Shown here piece after piece: positions 1 to 64,000 of a stretch of 64,000 nt of DNA. Origin of the DNA: Natronobeatus ordinarius. Lineage in GTDB: Archaea; Halobacteriota; Halobacteria; Halobacteriales; Natrialbaceae. The DNA lies in the NCBI RefSeq assembly GCF_024362485.1, contig NZ_CP101456.1:3534001-3598000 (forward strand), written 5' to 3'. The translations under genes were made by a program, and so were the position numbers. Each line of letters begins with the position of its first letter. The first letter of the stretch is position 1. A model generated the notes under the pieces. The model ran no database searches, had not been told where the DNA came from, and saw only the letters and a list, made by a program, of their open reading frames with translations.

Positions 1-213
1 CAACCCCTCGAGGTGTTCGACCTCGGCACGCTGTATCGTTGCGTTTATCGTCGCCTTCGGGAGCGTGTCGCTCTGATACGACCGGCCATCGTACTTCTCG
101 GTAGGAACGCTGATCGGACCTTTGAACCGGAAGGTGACATCGAGCCCTTCAGCATCGCAGATCGTCTGAATGATTGATGCTGTTCTCGAAGCGCCGCCAT
201 TTATACTCGTCAT
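1..213 (-). CDS. Hypothetical protein, N-terminal 71 codons (runs off the window)
   Basis: An open frame on the minus strand starts with ATG at 213 and stays open to base 1, so only the N-terminus is visible. It begins MTSINGGASRTASIIQTI. I do not recognise a family. Its ATG overlaps the TGA of the DUF7342-type regulator gene (ATGA), so the two are almost certainly cotranscribed and translationally coupled. A small HTH protein directly upstream of an effector suggests a toxin-antitoxin or regulator-effector pair, but this is inference from gene order only. Confidence 0.6.
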   Translation of the reverse strand, partial: MTSINGGASRTASIIQTICDAEGLDVTFRFKGPISVPTEKYDGRSYQSDTLPKATINATIQRAEVEHLEGL

Positions 214-731
214 TCGTCACCTTCATTTGACGAGTCGGCCCGTTGAACAGCGCGTTTCAAGATCGTAATGTCTCGGCGAATCGTCCGCCATTCTGTAAGG
301 TCGTCCCACCGGTCGTGAAGCGTTTCGTGATCTTCGACAGGATCATCAGAGACGACGACAGCATCGGAATCAGGGACCCCATACGTTTCCTGAAGATCCT
401 GGTCTGCTTCAATGAGTTCTGCCAAACGCGAACGAAGCTCACCTGCGCTGTGTTCGCGTGCAAGCGTTTCAACACGTTTCCACTGGAAGTAGGATGGATT
501 ACGCTGATACTGAGCTTGTCGGGTTCCTGTTCGTTCTGCAATCCCCATCTCGACAAGTTGCTCGAGTGCCTGACGAGCACCAGTCTCAGAACAGCGAGCC
601 CACTCTGCGAACTGTTGTGCAGAAACAGGATCCGCCGTGCCGACGAGAATGTCGTAGACACGCTGGAACGTCGTCCGATCCGCATCCCACTGTTTTGACG
701 GATCGTTTGGGAAGGTTAATCGTTTTGTCAT
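210..731 (-). CDS. Winged-helix regulator of DUF7342 type
   Basis: Protein of 173 residues, taken from the ATG at 731 (MTKRLTFPND). An upstream ATG at 758 is possible, but AGATATATGC lies about 26 bp before 731, as expected for a leaderless TATA promoter. Residues about 20-75 form a winged helix (ADPVSAQQFAEWARCSETGA, then ALEQLVEMGIAER). The C-terminal half is helical, with a W-RTIRRDITILKRAV segment like that of the second family member at 12843-13355. Such proteins are DNA-binding and usually precede a partner gene; here the ATGA overlap with the next gene supports a two-gene unit. Its regulatory target is unknown. Confidence 0.75.
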   Translation of the reverse strand: MTKRLTFPNDPSKQWDADRTTFQRVYDILVGTADPVSAQQFAEWARCSETGARQALEQLVEMGIAERTGTRQAQYQRNPSYFQWKRVETLAREHSAGELRSRLAELIEADQDLQETYGVPDSDAVVVSDDPVEDHETLHDRWDDLTEWRTIRRDITILKRAVQRADSSNEGDE

Positions 732-755
732 ACTACCTTCTTCGAGGGTATAGTG

Positions 756-785
756 CATATATCTTGCCTGGAGGGCAGATATATG
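756..785. promoter_or_regulatory. Palindromic operator at the head of the DUF7342 gene
   Basis: CATATATCTTGCC and GGGCAGATATATG form a near-perfect inverted repeat with a 4-bp centre. One arm overlaps the likely TATA element of the gene starting at 731. Its position suggests autorepression by the encoded winged-helix protein; this is inference. Confidence 0.55.
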
Positions 786-806
786 ATCTCCATATCCAAG
801 TTCTCT

Positions 807-1745
807 TCAGCTTGTTTTGTCCATCTCCTCCTCAACGACGTCGATGATCTCCTGAGAAGCCGAACTGATCCGCTCGAGCCGCTCAAGAATTGTCTCCGGT
901 TCCTCCTTCTCCCACGCGGCGAGGTAGAACGCTGACCCACTCGTGTCCAGCCCAAAGTACCGACCGACGATGTGGCCGACTGCTTCGGCCTCGAGTTCAC
1001 GCTTTGCCCGTTCGTCTTCAGTATCGAGACCGCCGTGCAGCAGTGCATGAGCGTACTCGTGAACGAGTGTGACGGCGAGATCAGCCTCGTTTTCATGATC
1101 ACGGACCTCGACGAGTGGCCGTTTCTCCAGACGATACTGACAGACGCCTTTGGCGCTGCCGTGAGACCATTTTCGAGGGGATACGACCTCAACCTCTACC
1201 TCAAGGACAACCGCTGCCTCGAGGAGTGCTGGTACCAGTTCGTCGGCAGTGCCGTTTGCCTCGGTCTCGAGTTCCGGGAGTGACTCTCCCTCAGTCTGGG
1301 ATATGTCGAAGACTGGTGCTGGTCGAAAGCCGACGAGTCCCTTGTTCCACTCGTCGGGTTCCGTTTCGTCGTATCCGCACTCACTCCGTTCGTGGTACGA
1401 CGACGAGTTTCCACACTCGGGGCATTTCCTCGCGATGATCGGCGCCCAGATCCAGATAGCCTTCTCGCCTTTACTCACACATCGATCGAACTCGTTTTGC
1501 CACGTTCTGTAGCCAGCGACTCGAGTCGCATGCGGACACTGGACCTTGATCAGCAGTGTGTTTCGAGGAGAGTAGTCGTGGAACTCACTCTGGACGTCGA
1601 GCCACTCTCTGAACTGGTCGCTCGAGACCGCATCGTCGACCTCACAGACGAGGTCCTCGAGCCACGTTTCGATCGTACTGTGCATTTCGTCGTGCCGGGT
1701 GTCCGAATCGTCGAACGTTTCCCGGGTGCTGTTGCTCGTAGCCAT
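807..1745 (-). CDS. ArdC-like anti-restriction protein with zinc metallopeptidase domain
   Basis: Protein of 312 residues. Residues about 25-100 match the ArdC-type N-terminal ssDNA-binding domain (REWLDVQSEFHDYSPRNTLLI, then VAGYRTWQNEF and a KGEKAIWIWAPI strand). A CPEC pair at 108-111 plus a nearby SECG suggests an inserted zinc finger. Residues 225-260 carry an HEYAH motif (H229, E230, H233) with a downstream E-x-E-AVGHIV helix, the IrrE/ImmA-like gluzincin signature. ArdC proteins on conjugative plasmids bind incoming single-stranded DNA and protect it from host restriction. Presence here supports a mobile or plasmid origin. It stands alone, with 143 bp to the next gene. Confidence 0.85.
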   Translation of the reverse strand: MATSNSTRETFDDSDTRHDEMHSTIETWLEDLVCEVDDAVSSDQFREWLDVQSEFHDYSPRNTLLIKVQCPHATRVAGYRTWQNEFDRCVSKGEKAIWIWAPIIARKCPECGNSSSYHERSECGYDETEPDEWNKGLVGFRPAPVFDISQTEGESLPELETEANGTADELVPALLEAAVVLEVEVEVVSPRKWSHGSAKGVCQYRLEKRPLVEVRDHENEADLAVTLVHEYAHALLHGGLDTEDERAKRELEAEAVGHIVGRYFGLDTSGSAFYLAAWEKEEPETILERLERISSASQEIIDVVEEEMDKTS

Positions 1746-1888
1746 GTTCTCTTCAGGTCCCTCGAGTCAAACTCGAGAAGACCGCTGGCCATCAGCGGGT
1801 CTCAAAAACACTACCGTGCGGTCAGCGTTGAAACGGTGGACGAGTTAGGAAAAGGTTCAGCAGCCTTGGGGAACGGATTCCACCAAAA

Positions 1889-2170
1889 TCACAGCGTGTC
1901 TTCGACGTACTGTTCCTCCCACCGGCGTCGATCTTCGATCTCCCGACGTCCTCGACGAGTCACGGAATAGACGTTCGTCCGACGGTCGGCCTCACCTTTC
2001 TCGATCAGTCCTTTATCGACGAGGGTGTCAAGATTCGGATACAGGCGGCCGTGGTGGATCTCCTTCTCGTAGTAGTCCTCGAGTTCATCTTTGATCGCGA
2101 GTCCGTGAGGCTCATCGAGTCCAGCAGCCACGTACAGGAGGTCACGTTGAAACCCGGTCAGGTCGTACAT
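1889..2170 (-). CDS. PadR-family transcriptional regulator
   Basis: Protein of 93 residues covering one complete PadR winged helix: MYDLTGFQRDLLYVAAGL, the GLAIKDELE recognition region, then HGRLYPNLDTLVDKGLIEKG (the family's characteristic R-L-Y-x-x-L-x-x-L-x-x-x-G-L-I) and a YSVTRRGRREI wing. There is no C-terminal dimerisation domain beyond this, as is common for short haloarchaeal PadR proteins. It is monocistronic and its target cannot be told from context. Confidence 0.9.
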   Translation of the reverse strand: MYDLTGFQRDLLYVAAGLDEPHGLAIKDELEDYYEKEIHHGRLYPNLDTLVDKGLIEKGEADRRTNVYSVTRRGRREIEDRRRWEEQYVEDTL

Positions 2171-2340
2171 GGGTGTGCATTCGAAAGTTGATACATTAAA
2201 TCCACGGGATCACGTCCGTCTGTCGGTCACAATTTCTAGAAACACTGTATCTCAACTGTTCGGACTGGGCAAGAAGTGCTCTTGGCCCCAACGTTGCGCT
2301 TCAATCGCCCGGTGTCGCCGCTGACAACAGCACGGTTCGC

Positions 2341-2682
2341 TCAGGAGGAAATGTAGCTCAGTAACTGTGTGGCCACGTCCTCGGTCCGTTCGTCGACCAG
2401 AGAAGTCATATGGAATTTTACCTCTGACGCACTGTTGAGGGTTACGAGCGACCACGGGAGGACGTGACTTCGTTCCCCGAGTGGTTCGCCGTCGTAGTCG
2501 TCGTCGCGGAGCGTGAGTGACTCCTCGTGGTAGGTCTTCGTGGAGATCAGGACGGTGATCAGCTGTACGCCGTGGTTCGGGAACTGAGGTGCTCCCAGAA
2601 CGAGCATCGGACGACCTTTGTCGGAGAGCGGATCGGTTCCCCAGATAATGTCGCCGCGTTCCAGTTCACCGAACGCGGTCAC
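2341..2682 (-). CDS. PemK/MazF-like toxin of a toxin-antitoxin pair
   Basis: Protein of 113 residues starting with GTG at 2682; the GTG overlaps the upstream TGA (GTGA). The order of motifs fits the PemK/MazF fold: an N-terminal E-R-G-D-I-I-W-G strand, then K-G-R-P-M-L-V-L-G, a central V-L-I-S-T-K strand, and SHVLPWSLVTLNS. MazF-type proteins are ribosome-independent mRNA endoribonucleases. The tight coupling to an upstream HTH gene supports a type II toxin-antitoxin unit with the antitoxin translated first. Activity is inferred from family; catalytic residues are not individually assignable by eye. Confidence 0.75.
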   Translation of the reverse strand: MTAFGELERGDIIWGTDPLSDKGRPMLVLGAPQFPNHGVQLITVLISTKTYHEESLTLRDDDYDGEPLGERSHVLPWSLVTLNSASEVKFHMTSLVDERTEDVATQLLSYISS

Positions 2683-3038
2683 TTCACTTCCTCCATCTCG
2701 TCAGTTTTCAACTCCTCGAGATGCTCCTCACCGTACTGCTCGTCTGCAGTCTGGTGGTGCTGGTGAAGTCGGTAGGCGGCTCGAAGCCGGTCCTCGTCGT
2801 CTGTGATCGCCCAGTACGGACGCTTGTGCCGTACAAGGTTTCGTTCCTTTAGTCTCGAGAGGATGGCACTGACAGCGTCCGTATCTAGGTCAAGTTGGTC
2901 AGCGATCGTCGCCGCCTTCCACGCCCGGTCGTCGTTCTCATCGAGGAACAGCACGATCCGCTCGGTGTCGTTTCGTTCCTCGAATTCATCGTCGTCGGCG
3001 TTCTCGAACTCGTCGATATCGATGGTGCCGCGCGACAT
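2679..3038 (-). CDS. MarR-like HTH protein, probable antitoxin
   Basis: Protein of 119 residues. An acidic N-terminus (about 30 residues, DEFENADDDEFEE) precedes a winged helix at about 38-85: AATIADQLDLDTDAVSAILSRLKERNLVRHKRPYW reduced to its key pattern is I-A-x-x-L-x-x-D-x-x-x-V-x-x-x-L-x-R-L. It is the first gene of a two-gene unit with the PemK/MazF-like protein, with a GTGA start/stop overlap, so it is likely both antitoxin and autoregulator. HTH antitoxins paired with MazF-fold toxins are known in haloarchaea; the specific pairing here is inferred from gene order. Confidence 0.7.
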   Translation of the reverse strand: MSRGTIDIDEFENADDDEFEERNDTERIVLFLDENDDRAWKAATIADQLDLDTDAVSAILSRLKERNLVRHKRPYWAITDDEDRLRAAYRLHQHHQTADEQYGEEHLEELKTDEMEEVK

Positions 3039-3131
3039 AGATTACTGTTGGTTCCGTGGGTAAATAGCTATTTGGGATGTTTGTTACAGGGGGAGCACAC
3101 TCACGTCAGAAGGCAGGTCAAACTCCGTTAT

Positions 3132-3470
3132 TCACTCTGTCGGCGTCGTGATGAGGTGCTCCTCGAGGCCGCGCGTCCAGTACATCGCCGGGCCTCCGGG
3201 ACTACAGCGCACACAGAACTGGAGTGGTCCTTCGAGATGTCCGAGTTCCACCCGGAACCGCGTGAGGGCTGCAAGTGTGTCGACGACCAATCCACACCCG
3301 TCGCAGGTGTGGTGTTCACTCTTGTCAGGGTCTGGCCGCGTTTGGATGGCACAGCCAACACAGATCGAGTGAGAGACTCGTTCGTCTTTTCCCCAGGTAT
3401 ATGCCTCGCCGGCTTCGGTACCTGGTGGAGCGTCACAGAAGGCGCAGCCAGCGAGTGTTTGCTGCATCAC
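3132..3470 (-). CDS. Small multi-CxxC zinc-binding protein
   Basis: Protein of 112 residues with four CxxC pairs: CAFC (9-12), CVGC (38-41), CDGC (56-59) and CVRC (87-90), enough to bind two zinc ions as tandem zinc ribbons. It resembles conserved haloarchaeal small zinc-finger proteins of unknown function (I believe of the DUF7558 type, from memory). Its ATG overlaps the stop of the preceding gene (ATGA), so it is the second gene of a two-gene operon. A nucleic-acid-binding or protein-docking role is likely but not shown. Confidence 0.7.
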   Translation of the reverse strand: MMQQTLAGCAFCDAPPGTEAGEAYTWGKDERVSHSICVGCAIQTRPDPDKSEHHTCDGCGLVVDTLAALTRFRVELGHLEGPLQFCVRCSPGGPAMYWTRGLEEHLITTPTE

Positions 3471-3757
3471 TCACCGTCCTTGTCGGCGTTGCGAGCAGCC
3501 GTCCAGCCACGATGGAAAACAGCAACCTGAGTACTCGAGTCAAAGGCGGTCCCACTTGGTTCGTGGACAAAGACCTGCTTGCCGGGGATCGGCGTCACTA
3601 TATCGCTATCGATAAGATCAGTAACGAGCTGTCGGGCAGTTGTGTCGCCAATATCCGCTGTCACGACGCGAGTTGCATCCTGATCATGGGCAACGAGTCT
3701 TGCTTCGAACCGTCTGAAATCGTCTGTAGTGTCGTCAATCGGATTCGGATCAGTCAT
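3467..3757 (-). CDS. Conserved small haloarchaeal protein, function unknown
   Basis: Protein of 96 residues with no motif I recognise. It has an acidic N-terminus (TDPNPIDDTTDDF), an alpha/beta pattern with VVTADIGDTTARQLV, and a C-terminal VAVFHRGWTAARNADKD. It overlaps the following zinc-protein gene by ATGA and so forms its operon partner. Codon use matches its neighbours, which supports a real gene. Confidence 0.55.
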   Translation of the reverse strand: MTDPNPIDDTTDDFRRFEARLVAHDQDATRVVTADIGDTTARQLVTDLIDSDIVTPIPGKQVFVHEPSGTAFDSSTQVAVFHRGWTAARNADKDGE

Positions 3758-4032
3758 TATCAGTCACATGGCACACTATTGAATGCGCCTCATTCCTCAT
3801 GGCGCGAAAAAACTCGCTGCTGGAAGCACAATCGCAGAGTGTCATAGAAATCCTCGCACAGCCAGTATACCACATTATTGTTAAGAATCGCGTGCAAGAT
3901 ACAGGGCGCGAATGTGGCACGGACTGAGGAGCGATCAACGCGAAGATCGAACGGTCAATACAGATGAGCCAGTTATCACAGTGACCTACCTGTCTCTCTA
4001 GAATCTGGTAGCAGTGATGTAGACTCTAGTTG

Positions 4033-4359
4033 TTACGGTCCCGCACCTCGGAGAAGACGAATCAATGCGGCAATGGGACGAATCACATGCATCACTGCAT
4101 CAGCAATAATCAAGTCTCGTTCGTGGCGGCGGTCATAAATGTACAGACCTGGGACAAGCATTATCGGAAAAACCACAAACAGTAGAACGCCAATGGCTGA
4201 TTCTGCGCTTCCTAATACTTCTGTATCAACCCAGTAGAGACTAAATCCTGCGATTATCATTATCACGCCAGTAATCCCTATTGCATACGATATTCGCCAT
4301 ATCTCAAGTATCACTGTTTTGCGTGGATACCCAAAGATTCGGTCTGAATCGCTGGTCAT
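4033..4359 (-). CDS. Small integral membrane protein, unknown
   Basis: Protein of 108 residues if started at the ATG at 4359 (MTSDSDRIFGYPRK). A longer frame from 4473 adds a basic, Cys-rich stretch unlike a haloarchaeal N-terminus, so I reject it. Two or three hydrophobic helices are visible: ISYAIGITGVIMIIAGFSLY, IGVLLFVVFPIMLVPGLYIY, and a shorter amphipathic C-terminal helix. The RRHERD loop after the second helix is probably cytoplasmic. The sequence is less GC-rich than its neighbours, which suggests recent acquisition. No family recognised. Confidence 0.5.
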   Translation of the reverse strand: MTSDSDRIFGYPRKTVILEIWRISYAIGITGVIMIIAGFSLYWVDTEVLGSAESAIGVLLFVVFPIMLVPGLYIYDRRHERDLIIADAVMHVIRPIAALIRLLRGAGP

Positions 4360-4733
4360 TGTTTGCTTTAGAGGAGAAGGTTGTATAATAGTGTAGGGGC
4401 TTTGTCTTATTCGAGCCCTGCTCAGTTCGCACATGCAGTGAGCGGATGGTTCACCGCTTTCGGCGTGAAACAAACGAGGTCGTTGTGCTGCACTAATCCT
4501 CTATATCTTGCACGCCCCTAAGAACATCATCGCTATTTGGTAGGTGAACTGGCGGTTAGTTCGTATCCCTACTGATCATTGCGAACGGTTCTATGACACG
4601 CTCCAATCGAGCAGATTCGGCGAAAGCCCGGCAGTGAAACGGCCGTAGGTCGTGAGCTGCCCGGAACGTGGAGGTGGGAGGGGAGGTGGGTAGTGGGTGA
4701 TCGGGCACCAGCAAAAAAAGAGAGTTCGTTCGG
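4360..4733. other. Intergenic stretch without a recognised gene
   Basis: No frame here looks coding. A purine-rich GGAGGTGGGAGGGGAGGTGGG run at 4671-4690 lies just downstream of the RPA-like gene's stop codon (gene on the minus strand), where it reads as a pyrimidine-rich tract that could end transcription. Confidence 0.4.
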
Positions 4734-5582
4734 CTACTCCCACCACCGACCGCGCTCTGGGAAGACGATTTCCGACCAGTGAGTCAGCGCGATCGAACAC
4801 CGTCCATTGTACCAGTTCTTCGCTGCCGCCCTGAACCGCACTCGCTCACCTTCCCGCACCATCGTCTGCCGGCTCGCTTTCCAGATCGTGAACTTCGTTC
4901 GACCAGTCTCGTCCTCGAGTAACCCAACCTGTTGGATACTCGGACTCGAGGGTTCCCACAGTTCGAGCACACGCCCTTCCACAGTGACCTCACCTCGCCT
5001 GATTTCCTCGAGGGCCCCGATCGGCACGATCGTCCCTGCCTCGTGGTGCATCTCTTCTTTCGTATCCATCACCGCCTCGAACATATCCGCACCCTCGAGA
5101 ACCCGACTGGCAATCCGCTTCGCGATGACCGCTCGCGTGTACCCACCGTTGACGTTCTCTGACAACCGCTGTGCCTGCCGATTGACCTGGCCCAATTTCG
5201 CTTGTCCAAGTTTCTCTCGAGGATCGACTTCCGTGACCGGCCGCTGATTACGTCGTGCCTGTTCAATCACCGCTCTCGTTCGCTCCGCTCGTCCCTCCTG
5301 TCGACCGAATGCCGCCTGTGCACTGATTCGCTCGAGTTCTTTCTCTCTGGCTCGAATGCGCTCTTCCTGGGCCAGGGTCACGCCGTAGATCCGATCCTCG
5401 CTCGTGTCGACGATTCCATCTGGGTGGTTTGCATCGACCTTCGCCTGAATCTCCATCTCCACCGTGGCCCGGAACTCCGGAGTCTCGTCGACGACGTCCT
5501 CGTGCTCCGCTCGACCCGCTTCCTGCTCGTACGCTTGTTCATCGACCGAAACGACCTTACTAACCGACTGCTTACTAGACAT
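4734..5582 (-). CDS. RPA-like single-stranded DNA-binding protein (OB fold)
   Basis: Protein of 282 residues from the ATG at 5582 (MSSKQSVSKVVSVDEQAY); a longer frame from 5627 adds a basic tail and is less likely. Residues about 60-140 are charged and helical, probably coiled coil. Residues about 185-280 form an OB fold: VTVEGRVLELWEPSSPSIQQVG, then LLEDETGRTKFTIWKAS and VREGERVRFRAAAKNWYNG, the pattern of haloarchaeal replication factor A subunits. It likely binds ssDNA in replication or repair of this replicon. A 17-bp perfect inverted repeat lies 90-141 bp upstream of its start. It is not the chromosomal Rpa operon arrangement, since no metallophosphatase partner is present. Confidence 0.8.
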   Translation of the reverse strand: MSSKQSVSKVVSVDEQAYEQEAGRAEHEDVVDETPEFRATVEMEIQAKVDANHPDGIVDTSEDRIYGVTLAQEERIRAREKELERISAQAAFGRQEGRAERTRAVIEQARRNQRPVTEVDPREKLGQAKLGQVNRQAQRLSENVNGGYTRAVIAKRIASRVLEGADMFEAVMDTKEEMHHEAGTIVPIGALEEIRRGEVTVEGRVLELWEPSSPSIQQVGLLEDETGRTKFTIWKASRQTMVREGERVRFRAAAKNWYNGRCSIALTHWSEIVFPERGRWWE

Positions 5583-5671
5583 TGGAATTCTTCCAAAGGC
5601 GCTCACTCGGCGTCTTTCCGACACCACGACTCTCCAGCCCTGGCTCTCTCGCTGTCCAACTTTCCATCACA

Positions 5672-5723
5672 CGCGTCTCGCTCGCGCCTTCGTAAGCGCC
5701 CGTCAGGGCGCGAGCGAGACGCG
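5672..5723. repeat. Perfect 17-bp inverted repeat (hairpin)
   Basis: CGCGTCTCGCTCGCGCC (5672-5688) and GGCGCGAGCGAGACGCG (5707-5723) are exact reverse complements around an 18-nt loop. It lies in a 560-bp gene-free region upstream of the RPA-like gene. A long perfect stem beside an ssDNA-binding protein gene could be a replication or recombination structure, a bidirectional terminator, or part of a non-coding RNA. Confidence 0.75.
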
Positions 5724-6149
5724 CCGATGACAGATCCAACCAGTAACGCGCGGCGCTTCAATCGGAGCGAGCGGCCAGTTTTAAGCCGTTTTCGCGTCTG
5801 AGCGTGAGCGATGACCGAAAGCGCGCTTAATACTGGCATCCGAAGAGCGAGAGTGAGTGAAGAGCAGAAGCGGCGAGCGGGACGTGCCGTCTTTGAGGAG
5901 GGAACAACCTCTCTCGATAGCTAGCGGAATAGTCCACGTGGGTGGGATTGAAAGGGGCTGACGCGTTGAGCGAGCGTTTGCGTTCGCGATACTCGGAAGG
6001 CGCGAAGAGTCTTCCGTTGCTCGAGGAACCCCGACGACGTCTTCACGAACAGGTGAGCGAAGGCCAGCGAGACGCACACGGCTCGTCAGGCGCTAGACTC
6101 AAGCGTGTCAGGGGCGTTCATTCTCTCCGCAGAGGGAAGTTTGAGAGAG
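5724..6149. other. Gene-free region of unusual composition
   Basis: The + strand is purine-rich and repetitive in GAGCGAG/GAGTGAG-like words (5850-5880 and 5960-6070), with GTGGGTGGGATTGAAAGG at 5938-5955. No frame shows haloarchaeal coding character. It may encode a structured RNA or be part of a plasmid origin; I cannot decide from sequence alone. Confidence 0.35.
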
Positions 6150-6320
6150 TCACTCGTACTCGAGGGCTGCGTAGATCTCCGCGTGCCGGCGCCCGTCGAG
6201 TTTCCCCATCTCGAGGGCAATCTCGTGACGTTCTTCGTCACTCTTGGCGGACTGATATCGCTCATACAGCTGGCGAACTTCTTCGTCGACTTTTCCCGGG
6301 AAACCACTGTCGGACGTCAT
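6150..6320 (-). CDS. Small charged protein, 56 residues
   Basis: A short frame from ATG at 6320 to TGA at 6150. It begins MTSDSGFPGKVDEEVRQLYE and continues with alternating acidic/basic helical residues (SDEERHEIALEMGKLDGRRH) before ending AALEYE. The helical pattern, acidic bias and codon use are typical of real haloarchaeal small proteins. It resembles no family I can name. It sits 17 bp from the end of the extended PIN frame, so it may belong to the same transcript as the RHH-PIN pair upstream of it. Confidence 0.6.
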   Translation of the reverse strand: MTSDSGFPGKVDEEVRQLYERYQSAKSDEERHEIALEMGKLDGRRHAEIYAALEYE

Positions 6321-6336
6321 CGGTGTATTAAACAGT

Positions 6337-6908
6337 TCAATCTAACAGAGTATAGAGTTGAGTTACATAGGGACTGTTTTCCCAGCTTCGATGCGGACTG
6401 ATAGACTCGATAAGCGTTCGTGCCTCTTCGTGGCTCATGTGGCCATTGCGGGCGTAGTCGCAGATGAGTCTCGGTGTTGGGATAATCCGAGGGCCGGTGA
6501 GCAGGCGTGTACGAGTGCGAAGTTCGTCCCGCCAAACTCGTCGGTCAGGAAGCCATCGACCTCGAGCGCGTTCGCAAGGACAATACCGTCGGTTTCGCCA
6601 TCGTCGAGTCCAAACGTTGGGCGTGATTCAGGAGTGTTCGATCGCTCGTACGGGTTCTCGACAGCGTAATAGTCTCGAGCAGCGAGAACGTTCGTCGCCG
6701 CCGCCCCATGGATATCGTGATACTGAGCAATATCACGGAGTTCTGAAACGACTTCTGGTGGAACGAAGACCTCACATGAAGTAAGCAAATACTGTAGTGG
6801 GTCCGGTGACGTCTCTGTGTCGTATCGTTCATCAGCACGAGGTACGGCGAGACTCACAAGTGCACTCGTATCGGCAACTACTGTTCGAAGCCGTAACTCG
6901 CCGCTCAT
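6337..6908 (-). pseudogene. PIN-domain toxin-like protein with a frameshift
   Basis: The first 136 codons from 6908 encode a PIN domain: VVADTSALVSL with D13, PPEVVSELRDI with E56, LDDGETDGIVLANAL with D102/D107, and GFLTDEFGGTNFALVHA with D123. After about base 6500 this frame leaves the family pattern. A shift of one base restores it (LTGPRIIPTPRL, DYARNGHMSHEEAR, IESISPHRSWE) and runs to a stop at 6337. The expected protein is about 190 residues. PIN proteins of this type are Mg-dependent RNases and toxins of VapBC-like pairs. The four active-site acids lie before the break, so a shortened protein could keep the core; otherwise the gene is inactive or has a sequencing error. Confidence 0.8.
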
Positions 6909-7285
6909 TGCTCGCTGGACGTGTCAGACGCGGTCGTGGGATCGACCGTTGTGGTCTCACCAGTATAGATGTCGACGTCATCTGAAGGCGCAAGATCGAA
7001 CGGCTCACTCTCCAGATCTGTTTTAAGGATACGAAGGCGCTGTGCAGTTTCTGCGCCGACAAGCTGTTTGACCGTCTCGAACTCGAGTTGGTCGTTATAG
7101 TACCGTTCAGCAACCAAGTCCTGAAACGTTTCACTCTCAGCGTTGTCCTCAAGATACTCACGAATAGCTTCCACGAGTAGATCCGTACGGTCCTTATCGA
7201 AGAGGTCAGCGACAGCATCCAGTCGCTCGACGAGGTACTCTGGAGACTGGAAATGGACACGCCGGGGTTCGTCACTTGCGCCCAT
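6905..7285 (-). CDS. Ribbon-helix-helix protein, probable antitoxin of the PIN gene
   Basis: Protein of 126 residues. Residues about 8-45 (RRVHFQSPEYLVERLDAVAD, then RTDLLVEAIREYLED) fit a ribbon-helix-helix DNA-binding domain. The remainder is acidic and would wrap the toxin. Its stop overlaps the PIN start codon (ATGA at 6905-6908), the usual antitoxin-first order. Likely autorepressor of the pair. If the toxin is broken, the antitoxin gene is a survivor of a decaying module. Confidence 0.8.
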   Translation of the reverse strand: MGASDEPRRVHFQSPEYLVERLDAVADLFDKDRTDLLVEAIREYLEDNAESETFQDLVAERYYNDQLEFETVKQLVGAETAQRLRILKTDLESEPFDLAPSDDVDIYTGETTTVDPTTASDTSSEQ

Positions 7286-7410
7286 ATTATGTGCAAGTTC
7301 TGCACACAGATGGATAACGCTTTCGGGCCATGCACATAGCTTGTGTATCGGTAGGGGGTGAGTCGGCGGGATTCGAGTGTTTCAGGGGCTCTACATCAGG
7401 TTCAGCTGTC

Positions 7411-7731
7411 TTAATCTACGTTTAGCTCCTCGAGAAACCAGCCAGCTGTCGTTCCGATTCGAATGCCATCGATGTTGCGCATCTCGAGGTCAACCGTGGC
7501 AGTACGGAACGGGTAGTGTTCAACGAGAACACGGTGGATCACAGTTCGGACTGGCTCCTCCCCATATCTGTCGATGATTGTCGCCATCGCTTGGTCCATG
7601 TGAGCGTCTTGATGATCTTCCCGTGGATTCTGTGCTCGGTTGAGTATGAGTTCGATCACATCATCCACCGATGGGTGCCCAGGATTTCCTGTGCATTCAC
7701 GAACGGTGTAGAGAGCGTCGGTATCGCACAT
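7411..7731 (-). CDS. Conserved hypothetical protein
   Basis: Protein of 106 residues, mostly alpha-helical, with VDDVIELILNRAQNPREDH and MDQAMATIIDRYGEEPVRTV and a C-terminal beta-like stretch (TATVDLEMRNIDGIRIGTTAGW). No family recognised. It starts 6 bp after the stop of the zinc-ribbon gene 7738-8091, so the two form an operon. Acidic composition and codon use support a real gene. Confidence 0.55.
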   Translation of the reverse strand: MCDTDALYTVRECTGNPGHPSVDDVIELILNRAQNPREDHQDAHMDQAMATIIDRYGEEPVRTVIHRVLVEHYPFRTATVDLEMRNIDGIRIGTTAGWFLEELNVD

Positions 7732-7737
7732 CGTTAG

Positions 7738-8091
7738 TCACTCCGTCGTGCCATCTTCCGTGCTATCTGTAGATGGTTCCAGCCGTTGCTGACGGCGGAC
7801 CTCAGCGAGCGTGTCCTCGAGTGTAGCGAGGCGCTCAATCGCCCCGAGCTCGTCAGTAATCTCCTCGATAAGAGATGCCCGCTTCACAGCGACCTCGTCC
7901 CCGTCGGTTGTATCGATAGATTCGACGCGAATCTGCCGATCTTCCTGCCATCCGCAATTCCAACAGTTCCGTGAGATGGCGATGCACTCGTCTTCGTTAG
8001 CCGCAAGGAGCACGTCGGTGAGTGACGCTGAAAGTGGTTGGTTTGGCCCGACTTCGAGCGTAACCGGACCACTACACGCAGGACAGTCCAA
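7738..8091 (-). CDS. Zinc-ribbon protein with coiled-coil tail
   Basis: Protein of 117 residues. CPAC (4-7) and CWNC (43-46) form a probable zinc ribbon in which the two CxxC pairs are split by an acidic insert (LTDVLLAANEDECIAIS). Residues 70-105 (ASLIEEITDELGAIERLATLE reduced: repeated heptad L/I) predict a short coiled coil, and the tail is acidic. Similar small zinc proteins are common on haloarchaeal plasmids; no function is known to me. First gene of a pair with 7411-7731. Confidence 0.6.
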   Translation of the reverse strand: MDCPACSGPVTLEVGPNQPLSASLTDVLLAANEDECIAISRNCWNCGWQEDRQIRVESIDTTDGDEVAVKRASLIEEITDELGAIERLATLEDTLAEVRRQQRLEPSTDSTEDGTTE

Positions 8092-8265
8092 AAACTAATT
8101 AAAGGAATGCTGTCGACGGGGAGTTCGGCGCTATGGAGAGCGATCGTTACTCGAGACGCTGTCGTCTCATTGGTTTCTTCCATTTATTCACCTATGGGTG
8201 TACGTTCGATTCCCTCGCGCCCCCTTGGGGGTCGAAAAACCATTCCCAGTTGTTACCCTCTGGCG

Positions 8266-9681
8266 TTACTGGTCGGTTTCACTCTCAAGAACAGCAACGA
8301 TATCAGATAGATCGAAGAGACGAAGATCATCACGCTCGTCTGCAGCTTCCTCGACCGAGCGTTTGAACCCGGATCGGCTGAATAAGGCGAGTTCATACGT
8401 CGGCTCACCGCCTGTGGTGGGCGTCCAGTCGATGTGCTCCACGTCGTCTTCGAGGTCAGCGAGCACGTCATAACCGAGGGGGGTGTTGGTAAATTTCGCT
8501 TCGCCAGCGATCAGCGTTGACTTGTCAGTTGGTGCGACGACATCTACCTCCCGGCCCTTGTGCCACCACTGGCTTGGCACCTGTGTGAGCTGGTAGTCTG
8601 CATAGAGCGTCGGCACCGCCTGGTGACAGAGCGATTCGAACGTTTCGCTGACGAAGTCGGACAATTCCGGTTCGATGAGATCTGCGTAGGCGTTCTCGCC
8701 GTAGAGTTCGTACTGTCCCCCGCGGCCGTAGAGATAGCGGAAGTAAAACCGGAACACGGGATCCCGGATCTGGTATCGCGTCCGCTTGCTCCGTGCCGGA
8801 TCGGCGAGTGCTGGATGGTGTTTCTCGATGATCTGGAGCGTTTCCAGCCGGTCGAAGTAGTACGACGTGTTGGTGCTCTCGATGCCGGCTCCCTGGGCGA
8901 TCTCGTTTCGACTGCGGTTCCCGCTGGCCATCGATTCCAGGACGGAGAAATACGTGTTCACCTCGTTGAGCTCCATCTGGAGGACGTTTTCGGGCTCGTC
9001 GTGGAGTGGACCATCCGGGTCGCACAACAGCCGCGTGATGTTCTCTCCGAGGCTCTGTGATGGATCGAGAGGGCTGAGATATCGGGGTGTGCCGCCGAAG
9101 ACGCCATAGACGAACACCCGTTCTTCGGGATCGTACGTCGGCACGAACTCTTGGATGGAACGAAACGGCAGCTGGGTGAGTTCGAGGCGGCCATTCGGTG
9201 TCTGGGATACCCGGCCGTAGAGTGGCGCACCGCCATCGAGGACGTGGGTATGAATCATGCCAATTGCAGAGCCTGTGAGTACGAGCGTCGCCTGACTCTC
9301 GTCGACAGCTGTATCCCACAGGTGTTGAATGACCGATGGAAGCCCCTCGTTCGATTCAATGAGGTACGGGAATTCGTCGATGACGATGATGGCGTCTCTG
9401 TCGGTGAGGTGCGTTAAGAGCGGTTCCCATTCCTCTTTGACAGCCGTGATGTCTGGATAGGTCGTCGCTGCTGCCTCGACGAATCGCCTGAGCTGTGTCG
9501 TCGCTGTTCCTTGGACTGCCTGATAGTACACGGCATCGTCGCGGTCGGCAATCGACTGGCGGACGAGTTCGCTCTTGCCGATCTGGCGGCGCCCATAAAT
9601 AATTGCGAGTTCTGCAGCGTCACTCTCATAGAGGGCCTGCAACCGATCGAGTTCATCGATACGATTGACGAACTGGTCCAT
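8266..9681 (-). CDS. Archaeal-type ATPase with DUF234 nuclease-like domain
   Basis: Protein of 471 residues. Residues 1-230 form a STAND/AAA-type ATPase core: Walker A GRRQIGKS at 30-37, Walker B AIIVIDEFPYL with D102/E103, and a TGSAIGMI sensor region. A winged helix follows (RSRNEIAQGAGIESTNTSYY at about 255-285). The C-terminal 120 residues fit DUF234, which has a restriction-endonuclease-like fold: REVDVV and AGEAKF give the D...E-x-K pattern. Family members are widespread in archaea, often in mobile regions, with unproven roles in DNA transactions or defence. Two GACTATAATAGTC repeats lie 50-78 bp upstream. Confidence 0.88.
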   Translation of the reverse strand: MDQFVNRIDELDRLQALYESDAAELAIIYGRRQIGKSELVRQSIADRDDAVYYQAVQGTATTQLRRFVEAAATTYPDITAVKEEWEPLLTHLTDRDAIIVIDEFPYLIESNEGLPSVIQHLWDTAVDESQATLVLTGSAIGMIHTHVLDGGAPLYGRVSQTPNGRLELTQLPFRSIQEFVPTYDPEERVFVYGVFGGTPRYLSPLDPSQSLGENITRLLCDPDGPLHDEPENVLQMELNEVNTYFSVLESMASGNRSRNEIAQGAGIESTNTSYYFDRLETLQIIEKHHPALADPARSKRTRYQIRDPVFRFYFRYLYGRGGQYELYGENAYADLIEPELSDFVSETFESLCHQAVPTLYADYQLTQVPSQWWHKGREVDVVAPTDKSTLIAGEAKFTNTPLGYDVLADLEDDVEHIDWTPTTGGEPTYELALFSRSGFKRSVEEAADERDDLRLFDLSDIVAVLESETDQ

Positions 9682-9730
9682 AGTCCCAGTCGTGGTGGGA
9701 GATACATACGTGTTCCGAAGTTGGGGGTAG

Positions 9731-9758
9731 GACTATAATAGTCTGGACTATAATAGTC
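9731..9758. promoter_or_regulatory. Direct repeats of a near-palindrome, putative operator/promoter
   Basis: GACTATAATAGTC occurs at 9731-9743 and 9746-9758, a 15-bp step. Each copy is nearly palindromic. They lie 50-78 bp upstream of the ATPase start (9681, minus strand). They may be paired operators carrying TATA-like cores. Confidence 0.55.
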
Positions 9759-9764
9759 GAAACA

Positions 9765-9923
9765 CTAATCCTGTGGGCCAATTATTTCGTAGGGGTTGGC
9801 GTCCCATCCGTGATTAGCGACGTGTTGGGTCGCTTGTCGGAACTGCTCGAACGTCTCATCGAGGACTTCCGAGTCCTCGGGGGAAACGTCGAGTTTGATT
9901 TGGATGTTCCGAACAACCTCCAG
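9765..9923 (-). pseudogene. Remnant of an IS1341-type tnpB, N-terminal 50 codons
   Basis: On the minus strand the frame reads LEVVRNIQIKLDVSPEDSEV and then FEQFRQATQHVANHGW before a stop at 9765. This is the standard N-terminus of haloarchaeal IS200/IS605-family TnpB, including the FEQFR-x-A-x-x-x-V-x-x-x-GW signature. The remaining 350 residues are missing, and the start codon is CTG rather than ATG. A terminal-type hairpin lies 100 bp upstream at 10023-10043. Confidence 0.8.
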
Positions 9924-10022
9924 ACTTCATAAGTATGGGTAGAGATACTTAAACTACATATTGGATTGGGGGAGTCGGCCTTGCTATCGAGCGTGGTTTG
10001 GGAAGGGTAGTGTTGGCTTCCT

Positions 10023-10043
10023 CCCCGAGGTCAAGCCTCGGGG
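10023..10043. repeat. IS605-type terminal hairpin
   Basis: CCCCGAGG, loop TCAAG, then CCTCGGGG form a perfect 8-bp stem. Hairpins of this kind mark the ends of IS200/IS605 elements, and the position 100 bp before the tnpB remnant fits a left end. Confidence 0.65.
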
Positions 10044-10195
10044 CTTTGAATTTTCGATGAAGTGGAAATGACTGGGTGTTTGGGAACTGTCCTGTAACAT
10101 CCCTACAACACGAACCATTAGCTGGTGCGTATATCAAATCAAACTAACACAAAACTGAACATCATGCGGCACTGAATCGAAACTGTCCTTCACAT

Positions 10196-11845
10196 ATGCG
10201 TGTGTCCTACCAACATGCGAACGTTCATAGCGGCAACGAGTCAACGCTCCTGCGCTTCACTACTGAGGATGGCACGCGTGCGTGCGTTCTTGTCGATGCT
10301 GGCGATGATGTCGACGTCGAATCCATGCTCTGCGACGACGAGTATCTGAACGCCATCTTGCTTACCCACGCCCACATCGATCACTACCGAACACTCGCGG
10401 GAAACGTTCACCACAGCGCCCCCATTTACACCTCACCCGCGACGGCAACGATTCTCGAGCAGGCGTTACCTGAAGCCCAGAAGGATAACGACCTTGGCAA
10501 CATCTCAACTGCGCTCGAGGCCCTCGAACCGATCGACGAGTGGACGTCGATCCTATCCACACTCGAGGTTCGACCGATTTCGGCCGGTCACACACCTGGT
10601 GCAGCTGGATTTATATTTAGATTTCGTGACGAGAACTCGAGTGACGGCCCCCTCAGTGGTGAGCAACACCTCCTCGTCACCGGTGATTTCACGACGCGAC
10701 CGTGTGCCGGTTTTTCAGGACTCGAGACCTCCTACCCGTTCGATATCGACTGTGTGTTGCTGAACGTCTCGAGCGATGATTCGTACACGGCTGCACTCAA
10801 CGAGTCACTCGAGACGGTACTCGAGCGTGCGTTTGCCGGCTCACGGGTCGTGGTCGCAACGAGTTCGCTCACCGGCGTCCACTACGCGACGGTACTCGCC
10901 CACGTTGCGATGGAACTCGAGCGCGAGTTACCGATCACCATCGTCGGACAAGCTGCCAAAGTGTACAACGCACTCGAATATGATCTGCCAGCGGTCACTC
11001 CCCACGAAGTGTTCGAGCGACCTGGTGAGGTGCTCGAAGATGGAAGCGTGACGATCACAGGGCCAGAGTCGCCAACGACCGGGAGTTCTCGTCGACTCTT
11101 CGAGACTATTGACGACGATCCAGGAGCATTGTTTATCCAGCTCGCGACAGACAACGGTGACGGCATCTCGAACACCCAGTGTACGACACAGTCAGTCCGA
11201 CTGTCCAACCACCCAACACTCGAGACTATCGACGACGTCGTCCGCTCACTTGCTCCGATAGAGGTCGTGATCAAACACGCGAGAGGCGATACGCTCAACC
11301 GATTTCAACGCCGTTTCGATCGATGTTTCACCTGGGGAACGAATGATCAAGACATCCACCGACTCTACGAAGAGGGACGTTGGAACGCCCCTGGATGGAT
11401 CGCGGAAGCGACTGAGAGACGGATTCGCAGACGTCACTGGGAGGCGGTACAGGAACAATCTCTCGAGCCTGATGCCACACTGGATGTCAACGGGCGCGAA
11501 CCGATCGATCTCGAGGCCGAAGGCGTCAACCTCGACGCCCTCGAGGAAACGTTTGCACGGACTGCGGCAGATCCATATGCGTCGACGAACGCCGATGCTG
11601 TGGCATCTGACACTGAGACGCTTCCTGCAGAAACGGAATCACTCGAAGAACAGTCGCTTGAGGCAGAACTCCTCGCTCGGCTCGATGCAATTGACGCGAA
11701 ACTCGAGCGTTCTGAGGAGACAGTCAGGGCTCGTGTCTTGAGCGGGACAGAAGGAGATCAATTTCTCCAGCTTCTAGATTCGGTAGAACTCGAACCTGGG
11801 GAGATTGTCGAAATAACGGTCAGTGAAGATTCACGCAACGCGTAG
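10196..11845 (+). CDS. Metallo-beta-lactamase-fold hydrolase, possible nuclease
   Basis: Protein of 549 residues. The signature THAHIDH (H58, H60, D62, H63) is followed by an SAGHTPGAAGF motif (His near 132) and LLVTGDFTTRP (metal-bridging Asp), so a two-metal centre is complete. The middle (AGSRVVVATSSLTGVHYATV) resembles the inserted beta-CASP region of RNA/DNA-processing members, which suggests nucleic-acid hydrolysis rather than small-molecule hydrolysis. The last 110 residues are acidic with a coiled coil (LLARLDAIDAKLERSEETV). Similar large MBL proteins sit in haloarchaeal plasmid regions near TA and ATPase genes. The substrate is unknown. Confidence 0.82.
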   Translation: MRVSYQHANVHSGNESTLLRFTTEDGTRACVLVDAGDDVDVESMLCDDEYLNAILLTHAHIDHYRTLAGNVHHSAPIYTSPATATILEQALPEAQKDNDLGNISTALEALEPIDEWTSILSTLEVRPISAGHTPGAAGFIFRFRDENSSDGPLSGEQHLLVTGDFTTRPCAGFSGLETSYPFDIDCVLLNVSSDDSYTAALNESLETVLERAFAGSRVVVATSSLTGVHYATVLAHVAMELERELPITIVGQAAKVYNALEYDLPAVTPHEVFERPGEVLEDGSVTITGPESPTTGSSRRLFETIDDDPGALFIQLATDNGDGISNTQCTTQSVRLSNHPTLETIDDVVRSLAPIEVVIKHARGDTLNRFQRRFDRCFTWGTNDQDIHRLYEEGRWNAPGWIAEATERRIRRRHWEAVQEQSLEPDATLDVNGREPIDLEAEGVNLDALEETFARTAADPYASTNADAVASDTETLPAETESLEEQSLEAELLARLDAIDAKLERSEETVRARVLSGTEGDQFLQLLDSVELEPGEIVEITVSEDSRNA

Positions 11846-11857
11846 GTCGACACTCGG

Positions 11858-12277
11858 TCATGCGTTCGCTTCGTCCCGAGCCACGTCCGGAGAGTGCAGC
11901 GGGAGATCCACTTCGAGAGAGTCGTACCAGACAGTTGGGCGCTTGCGTCGCCCGTCCTGCTCGAAGTGGATTAGATGGAGTGATTCGAGTTCCTCGAGGT
12001 TCGTGTGGACCTGGCGGACGTCCCGGTCGACAAGTCGCGCTGCCTCGCGAATACTCTCTGGCTCATGTTGTACAATCGTTCGGAGTAGTTCCAGGTTCTT
12101 CGGACGGGTGACGCGATGGATATCGTCAGGATCGTCGAAGATCACCTCAAAATGAGGTTCAGGCGTCTCACCGCGATCAAGCGCTCGAAGGGCATCTCGT
12201 AGCCCATCTTCATCGCCGCTCTGGAATCGGATGTACATTGTTCGATCGCCGTCAGTTGGGTTACCAGTGTTCTCCAT
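11858..12277 (-). CDS. HVO_A0114-type DNA-binding protein (TumA-like antitoxin)
   Basis: Protein of 139 residues from ATG at 12277 (MENTGNPTDGDRTMYIRFQS). It has an N-terminal strand pair, the FEVIFDDPDDIHRVTRPKNLELL segment and a winged helix, SIREAARLVDRDVRQVHTNL followed by LIHFEQDGRRKRPTVWYDSL. This is the HVO_A0114 family, the partner of TumE (DUF6516) toxins. Because of a frameshift in the toxin gene, the same frame stays open from 12574 and would read as one 238-residue fusion. The internal ATG at 12277 lies where the antitoxin normally starts, overlapping the toxin's expected stop by 17 bp. Confidence 0.82.
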   Translation of the reverse strand: MENTGNPTDGDRTMYIRFQSGDEDGLRDALRALDRGETPEPHFEVIFDDPDDIHRVTRPKNLELLRTIVQHEPESIREAARLVDRDVRQVHTNLEELESLHLIHFEQDGRRKRPTVWYDSLEVDLPLHSPDVARDEANA

Positions 12278-12574
12278 GATCACGTACCTCCTGTTTGAAT
12301 CGGTCGTAGAGTGCTTCGAGACCGCTGAACTCGATGTCCTCGATTTACCGTTTGACAGGTGTTTGTGGTGGGGTGCTGCCCCGGGATGATCCGGGAAGTT
12401 GTCGTATCGGATGATGGTTTTACCGTCGGTGGTGCCATACTGCATTGAGTATTTTATGCCGTCGGGATACCGGTCAGATGGCGGAACTGCCCACGCCTGC
12501 ACTTCGGCATACGTCTCGCCGAAATCCTTCGTCACTTCGATGAGTTGGTTAACACCCTCATCATCGTCTACCAT
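12261..12574 (-). pseudogene. TumE-like (DUF6516) toxin, frameshifted
   Basis: From ATG at 12574 the frame encodes a TumE-like domain: GVNQLIEVTKDFGETYAEVQ, then YPDGIKYSMQYGTTDGKTI, RYDNFPDHPGAAPHHKHLSN. Near 12342-12346 one base appears to be missing. The other frame continues in family style as EDIEFSGLEALYDRFKQEV and ends at TAA 12261-12263, giving about 105 residues. As written, the first frame instead runs into the antitoxin coding frame. The HHKH motif of the family is retained before the break. Either the toxin is dead, the two proteins are now fused, or this is a sequence error. Confidence 0.8.
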
Positions 12575-12842
12575 CGGTCGTTGTTATGGCCCACAACATA
12601 ATGAGTGATGTGGTTAAGAACAACAAAGGGTCCAAGGACGCGTGAGATTCAATGTGGCCACCATCAATCATTTCGAATCAGGATGTGTTCTGAGCAAGCC
12701 CCGCTGGCTTGAGCGTCTCTTCCCCCTATGATCTCTGTCGATGAGGAATCCAACAGATTGGTTCCACCATCGGACAGGTCCTCTCCGTACCAGTCATGTC
12801 CGCTTGTTTTAATTTATACACTTCAGACTACCATTGCTCTTC

Positions 12843-13355
12843 TCACGGGGTCAACTTGAGCCTCCTAACGGAGCTTTGGAGGCTGATGGCAAGCTGAAGC
12901 GCTTCCCGTACCTGGATGTTGTACTCCCATTCCTCGATCATCTCGAGGCGCTCACGTCGATCGCTGGACGACAGATCCTCACCTCCAATACTCCGGCGAA
13001 GTTCTTCGAGTGACTCGACATCGTACGCTGCTTTCCACGAGTCGATTTCGTCACCGATTGCACGCAATTCGTTGGTGAGTTCGTCTACAGACTGTTCTTC
13101 AGCGAGGGTGCGGACTTCGCGCAAGAATTGCGTGACGTCGTCTGGCTTGTAGCACGTGCCGTCAGCTGTTTCGACGACCTCGAGGTCGCCCTGATCGGCC
13201 ATGCGATCGAGATATTTGGCAGCCGTATCCCTCGAGACGTCTGCCTCTTCAGCAATCCAGCCAGCATTCTGTGGCGTTGTTCGAGTCAACGCAACATGCC
13301 TGACGCGGTCAGCAGCGTCCATCTCCGGTGGCCACGCACGTGAGTGATCGCTCAT
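12843..13355 (-). CDS. DUF7342-type winged-helix regulator
   Basis: Protein of 170 residues. The winged helix is at about 25-65 (NAGWIAEEADVSRDTAAKYL, then DRMADQGDLEVVETADG). The C-terminal half, ELRAIGDEIDSWKAAYDVES and LEMIEEWEYNIQVREALQLA, matches the family seen at 210-731. In that copy an effector gene follows directly; here the downstream 265 bp (12575-12842) hold no recognisable gene, so this looks like an orphan regulator whose partner was lost. Confidence 0.75.
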   Translation of the reverse strand: MSDHSRAWPPEMDAADRVRHVALTRTTPQNAGWIAEEADVSRDTAAKYLDRMADQGDLEVVETADGTCYKPDDVTQFLREVRTLAEEQSVDELTNELRAIGDEIDSWKAAYDVESLEELRRSIGGEDLSSSDRRERLEMIEEWEYNIQVREALQLAISLQSSVRRLKLTP

Positions 13356-13420
13356 TGGTCCCTGTATAGTCGCCTTGGACTGATAGTTTGGTATGCTTAC
13401 GGATTATTTCGTATATCTCG

Positions 13421-13855
13421 CTAAGGAAGTTGTCTGATCGGTTTGAGCACGAAACGGTCACGTCGACACGTTGCATCGAGATCCGGATCTGATGTCTCTG
13501 GACGAGATCTCGATAACCGGTTCACGAGTTCTGTTCGAAGTTCCTTCCGACCGAGTGTCTCGGTATGCCAGCCAACTCGAGCATCGTAGAAATGTTTCGA
13601 GAAGACCTCTCCTCGAGGGTTCTCTGCGGTATACTGTGTGCGTCTGGTGCCCCAGAGATGTGACGACCGGTACTCTGCAGTGAGGTTTTCATGCGTGAGT
13701 TCGATCAGAACCCATTCCACGTACGAGACGATTGAGACTCTGCACCGGTCGTTTGGAACAGAGAGGTGTCGGCGACTCTTCCGTGGTGTGACCGTTATCT
13801 CTCGAGGCGTCTTGTAGCCGACTCCCAGTTTCGGTGTTGGTGGTTCTGAACTCAT
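13421..13855 (-). CDS. Hypothetical protein, basic
   Basis: Protein of 144 residues from ATG at 13855. It is Arg-rich (TPRKSRRHLSVPNDRCR, SRSRPETSDPDLDATCRRDR) and lacks the acidic bias of its neighbours, which is unusual for a halophile. A central SIVSYVEWVLIELTHENLTAEY and WGTRRTQYTAENPRGEVFS segment looks structured. I recognise no family. The length and clean ends favour a real gene, but it may be viral or spurious. Confidence 0.45.
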   Translation of the reverse strand: MSSEPPTPKLGVGYKTPREITVTPRKSRRHLSVPNDRCRVSIVSYVEWVLIELTHENLTAEYRSSHLWGTRRTQYTAENPRGEVFSKHFYDARVGWHTETLGRKELRTELVNRLSRSRPETSDPDLDATCRRDRFVLKPIRQLP

Positions 13856-13875
13856 AGTCAGTGAGGAGAGTCTAT

Positions 13876-14102
13876 GACATCCGTCTTTAGCTAATACTCA
13901 GAGTAATACCGAATAACACCGTTTTGGAGGTGGGTTTCGTCAGTATACGACCGCTGCGGGGCGAAAAAGCAGTCTCTGCATTATCTGTACTGTTGACTCT
14001 CAGCCGCATCAGCGGTTCAGCCGCTAGATTCGTTCGACTAATACCATTAAGCATAATTCTGCCACGGAGTATAACCAGCAGTCTTAGCTAAAGACGAATG
14101 TC
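13876..14102. repeat. 227-bp element with inverted ends (MITE-like)
   Basis: GACATCCGTCTTTAGCTAA at 13876-13894 is repeated in inverse form at 14084-14102 with one mismatch. Weaker similarity continues inward (ACT....GT.ATAC). The interior is AT-rich and non-coding. No clear target duplication is visible. It could be a non-autonomous transposable element or a structural element beside the origin. Confidence 0.5.
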
Positions 14103-14160
14103 GCTCCTTGAGGACGGGGGCTTAGCACCCTCATTTTCAGCTAACTCCGAGATAGTTTGA

Positions 14161-14198
14161 CTGAGTGGTGGCAGACACACTGAGTGGTGGCAGACACA
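14161..14198. repeat. Tandem 19-bp repeat, two exact copies
   Basis: CTGAGTGGTGGCAGACACA occurs at 14161-14179 and again at 14180-14198 with no spacer. It lies 9 bp before the first origin iteron. Confidence 0.8.
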
Positions 14199-14735
14199 CC
14201 CCTTAGTGCCGCTGTATAGTTGCGATAGGAGCCGTGTCGAACGCTATATTCCAATATTCGTTGTTCGGAGGATGGACTAAACGTACGCGAGATAGTTAGT
14301 CAAATCCCTGCCTAGGCAGATATAAGTCCTAGTTCTGTGTAAAGGTCCACTAAGTTCGTCGAACGCCGTTGCGTTCGATCGTCGTCGAACGCGAATTTTG
14401 TCTCGAAACGAATCCTACCCTTCGGTTTTCCAAGCTTCACTCTCCGACCCCTTCCAGAAACTCGATCTCGAGCGGAGGACCCTCTCGTTCGCTTGGAGTC
14501 ACCACCGAATTCTATACAGCGGCATCGCGGGGTGTGTGTGTGTTCTGTTACAGCGGAACTGAGGGGCCATAATTCGCAGAAATATGAATAGATGAGGGAA
14601 CTCTCAGCCTATACAGCGGCAATACGGTGTCTGAAATCGGAGGGAGGCAATACGTCTGACGCACGGCATACAGCGGCAGTGGAGGGTGTTCACGACGAGA
14701 GAATTGTGGGCCAAGTATGACATTTCCTTGTGTCG

Positions 14736-14882
14736 AGGGTGTCATACAATAGTTCTCAAGCAAATCATTCCAGTCTTTAGGCTGCGAATTGAACTCCGAG
14801 ACGGCGTTTTCAGGAAGTGAGGTGCAGAATGAGTCCCCTATAATCACCAGATAGGGGTGTGAGACGTATTCTATGACACCCT
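14736..14882. mobile_element. MITE-like element, copy 1
   Basis: A 147-bp sequence almost identical to 60821-60970. Its ends are inverted repeats, AGGGTGTCATACAATA and TATTCTATGACACCCT (15 of 16 match). TTGTGTC flanks it on both sides (14728-14734 and 14884-14890) at unequal distance, an eroded target duplication. It has no coding capacity and lies between origin 1 iterons. Confidence 0.8.
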
Positions 14883-14895
14883 GTTGTGTCAACAA

Positions 14896-14916
14896 CCCCG
14901 ACCTCAAGGGTCGGGG
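14896..14916. repeat. IS605-type terminal hairpin, solo
   Basis: CCCCGACC, loop TCAAG, GGTCGGGG form a perfect 8-bp stem followed by TATTCGCCTCGAGCGC. The same ~50-bp context recurs at 18351-18400. No tnpA or tnpB is near, so this is a solo end or a domesticated element inside origin 1. Confidence 0.6.
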
Positions 14917-15322
14917 TATTCGCCTCGAGCGCTGATGAATCGGTCGTGAACTTTGATCGTGGGAGATGGCTACGGAGACTCTATACAGCGGCAACGAGGA
15001 GTGGTTATTCCAGATAGGTATTGGCATCATTTGTCAAGGCCGAGGGCCACTATGATTAAATGTTGATGGGGTAAGAAATTCTCTCGAGAGAGTATAGTAG
15101 GGCAAAATTTTCCAGGAATGGTCACTGTTATCAGCCATCAGTTCCAGGAGTCCTATTGAGATCGTCGGTATACAGCGGCACTGACCGGTCCGCACCTGGC
15201 TATACAGCGGAAATGCGCACTCAAAATCGACAGTGCTGATGCTTCTATCCCAATGTTCTGCACTATACAGCGGCACTGTGGTGTAAAGAGTTAAGTCAGT
15301 GTTGTGTGACGGTCACTAGAAG

Positions 15323-16525
15323 ATGGCGAACGCCCACGATTATTTCGCTCAGGAACACGAAATATTCCGCAATAAAGACCTCCTGCAGGTCTCTCATCTC
15401 CCCGAAGGCGACCGAATTATCGGACGTGAACAGGAACTTACCAACCTCGCGGGGGCGATCCAGCCAGCCCTCAAAGGAAACACACCGAACAACGTCCTCG
15501 TGTATGGAAAGACTGGGACCGGGAAATCCCTCTGCTCGAAATTCATTACCAAGCAAGCTATCTCTCGAGCTGAGGAAAACGACGTCACAATCGGGGTCGC
15601 GTACGTCGATTGCTTACAGGAGTCCACCGAGACGCAGGCTGTTCAATCGATAGCTCATCGGCTCAATGACAGGGATCAGACCGGGATTTCGATCCCTCAT
15701 TCAGGATTGAGTACATCGGAGTACTATCGGCGGCTGTGGCGAATCATCGACGAACGCTTCGACGCTGCTCTCGTAATCCTCGATGAGGTGGACAAGATGG
15801 ACTCTGATGATATTCTCATGCAGCTCTCTCGAGCAGTTGAATCCGAAAAACTCTCTTCGAGCACGATCGGCACGATCGGGATCTCGAATAAGGTCCGCTA
15901 CAAGGAGTCGTTAGACGAGCGCGTCAAATCCAGCCTCTGTGAGCGTGAATACGTGTTCCCACCGTATGATGCAACCCAAATTCAGGAAATTCTTCACTCT
16001 CGTTCGGATGCGTTCCACGACGGCGTCCTGGAAGATAGCGTTATTCCCCGCGTCGCAGCACTGGCTGCGCGAGAACACGGTGATGCGCGCAAGGCCATCG
16101 ATATTCTCCGTTTCGCTGGCGAAATAGCCGAGGAAGAGGGGCTCGAGACGGTGAGTGAATCCTGTGTCGATCAGGCCCACGAACGCGAGGAAACGAGTCG
16201 GCTGGCAGAGCTCATTTCGAAATCGCCGAGTCACGCGAAACTGGTCCTCGAGGCGATGGCTCTCCTGGCGAAACAGCCCGAACGGAATACTGGCGCCGTA
16301 CAGACGACAGAGATCTATGATCTCTACAAGCGCCTGTGTGAACGAGACGACTCGTCACACCTGAAACTCCGGCGAGTTCGTGATATTCTGTCGGAACTCG
16401 AGTTCCTTTCGATCATCGAGCAGGAGCGTAAATGGGCGGGGAAGGGCAAGGGGAACTACATGGAAAACCGGCTCGTCGACGACCCGGACGTAATCATTGT
16501 AGCCTGTGAGGAGTCACGTCGCTGA
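15323..16525 (+). CDS. cdc6: Orc1/Cdc6 replication initiator of origin 1
   Basis: Protein of 400 residues, full length for the family. Walker A GKTGTGKS at 62-69, Walker B LVILDEVDKM near 152-160, a sensor 1 IGTIGISNK segment, then an arginine-bearing KSSLCEREYVFPPYDATQI lid and AAREHGDARKAIDILRFAGE (sensor 2 region). The last 90 residues form the winged helix that contacts origin repeats. It starts 47 bp after the last iteron of origin 1, so it presumably recognises that array. It is clearly paralogous to the second cdc6 at 18888, sharing many blocks such as ILMQLSRA. ATP-dependent binding would open the origin and load MCM. Confidence 0.95.
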   Translation: MANAHDYFAQEHEIFRNKDLLQVSHLPEGDRIIGREQELTNLAGAIQPALKGNTPNNVLVYGKTGTGKSLCSKFITKQAISRAEENDVTIGVAYVDCLQESTETQAVQSIAHRLNDRDQTGISIPHSGLSTSEYYRRLWRIIDERFDAALVILDEVDKMDSDDILMQLSRAVESEKLSSSTIGTIGISNKVRYKESLDERVKSSLCEREYVFPPYDATQIQEILHSRSDAFHDGVLEDSVIPRVAALAAREHGDARKAIDILRFAGEIAEEEGLETVSESCVDQAHEREETSRLAELISKSPSHAKLVLEAMALLAKQPERNTGAVQTTEIYDLYKRLCERDDSSHLKLRRVRDILSELEFLSIIEQERKWAGKGKGNYMENRLVDDPDVIIVACEESRR

Positions 16526-16750
16526 TTCCGATCGTGGTCGTGTCGTCGTGGGATTTCAGCCGACGAGAATAAGAGAGGGACACCGGGTTTCCGATGAAAT
16601 GACGTCGACTCGAGCAGGAACGACACCACGTTTCCGGTGAAATCGCGTGAAAGGGTTGGCACGAGAATAGGTGAGAGGAAGTTAACCAGTAGACCTCGCG
16701 ACCATTGGTGAGAACCCACGTCGCTCGAGACGTCTCTCTGGAAAGATCTT

Positions 16751-18195
16751 GGTCGTGTCCCAAACTCGTCTAGAGTCGTAACTGACTCCTGTGGAAACAG
16801 GGTCACCTCTGGTATCCAGCCCGAAGTGACCCATGCACGCCACAATCGACGCGCAAGTCACGGTTAGCATCGACTTAGACAAAACGCTACCGCTTGCCAC
16901 TCTCGCTGAATCTTTCACAGAGCTTCACCTCGAGGCGACGATCCTCGAGGAGCTTGTCAAAAGCCTCGACGAGCGCCTCGTCGAGGCGTACTGTGGGGAG
17001 AAGCACGCGCGCGGAAACGGCGATCGCCGTTTCCAGCGCGCCGGAACCACAACACGAACAGCTGTGACAACCGCAGGAGAGCACGAATTTTCCCTTCATC
17101 ACGTCAAAGACACCGCTGCCACCGGTGACGATCCTACCTACTTCCGCCCTCTCGAAGATCTCATCGAATTCGACGGGCAGCGCATCTATCAAGAGGATAT
17201 TTCGCTCCAGAGTACCGAACTCGCTACGTCGCTCAGCTTTCGTGATGCCGTCGCCCACGGCGACGGCTTCACTCCGATGCCTTCGAGAACGACGATCAAC
17301 CGCCGAGTCCGTGAGTACGGCAGCAAACTCGGTGACTTCGTTCGTGATCGGCTTCCTGGGACGAACGCAGACACTGTCGTTCCTGACGGAACGAAGTGTC
17401 ATAGCCAGCAGGACCACTGCACGCACCACGACGTCAACGTCACCCTCGGACAGATCACCGAGGGTGACGACACGGAAACCACGCTCTTAGACGTCAATGT
17501 GGACGAACCGTGGGCTGAGACAGCAGAAGATCTCAAGGAAAAGGAAGCGGTCACTGACGACGCTGCGGTCGTCAGTGACAGCGAAAACTCCCTCGTTGAT
17601 GCGTTCGAAGCCAGTTATCGATCTCACCAGCTCGATCTTGTTCACGTTGGTCGAACGCTCAAGTACAAGCTGTGGAAGGACGGTACTTTCCCACTTGAAA
17701 AGCGGAAAGAGATCGCCTCAGACGTCACTAACGACCTGTTTCATCTGAAGAACTCAGTTGCGCTTCACGCACCGAAGAATGAGCGTTTGGCGATCCGCGA
17801 GCGGATCGACCAAACGCTCGAAAACCTCACGAAGGAGGCGTGGCGCTTAGAGCAACAGGACTCTCCAAAAGCAGCGGCGTACCTCCGAAAATGGGCACAA
17901 GCAACCGTGACATTCGCCGAACTCGCGCTCGAGGGACAAGAGATACCGTGGACATCGAACGTGGTTGAACGAGCCATGGGAGAAATCTCGAAACGGTGTA
18001 AAAACCAGTGGATGCGATGGACAGAATCCGGCCTAGAATCGCTCCTCTGGCTTAATCTCGTGAGATATGCCGATCCTGAGCAGTTCGCGGCGTTCGCCGA
18101 CGAACTGCTCGAGCGATCAGCCAAAACAGCCATCACAATGGAGGTGTCAGTTGACGCTACCAGAGGCGAACTCTAGACGAGTTTGTGACGGGACC
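16751..18195 (+). mobile_element. ISH6-type insertion sequence
   Basis: The 1445-bp element begins GGTCGTGTCCCAAACTCGTC and ends with the inverse GACGAGTTTGTGACGGGACC; the terminal inverted repeat is about 27 bp with three mismatches and ends in TCTAGAGT. It is bounded by a perfect 8-bp target duplication, AAGATCTT, at 16743-16750 and 18196-18203. A single intact transposase gene fills it. The complete ends, duplication and intact gene indicate a recent and probably active insertion. Confidence 0.95.
16833..18176 (+). CDS. ISH6-family transposase
   Basis: Protein of 447 residues, uninterrupted. It starts MHATIDAQVTVSIDLDKTLP, the typical ISH6 transposase start, and carries GEKHARGNGDRRFQRAGTTT in its N-terminal domain. 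A DDE-type catalytic core is expected: VVPDGTKCHSQQD and AAVVSDSENSLVDAF supply acidic residues, and TSNVVERAMGEISKRCKNQW the final Glu region. It is the only gene of the element. A short leader separates the left inverted repeat from the ATG. Confidence 0.92.
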   Translation: MHATIDAQVTVSIDLDKTLPLATLAESFTELHLEATILEELVKSLDERLVEAYCGEKHARGNGDRRFQRAGTTTRTAVTTAGEHEFSLHHVKDTAATGDDPTYFRPLEDLIEFDGQRIYQEDISLQSTELATSLSFRDAVAHGDGFTPMPSRTTINRRVREYGSKLGDFVRDRLPGTNADTVVPDGTKCHSQQDHCTHHDVNVTLGQITEGDDTETTLLDVNVDEPWAETAEDLKEKEAVTDDAAVVSDSENSLVDAFEASYRSHQLDLVHVGRTLKYKLWKDGTFPLEKRKEIASDVTNDLFHLKNSVALHAPKNERLAIRERIDQTLENLTKEAWRLEQQDSPKAAAYLRKWAQATVTFAELALEGQEIPWTSNVVERAMGEISKRCKNQWMRWTESGLESLLWLNLVRYADPEQFAAFADELLERSAKTAITMEVSVDATRGEL

Positions 18196-18355
18196 AAGAT
18201 CTTGACTACAACCTCGAGGAGTTTGCCACTAACGACCCGAGTCGGTGTGGGATGCGAGTGTTGGTGAGGGATACAAGGAGTTTGGGAGACACCGGATTTC
18301 CGGTGAAACTTGAGCTGTTGAATAAGAATCCATCGACTGGAACCATAGTCAATAA

Positions 18356-18376
18356 CCCCGACCTCAAGGGTTGGGG
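18356..18376. repeat. IS605-type terminal hairpin, solo (second copy)
   Basis: CCCCGACC, loop TCAAG, GGTTGGGG (one G-T pair), followed by CATCCGCCTCGACCGC. About 50 bp around it resembles the sequence at 14890-14940. It lies between ORB repeats of origin 2. Confidence 0.6.
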
Positions 18377-18887
18377 CATCCGCCTCGACCGCCTGTGAAG
18401 GACACCACGTTTCCGGTGAAGAGACACACACCACGTTTCCGGTGAAAAGTGCTGAGAGGAGACCTCCCTACCTAAATTTCAATGGAGACTCTCCAGCATC
18501 TGTTCTACCAACCTACCTGTGTCTGACCTAGTTTTATTATAGAGGAGTGCGTAAAGCCCACTAAGTAGATCGCATTTGAAATTAGAAGCGACGTTAGTCG
18601 CTTCAGTCATTTCTTGTTGCACTGGAATTGCTACCGAACCTTCACCTGGCAAATCGAGTTATACAGCCGGCTGTTTACTTTTCCTCACAGGTAGCTTCAA
18701 GGACTCTCACGCTTCTTCTGCGCTCTTGTGCGGATAGCACTCGGTGTTTGACAATGCTTCCGGTGAATCCACACCACCGTTTCTCGTGGAAGCTATCCTC
18801 ACGTTCGGCCGATTTCACCGGAAACGCGGTGTGTGTGTCTCGGCGAAACGCTCAAGTCAATTCACCGGAAATACGGTGTTTAAGCAA

Positions 18888-20102
18888 ATGTCCGACTCCG
18901 ACGATCTGTTCATTCGGGAGGATCCGATTTTCGTCAACAAGGAGCTTCTCGAAATCAGTCACGTTCCGGACGAGGGACGAATCGTCGGTCGCGACGAAGA
19001 GATAAGCCAGCTGGCCAACGCAGTCAATCCCGCGATCTTCGGTCAGAGCCCCAGCAACGTGCTGATCTACGGGAAAACTGGTACCGGGAAGTCTCTGTGT
19101 GCAAAATACGTCTCAGGACGGCTCGTCGAGACTGCCGACGAGGAAGGAATCTCTGCGGGATACGTGTACGTCGACTGCGCACAGGACACAACCGAGACAC
19201 AGGCTGTTCAGACGATCGCCCACACTGCGAACACCGACGACTCTGATATCTACATTCCAGACAAGGGGATCAGCACTGCAACCTATTACAAGCGCCTCTG
19301 GCGTATTCTCGATCGAGAATACGATGTGATCTTGATCATCCTCGACGAGATCGACAAACTCGAGGACGACGCGATTCTGATGCAACTCTCCCGGGCAGGC
19401 GAGGCTGGAAAACTCAGCCAGTGTAAGATCGGCGTCATCGGGATCAGCAACAAGATCAAGTACAAGGATCGGATGGACGAGCGGGTAAAATCGAGCCTCT
19501 GTGAGCGCGAGTTCGTCTTTCCACCGTACAACGCGGGACAGCTCAACAGTATCATGGAAGCACGAAGCGATGCGTTCCGTGAAGGGGTCCTCGAGGAAGC
19601 GGTTATTCCCAAAGCAGCGGCGCTCGCAGCTCGAGAACACGGGGATGCGCGGAAAGCCATCGACATCCTTCGATACGCGGGAGAGATCGCGCAGGCGGAA
19701 GGCTCGGACACGGTCTGTGAGGAATTCGTCGTTCAGGCGAGAGAACAAGCCGAGATCGATCGCTTCCGGGAGCTGATTCGGGGGTCGACTCCTCATTCGC
19801 GATACGTCCTCCAGGCACTCACGATTCTCTCACTCGATCATAGCCCCGACGGATCATCCGACCCGGAAGAGGGGTTTCGAACGACCAGGATTTACGACGT
19901 GTACGAACAGATCTGTCGACAGGAGGGTGTGGACTCGTTGTCCCTCCGTCGCGTCCGCGATCTCCTCAAAGAACACGCGTTTCTCGACGTCATCGAGCAA
20001 TCCCGCCATAGCGGTGGCAGCGCCGAAGGGAGCTATACCGAACACATGCTCCTCGAGGATCCAGAAGTCGTCAGAAACGTGCTGGCAGAAACCGTTGAGT
20101 GA
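18888..20102 (+). CDS. cdc6: Orc1/Cdc6 replication initiator of origin 2
   Basis: Protein of 404 residues from ATG at 18888 (MSDSDDLFIREDPIF). The frame is open back to 18744, but that extension translates the ORB repeats (FHRKRGV, FTGNTVF), so it is not real protein. Walker A GKTGTGKS at 62-69, Walker B VILIILDEIDKLED, sensor IGVIGISNKIK, KSSLCEREFVFPPYNAG and AAREHGDARKAIDILRYAGE are all present. The C-terminal winged helix ends IEQSRHSGGSAEGSYTEHML. ORB repeats lie on both sides of the gene. It is a paralogue of 15323-16525 with the same orientation. Confidence 0.95.
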   Translation: MSDSDDLFIREDPIFVNKELLEISHVPDEGRIVGRDEEISQLANAVNPAIFGQSPSNVLIYGKTGTGKSLCAKYVSGRLVETADEEGISAGYVYVDCAQDTTETQAVQTIAHTANTDDSDIYIPDKGISTATYYKRLWRILDREYDVILIILDEIDKLEDDAILMQLSRAGEAGKLSQCKIGVIGISNKIKYKDRMDERVKSSLCEREFVFPPYNAGQLNSIMEARSDAFREGVLEEAVIPKAAALAAREHGDARKAIDILRYAGEIAQAEGSDTVCEEFVVQAREQAEIDRFRELIRGSTPHSRYVLQALTILSLDHSPDGSSDPEEGFRTTRIYDVYEQICRQEGVDSLSLRRVRDLLKEHAFLDVIEQSRHSGGSAEGSYTEHMLLEDPEVVRNVLAETVE

Positions 20103-20323
20103 CGGGATTTCACCCCTCTATCTCGAGGTGCGCGTACGATTCGGAATCCCATAGAACGTGTTAACGAAGCTTGGAATTTTCGTGTTTGTAAATGCATCCT
20201 CCCCACGTTTTCACCGGAAACCCGGTGTCAAATCCGATTTGTAATTGCACACCATACTGGAGACACCGGACTTCCGGTGAAACTGTCCAGTGGGATCGAA
20301 TTCGCGTTACCGGCTTTATATCA

Positions 20324-21097
20324 CTACAACTCAACTAGCTCCCCGGCTTCGAAGCAGGCCTCAAATACTGAGAGACCCCAGTCGACGGCGGCGGGATCGT
20401 CCGTATCCACCAGGACAGACATGATCCCCTTTTCGTCGAAGCCGTACACGAGGAGGCGGTCGTCCAGTATCGCGAGGTCGAACGGAACGGTCTCGGAGAT
20501 TGCTGCTTCGATATCGTCTCGGCCCGCCGACCACTCTACCATGTCGGGATACTCCTCGGCCATCCGCTCGAGTGCGCGCTCACTCCACACGCACGAACAG
20601 ATCGTGCCCTTTTCGAACGCCTGCATCGCCGCCTCGACGCCGTACTCCGGGATGACGAACTGGTTGCCGATCAATCGTTTGCGCTCGACACTCGCGAACA
20701 GTTCGCTGTATCGGGTCAACGGAGCGTAGGGGTGTTTCGGCGTCGACGTCGAGACGGTAGCCTCGAGGAACCATTCTAATTCGAATGGGATCGGCGCGTT
20801 CTCGAGCGACGCCAGCACCGGTTGAAGCGTGCGAATGGTTCCGACCGCGTCTACGAACTGGTCGGCGGTGTCGAGCAGGGCCGCTCCGGACGGGGTGATC
20901 GCGACCCCGTCGGGAGTCCGTTCGACGATGTGTTCCCCCGAGAGCGAGGCCACGATGCGATTGATCGTCGAAACCGACGCTCCATGTTCCTCGGCGAGTT
21001 CTCTCGCAGTCACCGGCGACCGGTCCGCAATCGTCTCGAGCAGGCCCACCCGTTCGACCACTTCGCGAGCGACGTCGTCCGCCGACTTCCCCACCAT
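20324..21097 (-). CDS. FilR1-type transcriptional regulator
   Basis: Protein of 257 residues. An ArsR/IclR-like winged helix occupies residues about 15-70 (ADRSPVTARELAEEHGASVS, TINRIVASLSGEHIVERTPD). The rest matches the methanogenesis-regulator FilR1 middle domain (DUF1724): ATVSTSTPKHPYAPLTRYSE, ICSCVWSERALERM, then VPFDLAILDDRLLVYGFDEK and DPAAVDWGLSVFEACFEAGE. Such regulators are common in haloarchaea, and ligands are unknown. It is divergent from the halogenase-like gene at 21346 with a 248-bp shared region, so it probably controls that gene. Confidence 0.85.
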   Translation of the reverse strand: MVGKSADDVAREVVERVGLLETIADRSPVTARELAEEHGASVSTINRIVASLSGEHIVERTPDGVAITPSGAALLDTADQFVDAVGTIRTLQPVLASLENAPIPFELEWFLEATVSTSTPKHPYAPLTRYSELFASVERKRLIGNQFVIPEYGVEAAMQAFEKGTICSCVWSERALERMAEEYPDMVEWSAGRDDIEAAISETVPFDLAILDDRLLVYGFDEKGIMSVLVDTDDPAAVDWGLSVFEACFEAGELVEL

Positions 21098-21345
21098 GAT
21101 CGTGATTCAGCCAAGCAGATATTGAACGTTGTGAACGTCGAGAGGTTCGACCGCGACTGGCTCGAGTCTCTCACAGGTGCAACTTGGCCTTTGAGGGAGC
21201 GGGCACGACACCTCTGGAGGAGTGTTGACGACACCTTTTGGGGAGCACTCACGACGCACGGCTCGAGCGAGACGCAGTTCGTGCGTCGAACTCGTGTAAT
21301 GCGGATCACATAATATAAGTACAATATTTGGACACTGGATGGTAG

Positions 21346-23082
21346 ATGAAGCCGTTGGACCCTCTTTCTCACCTGTTGAAGAGTTGTCTCCAAGGTGAGA
21401 CGAAACACAACGGTACATCGACGAGAAACGAAGTCATGCGAAATAGTAATACAGATCTGGGGGAGCGGTATGATGTCGTCGTCGGCGGCTCTGGAATGGC
21501 TGGTTCGGCGACCGCGACAATTCTGGCGAAGAACGATCTCGACGTGTTGATGATCGAGGCGAATTCACACCCGCGCTTTACGATCGGCGAGGCGCTCTTG
21601 CCACAAAGTTCCATGTGGATGTGGATCGTGGGGGAGTACTTCGGCGTTCCCGAGATTCAGTACCTGAGCGACGCGAACAGCGTGGTGGATCAGATCACGC
21701 ACTCCTGTGGAATCAAACACTCTGTTGGGTTCGCCTATCACGAACCAGGAGAGCCGTTCAGCGGGGAGCACGGCCACCAACTGATCCCGCCCAACCTCCC
21801 GTTCTACAGCGAGAGTCACTTTCTGCGCGAACACATCGACCACTATCTGGTCCGATCCGCGATCGACTACGGCGTGAGCTACGTCGACGAGACCAGCATC
21901 GCCGACGTGGAGATCACCGACGACGAGGTGACGGTTGTGACCGACCGGGGCACCACGAGCGGGGCCTTTTACGTCGACGCTACGGGCGGGAACTCGGTGC
22001 TCTCAGAGAAGCTGGGTTACCGTGAGGACGCCTCGGAGTTGGCGACCGATTCTCGGTGCATTTTCACGCACGTCGAAGGGCTCGATCCGTTCGACGAGCT
22101 GATCGACGAGGCAGATCGCCCCAGCCAGTCGAAACGGTTCCACGACGGAACCTTACACCACGTGTTCGACGGCGGCTGGCTGTGGATCATCCCCTTCGAC
22201 AACTTCGATCGATCCGACGCCACCAACGCCAGCGTCGGGCTGGTGCTCGACCGAGAGACCTACCCGCTCGACGAATCGATCAGCGCGGAGGAGGAGTTCT
22301 CGCGGATCGTCGCCCAGTTTCCCGACGTCGAACGCCACCTCGAGCCGGCCGACGCGGTGCGGCCCTGGATTCGTACGGATCGCCTCCAACGCATATTAGG
22401 CCGGTCGTCGGGACACCGCCACTACCTGACTAACAACACCTACGGCTTCGTGGACCTCCTCTACTCGAACGGGCTGATCAACACGTTCGAGTCTATCTTC
22501 GTCGGGGCGAACCTGCTCCTGGAGGCGTTCGACGACGGGGATTTCTCCGCAAACCGATTCGAGCGACTGGACGAGTTACACCGCCGCCAGATCACGAACG
22601 CCGACTTCCTCATCAGCAACGCCTACAAAGCGATGGGCGACTTCGAGGTCTGGAACGCGTGGACCCAGACGTGGCTCGGGCAAATTCTGTTTCACGATCT
22701 GTACATCCAGCGTCACTGCTTCAAGTACTTCGCGTCGGAGCAGCCCGCCGAGTTCGAGCGGCTGCTCGGTGAACCGTGTCCTGGAGCCGGAGCTCCGTTC
22801 GTCGTCGAGAAAGACGAGATGTACCACGCCATCGACGATGTGCTGAGTGCCTACGCAGCCGGCAGCCTCCTCCCGGACGAGGCGGCCAGTCTAATTCACG
22901 GCGAGCTGGCTCGAGCTGAGTGGCTGCCCAAACACGTCTACGGGTGGGGCGACGAGCGCTCTCGCCACGTCGATTTCTCCGATCCCGAGCTGGTGGGCAC
23001 GCTCCTCGAGTGGGGGAAGACCAGCGCGCCCTCACATATCCGCAACGGACTGTTCGACTTCGACGTCCCGGAGATGGCGTGA
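21346..23082 (+). CDS. Flavin-dependent halogenase-like FAD oxidoreductase
   Basis: Protein of 578 residues. The FAD Rossmann motif GGSGMAGSATATILA near residue 48 is followed by HPRFTIGEALLP, the GES/GEA-LLP box of tryptophan-halogenase-type proteins. WLWIIP near residue 278 matches the halogenase WxWxIP motif. A lysine (GIKHSVGF) lies in a region where halogenases often place the catalytic Lys. The C-terminal 250 residues are long and helical. TATAATATAAG-like sequence at 21308-21320 fits a leaderless start at 21346, but the next in-frame ATG (21436, MRNSNTDLGERYDVVV) gives a more usual N-terminus. The substrate is unknown; a non-halogenating monooxygenase cannot be ruled out. Confidence 0.82.
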   Translation: MKPLDPLSHLLKSCLQGETKHNGTSTRNEVMRNSNTDLGERYDVVVGGSGMAGSATATILAKNDLDVLMIEANSHPRFTIGEALLPQSSMWMWIVGEYFGVPEIQYLSDANSVVDQITHSCGIKHSVGFAYHEPGEPFSGEHGHQLIPPNLPFYSESHFLREHIDHYLVRSAIDYGVSYVDETSIADVEITDDEVTVVTDRGTTSGAFYVDATGGNSVLSEKLGYREDASELATDSRCIFTHVEGLDPFDELIDEADRPSQSKRFHDGTLHHVFDGGWLWIIPFDNFDRSDATNASVGLVLDRETYPLDESISAEEEFSRIVAQFPDVERHLEPADAVRPWIRTDRLQRILGRSSGHRHYLTNNTYGFVDLLYSNGLINTFESIFVGANLLLEAFDDGDFSANRFERLDELHRRQITNADFLISNAYKAMGDFEVWNAWTQTWLGQILFHDLYIQRHCFKYFASEQPAEFERLLGEPCPGAGAPFVVEKDEMYHAIDDVLSAYAAGSLLPDEAASLIHGELARAEWLPKHVYGWGDERSRHVDFSDPELVGTLLEWGKTSAPSHIRNGLFDFDVPEMA

Positions 23083-23473
23083 TTGGCGCTTCGCGGGGAC
23101 GGTAGGGTGGGTTGGGGAGACGCCTGATACAGATCCCTTCTGATCACTTGGTCGGCCGGACCATGTGTCCGGCTTCGGACGGCCCGAACGGTTTAAATTT
23201 AATTGCGCCTCATTACAGGGTCCGTTCCTTCGAAGGAGACGACTAGCCGAACGTCGACGGGCTATTTCGACGGTGAGAGGTCGGCGGCTCGAGCCCGGTT
23301 CCAACACGTTCGTCACGGTCGTCTCGCCGTTCACGCTCTGATAACTACTGAAATTGTAGTCGTTGAACGTCATTGCACGTCTGATCACGAACATCCGTGG
23401 CCAACCTCAGTGTCGAGGCCGAGGCTGGCCGCTCGGCGTTGCTCGGATGTAAATCGTTCCAACGGCCACTATG
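23083..23473. other. Intergenic, no gene seen
   Basis: No frame has coding character. GGTTTAAATTTAATTGCG at 23191-23208 is an isolated AT-rich, TATA-like site without an obvious gene after it. Confidence 0.4.
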
Positions 23474-24080
23474 GTGACTATTGTCTCTGTTCAACCTATT
23501 GCACCTATTCTGCCTATTGTACCCATTGCACCTATTGTGCCTGTCATAACTACTTTATCTATTTCACCTATTGCACTTATTGATTGTTGGTTCCCTGGCT
23601 TACCGGTACCTGCGCCCAGCAACTGTCATCTTCCGGATTTTAGAGCACCTACCACAACTACCCTTCCACAGGTGTCTGTGTTGCCTGGTCTAGCTTCAAT
23701 AGCTGAGGTGCCTCAGGTAGCTATTGCACCTATTACTACTATCTCTGGCTCGATCGCCTACTTCGAGCACTATTGGGGTGTTGATACTATTGGGGTGTTG
23801 ACTTCTGTTTGCGGTCAAAATGGTGAGGTTTGATGTCACGGACTCAGCTACAGTTGTGGCTCCGCTATCGATGCGTTTTCTCGTCCTTGAGTGGCTACTG
23901 TCGATATTGCTGCTTGGATTCCTTCGGTGCCTACAATAGGTGCAGTAGCTATCTCAGCTAAGGTACCTATTGCACCTATTGTATCTACTACACTTGCCTA
24001 CGGTAGAATTAAGGCGAACGCGAAATATGTACTGAATGTCCAGTGAAGCGGGCGTTCACGATACAATAGGTACCTACTAC
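23474..24080. repeat. Phased 9-bp repeat array, putative centromere (parS-like)
   Basis: From 23474 to 23581 the sequence runs in 9-bp steps with consensus GCACCTATT: for example CAACCTATT, GCACCTATT, CTGCCTATT, GTACCCATT, GCACCTATT. Further copies in the same style lie at 23717-23743 and 23963-23989, with the inverse AATAGGTGC form at 23935-23943 and AATAGGTACC near 24066. Because the step is a multiple of three, a frame stays open through it, but its product (repeated PIV/API) is not a credible protein. The array ends about 30 bp before parA, the expected place for a partition site. Confidence 0.7.
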
Positions 24081-24109
24081 GAACGCTCGAACCGGGCAGA
24101 GTCACACAA

Positions 24110-25000
24110 ATGGCAGCGACAACAGAACCCCGCGCGGTCAGCGTGGTAATCCTGAAAGGCGGTGTCGGCAAATCAACGACTTCGATGAACCTCGCCCGGC
24201 AGCTCGCCGAGCGCGGCCCGACGCTCTTCACCGACCTCGACCCGAACGGTCACGCGACGAACGGACTTGGATTCGGTGAGGCGTACCGTGCTGATGAAGA
24301 CCTCGGTGACGTCCTCCTCGACGGCGGTACCGTGACTGTCGGTGACCTGATACAGCCCACCGAGTATGGATTCGATCTCTTACCGTCGTCGAACGAACTC
24401 GAGGACGTCGAGAAGGATCTCGCCGGTGCGATGCAGGGTTCGGCACGCGTAAAGACGAACATCGTCGATCCACTGCTCGGTGAGCAGTACGAGTACATGG
24501 TCTTCGACTGTCCAGCGTATCCGGGGATGCTCAATAACAACGCCCTCGTCGCGACCGGCAACGTCATTATTCCACTCGAGCCTGGCTCGAGTTCGATCGG
24601 TGGCTACAAGCGTACGATGGAACGGTTGATCGAGCCGGCCCGGAAGTACATCGACGTCGAGGTGCTTGCCGTTGTTCCGAACAAGCTCTCTGACCGGATC
24701 GACCAGCAGACTGAAGATCGGGAATTGCTCGAGAACCTGAATACGGCGACCGCGGACGTCAACGAAGGGGAGCCACTGCAAGACGTTATTCCGAATTTCG
24801 CGCGCATCACCGCGGAGGAATTCGAGCAAATCGACGCCGGGGAACTCCGGCCGCCGAAACCGGGAATCCGTCACCGGAGTGCACTCTCACGCTCGCTTCA
24901 GCACAACCAACCGTTACAGGATTACGACCCTGAAAACGACCAGATCGTTTGCTACGACGAACTCGCGGATATCGTTGTCAACGGTGGGGTCGAACGATGA
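24110..25000 (+). CDS. parA: ParA/SegA-like partition ATPase
   Basis: Protein of 296 residues. The deviant Walker A motif KGGVGKSTT lies at 17-25, with the signature lysine (K17) that defines ParA/MinD ATPases. Walker A' (TLFTDLDPNGHAT) and Walker B (YMVFDCPAYPGML) follow. VIIPLEPGSSSIGGYKRTME is the usual segment after Walker B. ParA dimers on nucleoid DNA move plasmids by interacting with a centromere-binding partner. Here the centromere candidate is the upstream 9-bp repeat array and the partner is the overlapping downstream gene (ATGA). Confidence 0.93.
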   Translation: MAATTEPRAVSVVILKGGVGKSTTSMNLARQLAERGPTLFTDLDPNGHATNGLGFGEAYRADEDLGDVLLDGGTVTVGDLIQPTEYGFDLLPSSNELEDVEKDLAGAMQGSARVKTNIVDPLLGEQYEYMVFDCPAYPGMLNNNALVATGNVIIPLEPGSSSIGGYKRTMERLIEPARKYIDVEVLAVVPNKLSDRIDQQTEDRELLENLNTATADVNEGEPLQDVIPNFARITAEEFEQIDAGELRPPKPGIRHRSALSRSLQHNQPLQDYDPENDQIVCYDELADIVVNGGVER

Positions 25001-25416
25001 GTGACAATCCGTTCGACGACCTCGCGCCTGGCGAGTCCAGTGGAGTGAGTGAAACGGGTGATGAAAGCCAAGTAGACGACGATGCCGAGGAACAAACGGT
25101 GGCTGAATTTCAAACTCCTGAAACAGAATCCACCGAACGGTCGACTCGAGCGGCAACGCTGGAATCTGAATCTGACGATGACCTCTCTGGGCCAGCATTC
25201 GAATACGCGGACGTGCGTCAACGGCCACTCTATGCGCGTGGTGAGACGTGGGATGCATTCGAGGATGCTGTCGGGATCACAATCGTTCCTACGCTCCGAA
25301 AGGAGGGGATTAGGGACGAGGAAATACGAGAACTTCACGATGCTGCACTCCGTCTCGCGGTCGAAGAACCAGAACGTGTTGCAGACCTCTTGATTGAAGC
25401 GCGTCGACGTTCGTAA
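24997..25416 (+). CDS. Small acidic partner of ParA, probable centromere-binding protein
   Basis: Protein of 139 residues, with its ATG overlapping the parA stop (ATGA). The first 60 residues are acidic and likely disordered (MSDNPFDDLAPGESSGVSET). The C-terminal 75 residues (QRPLYARGETWDAFEDAVGI, TIVPTLRKEGIRDEEIRELH, LAVEEPERVADLLIEARRR) are structured and helical, possibly the DNA-binding domain. I recognise no ParB motif. Position and overlap make it the likely ParB/SegB analogue, but this is inference from context. Confidence 0.7.
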   Translation: MSDNPFDDLAPGESSGVSETGDESQVDDDAEEQTVAEFQTPETESTERSTRAATLESESDDDLSGPAFEYADVRQRPLYARGETWDAFEDAVGITIVPTLRKEGIRDEEIRELHDAALRLAVEEPERVADLLIEARRRS

Positions 25417-25616
25417 CCGGATGTGTTGTGCTACTGTTCTCATCTCTCGGGAAGAGTGCCCACTCTGCAGTGAAGCAATTCGCCCGAAGGTGCGCATTTC
25501 AACCCCTCTGACCTCCCTATTTTATCTTCTCTCCACGTTTTCGGGATCTACCACCGCTACAAACGAGATCAGAGAGAAGTTAGCTCGATTTGAGGCATTT
25601 GTATCTGGATCGGCTG

Positions 25617-27584
25617 GTGTAGTTCATCGATGACCAGTGATATCTAGCAAACAACGGCTTCCCATGCCAGATTTTGCGGAGAGTACGAGTGCTGCAGCTC
25701 TCGAAGAGCGGCCTACGGACCGCAACCGCAGCTTCAGCCGCCCTCGCGAAGATATTTTCCGATCGCCCGGACGAACGTCTTGGCAGTAACGACTGGTGGA
25801 GAGCGAATATCACGCCCCATCCCGACTTTCACCAGATAATCAGTGAGTCGCCAGAGATTGTACAGCAGGGCTGCGAACGTAAAGCCAAACAACCGCACAC
25901 GGTAGTCCTTCGAGGACGTCTTCGGCAGAAACGCCTTCACCGACTTGTACTGGTTTTCGATGTCCCAGCGTCGGCTGTAGCTGTTGGTGACGTGCATGAT
26001 TTCGTTGGGAGCGACATGGTCACGGTTGGTCACGAACACGGCGTAATTGCCGTCTGCTTCCTCGTCAGTTGCTGGCACGTACAGGAATTCAGCGGTGTGG
26101 TGGAGTTCGCCATTGATGGCGAACGGAACATCGTGCTTAATAGCGGCGTCAACCCCGTCTTTGCTCTTGATTTTCGCAATCGACTCGTAGTCGTTTTCGT
26201 ACTTCGGTACCGGCGTCATGTACACCAACCCACGGTCGTGGATCGTTGCGTACACGTCGTTGCTGTAGAATCCTCGATCGAGGAGCACTTCGTCGAGATC
26301 GACGTACTGCTGGGCAGTCGCCAGTAATCGGTCGACCACATCCGCCTTCGAATCGGCTGGAGCATCTTCTGGTTCCCACGCAGAGCATTCTTTGACTGGT
26401 TCAATACCCAAAATGATCGGGACGTCGTTCCCGACGATCGTAATCGTCGCGAACGTATACCCGTGCTTGATTTCACCGTCACTTTTGTACCCGCTGACCA
26501 TCGGCGGATAGTCTGCCTTCGGGATTTGCTTGTCCTTGTCGATCCACGGCCAAACGTGGTAGGGGACGTGTGTGAAGTCGATAGCTGCCACTACGTTGCG
26601 GTCATCGAACGGATCTTCGTGGCGAATCGTGCTGAGAATGTTCTCGGTTGCAGCGTCGAACGACTCCATCAACGTCTCACGAAATTCCTCGGTGAAAGCG
26701 ACAATATCCTCGATGCTGTACTCCTGAAATGGCTTTGGAAGCTCCTGACCCGGTGGCATCGAGAACTGCTTGATCACCCGAAGAAACGTCGAATCGTCAC
26801 AGACGTCGTTCTTATCGAGGAACCACCCTGCTTCACTTCTGAGTGGGCACTTCCCTGTGTCAGGCATGCGTTGGTGAACAGATCGAGGATCTGTTCGTCC
26901 TCGTAGACTCTGTTGTTGGCTCTGTCAGAGTTGAACTCGGCGAAGCCGTGTCTGCGAGCGAGTTCGACCACCTTGCTGCCATGGTCGTGTACGTACTCGC
27001 GTGTTGCTATTGGCTGCTCATCGGTCTCTTTGATGTCGTTCTCGTCGGGTTGTGGTGGTAGCAGTACGTCGGTGATGAGCCCCTGATCGTGGGCTTCCAA
27101 GAGCATTCCCCGTGCTGCGGCCTCAAGCGTGGTTTTCGTTTGAGCACTGAACTTGCTCCACGCGTACGAGATGTTCTGTTGAGTCGGTGGCTTGGGCATC
27201 CCGAAGCCCTTCAGAAGTGCTGGGCGGTTCGCGAGGCGGTCTGCGAGTTCGCTCTGGGTGAGGTCGTGGACCGTCTGGTAGATGTAGAGCCGTGCCATCG
27301 ACTCGGTGCTGAAGGTTGCTTTGTTCTGATTGCGGCTATCGCTGAGTTCAGCAACTGGAATCGAGACTTGGTTGAGCAGTCGCCAGAGTGTATCAACTTG
27401 GTCACAGAGTGTCTTCGCGTGGTAGACGATTGCTCCCGCAACCGCGGGAGCATCGTCGTCCAGCGTCGGTGTCAATTCGTGTGCCACAGTAGGTCCAGAT
27501 ATGGGAACAAATGATTCGAACATATCACATCATATATCCGCTCAATTATGTCGATCTAATGTATCTGTGAACGCAATACTACAC
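25617..27584 (-). mobile_element. IS4-like element (candidate boundaries)
   Basis: The transposase frames 25734-27523 are bounded by GTGTAGT at 25617 and its inverse ACTACAC ending at 27584, with weaker similarity inward. No target duplication is visible. On the right the element abuts an IS6-type element starting at 27587. Boundaries are tentative. Confidence 0.4.
25734..27523 (-). pseudogene. IS4-family-like transposase in two overlapping frames
   Basis: The N-terminal part (27523 to about 26853) encodes TVAHELTPTLDDDAPAVAGA and DLTQSELADRLANRPALLKG. The C-terminal part (26867-25734) continues in the -1 frame with KCPLRSEAGWFLDKNDVCDD and a DDE core: VVAAIDFTHVPYHVW (D1), VLLDRGFYSNDVY (D2) and RRWDIENQYKSVKAFLPKT (E). 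The frames overlap around ACACAGGGAAG near 26850. Together they give one transposase of about 590 residues. Either programmed -1 frameshifting or a mutation explains the split; I favour mutation because one-frame relatives are usual. Confidence 0.75.
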
Positions 27585-27586
27585 GA

Positions 27587-28329
27587 GGCACTGTCTAGAT
27601 GAGGGTTTGAGGAATGAGCAGGTGGTGGCGAGAAGTGCTCATGCAACTCGCCAACCTGCTCAGAGAGACCTTAGACGTGGATTGTGATGAGGTTTGGGAG
27701 AACGAGCGCACCCCGACACCCGTCAGGGTGTTCGGGGTGCGACTGCATTCGATGGGTTTGTCAGTTCGGGAGGTCGTCGCAGTGCTTGAATTACTCGGTA
27801 TTGACCGCTCTCACGGCGCAATCTGGAACTGGACACACAAATTATCAGAAGCTCAGAGCGACCCGCCGACGGCGCAGCCGTCGCGGGTCGCGGTCGATGA
27901 GAAACAGATCGAGGTCGATGGCGAGAAAAAATGGTTGTATGCCGCGATCGACATAGAATCGAAGCTACTGCTCGAAATCGACGTGTTCAGCCGCCGCGGG
28001 ACTGACCCCGCGGCGGCGTTCTTGCACCGACTCATCGAGAAACACGAGATCGACGAGGCAGAGTTTCTCGTCGATGCTGGCGGCTATTTGACTGCCCTCG
28101 CGCGCCACGAATTGAGCGGTCAACTCAACTACAGCGACCGAAACCACGTCGAAAAGTGGTTTCAAACTGTCTCAATGCGGATCGACCGCTTTCACTCCTT
28201 CTGGCGGGGCAGTCCGGCCAGCGCAAGACGCTGGCTGAGACGCTTCAGACACCACTATAACCACGATCGACCGAATCAAGCGCTCAATGGCCGAACGCCA
28301 GCTGAGGAGGTGCTGAACTAGACAGTGCC
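27587..28329 (+). mobile_element. IS6-family insertion sequence
   Basis: The 743-bp element begins GGCACTGTCTAGATGAG and ends with the inverse CTGAACTAGACAGTGCC (15 of 17 match). The flanking 8-mers, CTACACGA and CGAGGGAG, are not duplicated, which suggests later recombination or deletion next to the adjacent IS4-like element. Confidence 0.85.
27614..28321 (+). CDS. IS6-family transposase
   Basis: Protein of 235 residues, intact. The N-terminal HTH is SVREVVAVLELLGIDRSHGA. The DDE triad is visible: RVAVDEKQIEVDGEKKWLYA (D1), EAEFLVDAGGYLTALARH (D2) and SDRNHVEKWFQTVSMRIDRF (E). The tail ends YNHDRPNQALNGRTPAEEV, as usual for the family. IS6 elements move by a replicative, copy-in route and often leave composite structures. 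Confidence 0.92.
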   Translation: MSRWWREVLMQLANLLRETLDVDCDEVWENERTPTPVRVFGVRLHSMGLSVREVVAVLELLGIDRSHGAIWNWTHKLSEAQSDPPTAQPSRVAVDEKQIEVDGEKKWLYAAIDIESKLLLEIDVFSRRGTDPAAAFLHRLIEKHEIDEAEFLVDAGGYLTALARHELSGQLNYSDRNHVEKWFQTVSMRIDRFHSFWRGSPASARRWLRRFRHHYNHDRPNQALNGRTPAEEVLN

Positions 28330-28760
28330 CGAGGGAGATATTTATCCGATCTCAACAATGTCTGATCTCCTTGACGTTGTTACGACCTCTAATCAAGTGA
28401 TGACTATCGGGTAACTAGAGTGTGTCATAGGATCTAGACCATGTCTTGAGTTTCTCACGTCTTGAATTGTCTCCTGGCTCGTGATTGGTGATTGCAATCA
28501 CGATCTGGAGGTAAGCGCAACGGCGTCCGCTTCTTGATCAGTGTCTTCTCTACAGGATGCCGGTGCGCGAACCTGAGAGTCTCCTACTCGGGCTTTCCCG
28601 ACAATCGTACCCGACGACAGTCGGGTTGTAACGTCCATGGTTCGGCTTCCTATGCACTGGGACCATTCAGTGCAACGTGCTCTGTGGTACAGACCTCTCG
28701 TCGGTCTCGTGCGCCCCATGCTTGATTCTCGCTCTTTGACGTAGCAGTGTTTCCATCGAA
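28330..28760. other. Intergenic, no gene recognised
   Basis: No frame of coding character. The inverted repeat TGCACTGGGACCATTCAGTG (28653-28672) could form a short hairpin. It may contain an old IS scar next to the IS6 element. Confidence 0.35.
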
Positions 28761-29807
28761 TCAGTCGGAGGTTCCGTATCCGTCCTCGTGTTCGACCGGC
28801 CCTGAAAACACCGTGTACAGGTACCGGAAGTACGCTAACACGAGGAACAGGACAGGGATCACGACGACTGTGAGGACGTTGAGCGCCAGCGGCGAGATGA
28901 TCGATTCACGGACCGTCGTTCCAGTAGCGGGGTACAGATCCGGGTACAGCAAAATCGCGACGAGCGTAATCAGCGCGAACGCGACGCCGCCGGTGGCGTA
29001 AAACCACCACGTAACCTCGAGTGCGTCCCGGGTTGCTGCCACGACGCCGATACCGAGGAAGACGACCGTCACGAGGACGACCGCCAGAACCGGGGTCGAA
29101 AGAAGCGTCTCGCGGACGCCGAGTGGATCGGTGAGGAAAACGGTAATGAGCAACACAACGACACTGAGCAGGTAGCCCGCGGCGGCGTACAGTCCGTATC
29201 TGACCATCTCCTCACGGAGCGTGTCGGTTGTCTTCATCGCGACGTAGGCCGCCCCGCTGGCCACCGAGAGAAAGACAACGGCCACACCGGTCAAGACACT
29301 CGGGAGTGCGATCGTGCCAGTCCCGAAGACCCAGCTTCCAGCGAGGGTACCGATGAAAAACGGCGAAAGCGTGCTGCCCACCACGAAGCCTCGGTCGCAG
29401 GCACGCACCCACTCTGGTTCGTCTCGTTGTTCGCGAAGCTCGGGAGTGATCCCCCGCAGGATCAACGCGAACACGATCGCGAAGACGAGGAGGTAGTGAT
29501 CGCTGAGCAGCGAGGCGTACACCGGCGGGAAGGCGGCGAACAGCACCGTCCCGAACGCGACGAGCCACACCTCGTTTGCGTCCCAGACCGGACCGAAAAT
29601 CGAGAGCAACAGGTCGCGTTCGGCTTCGTCTTCGCGGGTTCCGTACAGCATACCAATCCCGAAGTCGAAGCCATCGAGGAACACGTACATCCCGAGGGTA
29701 AACAGCAAGATACCAAACCAGAGTTCGGGCAACCACGGGATCAGGTACTCGTCGACGGGAACGACGGGGCCGAACAATACGGTATCGACTCGAGTCACGT
29801 CCGCCAT
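28761..29807 (-). CDS. cydB: Cytochrome bd-type quinol oxidase, subunit II
   Basis: Protein of 348 residues from ATG at 29807 (MADVTRVDTVLFG); an earlier ATG at 29852 overlaps cydA and is less likely. About nine transmembrane helices are visible, beginning LPELWFGILLFTLGMYVFLD. The family motifs GFDFGIGMLYG and NEVWLVAFGTVLFAAFPPVY are intact. With CydA it forms the quinol:oxygen oxidoreductase of the cell membrane. It follows cydA with a 25-bp gap. Together with the upstream SQR-like gene it suggests a high-affinity oxygen branch that accepts electrons from sulfide via quinone. Confidence 0.95.
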   Translation of the reverse strand: MADVTRVDTVLFGPVVPVDEYLIPWLPELWFGILLFTLGMYVFLDGFDFGIGMLYGTREDEAERDLLLSIFGPVWDANEVWLVAFGTVLFAAFPPVYASLLSDHYLLVFAIVFALILRGITPELREQRDEPEWVRACDRGFVVGSTLSPFFIGTLAGSWVFGTGTIALPSVLTGVAVVFLSVASGAAYVAMKTTDTLREEMVRYGLYAAAGYLLSVVVLLITVFLTDPLGVRETLLSTPVLAVVLVTVVFLGIGVVAATRDALEVTWWFYATGGVAFALITLVAILLYPDLYPATGTTVRESIISPLALNVLTVVVIPVLFLVLAYFRYLYTVFSGPVEHEDGYGTSD

Positions 29808-29832
29808 GATCGGGAAGTTGGTCGTCACGCGC

Positions 29833-31260
29833 TCACACCTCACCGGAGCCACTCGGCGCTTGGTCGTCGGTCCGTTCTTGCTCGACCCGTTCGAAGTCGT
29901 CCTCGAGAACGCGCTCGAGTTCGTCGTCGACGATCCATTTGATCACCCGGATGAACAGAACGACGAGGATCGCGTAGGCGATCGCAAAGGCGGAAAGCGA
30001 GATCGTCATCTGGGTCGATGTGAGCGTCTGAGAGACCCCCTCGCTCGTAAGCTGGACGTCCTGGATGATCCAGGGCTGGCGGCCGATCTCGGTGACGTAC
30101 CAGCCGACGATGGTCGCGACGAAGCCGAGCGGGATCGACGCCATCAGCGCCTTCAGGAACCGGCCCCGCTCGAAGAGCGTCCCCTTGCGCATCCGGTAGA
30201 CGCCCCACAGGCCGAGGGCGATGAACCAGAAGCCGAGAAACACCATCGTCCGGAACGACCAGAAGACGTACGCGACCGGCGGGTTCTGCACATCGAACTC
30301 CTCGAGGCCGTAGACGACCCCGGTCGGATCGGCCTCGGCGAGAAACGACGCCAGATATGGAATACTGACCGTGAACAGTTCCTCGGCCCGCGGGTCGGTG
30401 ATGTCCGCGAGGTTCCGTGGGAACGCGAGGAGGTGCAGCGGGGCGCCCTCTTTGGTCTCGTACAGCGCCTCCATCGCGGCGAACTTCATCGGCTGGGTCT
30501 GGACGACGTGACGGGTGTACATGTCGCCGTGGATCACCTGGAAGATCGAGGTGATCGCGAGGACGCCGACCGAGAGCTTGAGCGTCCCGCGCCAGGGTTC
30601 GCTGTCGGGGTTCGTCCAGACGAAGTAGGCGGCGACGCCGGCGACGAAGAGCGTCACGGAGATCACCGCGGCGTTCTGCATGTGGACGTACATCCAGAAC
30701 AGCCGCGGGGTGAAGTACGCCGCAATGGGATCGGTGAGTACGAGTCCTGTCACGCCGTTTTCCTCGATCAGTTCGTAACCCTGGGGCGTCTGCATCCAGG
30801 AGTTGACGATGAGGATCCACAGCGCCGAAAGCCACGCACCGACCATCACGAGCACCGACGAGAGGACGTAGACGCGGTCGCTAACTCGTTCGCGGCCGAA
30901 CAACAGGACACCGAGGAAGACGGCCTCGAGGAAGAATGCCATCGTCGACTCGAAGGCGAGGGGGCCGCCGATGAGTTCACCGGCGAACTCCGAGAACGCG
31001 GGAAAGTTCGTCCCGAACTGGAAGCTCATTGGGATCCCCGTCGCCGTGCCCATCACGAACCCGATGGCGAAGATCTTCGTCCAGAACGAGCGCAACCGTT
31101 CGTACTTCTCACGACCCGTCGAGATCTCCTTGTAAGTGAAGTAGACGATGTAGGGGGCGAGCCCGACCGAGAGGGCGGCGAAGACAATGTGGACCGAAAG
31201 CGTGCCGCCGAACTGAATGCGACTCCCCAGTTCGGGGTCGATCAACAGCGGCTCGATCAC
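29833..31260 (-). CDS. cydA: Cytochrome bd-type quinol oxidase, subunit I
   Basis: Protein of 475 residues. The N-terminal helix with SVHIVFAALSVGLAPY carries the heme-ligand His (H24). TATGIPMSFQFGTNFPAFSE and FLEAVFLGVLLFGRER are the conserved helix II-III region with the heme-near Glu. HMQNAAVISVTLFVAG and IHGDMYTRHVVQTQPMKFAA (Q-loop region, Q-P-M-K) are present. The Q-loop is of the short type. The start overlaps the DUF1641 stop (ATGA), so the genes are translationally coupled. Confidence 0.95.
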   Translation of the reverse strand: MIEPLLIDPELGSRIQFGGTLSVHIVFAALSVGLAPYIVYFTYKEISTGREKYERLRSFWTKIFAIGFVMGTATGIPMSFQFGTNFPAFSEFAGELIGGPLAFESTMAFFLEAVFLGVLLFGRERVSDRVYVLSSVLVMVGAWLSALWILIVNSWMQTPQGYELIEENGVTGLVLTDPIAAYFTPRLFWMYVHMQNAAVISVTLFVAGVAAYFVWTNPDSEPWRGTLKLSVGVLAITSIFQVIHGDMYTRHVVQTQPMKFAAMEALYETKEGAPLHLLAFPRNLADITDPRAEELFTVSIPYLASFLAEADPTGVVYGLEEFDVQNPPVAYVFWSFRTMVFLGFWFIALGLWGVYRMRKGTLFERGRFLKALMASIPLGFVATIVGWYVTEIGRQPWIIQDVQLTSEGVSQTLTSTQMTISLSAFAIAYAILVVLFIRVIKWIVDDELERVLEDDFERVEQERTDDQAPSGSGEV

Positions 31261-31913
31261 TGTCTCTCACCACTCGACTCACTTTCCTCCGCTGCTCGGT
31301 CGATCGCCTCCCGCTCGTCTTCCAGCTGGACCCCGACGGCCCGAACCATGGCGACGAGAAATCCGAGTCCACGCTGGACGTCGGGGTTTCGAAGCGTCCG
31401 CATCAATTCGACAGTGCCGACTTGTTCCGGTGGCTTTTCCCCGGCCGCCTCACCGAGCCCCTCGAGCAACGTCTGGACACCGGCGACCGTATCCGGATCA
31501 GCCGTCGTATCCGCGACCTCTCCGAGCGAACCAGCGGTCCCGCCGACCGACATGACGATGTCGTCGTCGACCGCGGCGGCGAGCAACGCGATCGTGTTCG
31601 CCAGCCCGACCAGCGTCTCGAGGTCGCCGTTCGCCTCGAGCCTGGCGACCCGCTCGAGGCCGGTGGCGAGGTCGTCTACGTTTTCCTCGAGGACCGCAGT
31701 CAGTCGATCCGGACCCTCGGCTGCCTCGGCGTCGGCAGCCACCTCGAGGAGTCGGTCGTCGAGACGGTCCGTCTCGAACGCCGGGGTGTCGAACAACCCC
31801 TCGAGATGGCCTTCTTGGTGGACGAACGCGGCGACTGCCTCGGGATTCGTTTCGATCGCTTCGACGAGGAGGTCGTCGAGGTCGTCCTCGCCGGTGATTG
31901 TCTCGTCAGTCAT
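31257..31913 (-). CDS. DUF1641 protein
   Basis: Protein of 218 residues, very acidic. The conserved C-terminal part is GTVELMRTLRNPDVQRGLGF then LVAMVRAVG, as in DUF1641 (a helical protein family often placed beside sulfide:quinone oxidoreductase or formate dehydrogenase genes). The N-terminal half is Leu/Glu/Asp-rich and repetitive in helical repeats. It lies 2 bp after the SQR-like gene and overlaps cydA, so it is part of the respiratory operon. Its biochemical role is not known; it may act as a membrane-side adaptor for the flavoprotein. Confidence 0.85.
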   Translation of the reverse strand: MTDETITGEDDLDDLLVEAIETNPEAVAAFVHQEGHLEGLFDTPAFETDRLDDRLLEVAADAEAAEGPDRLTAVLEENVDDLATGLERVARLEANGDLETLVGLANTIALLAAAVDDDIVMSVGGTAGSLGEVADTTADPDTVAGVQTLLEGLGEAAGEKPPEQVGTVELMRTLRNPDVQRGLGFLVAMVRAVGVQLEDEREAIDRAAEESESSGERQ

Positions 31914-31915
31914 GA

Positions 31916-33079
31916 TCAGAGCAAGCCTCTAGCGGTCAGCCAGTACGATTCGTTGTACGCGAGTTTCGCCCAGTGGACGAACTGGGAGGGCGGTCGAACG
32001 ACCGGATCCAGGTCGTAGTCGAAGGAGACGAACGTCGCCTCCTCGAGGCCGGCCTCGACGAAACAGAGCGTCCGGCCGTCGTACGTGGTCGTCGGCGTCT
32101 GTCCCCGGACCGCACTCGCGACCCGGTCTGCGACGACGCCGGCCTGGTAGTGTGCGGCGCTGCCGGCTTTGCTCGTCGGGACGTCGGTGATATCCCCCAG
32201 CGCGTAGACGTCCTCGGCACGCGTCGCCTCGAGCGTGTGGTTGTCGACCTCGATCCACTCCTCTCCAAGCTCCGCCCGCTCGACGAGCGGCCCGCCGACG
32301 TGGGGCGGGATCGTCACGAGGAGGTCGTACTCGAGCGACCGGCCGTCGGTTGCCGTGATGTGTTCGTGGTCCGGATCGACGGACTCGACCTCGAAGGCGA
32401 TCTCGAGGGCGATGTCTCGCTCTGCCAAAAGCGGCGTCAGCCAGTCGTCGATCGACTCGATCGTGTGTGCTCCGTCGACCGGGTAGGTGTAGGTGAGCTC
32501 GACGTCGTCCCGACGGCCGCGTTCCCGGAGCCAGTCGTCGACGATGAGCGCGAACTCGATCGGTGCCGCCGGACACATGTGCGGGATGCCGACTGTGCTC
32601 AACACCAGGTGGCCGGCGGTGAACGTCGCGAGTTCGTCCCGAAGCGCCTCGGCAGCGTCGGCGGTGTAGAAGTGATGGCCGCCCTCGGCGAGTCCATCGA
32701 CGGCCTCCGGGTCGAGCGTCGCACCCGTCGCGATCACGAGGTGGTCGTAGTCGAGGGAATCGTCGTCCTCGAGGGACAGGCGCTTCTCGTCGGTGTCGAT
32801 CGCGGTGACGTGATCGAGTCGACACTCGACTCGGCGATCGAGCAATTCCTGCTGTGGACGACGGCTGTCGGCAACCGACTTCCTGTCGAAAGCGACGTAG
32901 AGGAAGATCGGCTTGTAGACGTGATCGGGCGTGTCGGTGACGAGCGTCACCTCGAGTGTGCCGGCCTCGAGTTCCTCGCGCAACGCGTCCGAGAGCTTGT
33001 TGGCGACGACCGTGCCGCCGGTCCCACCACCGACGATCACGACGCGCTGGCCGTCCACGTCTGTCGAGTCAGTCGCCAT
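31916..33079 (-). CDS. Sulfide:quinone oxidoreductase-like flavoprotein
   Basis: Protein of 387 residues. FAD motif VVIVGGGTGGTVVANKLS at 13-30, second motif YDHLVIATGATLDPEAVDGL, and EDVYALGDITDVPTSKAGSA at the flavin-closing region. HMCPAAPIEFALIVDDWL supplies C169, equivalent to the conserved redox cysteine, and TLCFVEAG a second Cys near 344. The first of the three classical SQR cysteines is replaced (HHFYTADAA has Tyr where SQR has ICT). It may be a variant SQR or an NDH-2-like enzyme. First gene of the operon with DUF1641 and CydAB, which supports feeding electrons to quinone. Confidence 0.85.
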   Translation of the reverse strand: MATDSTDVDGQRVVIVGGGTGGTVVANKLSDALREELEAGTLEVTLVTDTPDHVYKPIFLYVAFDRKSVADSRRPQQELLDRRVECRLDHVTAIDTDEKRLSLEDDDSLDYDHLVIATGATLDPEAVDGLAEGGHHFYTADAAEALRDELATFTAGHLVLSTVGIPHMCPAAPIEFALIVDDWLRERGRRDDVELTYTYPVDGAHTIESIDDWLTPLLAERDIALEIAFEVESVDPDHEHITATDGRSLEYDLLVTIPPHVGGPLVERAELGEEWIEVDNHTLEATRAEDVYALGDITDVPTSKAGSAAHYQAGVVADRVASAVRGQTPTTTYDGRTLCFVEAGLEEATFVSFDYDLDPVVRPPSQFVHWAKLAYNESYWLTARGLL

Positions 33080-33345
33080 TCATCCGAACCCTCCTTACAG
33101 AGTGAAGTCGAGCATCGGTACCGAGCCTGTCTGGCCGGCTACAGTACACGAGTCGAAATAGGGGGGATGGGTGGCATTGACACACCATTGTTGTCCACGT
33201 TAGAACGGATAGCTATAAAGCAGCCCCCCCCTAACTGACAACAACAGGTCAATTCGTGGTTGAGAGAGGCTCATAACAGACGGTGTATCTATTAATCAAT
33301 TATTCAATACCAACGGCTAAGAGCGAAGAGAGCGAGAGAGACAAC

Positions 33346-33594
33346 ATGCCCAGAACGTGTGCAGCCTGCAACGAACCTCTAGAGGAGGGAACTGGTACCT
33401 GCACTGCGTGTGGAAATGCACCGAAACGAGCGGTGAGAAAAAACGGTGTACTCGCCTTCGTCGTCGCCATTCCGCTACTGTTTCTTAATCCACCGATCGG
33501 CGTGATCCTGGCCATCGTCGGACTGTTCGTCCTGCTTGGCTCGTGGTTCGTCTCACCGATGGGGCAGGTCGCAGGCTCGAACTCGAGATCCTGA
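33346..33594 (+). CDS. Small zinc-ribbon membrane protein
   Basis: Protein of 82 residues from ATG at 33346. Two zinc-ribbon pairs, CAAC (5-8) and CTAC (19-22), are followed by a basic KRAVRKNG and a hydrophobic hairpin of two helices (LAFVVAIPLLFLNPPIGVIL, AIVGLFVLLGSWFV). The topology suggests a cytoplasmic ribbon anchored in the membrane. Such proteins are frequent in haloarchaea; no function is known to me. Monocistronic. Confidence 0.75.
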   Translation: MPRTCAACNEPLEEGTGTCTACGNAPKRAVRKNGVLAFVVAIPLLFLNPPIGVILAIVGLFVLLGSWFVSPMGQVAGSNSRS

Positions 33595-33949
33595 TATCAC
33601 CCTGGTTTTAACGGGGGTTATTTTGAAACCGGCACATGCTATGTTGGATAGACGCACAGCATACGCATGTAGTGATATTATTCTTCGAACCTATGATGGT
33701 ATCTAGTTAGTCCAGGTGTTGGAGAGCTAGTGGTTTGTAGAAATTCACATCCTGAGGTTGTGACTAGAGGACTCGAGATTTGGTATATCACTATGCAGTT
33801 TATACTTGGGCTATGATTATAGATCTTTGAGCTACAGGGTCTGAAACGTCTGAATTCAGCGCTCCACAGGATTGGATAGAGTACTTTGCATTAGTCCAGT
33901 AATCACAAGTACCTTTATTGTCTCGAACGCCGTCTACTCATCTACGTTG
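33595..33949. other. Intergenic, AT-rich, no gene seen
   Basis: The stretch is much AT-richer than its surroundings. I looked for a tRNA or att core next to the recombinase gene and saw none. ACCTTTATTG at 33911-33920 is the likely TATA element of the recombinase gene. Confidence 0.4.
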
Positions 33950-35104
33950 ATGCAACCCGGAGATTCCGGCGCTACCCCAGGGAAAACGCCGCTGAAAGAC
34001 GCCCTCGAGGAGTGTCTCGAGACCAAAGGTCGACTCTCACCGAACTATCGGGAGAACTTCGAGCGCGTGGTTGGTTCCTGGATCGACTTCTGCCACCGGC
34101 GCAACGTCGAGGCCCTCGAGGATGTCACGGAACGCACCATGGCCGCCTTCGCTGGTCACCTCGCTCGTCGTGTCGAGGCCGGTCAATCTGATGGCGTCGA
34201 CGGCGGGATCGCGGCTTCAACCGCATGGACGTACTACGATTACGTCTCGGCGTTCCTTTCCTGGGCAGTCAAGTGGGACTACCTCACCGAGAATCCTGCG
34301 GAAAAAGCACGGGCTCGCGAGCCGATGCCTGCTCGTCCCTCGAGCGGCGAGTACAACCGCCAGTTCTGGCAGTCCGAACAGCGACAGACGGTCGTCGACT
34401 ACGTGCGCCGGCGCGTCGACAGCGCCTATCGGCACCCGATCGCCCCGAAGCCCGTCTTACACAAGCGCCTCCGAGACCGTGCCCTCGTCGCGACGCTCGC
34501 GTACACGGGCGTCCGTGGTGGAGAGATCCTGAACGACCCGACCGACGACCGGCGGGCCGGTCTGCGGTGGAAAGACGTCGACCTCGAGGACGGCAGGCTC
34601 AGGATCCTCGGAAAGAACCAGCAAGTCGAAGATGCCCAACTCCCTACGCAAGCAGCACGACCGTTACGACGGTGGAAGGACGCCCTCGAGCCGACAGCCT
34701 CGGACTGGCCTGTCTTCCCATCGATGCACGTCCCTACACTCTCACGGAAGATCGCAGCTGAACTCGGTCCGAAAGAACGTAGCAAACGAGTCTCGACGAG
34801 TCACCACTGGGCTGTTGTGCTTGATGAGGAGATCGAACCGCCGTCGATCACTACTGAAGGCGTACGATCGATCCTCAAACGCCTCACCGACGCCGCCGAC
34901 GTTCCTGGACTTGGCGAAGATGAGTATCTCACGCTTCACGGAGCCCGCCGTGGAGTTGGCGAAAAGCTCTATCGTGAGCGTGGACACGCAGCCGCCCAAC
35001 GAACCCTTCGACACGCCGACCCGTCAACCACCTCGGAGATGTATGCCCACATCGAAGCGAGTGAATTGGCTGACGACGTGAGTGAGGTGTTCAATGGTGA
35101 ATGA
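33950..35104 (+). CDS. Tyrosine recombinase / phage-type integrase
   Basis: Protein of 384 residues from ATG at 33950 (MQPGDSGATPG). The N-terminal SAM-like domain includes SPNYRENFERVVGSWIDFCH. In the catalytic domain, YTGVRGGEIL has the first Arg, RILGKNQQVEDAQL the Lys-bearing beta-hairpin, LHGARRGVGEKLYRERG the H-x-x-R, and LRHADPSTTSEMYAHI the second His and the nucleophile Tyr. All catalytic residues are present. The C-terminus (ASELADDVSEVFNG) is of Xer type. It may resolve dimers of this replicon or excise an element; no flanking att repeats were seen. Confidence 0.92.
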   Translation: MQPGDSGATPGKTPLKDALEECLETKGRLSPNYRENFERVVGSWIDFCHRRNVEALEDVTERTMAAFAGHLARRVEAGQSDGVDGGIAASTAWTYYDYVSAFLSWAVKWDYLTENPAEKARAREPMPARPSSGEYNRQFWQSEQRQTVVDYVRRRVDSAYRHPIAPKPVLHKRLRDRALVATLAYTGVRGGEILNDPTDDRRAGLRWKDVDLEDGRLRILGKNQQVEDAQLPTQAARPLRRWKDALEPTASDWPVFPSMHVPTLSRKIAAELGPKERSKRVSTSHHWAVVLDEEIEPPSITTEGVRSILKRLTDAADVPGLGEDEYLTLHGARRGVGEKLYRERGHAAAQRTLRHADPSTTSEMYAHIEASELADDVSEVFNGE

Positions 35105-35162
35105 GATCTGATCGTGGTACACTCTTTAATGCTATACCGAATGAGGGTGCCCGATGTGGGGT

Positions 35163-35573
35163 TCAACTCTCAGTGACGTAGTGGTGTTCATCCGATAGCG
35201 CCTGGGCGTCTTCGGGGAGTAACGCGGCAACGAGGCAGTCGATGAACTCCTCGCGGTACTCAACCAGGTCGGCGATGCGTTCGGAATCGACCGCTTCGAG
35301 CAAATCGAGCAGCATGAACGGGACGACGTCGTGGATGTCGTGGACGAGGTAGCCCGCCAGCGTGAAGACGAGGACGGTCACTTCCCATTCGCTCTCGGAG
35401 AGGTGATCGATCGTGTCCTCGCAGGTCGCCTCTTCCTCGCTGGTCCGGACGACGTGGAGGTTGAACGCTGAGCGGGTCACAGCCCGCCACTCCTCTCGGA
35501 CAGTCTGCTCGCGGCGCTCAATCCAGATCCGTCCGATGTTGGCGTACTCGAGCACCGAGAGGATCGATTCCAC
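35163..35573 (-). CDS. Hypothetical acidic helical protein
   Basis: Protein of 136 residues from GTG at 35573 (a stop lies 16 codons upstream in frame, with no better start). It is largely helical: EYANIGRIWIERREQTVREE, CEDTIDHLSESEWEVTVLVF, and EYREEFIDCLVAALLPEDAQ. No motif recognised. Codon use is normal. It lies between the recombinase and PolB2 genes and may belong with either. Confidence 0.55.
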   Translation of the reverse strand: MESILSVLEYANIGRIWIERREQTVREEWRAVTRSAFNLHVVRTSEEEATCEDTIDHLSESEWEVTVLVFTLAGYLVHDIHDVVPFMLLDLLEAVDSERIADLVEYREEFIDCLVAALLPEDAQALSDEHHYVTES

Positions 35574-35661
35574 GTGCTCGTTGAACGCGTTGACGACCTC
35601 GCTAACGGTACACCCAAAACGTTACTACAATCCGTTCAAAGAATGAGTTTCAACAGACCCC

Positions 35662-37770
35662 TCAATGCCAGGCGGTTATGGATGCGTCGACACGCTCATC
35701 AAGGTAATGTTCGATATCTGACTGTCGCCACTCGAGTGGTGAACACACGCTTTCAGCAGCACGAATCAGCAGCTCGGCATAGAAATCGACGTCGTACTCT
35801 GTGACCGCTTCGTGCTCGAGCGCGACGCGATTCCTCGAGTCACGCTCGTCGTCGGTCACCACGTACGAGATGTGTTCTCCGGGGTGGAACTCGAGCCCTT
35901 CATCCTGCGCTCGTTCGAGCGCTGCGACGGTTCGGGTTCGTTGGTGATACTCTCCTAAGCGCCTGGACGCTCGACGAGTGATTACGAGCGATGTCGGCTC
36001 GATCGAACCCGTGCGGAGCGTCTCGAGGTGACGCTGGAGTCGGTCGCAGACTGCCTCGGGTGTTCGGTGGACGTCGAGCGTCTCGATCAGGTCACGCTGG
36101 GCGTCCTTGATGAACGAAGGGGTGTGGCGTTGTCGACACTCGATACCCCGGTACTTGTACTGCTCCTCGTCGGTGAGTTTCCCGAAATACTTGTTGAGTG
36201 CTCCCTCGTCGCTATCTCGGAGTGGAACGAAGGCAATCCAGTCGTAGGCCGCCTCGTACTCCAGACGAATTCCGATGGCGTCGGTGATCTCAGTCGTCAG
36301 TTCCTCGAGTGGCCTCTGGCGGTCGCCTTCGACGGGTGTCACCCACAGGCTGTCGACGATGCCGTGCACGAGGTGCCAGCCGTTTTTCTCCAGGATTTCC
36401 TTCGCGTCGAGCAGGAGTTCGCGAGCGAAGGCGTTGATCGCCTCGTGGCACTCGATCCGGCCGAACTTCGCGTTCGAGAAGCCCTGGTAGCCGAAACAGG
36501 AGACGAGAATCCACTTGATTGCCTCCGCCCGGCGACGCAACGTCCGCTCGCGCTCGGGATCGTCGACGCCGGCGCGGAGTTCGGCTTTCATCGCGTCGCG
36601 GTCGTCGATCAACGGGCCGAGGACGTCCGGCAGGTAGCCCGGTTCGTCACAGATGCTGTAGCCGAGTTCGGGGACGTCTTCGCGATCGGCGTGGCACGAA
36701 CACCGGATCGTCTCCGGACTGACGTTTCGGGTTCGGATGATGTTTGGATACAGACTCGAGAAGTCGAGTTCGTGAACGTTCTCGTGGAGCCCAACCTCCG
36801 GTGCGAACGTGTGGCCACCACGGTCGGCGTCGTGCAGCGTCGACATCGGCTTGAAGAACTCGTGTCGCCAGTAGCGCCAGGGGACGAGGACGTTTCGGTC
36901 GCGGGCTTCGCGAATCTGAATCGCCGTGAGCACGTTCCCGATCGACGCCCACGCGAGTTCCTGCAGCGGCTTTCTCGACCGCTGCACGAGATCGAGACAG
37001 CCATCGAGTCCCGACTGATGGTGGAAGAACGTGTTCGACCGATCGATGAGCACCCGACCGGGAACGTCGTACCGAGCGGGAGAGTGCCCGACCTGGCCAT
37101 AGCTTTCGTACGTCGATCGTCCCGCGAGCTGCTGCCACCCCGGACGCCGACCCAGCTGAAAGTCGAGGTCGTGTTCTGCGGCTGTCCGATAGAGGACGGG
37201 AACGATCTCGGTCGTCGAGCAGATCAGCACGTCGGGAGCAACTGTCGAAAGGGCGTCGGTGATCGCCTCGAGCACGGAGACCGCATCGCCAGCGACCTGC
37301 TCGGACCCAACCGTGAGTTCGGTGATCGGCGGTGTCGCGAGTTCCACCGGTTCGACCTCGAGTTCGAGCGTCGTCAACTCGCGGGCGGGCGTCGGATCAC
37401 GGTCGCGTTCGAGACAGTATCGAAACTCCCGCGAGAGGTCGACGTTGTAACAGCGATGCGTTCCCGGCCGATCGAGCGCTGTCACTCGCTCGGCGACGTT
37501 CCGGACGACGCCAATCGACTCGAGATCGACTCGAAGTACGTCTTCGGCATCGTGGCGAAACCCCCGTCGCCACCGTTCCTGGTCGACGGTGACGACTGCA
37601 GGATGCGATTGCAGCAGTTCGTTCACCGCATCGAATTTCGAGTCTCCCTCGTGTTCCGTCGTTACGTAGACCGACGGTGTGTAGTCCTCGATCCGACGGA
37701 CTGATACCCCGTCATCGGTGGCCGTCCACTCGTAGACGCCGTCGTCGAGAAAGTCGATTTTGAAGGCCAT
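35662..37770 (-). CDS. polB2: PolB2-type family B DNA polymerase with degenerate motif C
   Basis: Protein of 702 residues from ATG at 37770 (MAFKIDFLDDG). Motif A DFSSLYP (336-342) and motif B KWILVSCFGYQGFSNAKFG (about 419-437) are intact. Motif C reads HGIVDS (469-474) instead of the usual YGDTDS, so the first catalytic Asp is Ile. The exonuclease region has no clear DIE motif (LELEVEP instead). Such PolB2 proteins are classed as probably inactive or atypical. It is the last gene of an operon with a small protein and a RecA-like protein, by analogy with bacterial ImuA-ImuB-DnaE2 a translesion or accessory complex. Confidence 0.9.
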   Translation of the reverse strand: MAFKIDFLDDGVYEWTATDDGVSVRRIEDYTPSVYVTTEHEGDSKFDAVNELLQSHPAVVTVDQERWRRGFRHDAEDVLRVDLESIGVVRNVAERVTALDRPGTHRCYNVDLSREFRYCLERDRDPTPARELTTLELEVEPVELATPPITELTVGSEQVAGDAVSVLEAITDALSTVAPDVLICSTTEIVPVLYRTAAEHDLDFQLGRRPGWQQLAGRSTYESYGQVGHSPARYDVPGRVLIDRSNTFFHHQSGLDGCLDLVQRSRKPLQELAWASIGNVLTAIQIREARDRNVLVPWRYWRHEFFKPMSTLHDADRGGHTFAPEVGLHENVHELDFSSLYPNIIRTRNVSPETIRCSCHADREDVPELGYSICDEPGYLPDVLGPLIDDRDAMKAELRAGVDDPERERTLRRRAEAIKWILVSCFGYQGFSNAKFGRIECHEAINAFARELLLDAKEILEKNGWHLVHGIVDSLWVTPVEGDRQRPLEELTTEITDAIGIRLEYEAAYDWIAFVPLRDSDEGALNKYFGKLTDEEQYKYRGIECRQRHTPSFIKDAQRDLIETLDVHRTPEAVCDRLQRHLETLRTGSIEPTSLVITRRASRRLGEYHQRTRTVAALERAQDEGLEFHPGEHISYVVTDDERDSRNRVALEHEAVTEYDVDFYAELLIRAAESVCSPLEWRQSDIEHYLDERVDASITAWH

Positions 37771-37771
37771 G

Positions 37772-38032
37772 TTACTCGAGCTCGTCGATCGCATCGACCT
37801 GGGCTTCGAGTTCTTCGATCCGTTGTGCCTGCTCGAGGAGAATCGAGATCAGCAACGGATAGAACGGTTCGGGGTGGTTGAGAGTTCCTGCTGCGTCGGC
37901 GTGTGCACGTGCGTGCTCGAAGAGCCGGTCGAATCGCTCCTGATCGTCCCGGCGTAGCCCCCGACGGTACGGCTGCCACCGTGTCTCGAGTCCGCTTAGC
38001 AGGTCGCGATAGGTCGGGTTAGTACGACCCAT
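37772..38032 (-). CDS. Small conserved helical protein of the PolB2 operon
   Basis: Protein of 86 residues, ending just before the polB2 start. MGRTNPTYRDLLSGLETRWQ and RALRRDDQ-type residues lead to RFDRLFEHARAHADAAGTLN, then a C-terminal coiled coil (LLEQAQRIEELEAQVDAIDE). It resembles haloarchaeal small proteins of DUF8156 type (from memory). Its start overlaps the end of the RecA-like gene by 14 bp. A structural or bridging role between the RecA-like protein and the polymerase is a guess from operon order. Confidence 0.75.
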   Translation of the reverse strand: MGRTNPTYRDLLSGLETRWQPYRRGLRRDDQERFDRLFEHARAHADAAGTLNHPEPFYPLLISILLEQAQRIEELEAQVDAIDELE

Positions 38033-38711
38033 CGGCGGTCACCTCCGGTGGGGATGGTATTGTCGTCGACGGACGTTCGTAGAGTGGCTGTCGGGCGGCG
38101 AGCACGCGTTTCCAGAACGTCAGCGTCGTCTGCACGTGGCCGCTGCTGGCCGGGTAGACGAGCGTCTCGAAATCGTCGGCGACGAACCGCGGTCCGAAGC
38201 GGGTGTGCTCACACTCGATGACCTCCCGGGCTGCGTTTACGACTGGGTCGGCGAACGCGTCGTCACGCGTCTTCGTGATCAATACCGGAAGGTCGTGTTC
38301 TCGAGCGATCGCGGCGATCGTCGCGATCGTCCTCGTGAGCAGGTTCGTTCGTTCCGTCCGTCGGAGGCTATCCGACCGGTACTGGCCGTCCAGCGCCGGG
38401 AGGACGAGCAACGATGTTTCCTCATCGATGAGTGGCGAAACGCTATCGACGAGTGCGTGATGCTGAAACGCGGTGAATCCTCTGGCAACGTGGATGCGAT
38501 CGAGCAATCGGAAGTGGGGTGCAAGCCGGTAGAGCGGACGCGTCGTCGCGTGGCCGTGTGAATCAATCCAGTAGGCGCTCCCACCGGTTCGGAGCACGTG
38601 ATCGGCAACCAGCGCATGGAGCGGGCCTCTGGAACCACCTGCCGTCTCGAGAAGCTGGACCCCCGACTCGAGCGTCGGTAGTTCCGGTATCGTCTGATCG
38701 TGTATGCCCAT
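38019..38711 (-). CDS. RecA/RadA-superfamily-like protein without Walker A lysine
   Basis: Protein of 230 residues. The N-terminus places GVQLLETAGGSRGPLHALVA where a RadA Walker A (GxxxxGKT) would be; the Lys is missing. AYWIDSHGHATTRPLYRLAP and RIHVARGFTAFQHHALVDSV match the strand-helix order of RadA/RadB (the VARAFT-like segment is diagnostic). LLVLPALDGQY is the Walker B position. Predicted to be a non-hydrolysing RecA-fold scaffold. First gene of the operon with the small helical protein and PolB2, an arrangement recalling bacterial ImuA. A palindrome 46-62 bp before its start is shared with the third cdc6 gene. Confidence 0.72.
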   Translation of the reverse strand: MGIHDQTIPELPTLESGVQLLETAGGSRGPLHALVADHVLRTGGSAYWIDSHGHATTRPLYRLAPHFRLLDRIHVARGFTAFQHHALVDSVSPLIDEETSLLVLPALDGQYRSDSLRRTERTNLLTRTIATIAAIAREHDLPVLITKTRDDAFADPVVNAAREVIECEHTRFGPRFVADDFETLVYPASSGHVQTTLTFWKRVLAARQPLYERPSTTIPSPPEVTADGSY

Positions 38712-38755
38712 GCCAACAAGATAGAATTTCGGTTAGAATAAGGCGTGGCGTGTGG

Positions 38756-38773
38756 CTTCCGGAATTTCCGAAG
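38756..38773 (-). promoter_or_regulatory. Palindromic operator of the RecA-like/PolB2 operon
   Basis: On the minus strand the site reads CTTCGGAAATTCCGGAAG. It lies 15 bp before a TTATT TATA-like element and about 46 bp before the start codon at 38711. CGGAAATTCCGGAA is identical to the site before the third cdc6 gene, with the same 15-bp gap to TATA. Confidence 0.7.
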
Positions 38774-38941
38774 TCCTAATTCCGTGGGTAGTGTCTCGAT
38801 TACTGCACTCGATGTTGGTGAGAATGAGAGGGGAGCATAGTTGCAGGAAATCACGAACCCATATCCTGTCGACAAGTGGGTAGGTAACGAGGTCCGACTG
38901 CGAAGGGCACCTTCTTGAGACGACCGACCCATCTCCTGCTC

Positions 38942-39979
38942 ATGCACCAGGTCGGAATCGTCGGCTGTGGCGTCATCGGGTCGCGCCTTGCGAAAACGTT
39001 TGACGAACACGAACGGACCGAAATCCGGGCAGTCTGTGACCGCGTCGCCGAGAAAGCAGAATCGATGGCGGCAACGTACGACTGTGAGGCGGTCACCGCG
39101 GTAGAGGACCTCGTCGATCTCGACACGATCGATATCGTCTACGTGGGCGTCCCGCCGAAGCACCACGCGGCCGTCGTCCAGGCCGCACTCAGCGCAGAAA
39201 CGCACGTCATCTGTGAGAAACCCATTGCGGAGAACGCAGCGGTCGGCCGTGAGCTAACCGGCCTTGCACGCGAGAGCGACCGGACGACGGCTATCAACTT
39301 CCCGTTCCGCTACACGCCAGGGTTCGTCGAGATGCGCGACCGGATCGCAGCCGGCGAGATCGGCACGCCGAAACGTGTCGCCCTCCGATTTCGCTTCCCG
39401 CAGTGGCCGCGCGAGTGGCAGGACGTCGACTGGCTCGCCGGCCGCGAGCAAGGCGGCCCGCTCCGGGAGGTCGGGAGCCACTTCGTGTTCGGGACGCAGG
39501 AACTGTTCGGTGGTCTCGTCGACGTCACTGCGGACGTACGGCATACGGCCCCAGAGAAGTACGAGGAGTCCATCGTTGGCACATTCCTCGCCGGTGGCGA
39601 TGTTGCGGGCGCCGATGTGAGCGAGGCAGACCGAGCGGATGCCGAGACCGTCACCGACGTCGGCGGTGCTGTCGCCCTCGATGAGCGCGTCCACGGGACT
39701 ATCGACCTCCTCTGTGACTGTGCCGGCAGCGAGGAAAATAGCCTCACCGTCGAGGGAACCGAGGGGTCGCTGTCGCTACAGGCGTGGCGCTGCCTCGTCG
39801 CCAACCCCGGCGAGGCGGACGAGCGCGTGATTACCGAGGAACCGGGCGAGACGACACTCACACTGATCGACGAGTTCGTGACCGAGCTCGAGGGCGGCGA
39901 CGGCGACCTCGTCTCCTTCGCAGAGGCGACGCGCGTCCAGGAGGTCGTCGACACCGTCCTCGGCGTCGACGCTGAGTGA
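38942..39979 (+). CDS. Gfo/Idh/MocA-family oxidoreductase
   Basis: Protein of 345 residues from ATG at 38942 (MHQVGIVGCGVIGSRLAKTF). The dinucleotide motif GIVGCGVIGS is at 4-13, and HVICEKPIAENAAVGREL carries the family's EKP motif with its catalytic Lys. EVGSHFVFGTQELFG gives the downstream GSH(x)3-type His. NAD(P)-dependent oxidation of a sugar or polyol is the usual role. It is monocistronic and lies between two minus-strand units, PolB2 and cdc6, without any obvious functional link to them. Confidence 0.9.
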   Translation: MHQVGIVGCGVIGSRLAKTFDEHERTEIRAVCDRVAEKAESMAATYDCEAVTAVEDLVDLDTIDIVYVGVPPKHHAAVVQAALSAETHVICEKPIAENAAVGRELTGLARESDRTTAINFPFRYTPGFVEMRDRIAAGEIGTPKRVALRFRFPQWPREWQDVDWLAGREQGGPLREVGSHFVFGTQELFGGLVDVTADVRHTAPEKYEESIVGTFLAGGDVAGADVSEADRADAETVTDVGGAVALDERVHGTIDLLCDCAGSEENSLTVEGTEGSLSLQAWRCLVANPGEADERVITEEPGETTLTLIDEFVTELEGGDGDLVSFAEATRVQEVVDTVLGVDAE

Positions 39980-40194
39980 AGCGGTCGAGACTTCTTGCAC
40001 AGGTTCTCGAGCTACTGTGCTCGGGAGGACGACCTCCTTGCGGGTGAAGCTCTGAGCGTGAACGAGGTGATGGAGCTGCCGTCGAACAGCCATAACGCCG
40101 CCTTTGCCGCGTAGCGAACGGTCTCCTCAGTATCAGGAACCTCTCCCCCGTGAATCGTTCGATGATCCACTCGAGTGACCACGCTGTTTCCGGT

Positions 40195-41199
40195 TCACTC
40201 TAGCGTTCGGTACACGCGATCTCGGCTGCTCCCTTCAGCACTGAGCAGATTGTATCGAGCCATCTTCGAGAGGTACGTTCGGACCGTCCGATCGGTTTTC
40301 GGATTCTCGGCTCGCTCTCGGTACGTGGCGTAGATGTCACCGGGTGCGAGTTCGTCGTGCTCGTCGAGAATCTCGTAGAGGAGGCGTTGGTGGGGGGTGA
40401 GCGTATCGAGGTTTTTCCGTCGGATCTCGGCTTCAGCATCGGGAATTGACTGCTCGGCCACCGACGCAGTGATCGTCTCGAGGTGGTTTTGCTGTGCCCG
40501 TCGGGCTGCACTCCGGAGGATGCTCAACGCAACGCGAGCGTCGCCAGCTGCCACATCGGCGATCGTCTGCAGCACCGATCTGTCGACGGCACCATCCCGG
40601 AGCCCGATCCGGACGCGTCTGTGCATGATCTCGACGAGCGCGTCGGTCGAGTACCGATCGAACTGGACGCGTTCACTACCGCGCAGCCGACTCACGAGCC
40701 GGTCGTCGAGATCGGTGAACAGCTCTGCTTCACGGTTTGCGATCAGTATCAGCGAAAACCGAGACAACGCGTGTAAATCGTAGAGGAGCCGTTTGTCCTC
40801 GAGTTGGTCGACCTCGTCCAGGATCACCAGACACGGAGGCCCGTCGTACCGCCGGAGCCGCTCGAGCAGTTCGTCGTGCGGCGTCGACTGGCGATGGATA
40901 TCGAGCGTCTTTCCGAGGCCCTCGAGGATTCGATAGACGGTTCGAAACCGCGAGTAGTTCTGCCAGCAGTTCACGTACTGCGTCTCGACTGAGAGCGTTT
41001 CCTGTTGGAGCCGGTCGGCCATATACCGCGAAATGCAGGTTTTTCCCGTCCCCGACGGTCCAGTCAGGAGTGCCACGTCAGTTGGCTCGCCTCGAGTCAG
41101 TGGCTCGAGGACGTGAGCGAGGTGGTTCACTTCGGCATCACGGTGGACGAGTTCCTGGGGGACGAACTCCGGCCGAAGCACCCTCGCATCCCGAATCAT
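40195..41199 (-). CDS. cdc6: Orc1/Cdc6-like AAA+ protein, third copy
   Basis: Protein of 334 residues from ATG at 41199 (MIRDARVLRPEFVPQEL). The frame is open to 41295, but the TATA element (ACTTATACTC) lies within that extension about 28 bp before 41199. Walker A GPSGTGKT at 47-54 and Walker B LVILDEVDQLED are present, and RDGAVDRSVLQTIADVAAGD and ARVALSILRSAARRA match the lid. The C-terminal winged helix is short (GDIYATYRERAENPKTDRTV). It is divergent from the two origin-linked copies and has no ORB array nearby. It shares a promoter palindrome with the PolB2 operon, so it may serve in repair rather than routine initiation. Confidence 0.88.
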   Translation of the reverse strand: MIRDARVLRPEFVPQELVHRDAEVNHLAHVLEPLTRGEPTDVALLTGPSGTGKTCISRYMADRLQQETLSVETQYVNCWQNYSRFRTVYRILEGLGKTLDIHRQSTPHDELLERLRRYDGPPCLVILDEVDQLEDKRLLYDLHALSRFSLILIANREAELFTDLDDRLVSRLRGSERVQFDRYSTDALVEIMHRRVRIGLRDGAVDRSVLQTIADVAAGDARVALSILRSAARRAQQNHLETITASVAEQSIPDAEAEIRRKNLDTLTPHQRLLYEILDEHDELAPGDIYATYRERAENPKTDRTVRTYLSKMARYNLLSAEGSSRDRVYRTLE

Positions 41200-41243
41200 C
41201 GTCCGAGAGATTCTCACGGGTGAGTATAAGTGGAAGGGGGTCG

Positions 41244-41263
41244 ATTCCGGAATTTCCGGAAAT
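41244..41263 (-). promoter_or_regulatory. Palindromic operator of the third cdc6 gene
   Basis: On the minus strand ATTTCCGGAAATTCCGGAAT, 45-64 bp before the start codon and 15 bp before TTATA. It matches the operator of the RecA-like/PolB2 operon over 14 consecutive bases at equal spacing. Confidence 0.7.
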
Positions 41264-41424
41264 AGGGTTCGTGTTTCCTCATCTAACCTTGTCACCGTAG
41301 TTGGCTTCTACCATTTTTGAGACAGGGACCCCTCTGATGACCGCGATCTGTGTTGTAGTGCAACAAAAACAGATAGCACGAAGGGGATACTAAGTAGTGA
41401 ATTAGGCACCGTCTATAGTAAAAA

Positions 41425-42031
41425 TCAGAAATAATTACTCATCGTAGATATAGTGGGCTGGTCAAGAGCTGTATCAATCGCCGTTGTAAGATCGCCGAGT
41501 GACTCAAAGAAGCGGTTGCCGAGAGCAGCTTGACGTTGTCTGCAGCACTCCTCGACAGAATTTAGCGCTGGCGAGTACGCCGATAACGTGTTGGACGGAT
41601 TTCTTGGGTTGATCGATACAGACTACTGTGGCGTCCATCTCCCGCCGCTTTTTTTGAACTCTTCGCGGAACGTCTCTTGCTCGTCAGCATTGGATTCGGC
41701 GGCTGCACGGCGCGGTGTTTGATAGCTCAACCCCGCTTCCTTGAGCAGCCGCCGGCAACTCGGGATTGAGTACTCGACATCGTACGTTTCGGCAAGATAC
41801 TGCTGGACGAGCGCCGGCGTCCACGCCGGCGCGTCGAGCCCAATTTCTTCAGGAGATCCGTGAACAGTTGCTTCGAATTGTTCTTGCTTTTTTCCGAGAA
41901 CTTTCGTTTTCTCCCAGATCGATGGACATCAGTGACGGCCTGCTCAAGCGACTCATCCGTACTTTCTTTCCGTCCACGTTGTCGAGAGCATCTTGCAACT
42001 CTTCGACTGAGATCTCGTCGAGGTGATCCAC
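41425..42031 (-). pseudogene. Decayed IS630-family transposase
   Basis: Fragments of one transposase in several frames. The N-terminus from 42031 reads MDHLDEISVEELQDALDNVD. After a gap, APAWTPALVQQYLAETYDVE, YSIPSCRRLLKEAGLSYQTP and REMDATVVCIDQ follow. Then the sequence jumps to the C-terminus, RQAALGNRFFESLGDLTTAI and a stop at 41425. The central DDE residues are mostly deleted. It is an old inactive copy; an intact relative would be about 340 residues. Confidence 0.8.
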
Positions 42032-42294
42032 TGCCTGTCACAAGACTTATCGAGTAAATAATTCTAATGGGCGCTAAATTTGGTCGTCACTGCACCGTCA
42101 CTATAGGTCGGGACTTACTGGCGCACCGTGTGTTACACACATATGGTTGTAATGGATTCGGTTCCGTTGGGGCTCCTTCGTCCTTACAACTTCGTGGATG
42201 TGATCTCCGAGTACACAACAGCTAGACCATAGTGCCAACGAGTTATCACACGAGATTAATAACTAATCTATCAGTATTTGAAGCAACACACTAT

Positions 42295-43059
42295 CTATGA
42301 ATAATTCATGTTTATTTCAACTTCATTTGTCGATCCGAGCAACAGGTCGGGGATTTTCTCTGTCATGACGTCCCCTTTCAGACGGTTTGACGGCCCGGAG
42401 ATACTGATTGCACCGATCGCGACACCGTCTGAATCTGTGATTGGCGCGCCGACAGCGTGAAGTCTCGGAACTGATTCACCCCTGTTGAAAGCATAGTTGT
42501 GCTTTGAAATCCAATCGAGTTCCTCTAACAAGTCCTCTTTGCTTGTAATCGTGTCCTCGGTTCTGGCTGGAAGCCCGTGTGCTTCGATGATTGCCTCGAT
42601 CCGATCACGGTCGAACGTCGATAGAATGGCTTTCCCGGCGGCAGTGTGATGAAGGTACTCCCTGTCCCCCTCGTTTGCTTGTGTCTTGACCGACTGAGAT
42701 CCGGCTGCACCATACAGGTGAATACTGCGACCGTGTTCGTGTGTAATACACCAGACTCTTTCACCCGTCTCTTCAGCCAGCTCGTCGATTTTTGGTCTGG
42801 TGACGTGGAACAGCTCTCGTTGTGCTCTCGCGTGGATGCCGAAACCGAGCATTCGGAGACCGATTCGGTAACGTTCCTCGGATCGTGTCACGAAGTCCTG
42901 CTGTTCAAGCGTTTGGAGATGACGGTGGGTCGTACTTTTGGCGATACCGACCGCACTCGATAGTTCATCGAGGGTCGCTTCGTCCCGTTCCTTGATCTCC
43001 TCGAGTATCTTGATTGTTGTTTCGACGGTCGTGACGGGTCGAGCCGGTGTGTCCTTCAT
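42295..43059 (-). CDS. IclR-family transcriptional regulator
   Basis: Protein of 254 residues from ATG at 43059 (MKDTPARPVTTVETTIKILE); a longer frame from 43173 translates the operator and is rejected. The winged helix is at 12-65 (ATLDELSSAVGIAKSTTHRH, LQTLEQQDFVTRSEERY). The ligand domain shows REYLHHTAAGKAILSTFDRD and GAPITDSDGVAIGAISISGP. TTCGA-N5-TCGAA operators stand directly upstream of its TATA element (AGATTTATC at 43084-43092). Autoregulation is likely, and the operator also occurs before the flavoprotein gene 46398, making this the regulator of the catabolic cluster. Confidence 0.92.
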   Translation of the reverse strand: MKDTPARPVTTVETTIKILEEIKERDEATLDELSSAVGIAKSTTHRHLQTLEQQDFVTRSEERYRIGLRMLGFGIHARAQRELFHVTRPKIDELAEETGERVWCITHEHGRSIHLYGAAGSQSVKTQANEGDREYLHHTAAGKAILSTFDRDRIEAIIEAHGLPARTEDTITSKEDLLEELDWISKHNYAFNRGESVPRLHAVGAPITDSDGVAIGAISISGPSNRLKGDVMTEKIPDLLLGSTNEVEINMNYS

Positions 43060-43093
43060 ACCCGTACGTTTTCGACACTCACAGATAAATCTA

Positions 43094-43144
43094 TTCGAGT
43101 AGTTCGAACACAGGTGGCGACCTTCTTCGTTCGAGTAATTCGAA
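43094..43144. promoter_or_regulatory. Two IclR operators, TTCGA-N5-TCGAA
   Basis: TTCGAGTAGTTCGAA at 43094-43108 and TTCGAGTAATTCGAA at 43130-43144 are identical apart from the spacer. The first abuts the TATA element of iclR. The 36-bp centre-to-centre spacing is near three and a half helical turns. Confidence 0.75.
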
Positions 43145-43772
43145 CGCCGAGGAGCGAACCACCCATCGGACACTAACGATCCGGCTCAGGATCGGTGACA
43201 GCGTGCGATAGTCCATAGTGTCGCGCTGTCTGCCGTTGGGACGAATTACCTCAACCATGGTGGTGGCCTGATGTTTTGGCCACGTGTTCGACCTCGAGAT
43301 GAGGTCCCCACCGCCAACGAACGCGTCGTGTCGCCACAACTCGCTGACCGATTCCCCTCACTTCATCTCGTACGCCCCTGGCTTGGCCTCCTCGTTGATC
43401 CGCTGGAAAGCCACCTCACAGATTGCTCCCACTATCAGTAGACACTCGGTCTCGTCGTCGTTTTTCACTCTCTGGGCGTCCTCTCTGAACCGTATACAAA
43501 TCTCGACGTTGGGCTCGAGTCTCTTACCTCCGTGCGCGGAGTAGCCTTTTGCTTCCCACCGTCGACACTGTGAGTCTCGTTTTTGACACCACACTTCGCT
43601 ATGGCTTCTGTGATCCCTTCGGCCAGCGTTTTGAGCAAGAACTGGGGGCTGCGTCGCAACCGGCCGATCTCAGAACGTTGCTACCTCCAGGAGGCATGGC
43701 TATCGTCTACGCACAGGAAATGAATATACAACATATTTATTACACTGCACAATAATTCCACGGACGGAAGTT
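43145..43772. other. Stretch between iclR and the EthD gene, no sure gene
   Basis: A minus-strand piece at about 43360-43680 has weak coding character in two frames (LLKTLAEGITEAIAKCG, then VKNDDETECLLIVGAICEV), perhaps a decayed gene. I cannot name it. ACATATTTATTACA at 43732-43745 is the likely TATA region of the EthD gene. Confidence 0.35.
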
Positions 43773-44492
43773 ATGTACAAGCACATAGCGCTGCTCGTCC
43801 GCAAGAGCGGCATGACCCACGATCAGTTCGTCGATCACTGGCAGAACACACACACCCCGATCGCAAAGGAGATCGAGGGGGTCACACGGTATCAACAGGT
43901 GCTGCCGAACGATCCAGAAATTGCTGAGTTCGACGGAATCGCGGAGCTGTATTTTGAGGATCTCGACGCACTATATGCGGCACTCGGTAGCGAGGGATCC
44001 AGAGATTACGACCCAGCGAAGGGGAAAGCGAAGGAGGCACGCGAGGACGTCGATAACTTCCTCGCGATCGACGAACGACCTCGCTTCATCGGCGAAGAAA
44101 TCGTTCAGAAAGACGAGACGGACGGTGACACCGCTGGGCTTTACAAGCACTCCGCCTTCCTCGTTCGAAAGGATGGAATGACCCACGAGGAGTTCATCGA
44201 TCACTGGCAGAACACCCACACACCGATCGCAAAAGAGATCGAAGGTGTCGTTCGGTACACGACCGTCCTTCCAACGGATCCCGATAACGCGGAGTTCGAC
44301 GGCGTTTCCGAACTGTACTTCGAAAGCCTCGAGGACCTGCACGCGGCGCTCGGAGGCGAAGGGAGCCGTGATTACGATCCAGCAGGCGGCAAAGCCAAAG
44401 AGGCACGCGAGGACGTCGATAACTTCCTCGCGATCGACGAACGTCCCCGCTTTATCGGCCGCGAGCGCGTCCAAAAGCAAGCCGACGAATAG
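43773..44492 (+). CDS. Double EthD-domain protein
   Basis: Protein of 239 residues made of two EthD repeats. Repeat 1 (1-113) begins MYKHIALLVRKSGMTHDQFV and repeat 2 (122-239) LYKHSAFLVRKDGMTHEEFI; both contain DHWQNTHTPIAKEIEGV and end FLAIDERPRFIG. The repeats are very similar, a recent internal duplication. EthD proteins are dimeric alpha/beta-barrel proteins that accompany ring-degrading monooxygenases or other catabolic enzymes; fused repeats would act as a built-in dimer. It is 6 bp from the HD-domain gene. Cytoplasmic. Confidence 0.9.
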   Translation: MYKHIALLVRKSGMTHDQFVDHWQNTHTPIAKEIEGVTRYQQVLPNDPEIAEFDGIAELYFEDLDALYAALGSEGSRDYDPAKGKAKEAREDVDNFLAIDERPRFIGEEIVQKDETDGDTAGLYKHSAFLVRKDGMTHEEFIDHWQNTHTPIAKEIEGVVRYTTVLPTDPDNAEFDGVSELYFESLEDLHAALGGEGSRDYDPAGGKAKEAREDVDNFLAIDERPRFIGRERVQKQADE

Positions 44493-44498
44493 ACAGAG

Positions 44499-45089
44499 AT
44501 GACCGAGTACCGCTCACAGGTTGAAGATGCCTTCCCTGAACTGTCCGAGATAGAATCCGACAGTCTCCGCGCGAAGGTACGCAAGGCATGGGTGCTCGCC
44601 CTTGAGCGTGGTGGGTGGCGTGACATTCACGATATCCCCTATGCGTGGAACATTCACGAAACGAGTAACGTTGAACACGTCCGTGGGGTCGTCCGTATCG
44701 CCGTCGACTCGGCCCGACAGCAGCGTGACTTCCACGGCGCGGATCCGGATCTAGACGTCATCCGGGCGGCGTGTCTGCTCCACGACGTCGGGAAGTGCTA
44801 CGAGTACGTCGAGTACGTCGATGAGGATCTAACCGCAGATCCCAACCTCGAGTACGCCACGGATGAAATCCCTCACTCGCTATCCGGTTACGCGCTGGCT
44901 CACGAGGTGGGCTGTCCGCTTGCGGTTCAGCGGGCGATCCCGCATTTCATCGGCGAGATCCCAACCCGAACCCTGGAAGCGGAACTCGTAAAGAGCGCCA
45001 ACTCCGCGTCCTCGAACGCGATCACCCAGGCGACGATGGGAATCACCCTCAAAGAGTGGGTTGCTAAGTACTCCCAGACGACGAAGTAG
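44499..45089 (+). CDS. HD-domain hydrolase
   Basis: Protein of 196 residues. The metal-binding HD pattern is visible as HETSNVEHVRGVVRIAVDSA then CLLHDVGKCYEYVEYVD (HD) and PHSLSGYALAHEVG, with a later His in AIPHFIGEIP. HD proteins hydrolyse phosphoesters or other bonds; in catabolic islands some act on small metabolites. It follows the EthD gene by 6 bp, so the two share a transcript. The substrate is unknown. Confidence 0.85.
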   Translation: MTEYRSQVEDAFPELSEIESDSLRAKVRKAWVLALERGGWRDIHDIPYAWNIHETSNVEHVRGVVRIAVDSARQQRDFHGADPDLDVIRAACLLHDVGKCYEYVEYVDEDLTADPNLEYATDEIPHSLSGYALAHEVGCPLAVQRAIPHFIGEIPTRTLEAELVKSANSASSNAITQATMGITLKEWVAKYSQTTK

Positions 45090-45260
45090 GTGGCCCGGCT
45101 AGCCGGGTGCCCTCCGTCAGAAACGCCTCACCAGTCGAACTACCACGATTCGGGATCCACCGTAGTCGCACTGGTTGTGGATTTACTTCTCGGCTCAGCA
45201 AACATCTCACACGGGAATTTATTCGATGAAATAGTGGTCTCGAGGAGAGCGTGTGAGTCG

Positions 45261-45752
45261 CTACTCGTGAAGCCCGAGGACCGTCTCGTAGAACGAGGGT
45301 TGTAACGTCTCCGCCATGTCTGGTTCACGGTCGATCTGAACATCGAGAACGGTCAGCTTGTTCGCGGCCCTCGCAGTTCGGAGTGCCCCGCCGAGCTCGT
45401 CCGAACCGACGATACGCTGCGCGTTGGCCCCGAATCACGTGGCAACGCAAACGAGGTGAGTATCGTGAAACTCGACGCCGTCGATCTCCCCCATCCTCCG
45501 GTTGTATCTGGCGAACCATACCGAGGTTACCGATCCACGAACTCTGTCCTACCAACGGTCCAGGGGTCTGTGTGAGACGGCCGTCCATCTCAGCCATCAC
45601 GATCGCCTCACGTACCTCCCTCGGACGCATAACGTCGATGGATGGGCCCGAAAGCTACACCAGCAGTTCGCTCGTCCGGCCGTCGAGATACCCGGATAGA
45701 TACTCGGCACGACCTCTTCGAGAACCTGTACGATGCGCTCGCTCGTGTTCAT
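45261..45752 (-). pseudogene. Broken TPP-dependent enzyme (acetolactate synthase-like)
   Basis: The N-terminus from 45752 reads MNTSERIVQVLEE, then in shifting frames GYLDGRTSELLV, RPREVREAIVMAEMDGRLTQ and IGNLGMVRQIQPEDGGD, the usual start of a TPP enzyme of the acetolactate synthase/benzoylformate decarboxylase group. It then jumps to the C-terminus (VGSDELGGALRTARAANKLT, VLDVQIDREPDMAETLQ) with a stop at 45261. About 380 residues are missing. It probably once acted in the surrounding catabolic cluster. Confidence 0.8.
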
Positions 45753-46388
45753 TCGTGACCCCTGCAGTTCGTGCGTCGTCATGGCTACTGATATTGACAG
45801 ACAAATCCGCGTGACGATAGCTTCCATCGGCGGGGGTTGACAGGCGCACCAGTGCACGATCCACATTGGTAGCAATAACCAAAATTAATAATAACTGGTG
45901 AACTACGTAAATCGATATCAGACTTTATGCCGATTTATCGATTCGAATAAGCCGAACGATTGTTGTATTGGACGCGTTTCGGATGACGGTTGACCGTACT
46001 TTCGTCGAGAGGATTATCGGTCTAGACAGATACTCTCGACATTGTGAAAGGGGAATGCCCTGTAATTCCCTAATTGGTATCGGCCCAGATCAGCACGTAA
46101 CACGGGAGAAACGTATTCGAGTTCCTCGAATAGGCTTTTGTGGGTTGTTTACCCTCGTCTCGAACATCGGAGTGTCGTACAATGTCTCTCGGTATGTCAT
46201 TGTATACTATTGCACGTGAAATCGGATTCGAACATTTCGAAGTCAAGCTTTTCAGTCGAAATTGGGTCGAAGATAGTCGATTACCGGTCTCCACCCTAGT
46301 GGGAGGACAACGAACGAACTGCCGACGAGCATCGTCCCTAGCGGCGAAATTCACCCAGCAAAGAAACTGATATATGCTCAGATAAATA
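45753..46388. other. Regulatory intergenic region of the flavoprotein gene
   Basis: No gene is seen. The stretch is AT-rich and carries three copies of the IclR operator half-pattern. GATATATGCTC at 46371-46381 is the TATA element of the gene starting at 46398. Confidence 0.5.
45941..46241. promoter_or_regulatory. IclR-type operators upstream of the flavoprotein gene
   Basis: TTCGAGTTCCTCGAA (46116-46130) and TTCGAACATTTCGAA (46227-46241) fit TTCGA-N5-TCGAA exactly. ATTCGAATAAGCCGAAC (45941-45957) fits with one mismatch. They match the two sites before iclR. Confidence 0.7.
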
Positions 46389-46397
46389 ATGCCAGAT

Positions 46398-48389
46398 ATG
46401 GCGAAATCGTACGACCGCCTTTTCGAACCGATAGACATTGGTCCTGTCACGATTCCGAACAGAGTGTATCAGCCCCCACACGGGAACGCATATGGACTCG
46501 GTGACCGTCAGAAATACCACCGAGCAGAGAAGGCAAAAGGTGGGTTCGGTCTCATCGTTCAAGAGTACAGTCAGGTACACGAATCGTCCGATGCGACTCC
46601 CGTTGACACGGGGTATATACATACGGACGAAACAATCGAGCCACAAAAGGAAATGGTCGAGGCGATCCACGAGCAGGGCTCGAAAGTGTTCGTCGAGCTG
46701 TGGCACGGCGGCATAACGGCCTCGAACTACGGAACCCGACATCCACCGCTATCGGCGTCACAGATCCCCTCCGGGAGGTACTTCACGCCGAAAGAGATGG
46801 AATACGAGGATATTCAGGAGATCGTCGATGCGTTTGGGGACGCAGCCTCCCGAGCACGTGAGATTGGCTATGACGGTGTCGAGTTCCATGCCGCTCACGG
46901 CTACCTCATCTCGCAGTTTCTTTCGCCGTTCTACAACAACCGTGACGACGAGTACGGTGGCTCCCTCGAGAACCGGATGCGTTTTTTCCAAGAACTCATC
47001 GACGTGGTCCGGGAAAACGTGAGCGACGACATGGCGGTTGGGACACGGTACACGATCGACGAGCGGGTCGACGGTGGGCTCACGAAGGACGGAGACGGGA
47101 TGGAGATCATCCGTCAGATCGGCGACGATCTCGATTTCTGGGACATAGACATCGGTGTCAAGCAGTCTATCGATGACATGATTGGCCCGAGTCGGAAACA
47201 CAACAAGAACTATCAGATGGAGTATATTCGGGAGGCGACTCAGGAACTCGACGTACCCGTCGGAGGTACAGGTCGGATCACCGATCCCGACGATGCCGAG
47301 TCACTGCTCAAGGAGGGGTACGTGGATATGATTGGGATGGCCCGTCAGTCCATCGCGGATCCGCACTGGGCACGAAAGGCAAAACAAGGTGACGTCGATC
47401 AGATCCGAGAGTGTATCGGCTGTAACATCTGTGTCTCACAGTCCAGACAGGGCATTCCGCTTATTTGCACGCAGAATCCGACGATCGGCATGGAGGAACA
47501 GTGGCCAGCAGAGGAGTACCGCGAAGCGGATGAGCCGAAAGGCGTCGTCGTCGTCGGGGGCGGGCCAGCAGGACTAGAAGCAGCGCGGGTCGCGGCCGAA
47601 CGAGGGCACTTCGTTCATCTGAAAGAAAAAGAGCGTGACGTCGGTGGACGCGTCAACTTCGAAGGGAGCCTCCCCGACCTTGGCGAGTGGAAACGCGTCC
47701 GCGACTGGCGGAAGACCGAACTGCAGCGATTGGACATGGCGGAGATCCACACTGGCCCCCGGGCCGAAATGGACTACGACGACGTTCGGACGTACGGCGC
47801 CGAAATCGTAATCATCGCGACGGGTGCGAGGTGGTCCGAAAAAGGCATCACGTCCGGCACCCACGAGCCGGTCGAGGGCTGGAACCAAGACCACGTTCTC
47901 ACCCCCGAAGAAGCGAACGATGCAGACATCTCCGATTCATCGGTCGTCATCTTCGACGAGGAGGGGTACAACGTCAGTGCCGGCATTGCACAGTCGTTGG
48001 CCGACGAAAACGACGTCACGTTCGTGACTCCCCGAACGAGCGAGTTCCAGGAGGCATTTCACACGTTCGAGCAGAAGGAGATCTTTAAATCGCTGTACGA
48101 GAAGGACGTCACGTTCCTCCCGAAACACTCCCTTGCGTCCGTCAGCGAAGACACCGTCGAGGTATCGAACGTATACTCGGGTGAGACGGACACTGTCGAC
48201 GCAGATTACGTCGTGTTCACGACAATGCGCGTCTCCAACGATCAGCTCTACAAGGAGCTGAAAGCCGACGTCGACGAACTTCGATCCGAAACTGAGATCG
48301 AGGAAGTACATGCGGTCGGTGACTGTGTCTCCCCGCGTCGGATCGCCGACGCGGTCTATCACGGCCACGAGATTGGCCGGTCGATCTAA
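46398..48389 (+). CDS. Old-yellow-enzyme / 2,4-dienoyl-CoA-reductase-like flavoprotein
   Basis: Protein of 663 residues from ATG at 46398, 25 bp after a TATA element (leaderless). Residues 1-330 form the FMN-binding TIM barrel (RLFEPIDIGPVTIPNRVYQP, GVEFHAAHGYLISQFLSPFY, DEYGGSLENR). CIGCNIC with a later ICTQNP Cys binds a 4Fe-4S cluster (about 340-365). Residues 390 onward carry an FAD/NAD fold (GVVVVGGGPAGLEAARVAAE). This three-cofactor layout is that of 2,4-dienoyl-CoA reductase and trimethylamine dehydrogenase. It is probably a reductase for an unsaturated or ring intermediate of the island. Confidence 0.92.
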   Translation: MAKSYDRLFEPIDIGPVTIPNRVYQPPHGNAYGLGDRQKYHRAEKAKGGFGLIVQEYSQVHESSDATPVDTGYIHTDETIEPQKEMVEAIHEQGSKVFVELWHGGITASNYGTRHPPLSASQIPSGRYFTPKEMEYEDIQEIVDAFGDAASRAREIGYDGVEFHAAHGYLISQFLSPFYNNRDDEYGGSLENRMRFFQELIDVVRENVSDDMAVGTRYTIDERVDGGLTKDGDGMEIIRQIGDDLDFWDIDIGVKQSIDDMIGPSRKHNKNYQMEYIREATQELDVPVGGTGRITDPDDAESLLKEGYVDMIGMARQSIADPHWARKAKQGDVDQIRECIGCNICVSQSRQGIPLICTQNPTIGMEEQWPAEEYREADEPKGVVVVGGGPAGLEAARVAAERGHFVHLKEKERDVGGRVNFEGSLPDLGEWKRVRDWRKTELQRLDMAEIHTGPRAEMDYDDVRTYGAEIVIIATGARWSEKGITSGTHEPVEGWNQDHVLTPEEANDADISDSSVVIFDEEGYNVSAGIAQSLADENDVTFVTPRTSEFQEAFHTFEQKEIFKSLYEKDVTFLPKHSLASVSEDTVEVSNVYSGETDTVDADYVVFTTMRVSNDQLYKELKADVDELRSETEIEEVHAVGDCVSPRRIADAVYHGHEIGRSI

Positions 48390-48437
48390 GCAGCGCCACC
48401 CCGCATTCGGAATGATCTCGTTTTCGCGCTCGCAGCG

Positions 48438-49223
48438 TCAGAACGTGTGCCATCCCCCATCGATGTAGAGGAGTTCTCCGGTCACGTACCCGGCCGCATC
48501 GCTCGCGAGATACAGCGTTCCATTGGCAATCTCCTCGGGAAGGCCCGAGCGACCCTGTGGAATCTCCTTGATAAATCCGCCTTCGGATGCGCTCTCCCGC
48601 ACTTCCTCGATCGGTCTGGCGACTTCCGTTTCGATGACACCGGGAGCGACCGCATTTACTCTGATGCCGGTATCGGCGAGATCCAACGCGGCGGCGTACG
48701 TGATCATCTGAACCGCCCCCTTCGAAGCACAGTAGGCCACCTGCTCGCGCATGGCGTGGCTCGAGTTAATCGAGGCGGTGTTGACGATGGCTCCGGACGC
48801 GTCGCGATCGAGCATGTCCGCGGCAGCGTATTTGCACCCGAGAAGGACACCGCGTGCGTTGATGTCCATCACTGTATCGAACTCTTCGGCGGTCACGTCG
48901 AGAATCGATTGAGGAATGTGGATTCCGGCGTTGTTTACCATCACGTCGACGCCGCCGAACTCTCTGGCTTCGTCGACGACCCCTCGGACATCATCGGGGT
49001 CTGAAACGTCCGTCTCGACGAACGTGACGTCACCGGGAAGATCGCTGGCGGCCTCGTGGGTCGGGAGCTCGTTGTGCGATTCACGGGGGGACTCTCTGAT
49101 ATCAGCACTCAGAACTGTTGCACCGGCCCTGGCGAAGCCCAGCACGATCTCCCTCCCGATACCGGAACTACCACCAGTTACGATCACTACCTCATCCTCG
49201 AAGTCGAACGCTATCGAACTCAT
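48438..49223 (-). CDS. Short-chain dehydrogenase/reductase (SDR)
   Basis: Protein of 261 residues from ATG at 49223 (MSSIAFDFEDEVVIVTGGSS); the longer frame from 49373 is basic and unlikely. TGGSSGIGREI is the NAD(P) site, NNAG (near 100-103) the structural motif, and S...YCASK (YCASKGAVQM) the catalytic Ser-Tyr-Lys. The C-terminal SDAAGYVTGELLYIDGGWHT is typical of classical SDRs. It is convergent with the flavoprotein gene (48-bp gap) and probably oxidises or reduces an alcohol/ketone in the same pathway. Confidence 0.93.
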   Translation of the reverse strand: MSSIAFDFEDEVVIVTGGSSGIGREIVLGFARAGATVLSADIRESPRESHNELPTHEAASDLPGDVTFVETDVSDPDDVRGVVDEAREFGGVDVMVNNAGIHIPQSILDVTAEEFDTVMDINARGVLLGCKYAAADMLDRDASGAIVNTASINSSHAMREQVAYCASKGAVQMITYAAALDLADTGIRVNAVAPGVIETEVARPIEEVRESASEGGFIKEIPQGRSGLPEEIANGTLYLASDAAGYVTGELLYIDGGWHTF

Positions 49224-49431
49224 ACGAGGAGATCCATCCCGCCACGGAAAACGTTTGCTTTCCGTTGATATCGAGTACCACGAGCGTTCAACGAGTCTCA
49301 CCGATTGATCAGCCTCTGCCCCGGCGGGCGCGCTCGCGAAAATCGAGCAGCTGACGGTGAGACGTCGTACCAATGGACCAAAGTCACCGTGGAACTGACG
49401 ACCACAGCACGGGAGAATTCACGGGCGGTCG

Positions 49432-50108
49432 CGGATGTGAACGTAACTGGGACGAGTAACATTTTCGACGCCGCACGGACACTTGACGACCAGGTTGAAC
49501 GCGTCGCGTGGGCGTCTTCGGCGGCCGTCTACGCCCCACCAGTGAACTACGCGAGTGGGTTGACGAAACCGACCTCGTCTACCCTGACACGCTGTATGGC
49601 GCGACCAAAGAATACAACGAACACCAGGCCCGAGTCTATCACGAAGATTACGGCCTTGATCACGTTGCATTGCGCCCGACGGTAGCCTATGGCCCTTACC
49701 GTGAAACCGGTGGCTCCGCATTTCTGGCGAACATCATCGAGAAGCCGGCGCTCGGAGAGTCCTACAGCGTCGAGTACGGCGACCAGTACGTTGACTGGCA
49801 ACACGTCGAGGACATCACCCAGGCGTTCTTGAAAGGCGACGTTCACGCCCGAAGAGGAGTTGACCCAGCGCGTCTACAACGTACGTGGTGTGCTTGCGAC
49901 GGTGCGTGAGGCAGCTGAGGCCGTTGAGGCGGTGATGCCCGACGCCGATATCGAGGTCTCGGATGAAGGTGAACTGCCCTGGACACAAAACCTCGACATG
50001 ACGAAGCCACAGGAGGATCTCGGCTACGAAGTTCAGTACGACCTCGAATCCGGCTTCCGCAAGTACATCAACGTGCTGCGGGAAGAACACGGGCTCGAGC
50101 CCGTCTGA
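49432..50108 (+). pseudogene. Broken NAD-dependent epimerase/dehydratase
   Basis: A truncated extended-SDR gene in three frames. ADVNVTGTSNIFDAARTLDD and AWASSAAVYAPP begin it (the Rossmann N-terminus is absent). After a shift near 49550, TLYGATKEYNEHQARVYHED with the catalytic Y-G-A-T-K and VALRPTVAYGPYRETGGSAF continue. After a second shift near 49850 the C-terminus follows (ELTQRVYNVRG, AVEAVMPDADIEVSDEGELP) to a stop at 50106-50108. It had once about 300 residues. Likely a lost sugar or lactone step of the island. Confidence 0.82.
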
Positions 50109-50235
50109 TGAACGATCTTCCGTTGGGAATTTCCTTCGATCGGTGCCGTCACCGGATGCCTGAGTGCCAACTGCCGTTGACACTCGGAGTAATCATGCGT
50201 AAATATTTATTCGGTTGCGTCTAGGGTTCGCTGTA

Positions 50236-50949
50236 ATGTACAAACTCATCCAGTTATTGGTGCGGAAGGAGACGTTGACACACGAGGAATTTCTCGAACA
50301 CTGGCAGAACGCGTGTGAAGGGATTACACACCTAAAGGGGCTGAAGCAGTATCGGACAGTGCTGCCAACTACGCCGGAGAGTGCGGAGTTCGACGGTATC
50401 GCGGAGCTACACTTCGAGACGGTCGAATCGTTGCACGATGCGCTCGGTACTGAGGGAACGTGGAATTTTTCCACACACCGCGAGACGGTAGCCGACGATC
50501 GGGATGATTCGGGGGATTTCTTGCAGGCCGAAACTGTCCAAAGCATCGTCGGCAAAGAGGTCATCGAGAAAGACGAGGTAGACGGTGAGACGGACGGGCT
50601 GTATAAACATTCGGCGTTCCTCGACCGAAAGGAGGGAATGTCTCAGGAGGCGTTCTTCGAGTACTGGGCCGACGAACATGCGCCGATAGCGCGTGAGGTG
50701 CCCGGCGTCGTACGCTACGTACGCGTCATACCAACCTCCCCCGAGCGCGCGGCCTTCGACGGGGTTGCCGAGCTATACTTTGAAAGCCTCGATGCACTAC
50801 GTGCAGCATTAGGCCACGAATCGTCCCGAGACTATGCTCCGGACAATCCCGCGGCGAAGGCGCTGCGGGAAGACGCCGAAAATCTCCACTCTATCGATGG
50901 GCGTCCTCGATTTATCGGCACGGAATTCGTTCAGATTGATCGGATCTGA
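50236..50949 (+). CDS. Double EthD-domain protein, second copy
   Basis: Protein of 237 residues from ATG at 50236 (MYKLIQLLVRKETLTHEEFL). It is made of two EthD-like repeats, the second starting LYKHSAFLDRKEGMSQEAFF. The first repeat has lost the H-T-P-I motif (HWQNACEGITHLKGLKQY) and the second is closer to canonical (WADEHAPIAREVPGVVRY). It is a paralogue of 43773-44492. AAATATTTATTCGG at 50202-50215 is the probable TATA region. It stands alone and may serve the same catabolic pathway with a different partner enzyme. Confidence 0.88.
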   Translation: MYKLIQLLVRKETLTHEEFLEHWQNACEGITHLKGLKQYRTVLPTTPESAEFDGIAELHFETVESLHDALGTEGTWNFSTHRETVADDRDDSGDFLQAETVQSIVGKEVIEKDEVDGETDGLYKHSAFLDRKEGMSQEAFFEYWADEHAPIAREVPGVVRYVRVIPTSPERAAFDGVAELYFESLDALRAALGHESSRDYAPDNPAAKALREDAENLHSIDGRPRFIGTEFVQIDRI

Positions 50950-51096
50950 GTCGGCTTGCTGCTCTTCCTGTCCGATCCACGTTCGAACAGGAATGGCGTT
51001 GCGAGAACCGGATCGGCCGTCCGTGGTTAGTAGAGATACCGAGTGCCGCTTCACACAGCGTATCGGTATCGAGTAGGCTCAATCGTAGACCGCTTC

Positions 51097-52404
51097 TTAA
51101 TACATTAGCCCAGGGAGATACAGCACAAGAACTGGGAATGCCACGAGGAGTATCAAGATCAACAGATCCGGAACGATAAATCGCACTGCGCCTTTAAACG
51201 TGACCCAGGGATCGATATCGACGGAGCTGGATGCGACATAAACGTTCAAGCCGAGCGGCGGAGTGACCATCCCGATCTCGACCGTCTTGATGATCACGAT
51301 ACCGAACAACAGCGGATGCATGCCAAACCCGTCGACCATCGTCGGATACGTGATCGGCAGCGTAAGCACTAGAATTGCGATCTGGTTCATGAACATCCCG
51401 AGGAAGAGATAACAGAGGATGATAATGGCCAGCAGCTGATATTTGCCGATGTCAAGCGCAGTGACCAGTTGTATGAGGTCGGTTACGAGACCCGTGATTG
51501 CAATATACCTCGAGAAGAACATCGCACCGATGATGACGATGAAGATGAACGTCGTTATCCTGAGCGTCTCGTTTATCGCTCTCAACAATCCATCCAACCT
51601 CATGTCATAGATGACGACGCTAAGAATGATCGCTCCCGCAGCGCCGAACGCCCCCGCCTCGACGGCGGTGACTACGCCAAAGTATAATCCTCCCAGGATG
51701 AACAGGATTAAGAGCAAAGCGGGGATCAAAGGTTTTGACAATCCGATGCGTGTGCTCCAGGAATCGGTTTCGACTGCTTCCCCGGTGATAGACGGATTCA
51801 TCTTTACCCAAGCCAGAATTATGATAACATATGCAAATGCCGTTAGTATCCCCGGTATCATCCCCGCGATAAACAGTTGACCAATGCTCGTTTCCGTGAG
51901 AATGCCGTAAATGATGAGGGCGATACTAGGCGGAAACATCATCGCAAACGTGCCGGACGCGGCGACCGTTCCCATCGTCAACCTGTCATCGTACCCGAAC
52001 CGTTTCATGTTCGGGTGAGCGATCTTCGCAAACGCCGCGGCACCAGCGGTACTCGAACCCGACATCGCGGCAAACGCGCCGTTTGCGAACGTTGTCCCGA
52101 TGGCGAGTCCACCCGGGAAGACCCCTTTGGTCCACGAATCCATCGCATCGAAGATGTCCTCGAGTATACCAGATTCATCGAGAACGATTGCCATGAGCAC
52201 GAACATCGGAATCGTCGCCAGCAGATAATTCTGCGTTTCCCCGTACACCGTCTGTCGCATCAGCGAAAACGCCTGGAACACCCCTAAGTGTAGCGTTATC
52301 CCCACGAATCCGACAAAGAAAAACGTATACCCGATAGGAACTCCCAGTATCAGGAACAAGATCATGACAAGTAATAATGCGAGGACGGTTAGGATCGAGC
52401 TCAT
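51097..52404 (-). CDS. TRAP transporter large permease (DctM-like)
   Basis: Protein of 435 residues with about 12-13 membrane helices. It begins LTVLALLLVMILFLILGVPI and carries the family segments YLLATIPMFVLMAIVLDESG, GGLAIGTTFANGAFAAMSGS and SGSSTAGAAAFAKIA, the conserved DctM loop. TLPITYPTMVDGFGMHPLLF and TPPLGLNVYVASS are near the C-terminus. It forms the ion-coupled membrane domain of a TRAP importer for an organic acid. Its small partner (52933) is on the opposite strand and its binding protein (53944) again on the minus strand, an unusual arrangement. Confidence 0.94.
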   Translation of the reverse strand: MSSILTVLALLLVMILFLILGVPIGYTFFFVGFVGITLHLGVFQAFSLMRQTVYGETQNYLLATIPMFVLMAIVLDESGILEDIFDAMDSWTKGVFPGGLAIGTTFANGAFAAMSGSSTAGAAAFAKIAHPNMKRFGYDDRLTMGTVAASGTFAMMFPPSIALIIYGILTETSIGQLFIAGMIPGILTAFAYVIIILAWVKMNPSITGEAVETDSWSTRIGLSKPLIPALLLILFILGGLYFGVVTAVEAGAFGAAGAIILSVVIYDMRLDGLLRAINETLRITTFIFIVIIGAMFFSRYIAITGLVTDLIQLVTALDIGKYQLLAIIILCYLFLGMFMNQIAILVLTLPITYPTMVDGFGMHPLLFGIVIIKTVEIGMVTPPLGLNVYVASSSVDIDPWVTFKGAVRFIVPDLLILILLVAFPVLVLYLPGLMY

Positions 52405-52932
52405 ATTTACCCTGTCCTAGTCTTACGACTAATAGATTCATTAAAGATTGCGTTTCCAGCAAGCTAATGAATGGTGCTGAGACGTTACCCAAATGATGTC
52501 CTTTCAAGCGTTGTTCTTTTCTCACAGGAACAAGGCACACATAATGGGTTCGACGTTTGCCCCGTCCTGTCCCTGTCGAGAGTTCGTCTCACACCGGTCA
52601 CGTTGACCAGGATTCCGAGAACAGGGTCGAGGATCTTCTCGATCGACTTCGTCGATAACCCATTTCATTGGGCAACTGAAGAGGGCAGTAGATGGAAGCC
52701 AGTTCCCTCGTCGGAGAGACGCCGGATCGTCTCTAGTGATCGTTGAAACTTCTGTGATCGGGTGTGAGTCGTTTCGCCGATCATGTGTACAAATTTCATG
52801 ATTGTAGTCGTTTCGGGGCCGCATTCGGGCAATTGCTTCAGGGCTGGCCATGCATACACGGGTGCTGGATTCGCGTATCGTGAACCGGTGCGTGCGGAGG
52901 GTTTAAGCCATGGGGTATACCTATGGTAGGGT
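52405..52932. other. Divergent region between dctM- and dctQ-like genes
   Basis: About 530 bp without a sure gene. On the minus strand a short frame, MKFVHMIGETTHTRSQKFQR, continues to SSVAQ at 52665 and may be a gene remnant. GGGTTTAAGCC at 52898-52908 is the likely TATA element of dctQ. Confidence 0.4.
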
Positions 52933-53532
52933 ATGGCGCTGACCGATAAGGGGAAGTCGGCTCTCGATTCCTTGAGAGAAGGATTTCTCTTTGTGATCTC
53001 AAATGGAAACCGCCAGATCGCCGTCGCAAGTATCGCGTTGATCCTGCTGTTCACTTTCATCAATTCGGTGTCAAGATATCTAATACAGGCACCGATCTCG
53101 GGATCGGTCGACATCATCACATTCATCCTCATGCCATTGACCATCTGGTTTTATGCTGCAACCCTCCAGTACAACGAGGGTCGCTCGTACGGAGATCCCA
53201 CGTCGGAGGGAACACGCCGAGAGGGCAACATCACGGTCGATTTTCTGGCCAACCGACTGAGTAGAGAAACGAACGAACTTATCAAACTACTGTACTTGCC
53301 GATTATGATCGGCATCCTCGGAGGTCTCGTGTACTTTTCCTGGAACGCCTCTCTGGATGCCTGGCACGGGCAACACTGGACAACCGGGGCCATTCAGCTT
53401 CCCATCTGGTTACCGAGATTCATCATAACTTTCGGTATCCTCTTCCTTGTTCTGGAGCTGACCAGACAGTTTATCCACCTATTGATACGGATTTCGAGGC
53501 GGGCCTCGACAAAACTTACGGCACGTGTGTGA
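52933..53532 (+). CDS. TRAP transporter small permease (DctQ-like)
   Basis: Protein of 199 residues. Four membrane helices are visible: IAVASIALILLFTFINSVSR, VDIITFILMPLTIWFYAATL, LLYLPIMIGILGGLVYFSW and LPRFIITFGILFLVLELTR. Between helices 2 and 3 lies NITVDFLANRLSRETNEL, the cytoplasmic loop typical of DctQ (V-D-x-L/F). It pairs with DctM-like 51097 in the membrane. Unlike in standard operons it is on the other strand than its two partners. Confidence 0.88.
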   Translation: MALTDKGKSALDSLREGFLFVISNGNRQIAVASIALILLFTFINSVSRYLIQAPISGSVDIITFILMPLTIWFYAATLQYNEGRSYGDPTSEGTRREGNITVDFLANRLSRETNELIKLLYLPIMIGILGGLVYFSWNASLDAWHGQHWTTGAIQLPIWLPRFIITFGILFLVLELTRQFIHLLIRISRRASTKLTARV

Positions 53533-53943
53533 GCGCTTTTGATCGACGCGTATCATCGTAGCCCAATGCCCACGGTGTTCAAACCGACACGCGGCATCTG
53601 CTCGCACGTTTGACGGGTGGTACCGGATGTGTTGTGGGCTCCTCGAGCGGACGCCGTTCGTGAAGATCGCGCGATCGACGTGGATTTGAGTTGTTCGTGG
53701 GGTCAGAACGGAGACCTCAACAGTGGCGGCTTCCTCCCGTGTTCACAAGACACGGTGTCGTGTAGCCCATCAGAACGCAAAGCGTTCTGAGGACGACGAA
53801 AGTAACAGGGTTTCGCCTTACGGTCATTCTGAGGGCGATCGCGGCTGTTTCGTCAGCTGAGGCATGGCCAGAGTCAACGATCCCTATCGGTGCTGACTGC
53901 AGCGGTGATCAATCCTCGAGAAGTGTACGGGAGGAAAAGCCGA
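53533..53943. other. Intergenic, no sure gene
   Basis: TCAGAACGCAAAGCGTTCTGA at 53770-53790 is a perfect palindrome that could terminate transcription from both sides. The sequence around GGCGGCTTCCTCCCG (53725-53739) resembles the ends of IS1341-type elements, but no transposase is left. Confidence 0.45.
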
Positions 53944-55098
53944 TTAGCTTTCCGCGGGTGGATAGTAACTACCGTATTTCTCCATGAGTTCGATCCAGTG
54001 GTCGCGGAACTCCTCTCCATTTCGTCCTTCCGCTTCCTGATCTTGGATCCACTCCTCGGGGAGGTTTTCTACCGTTGCGTGGATTTCCTCTCGGATCGGA
54101 CTCTCGTATCGGAACAGCTGGTTGCCTCCCGGCGGCCGTTCGTCAGCGAACCAGTCCTCGTTAGCGTAGATATTCTCCTCGACGTAGTCGTTAATCCGCT
54201 GAATCAGCGTTTCGCCAGTCCAGGTGCCGACCTCGAGGAACACGTCCTGAACCGACTCAGGCATACTGTTGAATTTGTCCTGGCTGATGGACAAACAGAG
54301 CGGGAATCCACCAAGGTGAAGATTGGTCGTCTTGAAATCGGTGACCTCGTGAAGGCTGGCATCCAGAATTCCGGTCTGCGGATAGATTGCGCCATCTGCA
54401 GTTCCAGACTGAAGCGTTTCATACGTCTCCTCGGCAGTTGTTTCGACTGGCGACCCGCCCAGTTCCTCGATGACGAGCGACATCGCTCCGCCGCCGGATC
54501 GGATTACCATCCCCTCCAACTGATCCAGACTCGTTATCTCCTCCTGGGAGAAAAGCTGGTATCCAGGGGGCGTGCCACCAATGAGACAGTACTGGTCGAG
54601 ATCTTCCCAGTAGTGTGAGAGATATCCGCCCGGTTGAACCATCTCGGTGAAGGCCTGAGTGGCCGCGTCTGCCTCACCGACCGGCCAGATAAACGGATTG
54701 TTGAGGAAGCCGGCAAGTGCCATTTCGGTTCCGTAGTAGGTTGGCAGATCGAACGCCATATCGACGATACCGTCTCGGACGCCGTAGAAGCCCTCAACTG
54801 CACCCACGACAGAGCCACCACTGTGCCAGGTGTACTCTATCTCGTACGGCTCATCGTTTTCTTCGAGGATCCGGTTGATCTCGTCGAAATACTCATAGAT
54901 GAAGATGTGTGATGCGTAACTGTTTTCGGGAGGCCACCCACCTGCCTCGATCGAAATCGTCTCTACGCCATCACGGCTGCCAGTACCGTTTCCATCTCCA
55001 TCATCATCTCCCATACATCCAGCGAGCGAAACGATCCCCGCAGCACCTATTGATTTGACTGCTGTTCGACGACTGATAGGGATGTTACTGCTACCCAT
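53944..55098 (-). CDS. TRAP transporter substrate-binding lipoprotein (DctP-like)
   Basis: Protein of 384 residues from ATG at 55098 (MGSSNIPISRRTAVKSIGAA). The twin-arginine signal SRRTAVKS is followed by a lipobox LAGC, so it is exported by Tat and anchored as a lipoprotein. The mature part has GDGNGTGSRDGVETIS then binding-domain features: GMVIRSGGGAMSLVIEELGG (the R-x-G substrate-Arg segment) and ETLQSGTADGAIYPQTGIL. ATTTATATAG lies 25-30 bp before the ATG. With DctQ- and DctM-like proteins it would form an importer for an organic acid. Confidence 0.93.
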   Translation of the reverse strand: MGSSNIPISRRTAVKSIGAAGIVSLAGCMGDDDGDGNGTGSRDGVETISIEAGGWPPENSYASHIFIYEYFDEINRILEENDEPYEIEYTWHSGGSVVGAVEGFYGVRDGIVDMAFDLPTYYGTEMALAGFLNNPFIWPVGEADAATQAFTEMVQPGGYLSHYWEDLDQYCLIGGTPPGYQLFSQEEITSLDQLEGMVIRSGGGAMSLVIEELGGSPVETTAEETYETLQSGTADGAIYPQTGILDASLHEVTDFKTTNLHLGGFPLCLSISQDKFNSMPESVQDVFLEVGTWTGETLIQRINDYVEENIYANEDWFADERPPGGNQLFRYESPIREEIHATVENLPEEWIQDQEAEGRNGEEFRDHWIELMEKYGSYYPPAES

Positions 55099-55621
55099 AC
55101 GTCTATTCCTAGGATTATTACTATATAAATCTGCTTGTATCATCAATTGCCCCCTAGTTTCGCACGTCGGAACACTCAACATTCACAGATGACTGACGTC
55201 TCCGAAGAGCGTCGAGCCGCAGTTCTCAACAGATCAGGCGTCGTCAGAAAGGTGGTGGTCGCCGATCCGCACTTGCGTAGTGAAAATAGTCGGTAATCGG
55301 GCAACGCCGGCTCCTGACTCTCGGAATTATGCTTCAGGCAGTCCGTGTTACCGAGTGCACTCCGCCCCACGTGATGAAATCGACGCCAGCCTTGAATTTC
55401 GTGCAAGCGATCTTGGGAGTTCCGCCCCTTCCGTTACCACAGATTATAGTCTTGTGTCTCTATGCTCGATCGCTGCCTCTGCCAGCGTTCGACCGCGCTC
55501 ATCGGACGTCACCGTTGTCGTGTCAGACTCTGTCGAGAAGCGCTGATTAAGCAGGTATCCGTCCACACCGAGTATCTCTACCCTCTCAACTCCAGCTCGG
55601 CCGACGTTCCTCGCCGCCTGC
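55099..55621. other. Intergenic, no gene seen
   Basis: Beyond the dctP promoter no frame shows coding character. The sequence is mixed in composition and may hold the remains of a short lost gene. Confidence 0.4.
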
Positions 55622-56044
55622 TCAACTCATGACTACATGTACGGGCCGATCGGCTGAAAGCATAACTGACTGTGTGACACTCCCGAAGAGCACTTTTCCC
55701 GTCGGACTCCGTTTTCGTCCCCCGAGTGCGATACAGTCAGCGTTGATCTCCTCCGCGACAGCTGTGATCAACTCGGCAGGATCACCGTGTTCGCGACGGG
55801 TCGTTATGGGGACGTCCGCATTCTCGAGGATTTCGACTGCTGTCGAGACGCTCTCGGGGTAGTCCGACGGATCATAATGTTCGTCTGAGTCGACGATACT
55901 GTCATCACGAACCTCGAACTCCTTGAAGACGTTCAAAATCACGACGTCCACGTCCGTCGCGCTACAGGGAAGTGATGCGATGGCCTCGGCTAATCGGCTC
56001 GCCATGTCCTCATTCGAGTCAACCGCCATTAGAACGGTGTACAT
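55622..56044 (-). CDS. UspA-family universal stress protein
   Basis: Protein of 140 residues from ATG at 56044 (MYTVLMAVDSNEDMASRLAE), with an ATTAATAC TATA-like element about 30 bp before. The family fold is clear: an N-terminal VLMAVD strand, NADVPITTRREHGDPAELIT and the ATP-binding-type loop GGRKRSPTGKVLFGSVTQSV ending RPVHVVM. GxxG-x9-G-S/T residues are all present, so it likely binds ATP. Such genes often accompany haloarchaeal transporters. It is the next minus-strand gene downstream of the MFS gene. Confidence 0.93.
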   Translation of the reverse strand: MYTVLMAVDSNEDMASRLAEAIASLPCSATDVDVVILNVFKEFEVRDDSIVDSDEHYDPSDYPESVSTAVEILENADVPITTRREHGDPAELITAVAEEINADCIALGGRKRSPTGKVLFGSVTQSVMLSADRPVHVVMS

Positions 56045-56589
56045 ACGGACTACACGAAACTCGGACGTATTAATCTTGATGCCAGTCCCCGGCGGAAGGT
56101 CGAGAAACCCGATTACATCGAGCACATCGACGATTTCCAGCCTGCAAATTGTGCACTCATCTCTGGCGAGATCGGTGTCGGGATCGGATGTACCAACGGC
56201 GGTATTGGAGCAGCGACCTGATCTATGCCGGCGTCGGAAGTGTTTGGTTCGCCATCATTCCAAAAAGTACGGGGGTGAACAGGGATTAGAGAACTGGCCA
56301 AAATGGCACCGATAGGATGAAAGTCTGCTAAGTGCTAAGGCTCGAGCGGATATTCTCGTTGCCTACAGGCATAGCACCTGTCCGTCGGCCAATCACGTTG
56401 TTCACTTCGAGAAGCGCCTTACAGCCTCGAGGGATCCGACTCCGTCGATGAAGAATCGGTGTTCGAGGAGGTCAAAAGCAAGCGGCGATCGATTTCGAAA
56501 CCGACGGGTCGATCAACGTTCTCGAGGGCCTCTGAGACGCGCTGGATCCCTGCACCAGCGCGTGACACCGTTTCCACTCAGGCGGATCA
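56045..56589. other. Intergenic, no gene seen
   Basis: Between the UspA and MFS genes no frame is convincing. The composition is close to average and there are no striking repeats. Confidence 0.4.
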
Positions 56590-57834
56590 TCAGTCGCCCT
56601 TGGTCCCGGCCGCGACCGTCCAGATCCCCCCAACGGCCACTAGGAACGTGATAGCGATGACCGCCGGGAACGACCCAGTGTGGACGAGGATGCCGACTAC
56701 CAGCGGCGGACCGGCGACCGCGACAAACCCTATAGCGACGTTCGAGAGCCCAACAATGATCGTGTCGCTCTCGTCTTCGTAGATCTGCATGAGCAGTGGA
56801 ACGTACAGCGTCGCCATCCCACCCAGGCCCATCCCGATCAAGAAGATCGCTACCATGAGCATCACTAACTGCGGTGCGGCAAGCAGTGCGATACCCGCGG
56901 CAGAACAGCTTAGGGAGGCGAGAAATGCCCGTCTGAACCCGACCATGTCGGCGACGTAGCCACTACCGAGCCGCGAGACAATGCTCACGCCGCCGATGGC
57001 GCCGAACGCCGTCGCCGCCGCCGCCCCGGCCATGCCGCGGTAGGTGAACAGCTCGATCGCGTAGGCCGTGACCATGTGAAGCCACGCGAACGAGAGGGCG
57101 ACGCCGGTGAACACCAGCCTGAACGTGCGGGTGCGGCTCATCTGTCCGAGCCACCGAACGACTTCGTCGGTCGCCATGGTGGAGGGCTCGACCCACCGCG
57201 GGCGGCGACACGCGGCGCCCGTGAACACGAACCCGACCGCGGTCGCCGCCATGATGAGCAAGAACCCCTCACGGACACCGATCCGTTCGAATGCGAACTG
57301 CCAAGTCGGCGGCAAGATGAACATTCCGAGCCCGTTGCCGGCAAAGATGAGTCCCGTCGCGGTGCCGCGGCGCTCCTCGAACCACTGGGGGATGACTGCC
57401 GCCATCAGGATGAACGCCGTCCCGAGCGCGAGCCCGAGGATCACGAAGACGACGAACAGCCCGAGGTAACCCTCGACGACGTATAGTGCGGGAGCAATCG
57501 CGGCGGTCGCGATCGCACACGCGAGGAGCACCATGCGAGCGGACACGCGAGCGGCGAAGATGGTCATGACCCCGGCGCCGACGAAGAACATGAACAACAT
57601 CGCCGAGAAGATCGTCGAGAGGGCAACCGGTTTGATGCCGAACGTTTCGGTGAACGGGTCCAGGAAGACCCCGTAGGAGAACACTGTCCCGAAGGTAAAC
57701 ACCATACCAAGCGCCCCGACTATCGCAACCGCCCAGCTCCGGCGCCCGTCAGGTACATCTCGCGTGGATTCCACGGCTGAAGTGACATACTGAGCGTAGA
57801 AAACGTTTTGGCAACCGACCGTATCGACCGCCAT
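56590..57834 (-). CDS. MFS transporter of oxalate/monocarboxylate type
   Basis: Protein of 414 residues with 12 membrane helices. The first helix is AVAIVGALGMVFTFGTVFSY followed by GVFLDPFTETFGIKPVALST, as in OFA/monocarboxylate-type MFS proteins. FEERRGTATGLIFAGNGLGM is the conserved A-like motif of this group, and SRLGSGYVADMVGFRRAFLA the second half equivalent. An in-frame GTG at 57774 (VESTRDVPDGRRSW) may be the true start, since the first 20 residues are atypical. It probably takes up an organic acid used by the island. Confidence 0.9.
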   Translation of the reverse strand: MAVDTVGCQNVFYAQYVTSAVESTRDVPDGRRSWAVAIVGALGMVFTFGTVFSYGVFLDPFTETFGIKPVALSTIFSAMLFMFFVGAGVMTIFAARVSARMVLLACAIATAAIAPALYVVEGYLGLFVVFVILGLALGTAFILMAAVIPQWFEERRGTATGLIFAGNGLGMFILPPTWQFAFERIGVREGFLLIMAATAVGFVFTGAACRRPRWVEPSTMATDEVVRWLGQMSRTRTFRLVFTGVALSFAWLHMVTAYAIELFTYRGMAGAAAATAFGAIGGVSIVSRLGSGYVADMVGFRRAFLASLSCSAAGIALLAAPQLVMLMVAIFLIGMGLGGMATLYVPLLMQIYEDESDTIIVGLSNVAIGFVAVAGPPLVVGILVHTGSFPAVIAITFLVAVGGIWTVAAGTKGD

Positions 57835-58141
57835 CTCCGCCCAGTCTCAGGTGCGAGTTGAAGAGGTTGATCGACGACACCGGGGTAGCGGTTGCGCGGA
57901 GCGGTTCAACAGACCAGATCTAGCGGTTCCTACGGAACAAGCATCCGGATAGTATCTGAATCGCCAGAGTGGTCGATACGCGCCCTGACCTCCTACGTTT
58001 CACTCGACCTACTACCCAGCAGCTGGTAGAACGGTTGTGTAAGATACAGAGGATGGATGAGACAAACCGATGGTATTTGTTTCGGACAATCGACGCCGAG
58101 GGAACCGCTCAGCAGAGTTGCGAACTGCCCACCAACATTGT

Positions 58142-58625
58142 TCAGATTAGTTTGTTCAAGCAGAAGACGAAGCTCTGCAGCTGAGTTCAGTGGTTTCTAG
58201 ATTGGCGATTTTGGAATAGTCTCTCAATCAACATACTTGAAATACTATTCCTTGGTAGAGATGTTCTGCGTTGTCACATCGATCGTACCGTTCGTATCGA
58301 AATCCGTAGCCGACTCGATGGAGAGCGGCATTCAGCCAATTGGCAGAACCGACGAGCGACACGGCGTCCTTGACGTCGCATTTCTCGCTGAACTCGGCCA
58401 GGAAGATTCTGGTATGGCCAGTGATTCACGTTGGGAACGGCTGATGTGCAGGAATTGGTTCGGCCTCAGATTGACGACTGCAAACAGCCAGTATTGCTCG
58501 TCGGTGAGTTGGACCACCGTCTCGTCAACATCGACGTGAATCGGTAATTTGCCCTCGTTAGGCTGTAACACCGCCTTCCGAACCCAGTTTTAAACGGCCG
58601 ATCGAGCAGGACCGATACCAAATAC
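58142..58625 (-). pseudogene. Decayed IS6-like transposase, minus-strand copy
   Basis: Fragments in several frames: FGIGPARSAV with an in-frame stop, then LQPNEGKLPIHVDVDETVVQ, QYWLFAVVNLRPNQFLHI, after a shift FLAEFSEKCDVKDAVSLVGS, NWLNAALHRVGYGFRYER, and finally QSFVFCLNKLI with a stop at 58142-58144. The second catalytic Asp is lost (VGSA for VDSA). It is an old inactive copy. Confidence 0.8.
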
Positions 58626-58805
58626 CAATTATTTATACAGTATATGAAATATATATATATATTCGCAGGTGGGGCTGGGTACGGAACCGCTTCATCTCAG
58701 GCGGTGTCGCCTCTCACAGATCCTAACTCGATCCCACTGCTAGGCTTTGGTGAGTCACCATACAGCGTCGGGTTCTAATGGTTCGATGGAGTCGTGAGAG
58801 CGTTC

Positions 58806-59153
58806 ACCCGCGTTGTCACTGTCGGAATCCTCGACGTCACAATCAAATTCACGTTCGACTCTTTCCAGCAGTAAACTTGTACCAACCTCTTTCTCGACGG
58901 AGTCCACGAGAAGGACGACGTCGAGCACGTCGAGAGTCTCGTCGATTCAGCCGACTGGCTCAAAGCGGCGCTTCACCACCGTGGCTACGACTACCGATAC
59001 GAACGACACGGCCGACGCAACAGTACCGAACATACATCCAAAGCGAAAAAACGACGAACCTACTAGTTTTGAAATCAATTCCGCAAACTCGAGCCAGGAA
59101 CTGCCAAAAATTGGCTCGAGAGCTACGCCTGCTGCTGGAACCAGCTAATCTGA
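58806..59153 (+). pseudogene. Decayed IS6-like transposase, plus-strand copy
   Basis: The C-terminal half of a related transposase: FLDGVHEKDDVEHVESLVDS, DWLKAALHHRGYDYRYERHG and RRNSTEHTSKAKKRRT, then stops, and WLESYACCWNQLI ending at 59151-59153. It keeps the second Asp (LVDSADW). The two copies lie tail-out in inverted orientation around an AT-rich core at 58626-58700 (ATATATATATATAT). Confidence 0.8.
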
Positions 59154-59318
59154 ACAGTTGCCGGTCGAACGAACGTGGGGTTTTCTCGCTCGTCGAACTC
59201 CTGTCCTGATCGTACTACCCTTCACGGCTCCGGAATCGGCTCCTCACTGGTCGTTCGAGAAGTCGAGAACTACCGAGCGCCGATCGGCGGGGGTGCGATT
59301 CGGTATCGTCCACTGGCG

Positions 59319-59552
59319 TCAATCGCTCTGTTTCGGAAACGTGGCGACGAACGTTCCGTCCTCAGCCTGCTCGACGGTGTAGCCGTCGGCGTCGAACGCG
59401 TCGATTTCGGCCTGGAACTCGTAGAAGAGCGGCTTCGGCTCGTGATCGTTCAGGATCGTGAGCGTCTCCCCGGGCTCGAGTTCCTCGAACGCCGCGTGGA
59501 CTGTCTGGCGTCGGTCGACCGGCGGGATCGGTCGGACGTCGAGTTCGGTCAT
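59319..59552 (-). CDS. DUF2249 protein
   Basis: Protein of 77 residues from ATG at 59552 (MTELDVRPIPPVDRRQTVHA). The single DUF2249 domain is complete: LDVRPIPPVDRRQTVHAAFE, LEPGETLTILNDHEPKPLFY, and AEDGTFVATF. It resembles the SirA/TusA-like two-layer sandwich without the cysteine. In haloarchaea DUF2249 genes cluster with denitrification or anaerobic-respiration regulators. A second, damaged DUF2249 copy and an HTH regulator gene lie directly upstream on the same strand, which suggests a former operon of three. Confidence 0.88.
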   Translation of the reverse strand: MTELDVRPIPPVDRRQTVHAAFEELEPGETLTILNDHEPKPLFYEFQAEIDAFDADGYTVEQAEDGTFVATFPKQSD

Positions 59553-59621
59553 ATGATAACTTCTCGGCGGCCACACGGATCGCCCTTTGGGCGAACATGT
59601 TCGCCTCTGCGTCCCACACGG

Positions 59622-59822
59622 TCACGCCGACCGAATCAGGACGTGCCACTCGTCGTCGCCACGCCGTTCGCTTTCGTGGGAGAACCCACGTCCCTCGAGT
59701 ACACTGTAAAGCGGGACCGGTTCGAGTGAAGCGATCAGCCGCAGGTGGTCGTCCTCCTCGAGTGCGTCTAACGCGTCCGTAGTATCCTGAAACGGCGGGC
59801 CGTCGATCGTGCGGATGTCCAG
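59622..59822 (-). pseudogene. Damaged DUF2249 gene, upstream copy
   Basis: In the minus strand the frame TLDIRTIDGPPFQDTTDALD, ALEEDDHLRLIASLEPVPLY, SVLEGRGFSHESERRGDDEW ends at 59622 with HVLIRSA. It is a full DUF2249 domain. Upstream the frame stays open for about 36 more codons, to a TGA, but contains no usable start codon (only CTG at 59822). The start has probably been lost to mutation or a frameshift. Confidence 0.7.
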
Positions 59823-60115
59823 CGTTCGGGGTCGTCTGCAGGTCTCGTCAGAACGTGCAGGTGGTGTCGAGGCAGGTTGGGGATTCGGCCGAAGGTGTTC
59901 GCTGTCCGCCGACTGGACGCGTCACGGACGCCGTTCGAAATCTGCAGCCTCCGCACCGACGGGGACTCAGCGACGCTCGAGAAACAGCGACAATACGACG
60001 AAGGCGTACAGGAGGGCGCCGACTGATTCGAAACTGGTTCGACTCAGGCATCTTTACGTCACTCTCAACCGACGACCGATCGGTGTCCGCCGCTCGATCG
60101 CCCTCTTCCGTGCAC

Positions 60116-60781
60116 TCAAAACTCGAGCGGAGCAGTCTCTGGGAGATCGACGCCCGGGAGGTCCGAAACGAAGTGTTTGATCATCGTCTCCTCCGCGCGG
60201 TGGAGGGTTTCGCTGCACGTCGACTTCGCGACGCCGAGTTCGTCGGCGAGTTCGGTCAGCGAACACCGCCGCGGCGTGTCGTAGTACCCCGCCTCGAGGG
60301 CGGCAACGACGAACTCGAGCTGGCGGTCAGAGAGGAGTTGACTTTCGTGGCGTCGCTCGCCGATCGTGTTGATCGTGTACTCGAACCCGAACTCGTTGAG
60401 GTGGCCGACGAGCGACGAGAGCCGATCGCGTGAGCCCGTCGCCTCGAGGGTCGCACTCCCGTCTCGAATCACGACCGGGAAATCGATCACGATGCCGGAC
60501 TCCTGTGAGGCCTGGAACAGGAACGGCGTGTTCGCCTTGAAGTGGAGAGTTGCCTCGTCCTCACTTGCCTGAATCGGGGTCAGTTCGGTGATCTGTGGGT
60601 GGTCGTCCATATCCCTGACGACCGACGAAATGTCCGGTCCCGTGATCCGCGCCAGCGCGAACCCCGTCCGTTCGGCCGGCACGGCCGCGAGAATCTTGAA
60701 GACGACGTCCGGATGGTCACTCGAAACCTGCCTGACCCAGACGGGTTTCGGCGGCGTGATGGTGAGCGACATCTGTGACAT
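60116..60781 (-). CDS. Bacterio-opsin-activator-type HTH regulator
   Basis: Protein of 221 residues. The N-terminal 140 residues are a sensor-like domain (SLTITPPKPVWVRQVSSDHP, VVFKILAAVPAERTGFALAR). The C-terminal HTH_10 domain is canonical: LLSDRQLEFVVAALEAGYYD, TPRRCSLTELADELGVAKST, CSETLHRAEETMIKHFV. These regulators control respiratory and stress genes in haloarchaea. The TATA element GGCTATAATC at 60811-60820 (minus strand) is 30-39 bp before the ATG, and a MITE is inserted immediately upstream of it, so expression may be altered. It heads the run with two DUF2249 genes. Confidence 0.92.
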   Translation of the reverse strand: MSQMSLTITPPKPVWVRQVSSDHPDVVFKILAAVPAERTGFALARITGPDISSVVRDMDDHPQITELTPIQASEDEATLHFKANTPFLFQASQESGIVIDFPVVIRDGSATLEATGSRDRLSSLVGHLNEFGFEYTINTIGERRHESQLLSDRQLEFVVAALEAGYYDTPRRCSLTELADELGVAKSTCSETLHRAEETMIKHFVSDLPGVDLPETAPLEF

Positions 60782-60820
60782 GCGAACACGTTCGGTTCGG
60801 AAGCACTAACGATTATAGCC

Positions 60821-60970
60821 GGAGGGTGTCATACAATAGTTCTCAAGCGAATAATTCCAGCCTTTAGGCTGCAAATTGAACCCCGATACGGCGTTTTCAG
60901 GAGGTGAGGTGCAGAATGAGTCCCCTATAATCACCAGATAGGGGGTATGAGACGTATTCTATGACACCCT
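60821..60970. mobile_element. MITE-like element, copy 2, with target duplication
   Basis: A 150-bp sequence nearly identical to 14736-14882. Ends are AGGGTGTCATACAATA and TATTCTATGACACCCT. A perfect 10-bp duplication GATTATAGCC flanks it (60811-60820 and 60971-60980). The duplicated bases contain the TATA element of the HTH gene. No coding capacity. Confidence 0.88.
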
Positions 60971-61175
60971 GATTATAGCCGAACATATTCGGGTATCCGA
61001 TCTAGTACGACGATGTTCCGACTCACCGTCTGACAGGTTGAGACGCGACGGTGCGCGTACCTCAAGCTTGACGCGTCTCCTTCGAACCCGTTCAATGACG
61101 CCGCGTATACTACTGATTCGTTGTCGTGTCGGCCTCGAGTTTTTGTAGCCAGGTCGCTTAAAAGTGATCTTGAGC

Positions 61176-62303
61176 ATGGGTGAGAATGGAGGGCCTGAAC
61201 GCAGTAATGTTGCTGGTCGCCCAGCGGATGGACGGTTGCGTGTGAAAGTCACTGACTGTCGATCGCTCAAGGATAGTGCAGTCAGTGCAGGGACCGAATC
61301 CCCCCATGCTGCCGCTACCAGTGTCGACACCTCGACACCGAGCGATCCCGGCACCGCCGTTTCCGTTACCGGTCTCGAAAAGCAGTTCGGCGACGGGCCT
61401 GAGGCGATCGCCGCCGTTGACAACGTCTCGTTCGACATCGAAACCGGATCGATAGTAGGATTGTTGGGGCCGAACGGCGCTGGGAAGACGACGCTGATCA
61501 AGTCGATCCTTGGAATGGTTCTTCCTGAGGAGGGTTCCGTTCGGATTCGGGGAATCGACGTCTACGACCGGCCTCGCGAAGCGTACGCGTCCGTCGATGC
61601 GATGCTCGAGGGGGCGCGAAACGACTACTGGCGGTTGACCGTCCGGGAGAACCTCCGGTACTTCGCTACGATCAGCGGTGTCGATCCAGATTCCGTGAGC
61701 GAACACCATGATCGGCTCCTGACACAGTTGGAACTGGCGGAGAAAGCAGACGTCCCCGTCCGCGAACTATCGCGTGGCATGAAACAAAAAGTGTCGTTAG
61801 CGAGCGTCTTAGCCGGGGGAGCGGAGGTAGTCTTCCTCGACGAGCCAACGCTGGGGCTGGATATCGAGAGTTCCCGAACGCTCCAACGGGAATTGCGACG
61901 GCTCGTCGAGGAAGAAGCACTCACCGTCGTTCTCAGCAGTCACAACATGGACGTGGTCGAGACGGTGTGTGATCGTGTTCTCATTATGTCTGACGGGAAG
62001 ATTATCGCGGACGACTCCGTCGACGCCCTTCTCCACAGTACTGACCTTCACTGCATCGAGATTACGAGTACCGATCTCACTGCTTCGGTCGTTTCACCTC
62101 TCAAGACCCGCTTCGACACCGTCAGTGTCGAGCAACGCGACCGCGGCAGTCGAATCGAAGTGACGACCGATAGTGACGGGCTATACGAGCTACTGGACTA
62201 CCTCCGCACCGAAGCCGTAACGCTCGAGCGCGTCCGAACGATCGAACCAGACCTCGAGGACGTGTTCGTCGACTTGACAACGGTCGACGAGCGAAATCGA
62301 TGA
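61176..62303 (+). CDS. ABC exporter ATP-binding protein
   Basis: Protein of 375 residues from ATG at 61176; a GTG at 61164 in frame is possible. An unusual 55-residue polar N-terminal extension comes before the nucleotide-binding domain. Walker A GPNGAGKTT, Q-loop region DAMLEGARNDYWRLTVREN, signature LSRGMKQK (in place of LSGGQ), Walker B VVFLDEPTLGLD and switch SSHNMD are all present. The C-terminal 80 residues (after IIADDSVDALLH) are the regulatory domain of drug/lipid exporters (DrrA/CcmA type). It overlaps the permease gene by ATGA. Confidence 0.93.
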   Translation: MGENGGPERSNVAGRPADGRLRVKVTDCRSLKDSAVSAGTESPHAAATSVDTSTPSDPGTAVSVTGLEKQFGDGPEAIAAVDNVSFDIETGSIVGLLGPNGAGKTTLIKSILGMVLPEEGSVRIRGIDVYDRPREAYASVDAMLEGARNDYWRLTVRENLRYFATISGVDPDSVSEHHDRLLTQLELAEKADVPVRELSRGMKQKVSLASVLAGGAEVVFLDEPTLGLDIESSRTLQRELRRLVEEEALTVVLSSHNMDVVETVCDRVLIMSDGKIIADDSVDALLHSTDLHCIEITSTDLTASVVSPLKTRFDTVSVEQRDRGSRIEVTTDSDGLYELLDYLRTEAVTLERVRTIEPDLEDVFVDLTTVDERNR

Positions 62304-63109
62304 CTCGCCAGCACGACATGACTGACAGGCCACGTCCGGCCGGCTACTATCACCTCGCACGGGCCGTGCTCTATCGAGAGTACCTGATTTTCGTGCGCTA
62401 TCCCGCAAACGCCATCGGTGGGATCGTCATCTCGTTGTTCTTCTTTGGCGTGCTCTTCTACGGCGGGCAAATGGTTGCCGGGCAGGCACTCACCGACTCG
62501 ATCGAGGGAATCATCGTCGGCTACTTCCTGTGGACGCTGTCGGTAGGCGCGTACTCTTCGATCTCGAACGATATCGCGAGCGAGGTACAGTGGGGGACCC
62601 TCGAGCGTCACGTTATGACGCCGTTTGGGTTCGCGCCCGTTGCACTGTTCAAAGGTGTGGCAAAGATCGTGCGGACGTTCATCATCTCGACGATAATCCT
62701 CGCCGTGATGATCGTCATCACCGGCACGACACTCGAGTTGAACGTCCTGACGATTGTCGTCATCGCGACCCTCAGTATCGTCTCGGTGCTTGGACTCGGG
62801 CTCGCCGCCGGTGGAGTTACCGTTCTGTACAAACAGATCGGGAACTGGCTGAATCTCCTCCAGTTCGGGTTCATCGTCCTCATCTCTGCACCTGCGTTCG
62901 ACCTCGGGTGGATGCGATTTCTCCCCCTGGCTCATGGCAGTGCGCTCCTCCAGCGTGCGATGATCGACGGGATCCGGCTCTGGGAATTCACCACACTCGA
63001 TGTCGGGCTGCTGGTCGGCGTTGCGGCTGGGTATTTGCTGTTGGGGTATGCCGTCTTTCAGTACGCCACCCGCCGGGCGAGGCGACTTGGCGTTCTCGGT
63101 GACTACTAA
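62300..63109 (+). CDS. ABC-2-type exporter permease
   Basis: Protein of 269 residues. Six membrane helices are visible, starting AIGGIVISLFFFGVLFYGGQ and including ILAVMIVITGTTLELNVLTI, LSIVSVLGLGLAAGGVTVLY, and LLVGVAAGYLLLGYAVFQYA. EVQWGTLERHVMTPFGFAPV is the cytoplasmic loop with the E-x-x-x-G-T-L coupling motif of the ABC-2 family. It forms a half- or full-size exporter with the upstream ATPase. Substrate unknown; lipids, antibiotics and haloarchaeal toxins are all handled by relatives. Confidence 0.93.
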   Translation: MTRQHDMTDRPRPAGYYHLARAVLYREYLIFVRYPANAIGGIVISLFFFGVLFYGGQMVAGQALTDSIEGIIVGYFLWTLSVGAYSSISNDIASEVQWGTLERHVMTPFGFAPVALFKGVAKIVRTFIISTIILAVMIVITGTTLELNVLTIVVIATLSIVSVLGLGLAAGGVTVLYKQIGNWLNLLQFGFIVLISAPAFDLGWMRFLPLAHGSALLQRAMIDGIRLWEFTTLDVGLLVGVAAGYLLLGYAVFQYATRRARRLGVLGDY

Positions 63110-63116
63110 CAACCCT

Positions 63117-63362
63117 ATGACTCACGATCGAATCCACGCACGAAAACCGACACACGACGTTGAACGGTGGTCTGTCGGGACCATCGAACACATTAGCAAG
63201 CGGGATGGACACTACGTCTTCGAGGTACGGACCGCTGGTGGAGACACAGTCGAACTTACGGTTACAGTCGCTATCCAGGAGCTGGTCCTGTCCAGATTGA
63301 ACCTCGAGGACGATGAGTCGCCAGTTGGGTCTCAAGTCTGGTATCGAAAATTCGGGGGGTAG
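63117..63362 (+). CDS. Hypothetical small protein after the exporter
   Basis: Protein of 81 residues from ATG at 63117, 7 bp after the permease stop. MTHDRIHARKPTHDVERWSV then VGTIEHISKRDGHYVFEVRT, TVELTVTVAIQELVLSRLNL suggest a small beta-rich fold. I do not recognise a family. The close spacing suggests cotranscription with the exporter, perhaps encoding an accessory or immunity protein, though nothing in the sequence shows this. Confidence 0.6.
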   Translation: MTHDRIHARKPTHDVERWSVGTIEHISKRDGHYVFEVRTAGGDTVELTVTVAIQELVLSRLNLEDDESPVGSQVWYRKFGG

Positions 63363-63414
63363 CACGTCGGTGAGATTTATTTGAGTTAGTATGAATGTTA
63401 GTACTAGTAAACGA

Positions 63415-63436
63415 CCACGGGTCGGGTGACCCGTGG
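63415..63436. repeat. Terminal hairpin of the TnpB element
   Basis: CCACGGGTC, loop GGGT, GACCCGTGG form a perfect 9-bp stem just beyond the tnpB stop. It fits the right-end hairpin of an IS200/IS605-type element, where the guide (omega) RNA normally ends. Confidence 0.65.
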
Positions 63437-63455
63437 CTTTTGTAGTTCCCTCAGC

Positions 63456-64000
63456 CTATGCCGATAGCACTCCACGCGAAGCGATTTCGCGGGATGAGGA
63501 TGGGCGGTTTACAGAGCGCCCCGACCCAGACAGGCTCACCTTCCGAACAAACGGTTGGGTTTTGCGAGTCCGGTAATTAACCGATTCAACGTCCACGTCG
63601 GCGTGTTTCGCCCACGCTCGCCACGCCACGTTCACGCTCGCGTTTCGGTCAGCGTGGTCTTGCTGAACCCCGCACGAATCATTCGTACACCGGAACCGCC
63701 GACCTTGGCGGTAGCCACGGTGTCCACAGCACGAACACGACTTCGAGTTGTACGGCGACTCAACCGTCTCACACGGAATCTGATTCCACGTTGCTTTGTA
63801 TCGAACTTGTTGCTCGAACTTGTGGAACGGGAGTTTGTGCAGACGACGGTTCATGTACGTGCCGTACTTGATGGCGTCTCGAATCCCGCTCAAGTCCTCG
63901 AACACGATGACTGGGTTCGAGAACTGTTGAGCGAACTCCACCACGACTCGGGACAGTCGGTGAAGAACCCACTCAGTGTAGCGTTCTTCTTTCTCACCGA
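63456..64000 (-). CDS. tnpB: TnpB (IS1341-type) RNA-guided nuclease, C-terminal part
   Basis: The frame is open from the right edge of the window to TGA at 63456, so the N-terminus is outside. Visible are RVVVEFAQQFSNPVIVFEDL with the RuvC-II Glu (VFEDLSG), MNRRLHKLPFHKFEQQVRYK, the zinc finger CSCCGHRG...FRCTNDSCG, and VQQDHADRNASVNVAWR with the RuvC-III Asp. So the catalytic Glu, zinc finger and last Asp are intact, unlike the remnant at 9765-9923. TnpB is an RNA-guided nuclease whose guide RNA comes from the element's right end. Confidence 0.9.
   Translation of the reverse strand, partial: GEKEERYTEWVLHRLSRVVVEFAQQFSNPVIVFEDLSGIRDAIKYGTYMNRRLHKLPFHKFEQQVRYKATWNQIPCETVESPYNSKSCSCCGHRGYRQGRRFRCTNDSCGVQQDHADRNASVNVAWRAWAKHADVDVESVNYRTRKTQPFVRKVSLSGSGRSVNRPSSSREIASRGVLSA

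Follow-up and report, generated by a model that had tools for sequence, protein, structure and literature searches.

In Natronobeatus ordinarius (Natrialbaceae), the operon encoding the PolB2 mutasome and the gene of an Orc1/Cdc6 paralog carry the same promoter element, placed at the same distances from the TATA-like sequence and the start codon. The element and its spacing are conserved in haloarchaea, and it is associated almost exclusively with these genes. Co-regulation of the two units through the shared site is well supported, and the Orc/Cdc6 paralog is the probable regulator. The gene set itself was already known; judging from the portions of the literature available, the shared conserved cis-element appears not to have been described before. 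The window analyzed was a 64,000-nt stretch of the assembly GCF_024362485.1 (NZ_CP101456.1, 3,534,001-3,598,000), and all positions are given in window coordinates. Both units are on the minus strand, 2.5 kb apart.

One copy of CGGAAATTCCGGAA precedes each unit on the minus strand (38770-38757 and 41258-41245). At both promoters, the distance from the element is 15 nt to the TATA-like sequence and 45 nt to the ATG. The TATA-like sequence of the mutasome operon is TTATT (38741-38737, minus strand), located approximately 29 nt before the ATG at 38711 in a leaderless-type promoter, and that of the Orc/Cdc6 gene is TTATA (41229-41225, minus strand), located 3' of the element and followed by the ATG at 41199. 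The register of both is fixed in relatives. The operon element (TTCGGAAATTCCGGAA, 38757-38772, minus strand) is composed of two head-to-tail TYCGGAA half-sites, having GGAA at 38769-38766 and 38760-38757 (9-bp spacing). The element of the Orc/Cdc6 gene (TTTCCGGAAATTCCGGAA, 41245-41262, minus strand), recognized by pattern, matrix, and footprint, has GGAA at 41257-41254 and 41248-41245, with the same 9-bp spacing. The initial annotation of this DNA, made from the sequence alone, had reported 14 identical bases, 15 nt to TATA, and about 45 nt to the start codon, and the same figures were recovered here.

The whole genome (4,208,668 bases) was scanned by sequence patterns, and matrix scores were obtained for the window. 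CGGAAATTCCGG had exactly two exact matches in the genome, which were those of the two window promoters. The pattern GGAANNNNYGGAAN{13,15}TTWW also matched only at both window sites (reversed control, 0). One-mismatch matches to CGGAAATTCCGG elsewhere in the genome were almost all within open frames of at least 120 codons, as chance predicts. Using a matrix built from all loci, with both window sites as members of the training set, the two sites scored 40.0 and 41.6 bits, and no other place in the window exceeded -2.4 bits. A genome scan for random occurrences had been proposed in the initial annotation, and the site proved not to be frequent; the claim of one promoter element common to the PolB2 operon and a cdc6 gene was confirmed, the strict form being otherwise absent from the genome. 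A second similar pair (CGGAACTTCCGG, 222938 and 225168, 2.2 kb apart) was rejected, as it is located in open frames and the second GGAA is missing. Two relaxed half-site pairs in this genome were unconvincing: one (L273) is within a coding frame, and the other (L274) is intergenic, with no matching TATA register or same-strand gene.

The first gene of the operon, iRadA (38019-38711, minus strand), encodes a RecA/Rad51-fold protein without the Walker A lysine (Pfam Rad51, 9.8e-6; TIGR02237, 1.2e-7), and its P-loop is missing in the alignment. The end of iRadA is overlapped by PPB2 (37772-38032, minus strand), a small helical protein of the arCOG07300 type, for which no Pfam or NCBIfam match was obtained. 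It begins with MGRT (MGRTNPTY), and an N-terminal MGRT is a published feature of PPB2 (PMC11791011). PPB2 homologs adjoin iRadA in 137 loci. The PolB2 DNA polymerase (35662-37770, minus strand; NF004418, 1097 bits at a cut-off of 692; PF00136, 1.8e-25) has HGIVDS as motif C in place of the usual DTDS. Judged by its sequence, the iRadA-PPB2-PolB2 operon is the known PolB2-iRadA-PPB2 mutasome located beside an arORC2-type Orc1/Cdc6, which it resembles in gene order, the inactive P-loop, the changed motif C, and the nearby orc/cdc6 (PMC11791011, PMC4104785). Profile searches agreed with the gene calls of the initial annotation (PolB2, a RadA/RadB-like protein without a P-loop, a small protein, and Orc1/Cdc6), and its translesion reading fits the literature, the PolB2 mutasome being compared with bacterial Pol V in the available part of the published account (PMC11791011). 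In the portions available, the published mutasome work is confined to neighborhood enrichment and describes no shared cis-element or regulon (PMC11791011, PMC4104785); the word "promoter" is absent from PMC11791011.

The proposed regulator (40195-41199, minus strand; TIGR02928, 191.3 bits at a cut-off of 181.3; PF22703, 3.4e-13) is an AAA+ protein having Walker A and B motifs, a Cdc6 lid, and a C-terminal winged helix; the Cdc6_C domain model alone did not reach its cut-off (14.8 vs 25.1 bits). The closest solved folds to its AF2 model (pLDDT 90.7) were 2v1u and 2qby, which are Orc1/Cdc6 proteins bound to origin DNA. Among the structures compared by profile scores, those of Orc1-1/Cdc6-1 ranked above ORC2, so that the protein is at most a candidate ortholog of Sulfolobus Orc1-2. 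The genome contains 11 full-length orc/cdc6 genes and three of these are in the window, so the earlier designation "third cdc6" was right. The genome has another arORC2-like gene, L258, which is without the element. The Orc boxes predicted next to other orc genes here (TACTGGAAAYAGYGGGGT, CGACGGAAACCCGGGGTGGG, and CACCGGAAACGTGGTGT) and the element have the core [CT]GGAAA[CT] in common.

Relatives were sampled as 125 non-redundant loci (1.41 Mb), and matches to the element plus TATA were picked without the use of gene positions. All 61 matches obtained preceded either iRadA (n = 31) or the linked Orc/Cdc6 gene (n = 30), compared to 0.4 in shuffled and 0 in reversed sequence. Conservation before orthologous genes, which the initial annotation had suggested as a check, was thus observed in many haloarchaea. 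The invariant portion of the element is a head-to-tail pair, GGAA-N5-GGAA (TYCGGAA..TYCGGAA), located 15 nt upstream of the TATA of leaderless genes. The site had originally been called palindromic, which is true of the window copy as it stands (ATTTCCGGAAAT); in relatives, the complete TTCC arm was kept in 20 of 83 elements, and a palindromic operator as a conserved property was ruled out, the direct repeat being constant instead.

Among the polB2-type Orc genes (n = 64), the full element was found at 39, and the element or one half-site plus TATA at 55; the corresponding numbers for the other Orc genes of the same loci (n = 21) were 0 and 1. The element was commoner at iRadA when a polB2-type Orc gene was part of the same locus (odds ratio 4.0, p 9e-4). 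Compared with shuffled pairs, the two sites of a given genome were more alike (0.60 vs 0.49, 0/5000), to which shared ancestry may contribute. Related sites were also found before polB2 where it forms a separate unit on plasmids, and the plasmid-type promoter of Halobacterium NRC-1 (L226) has a degenerate element only. In a hand-picked set of off-locus matches (n = 20), the convincing ones all preceded genes of the same Orc subfamily, in some cases with no polB2 nearby, and in one locus (L234) the element precedes an Orc gene approximately 160 kb away from iRadA. The matrix search at iRadA gave no match in 39 of the 125 loci. A conserved match in three Haladaptatus genomes (GGAAACTCCGGAA...) was considered as a third target and rejected as homologous coding sequence, since it is inside a long coding frame. 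The SRAP gene was also rejected as a target, since neither Halobacterium pHS2 nor Haloarcula pNG600 has the element in front of it.

The best explanation, and in our judgment a likely one, is that the Orc/Cdc6 paralog binds the element, regulates its own expression, and switches on the mutasome. On this reading, the element would be a transcription-factor site. Its two GGAA(A) half-sites are arranged head-to-tail with roughly one helical turn between them, and in leaderless promoters they keep a constant distance to the BRE/TATA downstream, which places them at about -45 to -60 relative to the start. The element would be recognized by the winged-helix paralog encoded 2.5 kb away, which would control the iRadA-PPB2-PolB2 operon as well as its own promoter. 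The position upstream of BRE/TATA and the Orc-box-like core suggest that an Orc/Cdc6 protein works at the promoter and is probably an activator. By analogy with Sulfolobus Orc1-2/Dpo2, damage induction of both units may be expected: upon replication block or DNA damage, an ATP- or signal-dependent form of Orc/Cdc6 would activate both promoters, and positive feedback and mutasome synthesis would lead to mutagenic lesion bypass. With the strict element at only two promoters of this genome, the regulon would be small and dedicated. Less favorable to this reading are the loci without a matrix match at iRadA and the lack of the element at L258.

The Orc1-2 protein of Sulfolobus recognizes ANTTTC in the promoter of its own gene, and the induction of Dpo2 (PolB2) depends on this protein (PMC9738581). 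The ANTTTC motif occupies positions -44 to -39 and precedes BRE (PMC5817253). The system proposed here is similar to this Orc1-2 (Cdc6-2) regulon (DDRE), in which a non-initiator Orc1/Cdc6 paralog is a transcription regulator (PMC9738581, PMC5817253). In both, a short non-palindromic motif is located just upstream of BRE/TATA at orc and damage-gene or polB2 promoters, and here, as in an Orc1-2-type regulon, the Orc gene and the polB2 operon have a promoter element in common. Unlike the DDRE, the haloarchaeal element is a direct repeat of GGAA spaced at 9 bp, and it carries an additional C-rich stretch. The plus strand of both window sites contains AATTTC, and the haloarchaeal consensus is without it. 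A motif screen in S. acidocaldarius yielded 214 genes (PMC5817253), whereas the strict regulon here comprises two promoters and the Orc control of PolB2 is predicted from sequence.

The shared site could also be a true operator of both units bound by a different, unlinked HTH repressor or activator, with Orc/Cdc6 as a regulon member only. This would fit the 31 loci having the element at iRadA and no polB2-type Orc gene in the stretch examined, although that gene may sit elsewhere in those genomes, as well as three related loci (L062, L064, and L068) that keep the element at iRadA and lack it before their Orc gene; the binding of Orc/Cdc6 to the element is also a prediction. However, the only genes marked by the element are those of this Orc subfamily and the mutasome, it follows the Orc gene far from polB2, its core is that of the predicted Orc boxes of the same genome, and the simplest reading is that the DNA-binding protein encoded there regulates itself. 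We consider an unlinked regulator unlikely. Recent local duplication of a functionless upstream region would account for 14 identical bases in units 2.5 kb apart, but the likeness ends at the element and the TATA register. Since the site pair is seen again in many genera, where the spacer bases differ, duplication was rejected and its probability is negligible.

A non-transcriptional role as an origin recognition box beside the orc gene is suggested by the frequent location of haloarchaeal orc/cdc6 genes next to origins with ORB repeats (PMC3528665) and by the GGAAA[CT] core, which the ORBs predicted at other orc genes here also have. Unlike haloarchaeal ORBs, the element has no halophile G-string, its repeats are head-to-tail and not inverted around an A+T-rich unwinding region, and it stands a constant 15 nt from TATA in at least two separate promoters; it also precedes iRadA and polB2 without an adjoining orc gene, making an origin box highly improbable. 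Only a little less improbable is the SOS-like operator of the initial annotation, taken here as the palindromic site of a LexA-type repressor. The palindrome of the window copy and the linkage of bacterial polB2 operons to lexA (PMC11791011, PMC4104785) speak for it, and in bacterial LexA operons (lexA-imuA-imuB-dnaE2; lexA-linked PolB2), as proposed here, a regulator and a mutagenic polymerase cassette are under one operator. However, the symmetry is not conserved, the proposed regulator belongs to an unrelated family, and the site is upstream of BRE/TATA, where archaeal activators bind, so that its position suggests activation. The sole LexA_DNA_bind match in the genome was marginal (22-24 bits at a cut-off of 23.7), and archaeal control genomes match too; no sign of LexA-type repression was seen.

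To our knowledge, little has been described of the induction of DNA-damage responses and mutagenesis in euryarchaea. Returning to regulation by the Orc/Cdc6 paralog, we regard as evenly balanced the broader proposal that haloarchaea control inducible mutagenesis by a dedicated master switch derived from an initiator, in which a short Orc1/Cdc6 paralog, its origin duty left or shared, would read a tandem origin-box-like element, amplify itself, and turn on the PolB2 mutasome. If true, Orc-based control of PolB2 would, together with the Sulfolobus case, be a pan-archaeal counterpart of LexA-SOS, and the role of replication initiators as damage regulators would extend from Sulfolobus to euryarchaea. 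It would also give one reason why many haloarchaeal orc/cdc6 paralogs are kept without a tie to an origin. A precise, conserved two-promoter element and one Orc/Cdc6 paralog make the regulation simple to test in tractable haloarchaea. Deletion of polB2 is feasible in Haloferax, in a study whose available part does not describe polB2 regulation (PMC7776575).

A UV-associated promoter motif has already been described in haloarchaea, namely the Halobacterium UV-B motif TTTCACTTTCA at radA1, top6B, vng17, and vng280 (PMC2556686). Similarly to the element, it is short and repeated and precedes TATA, some 50 bp ahead of the start, at damage-associated promoters (PMC2556686), but its sequence and genes are different. 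In the available portions of the Halobacterium NRC-1 UV papers and arrays, polB2 and orc, looked for by gene name, are not named among the induced genes, which counts against the proposed induction, but the plasmid-type promoter there has the degenerate element only. No exact match to TTTCACTTTCA was found in the window, and its three one-mismatch matches there are far from the iRadA-operon and orc promoters. TTTCACTTTCA precedes radA (L268) in this genome, and in some other lineages it takes the place of the GGAA element upstream of iRadA or of an orc gene.

The same 14 bases, CGGAAATTCCGGAA, are found upstream of two minus-strand units, at 38770-38757 (minus) before the mutasome genes (iRadA-PPB2-PolB2) and at 41258-41245 (minus) before an Orc/Cdc6 gene. 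At both promoters, 15 nt lie between the element and TTAT[T/A], and 45 nt between it and the start codon (ATG at 38711 and 41199), as described in the initial annotation. The genome scan called for there showed that the element is not frequent at random: the exact 12-mer CGGAAATTCCGG gave two matches in the whole 4.2-Mb genome, both at these promoters. The element followed by a TATA-like sequence at 13-15 nt was also confined to them, and the reversed version of this pattern gave 0 matches in the whole genome. The two units almost certainly share a real cis-regulatory element.

The first unit comprises iRadA (38711-38019, minus), PPB2, a small helical protein (38032-37772, minus; N-terminus MGRT), and PolB2 (37770-35662, minus; NCBIfam NF004418, 1097 bits), in which motif C is HGIVDS instead of DTDS. 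iRadA resembles RadB/Rad51 and lacks the P-loop, in agreement with its earlier reading as a RecA-fold protein without the Walker lysine. The second unit is a single gene, Orc1/Cdc6 (41199-40195, minus; 334 aa, Walker motifs intact), whose AlphaFold model (pLDDT 90.7) had DNA-bound Aeropyrum Orc1 and Sulfolobus Cdc6-1 as nearest folds (2v1u, 2qby). Three of the 11 full-length orc/cdc6 genes of the genome are in the window, which justifies the name "third cdc6". Timinskas et al. (PMC11791011) have analysed the first unit as the PolB2 mutasome, and Makarova et al. (PMC4104785) predicted it as an operon. Since both papers report orc/cdc6 genes nearby, the gene set and this linkage were already known. 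Orc-controlled PolB2 was also known, in Sulfolobus. What appears to be new is the cis-element with its architecture and distribution, together with the two-promoter regulon it implies; no element common to haloarchaeal polB2 and orc genes was found in the literature searched, which was mostly non-subscription.

Of the 195 genomes of the order, 131 encode an iRadA homolog. Sixty stretches from iRadA-positive genomes and 80 named loci gave 125 non-redundant iRadA loci (1.41 Mb), which were scanned with the pattern N6-GGAA-N4-Y-GGAA-N15-TTW-N3 without use of gene positions. All 61 matches preceded iRadA (31) or the linked Orc/Cdc6 gene (30), and none lay elsewhere, confirming conservation upstream of orthologous genes; shuffled sequence gave a mean of 0.4 and a maximum of 2 matches, and the reversed control 0 matches in the 125 loci. 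A matrix built from the pattern sites detected 139 places at ≥11 bits, all but three before mutasome or Orc genes, and 0 places in the reversed control at this threshold; as the matrix was trained on the same loci, its scores are not independent, but the locations are. The matrix-positive distinct loci numbered 94 (81 before an iRadA frame, 39 before an Orc gene), with named hosts including Halorussus, Haladaptatus, Halorientalis, Halogranum, Halocatena, Halomarina, Natronomonas, Halorubrum, and Natrinema. Haladaptatus genomes (G190, G194, others) carry up to five iRadA copies on different replicons, several of which are accompanied by an Orc gene and element of their own.

In relatives (for example, TATCGGAAGAATCGGAAATCG, TTCTGGAATTTCCGGAAACG, TCTGGAACATCTGGAAACC, and TTCGGAAGGATCGGAAGGG), the invariant feature is two GGAA in direct orientation with 9-bp spacing. 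TTCCGGAA equals its own reverse complement, which gives the window copies their palindromic look; the palindrome proposed initially was not a conserved property, as the direct repeat is constant and the full inverted arm TTCC was retained in 20 of 83 elements. Relatives on plasmids show a variant in which one half-site is clear (TTTCCGGAAACGACCCGGTCACGTTTTTA ahead of orc, TGAAACGCGGAAGCGACACGCCGCGGCTTAT ahead of iRadA). Another GGAA pair, spaced 8-12 bp and no more than 120 bp further upstream, was observed in 34/86 iRadA promoters (L060, L063, L066, L067, L070, L112, and L114 among them) and 0/39 orc promoters. The median TATA-to-start distance of 29-30 nt suggests that the transcripts are probably leaderless, which would place the element about 45-60 bp before the transcription start.

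The element travels with its genes. Where polB2 forms a separate plasmid unit, it has its own copy (L156, L164, L170, L174, L175, L186, L187, L188). Among 20 off-locus pattern matches in other genomes, picked by eye, the convincing ones all preceded one Orc subfamily with the signature MIxDARVLxxxFVPxE (L234, L237, L238, L240, L242-L247); one such gene is about 160 kb from the iRadA of the same genome. The full element preceded 39/64 Orc genes of this subfamily, and 55/64 had either it or a single half-site with TATA; for the Orc genes outside the subfamily in these loci, the counts were 0/21 (full element) and 1/21 (half-site). The element was absent from a second arORC2-like gene of the window's genome (1451376). 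On plasmids of Halobacterium and Haloarcula, SRAP (SOS response-associated peptidase) is encoded close to the Cdc6 gene linked to polB2 (L226 2173-2862; L227 2048-2737), and the element was not found before it; in the window's genome, SRAP lies far from the module (G000:C1:1013743-1014426).

The linked Orc/Cdc6 is the likely binder of the element, given the one-subfamily association, the origin-box core, the within-genome likeness of sites, and the Sulfolobus precedent. Predicted origin boxes at other orc genes of the genome have the common core [CT]GGAAA[CT] (TACTGGAAAYAGYGGGGT; CGACGGAAACCCGGGGTGGG; CACCGGAAACGTGGTGT), and haloarchaeal Orc proteins pair with adjacent boxes in a family-specific manner (PMC3528665). 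ORB-like repeats with a GGAAA core and G-runs, differing per gene, occur upstream and downstream of other orc/cdc6 genes (L248-L251). Site resemblance within genomes was 0.60 vs 0.49 for shuffled pairings (0/5000), with a contribution from shared ancestry. Sulfolobus Orc1-2 is a direct precedent, being an Orc paralog that binds ANTTTC on its own promoter; further damage-response promoters carry this motif too, and strains without working Orc1-2 fail to induce the PolB2 polymerase Dpo2 (PMC9738581). The Sulfolobus motif is non-palindromic and spans -44 to -39, on the upstream side of BRE (PMC5817253). The position of the element favours activation as the mode of control, although Orc/Cdc6 may instead repress through it.

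Activation upon DNA damage or replication stress is a moderately confident inference. In Halobacterium NRC-1 UV arrays, radA1, nrdJ, and others are named, and polB2 and orc are not among the genes named. The UV-B motif described for Halobacterium, TTTCACTTTCA (PMC2556686), is present at six places in the window's genome (L267-L272), one of them before radA (L268, G000:C1:493139-493149), as in Halobacterium; two separate candidate damage elements may coexist there. In several lineages without the GGAA repeat, iRadA has a close variant of TTTCACTTTCA ahead of its TATA (L077 (5933+), L104, L109, L110), and at L074 (3832+) and L078 a divergent orc gene is preceded by the exact motif. All six matches of the UV-B pattern in the 125 loci were at iRadA or divergent orc genes, which, in small numbers, ties the module to UV-type control separately from the GGAA element.

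Around the two units, a 136-aa frame adjoining PolB2 (35163-35573, minus) matches only residues 484-593, the C-terminal end, of NF045487, an archaea-specific SMC-related protein family, and is probably a truncated gene. A GFO/IDH/MocA-type oxidoreductase (38942-39979, plus) lies between the units in opposite orientation and seems unconnected with the module. The further orc genes of the window are at about 15362 and 18927. Together with a tyrosine recombinase and apparent transposase remnants (33872-35104 (+); 41450-42070), the three orc/cdc6 genes suggest that the region is an integrated plasmid.
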